From Chloroflexota bacterium (GTDB taxonomy: Bacteria > Chloroflexota > Dehalococcoidia > Bin125): a stretch of 10,666 nucleotides of DNA. Below, in pieces: positions 1-10,666 of this stretch (position 1 is the stretch's first letter; the number at the start of each line of letters is the position of its first letter). A program made the position numbers and the translations under genes. The notes beneath the pieces were generated by a model. That model was given only the letters and a program-made list of their open reading frames with translations, was not told the DNA's origin and did not search any database. The stretch covers positions 1 through 10,666 of the forward strand of contig JAPUIR010000137.1 in assembly GCA_027296805.1 (NCBI GenBank), read 5' to 3'.

Positions 1-2
1 AG

Positions 3-389
3 ACACGCACGCTGCTGCTCGCCACCCTGGGCGCAATCGTGACCGCGATCTTCGCGGTCGCCAAGAGCGACGAGACTTTCTTCATCGTGCTGGCGTTCGT
101 GGCTCTCTTCGGTCTTGCTTGGGATGCCGTCTACATCGCGATCCAGCGGCTGCGCTGGGATCGCGATTGGCCTACCCCGTTTCAGGTCGCCGCCGGCGTG
201 GTGGAGGGCGTGCTGGTCTACGCCCTGATCGAGGCGGCAGGCCTGCCCGGCATCGACCAAGGCTCGGTCGGCATCGGCCTCTTCGTGGCGCACTATGGGC
301 TGACCTGGCTGAGCGTCTTCCTTTTCACGCAGGGACCGATGCGCGTCGTGGTACCACGCTGGCGCTACGACGGAGGGCGAGTGCTTTAG
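3..389 (+). CDS. Integral membrane protein, C-terminal part (5' end outside window)
   Basis: The frame is open from the first complete codon and ends at TAG 387-389. A GTG at 39 could serve as start, but it falls inside a hydrophobic stretch (LLLATLGAIVTAIFAVA) that would then be cut in half, so the gene most likely begins upstream of the window. The visible 128 residues contain about four membrane segments: that first one, FFIVLAFVALFGLAWDAVYI, a segment around FQVAAGVVEGVLVYALIEAA, and one around IGLFVAHYGLTWLSVFLF. The protein ends in a short basic tail (VVVPRWRYDGGRVL) that is probably cytoplasmic. I recognise no family and no catalytic motif. The stop overlaps that of the convergent FHA gene by 4 bp. 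The membrane-protein call is firm; the function is unknown. Confidence 0.7.
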   Translation, partial: TRTLLLATLGAIVTAIFAVAKSDETFFIVLAFVALFGLAWDAVYIAIQRLRWDRDWPTPFQVAAGVVEGVLVYALIEAAGLPGIDQGSVGIGLFVAHYGLTWLSVFLFTQGPMRVVVPRWRYDGGRVL

Positions 390-1102
390 GCGCTCGGATC
401 GACTCGGGCGATGACGAGGAGAGATGCCTTCCCCATGTCGACACGATCCCCCGTGGCCAGCCGCTGGTCCGCCGACGCCGACTCGCCATTGACGCGGAGG
501 GTGTCCCCTGCCTCGACCAGGCGGGGCTCCATGTTGCGAACCTGGATCGCGGGTTGGCCGGCGGGAAGATCCGTTCCAGCGCGCACCACCATCGGCGCGC
601 CGCCGTCGTCGACAGTCAAGCTCTCATCCGTGAGCAAATCGTGATGTTCGCCCATCGCCGAGACGAGGCGGCAGGCCACTTCACGTCGTTGCAGGATGGT
701 GGTCGGCGCGTTGACCAAGGAGGTACCGCAGTACCAGCAGTCCGTGTCCGTGGCCAGATTCTCGCGCGAGCAATGGCTGCACATTGGCCCCGAGAGTCGG
801 TCGGCTGCAGCCAGGTCGTGGAAGATCAGCGCCAGCGACCCCGCCTGAACCTCGTCGCCGTCCGACAGCGGCACCCGGCGTTCGACTACGACCCCGTTCA
901 GCTTGGTGGGGTTCGTCGTGCTCACGTTCTCGATCACGAAGTGGTCGCCCTCGAGCCCGACCGAGGCCTGCACGCGCGACACGGTCTGCGCGTCCACCCG
1001 GATCTCTACCTCCGCCCCCCGCCCGATGCGCGCGCCGCCCTCGGGGATCGGACTCGCGCGCAGAGCGCCATCGCTGGTCCAGACGAATGCGGCTCGGGCC
1101 AT
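386..1102 (-). CDS. FHA domain / zinc ribbon / degenerate FHA-like protein
   Basis: A 238-residue soluble protein, probably a cytoplasmic adaptor that binds phosphothreonine peptides. Residues 5-97 form an FHA domain: G27-R28, S42-R43 and N69-G70 match conserved positions, but the usual His of SxxH is Gln45. Next comes a four-cysteine zinc-ribbon-like module, C108-x2-C111 and C122-x2-C125. Residues 142-232 look like a second FHA fold that has lost its phosphate-binding residues: the back half (L..VNGE..., LATGDRVDMG, SLLVI) follows the FHA strand pattern, but no GR or SxxH is present. The start is ATG 1100-1102, with GGAGG 6 nt upstream and a good promoter behind it. It is transcribed divergently from the FHA-transporter fusion, which suggests a shared signalling theme. 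The first FHA and the Cys pairs are clear; the second FHA is an inference from pattern. Confidence 0.88.
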   Translation of the reverse strand: MARAAFVWTSDGALRASPIPEGGARIGRGAEVEIRVDAQTVSRVQASVGLEGDHFVIENVSTTNPTKLNGVVVERRVPLSDGDEVQAGSLALIFHDLAAADRLSGPMCSHCSRENLATDTDCWYCGTSLVNAPTTILQRREVACRLVSAMGEHHDLLTDESLTVDDGGAPMVVRAGTDLPAGQPAIQVRNMEPRLVEAGDTLRVNGESASADQRLATGDRVDMGKASLLVIARVDPSA

Positions 1103-1108
1103 TTCGCG

Positions 1109-1113
1109 CCTCC
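1109..1113 (-). promoter_or_regulatory. Ribosome binding site GGAGG
   Basis: GGAGG on the minus strand, 6 nt before ATG 1102, fixes the start of the FHA/zinc-ribbon gene. Confidence 0.75.
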
Positions 1114-1119
1114 GCGCGG

Positions 1120-1149
1120 ATCATGGGGTCGTGCAAGGGGTAGCGTCAA
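1120..1149 (-). promoter_or_regulatory. Sigma70-type promoter for the FHA/zinc-ribbon gene
   Basis: Read on the minus strand, TTGACG (1144-1149) is followed after 18 nt by CATGAT (1120-1125). This is a 5/6 match to the -35 consensus and a 4/6 match to the -10 consensus at acceptable spacing. A start of transcription about 7 nt past the -10 box would leave a leader of only some 11 nt, with the GGAGG site at its very 5' end. The call is a motif match; no transcription data support it. Confidence 0.6.
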
Positions 1150-1188
1150 CCAGTCCAAACTCGGCGCGTTGCGCACTGGCGTCCCCTC

Positions 1189-3012
1189 GTGAGCGACGCA
1201 GCGGGCAGCGGCGCCACGTTGCGTGTCCTCGGCGGGACGGACGCTTGGCCACTGCCCGAGGACGGGATCGTCGCGGTCGGTCGCGACGCGGAAAACCTGA
1301 TCACGCTGGTCGAGGAGGGGGTCAGCCGCCTCCATGCCGAGCTGCGCATCGCCGAGGACGGCGTCACCATCGCCGACCTCGGCAGCGCGAACGGCACGTT
1401 CATCGAGCGCCCCAGCGGATTCGAGCGCGTCACGCAGCCCACCCCAGTCGCCGACGGCGATGTCATCCGCATCGGCCCGGTGCGTGTGGTCTACGAGGCG
1501 GGGACTGCTCTGAGCGATCCCGCCGCCGGGCAACCCTGGGGCGTGGGCCTGCATCCCCCCACAGTGGCGGCCGGCTTCAGCCACTTCGCAGTGGGCTTCT
1601 TCGTCTGGGCCTTGCCCGCGGTTCTCGCCGCGGACATCGCCCAAGAGCACGGCATGTCCGCAATCGAGGCCAAGATCCTGCCCGCAACGGCGATCATGTT
1701 CGGCGCGGTGGCACGCCTCGTCTTTGGGTTCGTCACCGACGCCCGCGGTCCGCTGCGATCCGGCAGCGGGGCGCTGGTGCTGGCGCTGATCGCGTTGGCG
1801 CTGTTGGCGGCGTTCGGCGACTCCGTGGTCGTGGTCTGGGTTGGGGTGGCGCTCCTGGGCGTCGGCCTGGCCTCGCTGCCGATCGCGCTTCCGCTCGTCT
1901 CCCGGCGCACGGCCCCCGAACGACGCGGATTCGCCCTGGGCATCATGGCCTCAGGGAGCGTCGGGATCGTGCTGGCGGCGCTCGCCGGCCCCGCGCTCGC
2001 CGACGTGTGGGACTGGCGCACGGTCTTTGGCGTGGCGCTAATTCCGGCCACGATCGGCTTCGCGGTTTTCCTCTACGGCGCTCGCGGACCGTGGGCTGCG
2101 CCGCCTCGCGGCGCCTGGCGACCGATGGCGCGTAGCTCCGATCTCCGCGTCGTGGCGTTCCTCTTCGGCATCACCTTCGGCACCTTTGCCGGGCTCTACA
2201 CCGTCCTGCCTTCCGTCCTCCAGGCTTCCGACTTCGATCTCAGCAGTTCGCAGGCCGCCTTGGTGGTCGCCATGGGGGCGCTCGCCGGCGCCATCGCGCG
2301 GGTGGTGGGCGGGAGCATCGCCGATCGAGTCGGCTCCCATCTCGTGCTGCTCTGGGTCATGACCGCCACGACAGTGCTTCTCGTCCTCTCGGGCAACGTG
2401 CCCTTAGGGCTCGCGCTCGCCACCTTCGTGCTCTCCATGGCCCTCTTCGACGCGGGGACCGCCGCGGTGCTGAAACTCGCCGCCCAAGGGTTCGGCCGCA
2501 CGGTGGGTGCGGGCGTGGGCATCATCAGCGCCGTGGGCGGCCTGTTCGGCTTTGCGCTGGCACTCGTGGCGGGCACCCTCTTCGAGAGCACTGAGTCGTC
2601 CTCTGCGACGTTTGGCGTGTTGGCCGTGGCGCCCGCGATCGCCGGACTCTGGCTGCTTGTCGTGGTCCGCCGCCGCCTCGCGCCGCCGGCAGAGCCCGTT
2701 TTCGCCCGCCTCGAGCGGCTGGATCCGTACGGCGCCGCCGTGGAGGCCGTGCCGATCGGCGCCGGTCTTAGCATCGGACGGGCGCCCGCGAATGCGCTCT
2801 GGTTCGCGAACGACGACTACGTTAGCCGCAGCCATGCTCAGATCGATCTCGACGGCGAGCGCGTGCTCCTCGCCGACCTCGATAGCACGAACGGCACGAT
2901 GCTCTGGCGCGACCAGCAATGGGTCAGCGTGGAGCGTGAAGAGCTGAGCGATGGCGACGTCATCGTGATCGGCGGTAACGTGCTGCGGTACCGCGCAGCA
3001 AGGGCGGGCTGA
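1189..3012 (+). CDS. FHA - MFS transporter (NarK/NNP-like) - FHA fusion protein
   Basis: A 607-residue inner-membrane protein. FHA domain 1 spans residues 10-104, with G31-R32, S46-R47-L48-H49 and N68-G69-T70. Residues 128-495 carry about 12 hydrophobic helices, with a loop near 298-318 separating two six-helix halves. FHA domain 2 spans residues 510-602, with G530-R531, S546-R547-S548-H549 and N568-G569-T570. Both FHA domains keep the full phosphothreonine-binding set. Twelve helices put both ends in the cytoplasm, where phosphoproteins would be. The transporter core resembles the nitrate/nitrite porter branch: R176 (helix 2) and R371 (helix 8) sit where NarK has its substrate-binding arginines, and GTAAVLKLAAQGF followed by GIISAVGGLFGF resembles the second half of that family. 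The asparagine-rich nitrate signature of helix 5 is absent (GIMASGSVG), so the substrate is uncertain. GTG 1189 is the only start found between it and the in-frame stop TAG 1141-1143. Domain calls are firm; nitrate-type specificity and phospho-control are inferences. Confidence 0.9.
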   Translation: MSDAAGSGATLRVLGGTDAWPLPEDGIVAVGRDAENLITLVEEGVSRLHAELRIAEDGVTIADLGSANGTFIERPSGFERVTQPTPVADGDVIRIGPVRVVYEAGTALSDPAAGQPWGVGLHPPTVAAGFSHFAVGFFVWALPAVLAADIAQEHGMSAIEAKILPATAIMFGAVARLVFGFVTDARGPLRSGSGALVLALIALALLAAFGDSVVVVWVGVALLGVGLASLPIALPLVSRRTAPERRGFALGIMASGSVGIVLAALAGPALADVWDWRTVFGVALIPATIGFAVFLYGARGPWAAPPRGAWRPMARSSDLRVVAFLFGITFGTFAGLYTVLPSVLQASDFDLSSSQAALVVAMGALAGAIARVVGGSIADRVGSHLVLLWVMTATTVLLVLSGNVPLGLALATFVLSMALFDAGTAAVLKLAAQGFGRTVGAGVGIISAVGGLFGFALALVAGTLFESTESSSATFGVLAVAPAIAGLWLLVVVRRRLAPPAEPVFARLERLDPYGAAVEAVPIGAGLSIGRAPANALWFANDDYVSRSHAQIDLDGERVLLADLDSTNGTMLWRDQQWVSVEREELSDGDVIVIGGNVLRYRAARAG

Positions 3013-3018
3013 AGGAGG
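3011..3018 (+). promoter_or_regulatory. Ribosome binding site GAAGGAGG
   Basis: GAAGGAGG lies 6 nt before GTG 3025 and overlaps the stop codon TGA (3010-3012) of the transporter fusion gene. It decides the GTG start of the small FHA gene and suggests translational coupling between the two. Confidence 0.8.
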
Positions 3019-3024
3019 ACGAAC

Positions 3025-3534
3025 GTGGGCCGTGTCCGTCTCGATCAGGAAGGGGCGTCTTCGCTGGTGCTGGGCGACGAGTTCACGATCGGCCGCGACG
3101 ACGCCAACACCCTCGCTCTGCCGGACGACGCCGCGCTCAGCCGTCGTCACGCCACGATTAGCGCGACACCGGACGGCTACTTCCTCAGCGATGCCGGCAG
3201 CCGCAACGGCACCCGCCTGGAACGGGACGGCGCCTCCCAGCGTGTCGATCGGAACGTCGCGCTGCGGACTGGTGATGTCATCGTCCTCGGCGACACACGG
3301 CTGATCGTGGAGGATGCCACTCGCGACGAGACAGGGACACGGATTCTCGACCCGCAGCTCACCAACGTCCCCGGGGCGACGCGGGTGGGTCGCGTCCTTC
3401 CCGGCGTCCCGCCTGGCGAGGACCCGTCCCAGCGCCAGCCCGCGCAGCCGGGTGCCGCGGATCCTGGAACTCAGGAAGAAGCTCCCCGACGTCGTCCCTC
3501 TCTCTTCCGACGCCTCCTGCGTCGCGGCGGCTGA
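3025..3534 (+). CDS. Small FHA domain protein with Pro-rich linker and basic C-terminal tail
   Basis: A 169-residue protein with no signal peptide or membrane helix. Residues 1-97 are a complete FHA domain: G23-R24, S39-R40-R41-H42 and N61-G62-T63, ending in the usual TGDVIVLGDTRLIV strands. Residues 98-130 contain threonines next to arginine (ETGTRIL, GATRVGR) that could be kinase targets, though this is only inferred. Residues 128-153 are Pro/Gln/Gly-rich and look disordered. The last 15 residues (RRRPSLFRRLLRRGG) are strongly basic and amphipathic and could touch the membrane or nucleic acid. The start is GTG with a strong binding site 12 bp after the transporter fusion stops, so the two are almost surely co-transcribed. 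A plausible role is a partner that bridges phosphorylated proteins at the transporter. The FHA identity is certain, the role is not. Confidence 0.88.
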   Translation: MGRVRLDQEGASSLVLGDEFTIGRDDANTLALPDDAALSRRHATISATPDGYFLSDAGSRNGTRLERDGASQRVDRNVALRTGDVIVLGDTRLIVEDATRDETGTRILDPQLTNVPGATRVGRVLPGVPPGEDPSQRQPAQPGAADPGTQEEAPRRRPSLFRRLLRRGG

Positions 3535-3553
3535 TCCCGGCTCTGATCTCGGA

Positions 3554-3583
3554 TTGGCCCTCGGGGCGACCGCTCCCTATGAT
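3554..3583 (+). promoter_or_regulatory. Candidate promoter of the four-gene catabolic cassette
   Basis: TTGGCC (3554-3559) and TATGAT (3578-3583) are separated by 18 nt, and the -10 box matches consensus at 5 of 6 positions. They lie in the 78-bp gap after the small FHA gene and before the decarboxylase-family gene, leaving a leader of about 20 nt. This suggests the cassette is transcribed independently of the FHA genes. No terminator hairpin with a T-run is visible in the gap. Confidence 0.5.
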
Positions 3584-3612
3584 CCTCGCGCCGGTGTGCA
3601 GAGGAGACGACC

Positions 3613-3969
3613 ATGGAGGCAGAGGAACGCGCGCGCCAAGCGCGCCGGATCACGGACTTCCTGCCCGCGCCCGAGGGCATCCGCGACGATTGGGGCGGCT
3701 TCATTGTCGATACGGTCACGGAAGGTGTCTGGGCGCGGCCCGGCCTCTCCCAGCGCGACCGCAGCCTGATCGTCATCGCCGCGCTAACCGCGCTTTACCG
3801 CCCGCCTGAGCTCAGGCTCCATATCGGGCGGGGCTTGGCGAACGGTCTGAGCGAGGACGAGATCAGTGAAGTGATCATGCATATGGCGGTCTACGGGGGA
3901 TTCCCGATCGCAGTCGAGGGCATGGGCATCGCCAAGGAAGTGTTCGACGAGCGAGCAAAGTCAGAGTGA
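3613..3969 (+). CDS. Carboxymuconolactone decarboxylase (CMD) family protein
   Basis: A 118-residue all-helical cytoplasmic protein of typical CMD-family length. The pattern SQRDRSLIVIAALTALYRP, ELRLHIGRGLANGLS and MAVYGGFP is the family core; H70 and N77-G78 fall at positions conserved in the PcaC-type branch. The CxxC pair of AhpD-type peroxidase relatives is absent, so an alkylhydroperoxidase role is unlikely. True PcaC decarboxylates 4-carboxymuconolactone in the beta-ketoadipate pathway (EC 4.1.1.44), but no other protocatechuate gene lies nearby and many family members act on other substrates, so no symbol is given. ATG 3613 has GAGGAG 6 nt upstream. It is first in a four-gene run with a thioesterase 25 bp downstream. 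Family assignment is strong; the reaction is open. Confidence 0.85.
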   Translation: MEAEERARQARRITDFLPAPEGIRDDWGGFIVDTVTEGVWARPGLSQRDRSLIVIAALTALYRPPELRLHIGRGLANGLSEDEISEVIMHMAVYGGFPIAVEGMGIAKEVFDERAKSE

Positions 3970-3981
3970 CTCCGGGCTGGT

Positions 3982-3987
3982 GGGAGG
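3982..3987 (+). promoter_or_regulatory. Ribosome binding site deciding ATG 3995 over GTG 3980
   Basis: GGGAGG lies 7 nt before ATG 3995, inside a purine-rich run. The in-frame GTG at 3980 would place this site within the coding sequence and has no comparable site of its own, so ATG 3995 is the better start of the hotdog thioesterase. Confidence 0.7.
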
Positions 3988-3994
3988 GGGAGGC

Positions 3995-4414
3995 ATGAGC
4001 GAACCGGATCTGGCCGTTTCCTTGACCGAGCGCTTGCAGCGGTCGAGCTTCGCGGTGCATCTGGGGTTCCAGCTGGAGTCCGTCTCCCCGGGCGAGGTCT
4101 TGGTTCGTCTGCCCTTTCGCGAGGAGCTCACGACGGTGCGTAGCGCTCTGCATGGCGGGGCGATCGGCTCACTGATTGAGGCGGCAGGGTCGCTCAGCGC
4201 CTGGTCGCTGGCCGACGGATCGACGTCGGGACGGACGATCTCCTGCGATGTGAGCTATCTCGCAGGCGCTCTGGGCGAGGACATCTTCGGCGAGGCGCGC
4301 GTGGTCAGGCGGGGCAAAGAGCTGGTGCACAGCGCCGTGACCGTGCGCAACGGTGATGGTAAACAGCTCGCTCAGGGCATGCACATCTTCCGGCTAGTGC
4401 CGGCGGGCGGGTAG
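3995..4414 (+). CDS. PaaI-type hotdog thioesterase
   Basis: A 139-residue single-domain hotdog protein, usual for PaaI-type acyl-CoA thioesterases, which hydrolyse aryl- or acyl-CoA in the cytoplasm as dimers or tetramers. The signature H53-G54-G55 followed by E62 (HGGAIGSLIEAAG) starts the central helix; Glu stands where many PaaI proteins have Asp, as in some 4-hydroxybenzoyl-CoA thioesterases. The later strands (ISCDVSYLAGALGEDIFGEA, VVRRGKELVHSAVTVRNGDG, QLAQGMHIFRLV) follow the family. It sits 25 bp after the CMD gene and 13 bp before the dehydrogenase gene, so it is likely co-transcribed with them. The fold is certain and thioesterase activity likely; the acyl group is unknown. Confidence 0.86.
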   Translation: MSEPDLAVSLTERLQRSSFAVHLGFQLESVSPGEVLVRLPFREELTTVRSALHGGAIGSLIEAAGSLSAWSLADGSTSGRTISCDVSYLAGALGEDIFGEARVVRRGKELVHSAVTVRNGDGKQLAQGMHIFRLVPAGG

Positions 4415-4427
4415 GAATGGACGCGTA

Positions 4428-5513
4428 ATGAGCGTGAAGGCGATTGTGCAAACGGGTGTGCGGGCGATCGAGATGCGGGAATTCGAACGGCCCGCCATCC
4501 ACGATGACGACGCACTCCTGCGCATCGAGCAGTCCGGCGTCTGTGGCAGTGACTGGTCGCAGTTCAAAATGGGCGCCCCGGCGAACGTGATCCCCGGCCA
4601 TGAGCCGATCGGCACGATCGAGGAGATCGGTCCGCTCGCGGCCGCTCGCTGGGGCGTGGAGGTGGGCGCCCGCGTTGCGATTGAGACGATGCTGCCCTGC
4701 GGCTTCTGTCGCCACTGCATCCGCGGCCAATACAACCACTGCCGAGCGAGCGGCCCCATGATCCACGCCTACGGCTATCGCAACATCGATGAGGCGCCGT
4801 CGCTTTGGGGCGGGCACGCCGAGTACATGTACCTCGACCCCCACACCCTGCTGCACCGCATCGCCCCCGACACTCCGGCGGAGCTCGCGGTGATGTTCAA
4901 CCCCCTGGGGGCCGGCGTGCGCTGGGCCCACCGCGTCCCGGGTACGGGCATTGGCGACACCGTCGTGGTGCTCGGCTGTGGGCAGCGCGGCCTGGCCGCC
5001 GTCATCGCCGCGCGGGAGGCGGGAGCCGGCACGGTGATCGTGACCGGGCTTGCCGCGGACGAATTCAAGCTCGAAATCGCGCGGAAGTTCGGCGCCGATC
5101 ACACGATTAACGTGGACACGACGAGCGTCATCGATGCCGTGCAGGAGATCAGCGATGGCGAGGGCGCCGACGTGGTCGTGGAGGTCACAAGCGGCGCGAC
5201 CGCGCCCGTCGGCGATGCCATCGAGATCGTCGCGCGGCGGGGCACCGTCGTTCTTGCCGGGCTCAAGTACGGCAAGGTCCCAGAGTTCGATGCCAACAAA
5301 GTCATGTCCAAGGAGATCCGAATCCAAGGTGCATTGGCCGTGGACTACGACTCCTACGAAGCCGCGATCCACATCATCGAGGGCGGGCGCTACCCGTTGG
5401 AGCTGATGCATACGCACACGATTCCCCTCAGCGAGTGTGAGCGTGCGCTGCACGTCCTGGGTGGCGAAGTGGAGGGCGAGCAAGGCATCCACATCTCGCT
5501 CGTCCCCGATTAA
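4428..5513 (+). CDS. Zinc-dependent medium-chain alcohol dehydrogenase
   Basis: A 361-residue cytoplasmic oxidoreductase of the medium-chain dehydrogenase superfamily, oxidising an alcohol or reducing the matching carbonyl with a nicotinamide cofactor. Catalytic zinc residues C39 (GVCGSD) and H58-E59 (PGHEPIG) are present, as is the structural zinc loop C91, C94, C97, C105 (PCGFCRHCIRGQYNHC). The Rossmann motif is G183-C-G185-Q-R-G188. Two features differ from textbook members: the position that usually gives a third protein ligand reads N158 (FNPLGAG), and the acidic residue that selects NAD at the end of the second strand is G207 (VIVTGLA), which may allow NADP. ATG 4428 is preceded by a weak AGGA; an ATG at 4417 opens only a four-codon frame. 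The gap to the following hotdog gene is 26 bp. Superfamily is certain; the substrate is not determinable here. Confidence 0.9.
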   Translation: MSVKAIVQTGVRAIEMREFERPAIHDDDALLRIEQSGVCGSDWSQFKMGAPANVIPGHEPIGTIEEIGPLAAARWGVEVGARVAIETMLPCGFCRHCIRGQYNHCRASGPMIHAYGYRNIDEAPSLWGGHAEYMYLDPHTLLHRIAPDTPAELAVMFNPLGAGVRWAHRVPGTGIGDTVVVLGCGQRGLAAVIAAREAGAGTVIVTGLAADEFKLEIARKFGADHTINVDTTSVIDAVQEISDGEGADVVVEVTSGATAPVGDAIEIVARRGTVVLAGLKYGKVPEFDANKVMSKEIRIQGALAVDYDSYEAAIHIIEGGRYPLELMHTHTIPLSECERALHVLGGEVEGEQGIHISLVPD

Positions 5514-5539
5514 CCCGACCCTCGAAAGAGCAGGCCAAT

Positions 5540-5989
5540 ATGCCGCTTCCGCCGCCCAACCCCGCCTCGCTGGAGCACAATCGCAAGGTGCTCGATCGCT
5601 CCCGCGGCGCGACCGGCTACACGGGCGGACTAGGCCTGGCTTTCGTCGACCATGCGCATGGCTATGTGAAGGTCCGCCTGCCGGCGTCGGGCACCGCGAC
5701 CGACGAGCATGCGTGCATCGCGCCGGGCGCCTTCCTCTCAGCCGTCGATCACGTGGGCGCAATCGCAGCCTGGACGACCTCCGAACTCGGCAACCCACGC
5801 TACTTCGGCTCCACGGTGAGGACGCAGATCGAGATCATGACCGAGGTCCGCGACGACGTGGACGTCGAAGGCCGCGCCGTCAGCATCGACGGCGAACTGA
5901 TCTACGCCGACGTGACGATGACGACGGACTCCGGCGAGATCGTCGCCAAGGGGTCGACGATCTACCGCATCATCGATCGCGGCGAGTAG
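5540..5989 (+). CDS. Divergent PaaI-like hotdog protein
   Basis: A 149-residue hotdog-fold protein, the second in this cassette. The helix start reads P62-G63-A64 with D70 (APGAFLSAVDHVGAIAAW): the HGG of classical members is replaced, while the Asp expected in many PaaI thioesterases is kept. Later strands (TVRTQIEIMTEVRDDVDVEG, AVSIDGELIYADVTMTTDSG, IVAKGSTIYRIID) match the fold. The N-terminal 20 residues are an extra Pro/Asn-rich and basic segment. The start at ATG 5540 has only a modest purine-rich stretch (AAAGAGCAGG) upstream. It could be a thioesterase of altered specificity or a structural partner of the first hotdog protein. It ends the plus-strand run, facing the convergent amine oxidase gene 31 bp away. 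Fold likely, activity uncertain. Confidence 0.78.
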   Translation: MPLPPPNPASLEHNRKVLDRSRGATGYTGGLGLAFVDHAHGYVKVRLPASGTATDEHACIAPGAFLSAVDHVGAIAAWTTSELGNPRYFGSTVRTQIEIMTEVRDDVDVEGRAVSIDGELIYADVTMTTDSGEIVAKGSTIYRIIDRGE

Positions 5990-6020
5990 AGCAGCGGCGG
6001 GTTGGCTACGCGCTCGGGGA

Positions 6021-7982
6021 TTAGTGCCCGTGCGTGCACTCCCCCTCGGCGCAGGTGCATTGCTCCTCCGGCAGGGCGACATCGAGCGCGGGGTTGGTGT
6101 CGAAGAATCCCCAAGGCCGCAGCTTGAAGCCGCAGGTATGTGTGGGGCTGACTGGAAAGTCCTCGGGCCGGATGAGGTGGTTCACGCCCACGACGTACCA
6201 GAGCACGACGTCTTCGTTCTCCAGCGCCCGGTTCCCCGAGGTGAACGCGGGCATGCCATCGCCGCCCGTGGACTGGGAGGGGTAGGCACCCGCCGCATAC
6301 AGCTCGTTTGGCGACTCTCGCGTCACCCAGAGCTGCTTGCGCGCGAACGCGGCGCGCTTCGAGACCGCGGCCTCCTCCCCCGCCATCATGTCGACGGTCT
6401 CACCGGGATGGAGGGTGTAGCCCACCGGTTCCCCGATCGCGTTCGTCCGCCCGGGGTTGACGATCCGCCAGTGGCGTCCGCTCGACGACTGCACCGACCG
6501 TCCCGCTTCGGACTCGCTGCGGATCGGGGTGAGGGTGGGGGCGAAGGCGTTGGCGTGGGGGTTGTCGGGTCCCACCGGCAGCGGATGCGTGTCTACCTCG
6601 TAGACCGTGTTAGCCGCGCCGTCGATGTCCAAATCCATGCGCACGCAGAAAAAATGCTGGTGAATCGGCCCCGCCAGGTTCTTCGCGACCAGGTTCGCCG
6701 TCGGGCGGCTCTCCCCATCCCCGACCGCCATGGTCTGGATGATTCCGGTCAGTTTGATTTCGTGCTCGATCGAGCCGTCTTGGTAGAAGTACCAGTAGAA
6801 GCCGTAGTCGTAGTTGCCCACCGTCGCCCAGGACGAGACCACCAGGCGCCGGGAGCGGCGCACCTCGGCATGGTTGTCGTTGTGCATGTCCACGTGCTTC
6901 CAGAGGATGTTGTGGTCCTCCTCGTGCAAGCAGACGGCGTTGGGCAACGTTTGGGCCTCGCCGGCGTCGTTCGCGACGACGCCGTCCATGTAAACGATCT
7001 CGCCAAGGCAGTCGCAGCCAAGGGTGAGCGCGTTGGTCAGCCGCCCCAGCCCGATCTCGCCGCTGTCGAACGCGTTCTTGAAGTACTGACCCGGCGACGT
7101 ATCCCCGTAGGGCACCACCATCTCCGAGAGCCCCATGCGGTGGCAGATCGGACGGACCTCGCCGTCGTCCTCATAGCCCACCTGATGCAGGACCAGCCCC
7201 TCGCGCGGGTGCAATGAGACGCGCATCCGCCAGCGCTGCCAGCGCACCTCATGCCCGTCGACGCTGAAGCTTGCCCCGTCGGGTTGGGTGATCTCCAGGG
7301 GCCGCAGATCCCCGCGCAGGCTGAGCTGTGCCTCCGCGTCGTAACGCAGATCGGCGGTGGGCACCGGCGCATCGCCCTCATCGACGAGCGTGAGAACCTC
7401 TTTCGCGTTCAGGTCCACCACGGCGACGACGCCCTCGATCGGTCGCGCGTAGCCGTTGGACGCCTTCTCGTCGCGCACATAGCTGATCCCGCGCAGGATC
7501 CGGCGGCCTTGCTCGACGGGGTCACCGAAGTTACCCGCCGGCCAAGGGTCGATCTGCACCTTGTCGAAGTCAGTCACGCCACGGCGGCGCAGAGCCTCCT
7601 GCCAGCGCGCGTCGGCACGGATGACACGGTCGGCGTCCTGGTACTCCTCGAAGGTCGGACTTGGCTGAACGCCCGGACAGATCTCCCACGTCTCCACACT
7701 GCCGCCATCAAGGTTGACGACGCCCTCATAGACCGTGCCCTCTCCGCGCTCGATCGCCACGATGAAGGCTCGCCGGATCGGCGGCGACTCCGCATTGAAG
7801 GCGTACACCTCCGCCTTGGGCGGCTCGTGCAGCGCGATGCTCACGAAGCGCATGTGCTCGGACGGGTGGCGCTCCCGGCAGAGCGCCGCGGCCTGCTCAA
7901 TCTCGGCGGCGGTCAATGGATCGAGTGGGTGCGCGTTGGTTCGTACATCCGCTTGGACGGACTGGCTCTCTTCGACCACCAT
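6021..7982 (-). CDS. Copper-containing primary-amine oxidase (topaquinone enzyme)
   Basis: A 653-residue enzyme oxidising primary amines to aldehyde, ammonia and hydrogen peroxide (EC 1.4.3.21). Y391 in GNYDYG is the tyrosine converted to topaquinone; D306 (KNAFDSGEIG) is the catalytic base; copper ligands are H441 and H443 (HQHFF) and H615 (PTHTCGF). Spacings between these residues match the Arthrobacter globiformis enzyme closely (85, 50 and 172 here against about 84, 49 and 159). C325 and C351 lie 26 apart, as in its conserved disulfide. Smaller N-terminal domains occupy about residues 20-210. No signal peptide is seen, suggesting a cytoplasmic enzyme. The last 12 residues are a Cys/His-rich tail absent from the textbook enzymes. 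The ATG start has GAAGGG 8 nt upstream. It is convergent with the cassette and divergent from the DM13 gene. The natural amine cannot be inferred. Confidence 0.95.
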   Translation of the reverse strand: MVVEESQSVQADVRTNAHPLDPLTAAEIEQAAALCRERHPSEHMRFVSIALHEPPKAEVYAFNAESPPIRRAFIVAIERGEGTVYEGVVNLDGGSVETWEICPGVQPSPTFEEYQDADRVIRADARWQEALRRRGVTDFDKVQIDPWPAGNFGDPVEQGRRILRGISYVRDEKASNGYARPIEGVVAVVDLNAKEVLTLVDEGDAPVPTADLRYDAEAQLSLRGDLRPLEITQPDGASFSVDGHEVRWQRWRMRVSLHPREGLVLHQVGYEDDGEVRPICHRMGLSEMVVPYGDTSPGQYFKNAFDSGEIGLGRLTNALTLGCDCLGEIVYMDGVVANDAGEAQTLPNAVCLHEEDHNILWKHVDMHNDNHAEVRRSRRLVVSSWATVGNYDYGFYWYFYQDGSIEHEIKLTGIIQTMAVGDGESRPTANLVAKNLAGPIHQHFFCVRMDLDIDGAANTVYEVDTHPLPVGPDNPHANAFAPTLTPIRSESEAGRSVQSSSGRHWRIVNPGRTNAIGEPVGYTLHPGETVDMMAGEEAAVSKRAAFARKQLWVTRESPNELYAAGAYPSQSTGGDGMPAFTSGNRALENEDVVLWYVVGVNHLIRPEDFPVSPTHTCGFKLRPWGFFDTNPALDVALPEEQCTCAEGECTHGH

Positions 7983-8075
7983 CGGCGTCGCCCTTCATTT
8001 CGAAGCGTCCCGGACCTGTTGCGCGCATGCTACAGCGCCGCACCGCCGGACGCGGGCCCTCGCCGGGCGTTCCCT

Positions 8076-8107
8076 GGGTCTAGGCCAGGGCAAGGGTCCA
8101 GGCCAGG
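8076..8107. repeat. 14-bp direct repeat, 18-bp period
   Basis: GGGTCTAGGCCAGG (8076-8089) recurs as GGGTCCAGGCCAGG (8094-8107) with one mismatch and a 4-bp spacer. It is central in the divergent gap, upstream of both candidate promoters, as expected of a tandem binding site for a regulator, although a simple local duplication is possible. Confidence 0.6.
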
Positions 8108-8198
8108 AAAGGCTCTCGCAAGATTTGCGCTCGATCCTGAATGCGGTAGTTCGACGTTCGTCTGGCTTTGCTGGCACGTCGCAGGGGCCTGGCTCGCG

Positions 8199-8206
8199 AA
8201 GGGAGA
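8199..8206 (+). promoter_or_regulatory. Ribosome binding site AAGGGAGA
   Basis: AAGGGAGA ends 5 nt before GTG 8212 and decides this start for the DM13 membrane protein. The open frame continues upstream, antisense to the amine oxidase gene, but that extension has no family resemblance. Confidence 0.75.
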
Positions 8207-8211
8207 CCCAA

Positions 8212-9306
8212 GTGATTAACAGCAATTCGCTGCTCGCTCCGGACCGTGCTGAACGACTCCGCCGTGCTTTGGTGGTTCTGGCTGCGATGGCCGGACTGGC
8301 CGCCGCCGGGATCGTGCTCAGCTCGCAGACCGTGACCGACTTCCTGCGCGAGGGGCCGGTACGAGTGATCGACCTCGAAGGGGAGCGCCTGCGGGTGCTG
8401 CTGGGGCTGGGGACGGCGCTTGCCACGATGGCGGCCCTGGCCTGCTTCTGGGTGCGGCCCGGACCGCGAATCGCCGTTCTGGGTGCGGTCGCGCTGGGCG
8501 GCGGCCTCTTCCTCATCCACGGACTGCTCCTCCCCGCGGTAGGTCTCTTCGCCGCCGCGGTCGCCACCGACTTCGCGACGCATATTTCCAGAGCACAGCT
8601 CCGATCGGCCAGCCCCCGCCGCTACCCGATCGCCTGGTTCGCGTTCGGGTCCGTAGGCGTCGCTGCCGTGGTGGGTCTGATCTGGGCCACGGTCTGGCTC
8701 GCCACCCCGCTCTTCGACAGCGGGACGGAGCTTAACGAGGCCCTGGGCTTCCAGGTCGAGGGACTGGAACAACCTGAGGACGTGCAGCGCTCGGCAATTC
8801 TGGCGGTCACCGCCGCGCTAGCCACTCCCAGCGAACAGGAATCGAGCGCCGCGCCAAGTCAGAGCTCCGCCGCAACGGTCGAGGCATCCGCCCCAGCGGT
8901 CGAGGCGACCGGATCGGCTACGGAGGCGCAGCCCTCTGAGAGTGCGGCGCCGGGCTCAGCGAGCGGAGGGCAGGGGTTGCTGATCGCGAGTGGGAGCCTG
9001 CAAGGAGCCGATGCCTTCCACACCGGGAGCGGCGAGGTGCTGCTCGTCCAGGGTCCTGACGGTGAGGTGATTCTCCGTTTCCAAGACTACGAAGTCCGCA
9101 ACGGCCCCGGCCTTCGCATCTACCTATCGCCCGACCCGGGTGGCGATGTGCGCGCCGACGGTGCGATCTCGCTCGGCCCGATCAAAGCGACAAGCGGCTT
9201 CGTCAACTATGACGTTCCGGCTGGGGTCGACCCGTCGATCTTCCGCTCGGTGATCATCTACTGCGAGCCGTTCGGGGTCGTCTTCGCGACCGCGGTCATT
9301 GGCTAG
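8212..9306 (+). CDS. Multi-pass membrane protein with extracytoplasmic DM13 domain
   Basis: A 364-residue protein. Hydrophobic segments fall at about 19-38, 62-81, 86-101, 104-119 and 140-165. Positive loops (DRAERLRR, RPGPR, the RAQLRSASPRR loop) fit five helices with the N-terminus inside and the C-terminus outside. Residues 206-256 are a Ser/Ala/Glu-rich, low-complexity spacer. Residues 257-364 match the DM13 family: SGSLQGADAFHTGSGEV, a strand set around QDYEVRNGPGLRIYLS, and the closing VIIYCEPFGVVFATA with its conserved Cys351. DM13 has been proposed to act in electron transfer or redox chemistry at cell surfaces; its bacterial role is poorly known. The start is GTG 8212, chosen from its AAGGGAGA site. 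It is divergent from the amine oxidase and ends 4 bp from the convergent small membrane gene. The DM13 assignment is strong; the five-helix topology is inferred. Confidence 0.87.
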   Translation: MINSNSLLAPDRAERLRRALVVLAAMAGLAAAGIVLSSQTVTDFLREGPVRVIDLEGERLRVLLGLGTALATMAALACFWVRPGPRIAVLGAVALGGGLFLIHGLLLPAVGLFAAAVATDFATHISRAQLRSASPRRYPIAWFAFGSVGVAAVVGLIWATVWLATPLFDSGTELNEALGFQVEGLEQPEDVQRSAILAVTAALATPSEQESSAAPSQSSAATVEASAPAVEATGSATEAQPSESAAPGSASGGQGLLIASGSLQGADAFHTGSGEVLLVQGPDGEVILRFQDYEVRNGPGLRIYLSPDPGGDVRADGAISLGPIKATSGFVNYDVPAGVDPSIFRSVIIYCEPFGVVFATAVIG

Positions 9307-9314
9307 CGCGCTAG
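9303..9314. repeat. 12-bp perfect palindrome spanning two convergent stop codons
   Basis: CTAGCGCGCTAG equals its own reverse complement. The plus-strand TAG (9304-9306, DM13 gene) and the minus-strand TAG (9311-9313, small membrane gene) occupy mirror positions in it. There is no loop or T-run, so it is not a standard terminator. Confidence 0.7.
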
Positions 9315-9499
9315 GACTCGTCGAGGCATGCCGCGCAGCCGATCACGGCTCCCAGCGTCGCGCTGAGTCCCAGCCAGAGCCATAGCAGGCTGGGTTCGCC
9401 ACTGATCGCGCCAACCGCGGCGCCAAACCCGGCCCCGACCAACGAGCCGACCCAGATTGGGCGCCAGCTCATCAGCCGGGAGCGTTGCAAGAACCGCAT
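9311..9499 (-). CDS. Small two-helix membrane protein, hypothetical
   Basis: A 62-residue protein with a basic N-terminus (MRFLQRSRLMSWR) and two hydrophobic helices at about 15-33 and 37-57. The first is a glycine-zipper-like stretch (GSLVGAGFGAAVGAISG) of the kind that packs helices tightly. The second ends in a C55-x2-C58 pair just before the acidic tail LDES. ATG 9497-9499 is chosen because GGGAGG lies 6 nt upstream; a longer frame begins at 9550 but adds a charged stretch without a binding site. It lies 93 bp downstream of the methyltransferase gene on the same strand. No family is recognised and no function is proposed. Confidence 0.65.
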   Translation of the reverse strand: MRFLQRSRLMSWRPIWVGSLVGAGFGAAVGAISGEPSLLWLWLGLSATLGAVIGCAACLDES

Positions 9500-9592
9500 T
9501 GGGGTCCTCCCGGCCGTCTCCGTCCCACGTATCGGTCTAGACGTTCGCAATACGTGCGCGGTTCCCCCGCGGCTGAGGCAATCCGGAAGTGT
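9500..9592 (-). promoter_or_regulatory. Leader of small membrane gene with inverted repeat
   Basis: GGGAGG at 9506-9511 is the ribosome binding site. CACGTAT (9526-9532) and ATACGTG (9550-9556) form a perfect 7-bp inverted repeat with a 17-bp spacer containing TCTAGA. The repeat lies 27 bp before the ATG and could be an operator or an RNA hairpin after the methyltransferase gene. No clear -35/-10 pair is visible. Confidence 0.45.
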
Positions 9593-10663
9593 TTACAGCC
9601 GTGCTTCGTAGAAGGCGCTTCCCAGCCCCGACAGCTCTAGCCGCCGGAACTCGCTGAATCCGGCCTCGAGGACAAGCTCGCGCATGACCGGCTCCGGCAA
9701 GCCCAAGGTTCCGTAGCCCGCGCCCCCCGGCTCCGACAGCGCGGACGCCAGACAGGCCAGCACGGAGATCGCGTAGCTGCCCGCCGCGCGGGGGTTATCG
9801 CGCAGGTTCTCCTCGAACGTCGGGCGGCTGTCGATGTCGGCAATGAACCAGGTCCCGTCGGGCTGCAGCGACGAGCGGATCGCGGACGCCGTTTCGTGTG
9901 GGTTCGTCATGTCGTGGAGACAGTCGAACGTCAGGACCAGTGCGAAGCGCTGATCGTCTGGGATCGATGTCTCCCGCAGGTGGTAGAACGTGGCGTTCGC
10001 TAGCCCCGCTTGCGTTGCGTTGCGCCGGGCGATCGTGAGCATCTGTTGCGACACGTCGAAGCCGTGGAACTCCGAGCGGGGGAACGCCTTCGCCATCTCG
10101 ACCAGCGCGACGCCGCTGCCGCAGCCCACGTCGGCCACCACCGCCCCCGCGATCAGGCGCTCCTCCACGCCGCTCAGCAGCGGCAGCGCCGACGTCAGCA
10201 ACTCTTGCCGGTGCCAGTTGGCGAAGAGCCCGTCGATCCCGCGCGCCGCCGCCGCGCCCCGGTCGTCGACAGAGAAGCCCAGCCCCGTTCGGAACGACTC
10301 CTCGACGCGGGGCACCAGCGCAAGCCGGTCCGGGATCGAAGCCACCATCGCTTCCATCGAGACGAGGCTCGTGGGGTCCGCGAGCAGCGCCGCGGAAGCC
10401 GCTGGGAGCGCAAACTTCCCATCGCCTTCGTACTCCAAGACGCCCGCCGCGGCTTGCCCGCGCAGCCATTCCCGCAGCCAGCGTTCCTGGTACCCGGTCG
10501 CTTGGGCCAGCGTGTCGCTGGTGCTCGGTCCTGCTCCACGCAGGGCCTCGTACAGGCCCAGGCGCACGCCCACGCTCATCATTGCCGCGACCAGGGCGCC
10601 CGTCGTATAGCCGCCGAGGAGCGCGGTCTTCTCCCGCAGGGCGTCTGCATCTGCTTCGGGCAT
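9593..10663 (-). CDS. Class I SAM-dependent methyltransferase with N-terminal helical/winged-helix domain
   Basis: A 356-residue protein. Residues 15-95 resemble the dimerisation/winged-helix part of small-molecule methyltransferases (GLYEAL, LAQATGYQERWLREWLRGQA, AGVLEYEGDGKFALP). Residues 165-290 are the SAM-binding Rossmann core: motif I VADVGCGSG (D178-G184), an acidic residue at the end of strand two (D203 in GFDVS), and a CLHDM motif (248-252) in the place of motif IV, common in a bacterial group often misannotated as regulators. The C-terminal part (YGTLGLPEPVMRELVLEAGF, then SAFYEARL) completes that group's pattern. It transfers methyl from SAM to an unidentified small molecule, probably in the cytoplasm. 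ATG 10663 lies 3 bp from the window end, so the ribosome binding site cannot be checked and the true start may lie outside. Family strong, substrate unknown. Confidence 0.85.
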   Translation of the reverse strand: MPEADADALREKTALLGGYTTGALVAAMMSVGVRLGLYEALRGAGPSTSDTLAQATGYQERWLREWLRGQAAAGVLEYEGDGKFALPAASAALLADPTSLVSMEAMVASIPDRLALVPRVEESFRTGLGFSVDDRGAAAARGIDGLFANWHRQELLTSALPLLSGVEERLIAGAVVADVGCGSGVALVEMAKAFPRSEFHGFDVSQQMLTIARRNATQAGLANATFYHLRETSIPDDQRFALVLTFDCLHDMTNPHETASAIRSSLQPDGTWFIADIDSRPTFEENLRDNPRAAGSYAISVLACLASALSEPGGAGYGTLGLPEPVMRELVLEAGFSEFRRLELSGLGSAFYEARL

Positions 10664-10666
10664 CGC

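Follow-up and report, generated by a model that had tools for sequence, protein, structure and literature searches.

The window analyzed here, 10,666 nucleotides on contig C43 of the draft Chloroflexota genome G000, encodes a protein in which a nitrate-porter-like MFS core is enclosed between two FHA domains. The best reading of this architecture, judging from sequence comparison, is that of a phosphothreonine-controlled carrier or anion sensor that would serve a local kinase-FHA module.

The protein is encoded by a single open frame at positions 1189 to 3012 of the plus strand, with a GTG start, 607 codons, and no internal stop. Pfam recognizes two stretches of PF00498 in it (together 106.4 bits for the protein, against a cut-off of 20.7) as well as MFS_1 (121.7 bits against 33.4). 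Both FHA domains, the N-terminal one (residues about 29 to 96; positions 1273 to 1476; E = 5e-16) and the C-terminal one (2770 to 2973; E = 2.1e-14), were recovered above the cut-off in the genome search, and the MFS core between them (residues about 126 to 491; 1564 to 2661) aligns end to end with the 12-helix NarK. An ABC ATPase core is absent: at an E value of 0.001, Pfam returned only MFS_1, FHA, and Yop-YscD_cpl, which overlaps FHA.

The neighbors of the carrier gene include a stand-alone FHA protein of 169 amino acids (3025 to 3534, plus strand; Pfam) that begins 12 bases past the carrier stop. On the other side lie a divergently transcribed gene for a 238-residue protein combining an FHA domain (Pfam) with a zinc-ribbon-like part (CxxC...CxxC, by eye; 386 to 1102, minus strand) and a gene, cut by the contig start, for a small hydrophobic protein with four hydropathy peaks (3 to 389, plus strand). 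The FHA-zinc-ribbon protein of the window is without the usual FHA histidine, reading SRVQ versus SRLH in its counterpart in a related genome. The remainder of the window contains a frame for a copper amine oxidase, matched over the complete enzyme domain (6021 to 7982, minus strand), a long frame with hydrophobic stretches and, by eye, a Ser/Ala-rich stretch (7735 to 9306, plus strand; no NCBIfam match from 8083 on), and a methyltransferase with an Rv2258c-like winged-helix N terminus (9593 to 10663, minus strand).

An artefact, be it a frameshift, an assembly join, or a chance fusion of separate genes, has to be considered given the quality of the sources. G000 is a draft of 2.3 Mb in 453 contigs (completeness 79.6%, contamination 5.5%) and presumably a MAG, and the one confirmed relative from a genome-contig scan by close-relative patterns, locus L007, likewise comes from a MAG (Chloroflexi bacterium TK10-74A). 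L007 is identical in sequence to genome G006 (100% over 4758 bases), a member of the same family as the window genome but of a different genus. At L007:7929-9761, this locus encodes a full-length FHA-MFS-FHA homologue that is 64% identical to the window protein and has an aligned start. The order of four genes is common to both loci: small hydrophobic protein (plus strand), FHA-zinc-ribbon protein (minus), FHA-MFS-FHA protein (plus), and FHA protein (plus). The genes for the carrier and the stand-alone FHA protein overlap by 4 bases in L007; in the window, a 12-base gap containing AGGAGG separates them. With architecture, gene order, and an aligned start all recurring in a second genus, neither chance nor an assembly join accounts for the frame, and the probability of an artefact is very small. 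The 607-residue FHA-MFS-FHA frame seen in the initial annotation is confirmed.

The rarity of the architecture was assessed in Chloroflexota samples, by the genome-contig scan, and in plasmids, phages, and the literature. Among 393 genomes of the class, searched at E 1e-60, two matched, G000 itself and G006. A search of 100 relatives at E 1e-20 yielded 9 matching genomes including G000, and both FHA domains were spanned only in G000 and G006. At E 1e-30, 19 genomes of a 400-genome phylum sample matched, again including G000, and only the window's own row spanned FHA; G006 is absent among the matching genomes of that sample. These class, relative, and phylum samples overlap, and three candidates per genome were scored in the 393- and 400-genome searches. 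Of the plasmid records, 41 matched, none covering 80% of the query; no phage matched the FHA-MFS-FHA protein, and a scan of viral contigs for further core sequences gave none that was confirmed.

Other FHA-MFS fusions were sought around homologues of the core and around other FHA genes. With seven FHA queries, tblastn detected no FHA domain in 26 core-homologue loci (with flanks of about 1.5 kb, shorter at contig ends); the same search found FHA in all three positive loci. One apparent FHA domain in the core homologue L029 (genome G525) had come from a loose text pattern; the corresponding genome match runs to residue 533 past two stops, tblastn found none there, and the candidate was dismissed as chance. 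In 20 FHA loci of 2.4 to 5 kb, 35 FHA-bearing frames, some of them cut by the locus ends, have at most two hydrophobic peaks each, giving no second FHA-MFS fusion. The titles and abstract openings surveyed, mostly from outside subscription journals, contain no paper on such an FHA-MFS-FHA fusion. Within this coverage, the rarity in the Chloroflexota samples and the lack of such a paper both agree with the original remark that the architecture was not known to have been described.

FHA domains are phosphothreonine readers, and their phosphothreonine pocket is marked by the GR, SxxH, and NG motifs. Both domains of the window protein retain all three, as initially claimed: G31-R32, S46/H49, and N68-G69 in the N-terminal domain and G530-R531, S546/H549, and N568-G569 in the C-terminal one, every one of these residues being invariant in the L007 homologue. 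When inter-helix loops of the core were assigned by us to the two sides of the membrane, the five inside loops contained 14 Lys and Arg residues and the outside loops 1; on this charge distribution, both FHA domains are predicted to be, and should be, cytoplasmic.

The three segments differ in how strongly they are conserved between the window and L007 proteins, with identities of 40% for the N-terminal FHA domain, 73% for the core, and 56% for the C-terminal FHA domain. The corresponding NG86 estimates of dN/dS are 0.67/0.91, 0.21/1.07, and 0.35/1.33, all below 1, and in each segment conservation is lowest at third codon positions. Constraint is strongest in the core and weakest in the N-terminal FHA domain. 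When the full-length protein was compared as a single sequence with PDB sequences, all 14 matches were FHA proteins, an Rv1747 FHA domain among them, and NarK was not matched. By sequence, the nearest solved relatives are GarA/OdhI for the N-terminal domain and ArnA (5a8i) for the C-terminal one. Within the window, the C-terminal FHA domain (2704 to 3003) is closest to that of the next gene (3037 to 3291; 41% identity), a likeness that may stem from local duplication.

Hydropathy gives a less clear picture of the membrane part, with 11 distinct peaks in the window protein and 9 in the L007 protein; the family-average profile breaks into 14 runs (some are split, and two cover a pair of helices each), and these were read as 12 helices. 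The description of the core as a 12-helix MFS unit is nevertheless borne out, because the whole core aligns end to end with NarK; hydropathy alone does not prove it. Structure prediction of the full chain from a two-row alignment was too poor for use (mean pLDDT 45.9; core mostly below 50, FHA blocks 49 to 88). The cytoplasmic motif of the C-terminal half of MFS proteins is kept in the window core (G374, D379, R380). In the cytoplasmic motif of the N-terminal half, both the window protein and its L007 homologue carry Ala directly after D184, where 23 of 26 homologues that have no FHA domain carry Arg; NarK itself has neither the Asp nor the Arg at this site.

Profile comparisons trace the core to the nitrate/nitrite porters (NNP), a branch of the MFS. 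NarK (E = 5.2e-68) is the best solved relative of the core family profile in the PDB, followed by NarU (2e-67), with the next family, a lactate transporter, at 4e-16. Taken singly, the sequence matches TIGR00886, the NarK family of NCBIfam, with an E value of 1.3e-32 and 113.4 bits, below the 311.7-bit cut-off; the link to NarK thus depends on the family profile or on NCBIfam, and the single-sequence PDB search did not give it. For 16 of the 20 plasmid matches listed (out of 41), the annotation reads nitrate/nitrite or NarK/NasA transporter.

According to the available part of the NarK report (PMC4432589), the nitrate site is formed mainly by seven side chains, and the changes Y263F and R305K completely abolish activity. 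E. coli K-12 NarK, a nitrate:nitrite antiporter, was aligned with the two FHA-bearing proteins and the 26 FHA-less homologues, which are best matches from the relative and phylum searches, some of them near-identical, and do not represent 26 independent cases. Four of the seven side chains are kept, NarK F49, R89, F267, and R305 corresponding to F137, R176 (1714 to 1716), F330, and R371 (2299 to 2301), and the two arginines are invariant in the window protein, L007, NarK, and 26/26 FHA-less homologues. NarK G85 and G268 are also kept. The other three side chains are altered, in the same way in L007: Leu230 (1876 to 1878) stands at the site of Phe147, the nitrate-stacking residue in the available NarK text (PMC4432589), Ser257 (1957 to 1959) at that of Asn175, and Phe326 (2164 to 2166) at that of Tyr263. 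Both FHA-bearing proteins also have replacements of G144, G363, and S366; at the Gly363 site, both carry Asp (Asp421 in the window protein, 2449 to 2451).

This set of changes separates the pair from its FHA-less homologues, in which F147, Y263, G144, and G363 are kept in 26/26 and N175 in 25/26, the remaining one having Ser; at the S366 site, 25/26 have Asn. The canonical NarK-like frame L015:2754-4127, taken from a smaller alignment and outside the 26, keeps F147, N175, and Y263. The tree groups the window and L007 proteins with 100/100 support, the stem of this clade measuring 4.67 changes per column; L010 comes out as their sister at 93/83, a node not starred, and the NarK branch of 5 makes the placement of NarK unsure. 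Our reading is that the pocket was probably rebuilt once, before the two genera split, and that the anion-binding charge pair was kept without the nitrate chemistry of NarK. Since Y263F kills NarK transport in the available part of that study (PMC4432589), transport may be lost. The original view of the core as a plain MFS porter therefore stands as to the MFS core, to which NNP descent can be added, but the altered nitrate-porter pocket leaves a sensor role possible.

The left flank of the carrier in L007 has the makings of a signaling island. A glutamate dehydrogenase gene (L007:243-1592, plus strand; Pfam) converges on the gene for a Ser/Thr kinase with a PD40 propeller, of up to 1076 amino acids (L007:1622-4852, minus strand; Pfam); these are followed by the FHA-unnamed protein, in which an FHA domain is joined to a long unnamed C-terminal region (L007:4650-6686, plus strand; Pfam), and by the homologue of the small hydrophobic protein (L007:6683-7099, plus strand). 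The kinase thus lies in the same island as the carrier and is not the next gene. G006 has five Pfam FHA matches (C20:9362-14658) and a single Pkinase match (C20:14942-15685), all of them within about 6.3 kb that include the carrier gene, and the glutamate dehydrogenase (C20:17806-19128) lies with them within about 10 kb. This setting, with a Ser/Thr kinase in the same island, suggests that a nearby protein kinase controls the carrier.

In G000, the window accounts for four of the six FHA matches; a fifth is found together with a kinase on contig C71, where the dehydrogenase, the kinase, and the FHA-unnamed protein occur in the same relative order as in the left flank of L007. By tblastx (main collinear matches, among the matches listed), C71 ends at a point matching L007 position 6017 and the window starts at about position 6713; the two contigs are probably neighbors across about 690 missing bases. 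Three further kinases are encoded elsewhere in G000. Across 20 genomes of the family including G000, FHA matches occur in three (G000, G006, and a 45-amino-acid scrap in G016), kinases in three (G000, G006, and G009), and the island glutamate dehydrogenase, at E 1e-60, in two, G000 (L025:4343-5692) and G006 (L007:243-1592). Genome G004, a congener of G006 with 87% completeness, gave no FHA, kinase, or island-dehydrogenase match. The kinases of C71 and L007 both contain HRDIKPDN and DFG and have one hydrophobic membrane pass before the propeller, which makes a receptor kinase that senses on the outside plausible, its orientation being inferred. The tail of the stand-alone FHA protein, a candidate phosphorylated partner, has the motif DPxLTxVPxATRVG common to both genomes and a basic end; in the window this tail is rich in Pro, carries a conserved threonine motif, and has an Arg-rich end that might serve to touch the membrane.

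The FHA-unnamed protein extends beyond the family. Full-length copies were found in G495 and G467, Chloroflexota from outside the class of the window (400-genome sample, two candidates scored per genome), and the protein is present in 2 of 47 genomes of their own class. In both, a small hydrophobic gene overlaps the FHA-unnamed gene by ATGA and a kinase is nearby; G467 also carries a zinc-ribbon gene and an FHA gene. In all, the four loci are L007:4650-6686, L025:1-1266, L065:12362-14482, and L066:8584-11118; the ATGA-overlapping hydrophobic gene follows in three of them (the L025 sequence stops short of it), and all four have a Ser/Thr kinase nearby. The conserved C-terminal part, of about 450 to 500 residues, has GGGVGSF-like and CTGL motifs and looks Rossmann-like by eye; best-stretch matches of the protein (Pfam and PDB; NCBIfam for L007 and L025 only) start in or near the FHA region, and some weak ones extend past it. 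Within 20-kb stretches of G495 and G467, the carrier query matched FHA regions only and no MFS core, which argues that the carrier is not an essential part of the module. The carrier looks like a recruit into a pre-existing kinase-FHA module.

The island recalls known systems in some respects. GarA, a small stand-alone protein, and OdhI act as an FHA switch on glutamate and TCA enzymes, including glutamate dehydrogenase. They resemble the present case as the nearest solved relatives of the N-terminal FHA domain and through the glutamate dehydrogenase gene in the island, but GarA stands alone, and the C-terminal FHA domain of the carrier is nearest to ArnA, not GarA. From NarK and the other NNP proteins, the window protein differs by its two added FHA domains as well as by the pocket replacements. 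To our knowledge, direct control of a bacterial transporter by FHA domains and a Ser/Thr kinase is known mainly from Rv1747. In the available portions of two reports (PMC3908365, PMC5549992), Rv1747 is a mycobacterial transporter with two FHA domains, encoded in one operon with the Ser/Thr kinase PknF, and the two suggest a transporter tunable through FHA and phosphorylation. The accessible text of a review (PMC9312465) adds that its FHA part forms phosphorylation-dependent condensates and that Rv1747 forms membrane clusters. The window protein shares with it the pairing of a transporter with two FHA domains, and in L007 a Ser/Thr kinase gene lies in the same island as the carrier; however, compared at the level of Pfam families, the two proteins differ, Rv1747 being an ABC protein whose two FHA domains sit together in a single cytoplasmic module (according to the same review text, PMC9312465) and the window protein an MFS protein with one FHA domain at each end. 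The analogy to Rv1747 and PknF drawn in the initial annotation is therefore apt as a way of working (PMC3908365 and PMC5549992, as far as available), but not as family membership.

That the FHA-MFS-FHA protein is an effector of the kinase-FHA island is very probable. The explanation as a whole, an NNP-derived carrier recruited into a Ser/Thr-kinase-FHA island and controlled by docking, has an even chance of being right. Under it, the receptor-like kinase, with its one pass between kinase and beta-propeller, would phosphorylate threonines on an island partner, most simply the tail of the stand-alone FHA protein or the kinase itself, and this partner would then dock on the FHA domains of the carrier. 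Docking on one or both ends would alter the cytoplasmic gate or cluster carriers. MFS carriers work by rocking their two halves against each other (rocker-switch), and docking could for this reason change the cytoplasmic gate; with one FHA domain hanging from each six-helix half, a two-site partner could clamp both. The cargo would be an anion that the protein handles in another way than NarK does nitrate. Against this explanation stand the lack of FHA, kinase, and dehydrogenase matches in G004, the contamination and the further kinases of G000 and the location of its island kinase on a separate contig, the 40% identity of the N-terminal FHA domains, the modules of G495 and G467 that show no MFS core, and the need for a family profile or NCBIfam to link the core to NarK. 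Whether docking regulates actual transport, rather than signaling or anchoring, is evenly balanced.

Three other roles compete with that of a docking-controlled carrier. The core could bind an anion as a sensor without transporting it, its conformational change showing or hiding the FHA domains to the kinase-FHA module. Such a transceptor would fit the loss, in both FHA-bearing proteins, of the Tyr263, Phe147, and Asn175 that all or nearly all of the 26 FHA-less homologues keep, while the arginines stay, the abolition of NarK transport by Y263F and R305K (PMC4432589, in the part available), the very long stem branch of the pair, and the new Asp421 common to both; yet constraint is strongest in the core, the C-half cytoplasmic motif is kept, and the pocket changes may mean only a different substrate, which makes a pure sensor unlikely. 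A mainly structural role, with the carrier tethering phosphorylated island proteins (the FHA-unnamed protein, the dehydrogenase, and the kinase) to the membrane and transport secondary, appears decidedly unlikely: a plain anchor needs no two buried arginines and no counterparts of F49, F267, and G268, even though five FHA matches surround one kinase in G006 and the condensates and clusters of Rv1747 (review PMC9312465, accessible text) offer a precedent.

The third possibility, that of a conventional nitrate or nitrite porter to which a phospho-switch has been added, draws on the NNP descent of the core, the glutamate dehydrogenase in the same island, and a nitrite/sulphite reductase domain in both G000 and G006. 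Against it, three of the seven nitrate-site side chains are changed, the NarK score of 113.4 bits is below the required 311.7, and NarG was above the cut-off in none of six genomes tested (weak matches in five). The reductase domain also occurs in three relatives that have no island (five of the six genomes overall); being found with and without the island, and with NarG at 0/6, nitrate respiration was discarded as a pointer to the cargo. We consider such a porter very unlikely, and nitrate is not the favored cargo on this evidence.

The boldest reading would be a phosphothreonine-reading transceptor made from a nitrate porter, with the pocket rebuilt as an anion sensor or a new anion carrier, one FHA domain per rocking half, and wiring to a self-contained receptor-kinase module with glutamate dehydrogenase. 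This version is tentative and somewhat unlikely, but if true, it would mean an MFS protein gated by a phospho-partner clamping its two halves. The geometry of one FHA domain per half makes a direct prediction on rocker-switch gating, and the pocket changes offer a direct test of carrier versus sensor. In TK10-74A, one compact island holds all the FHA matches, the only Pfam kinase match, and one FHA-capped carrier, so that a chain of kinase, substrate, reader, and transporter would be testable with a handful of proteins.
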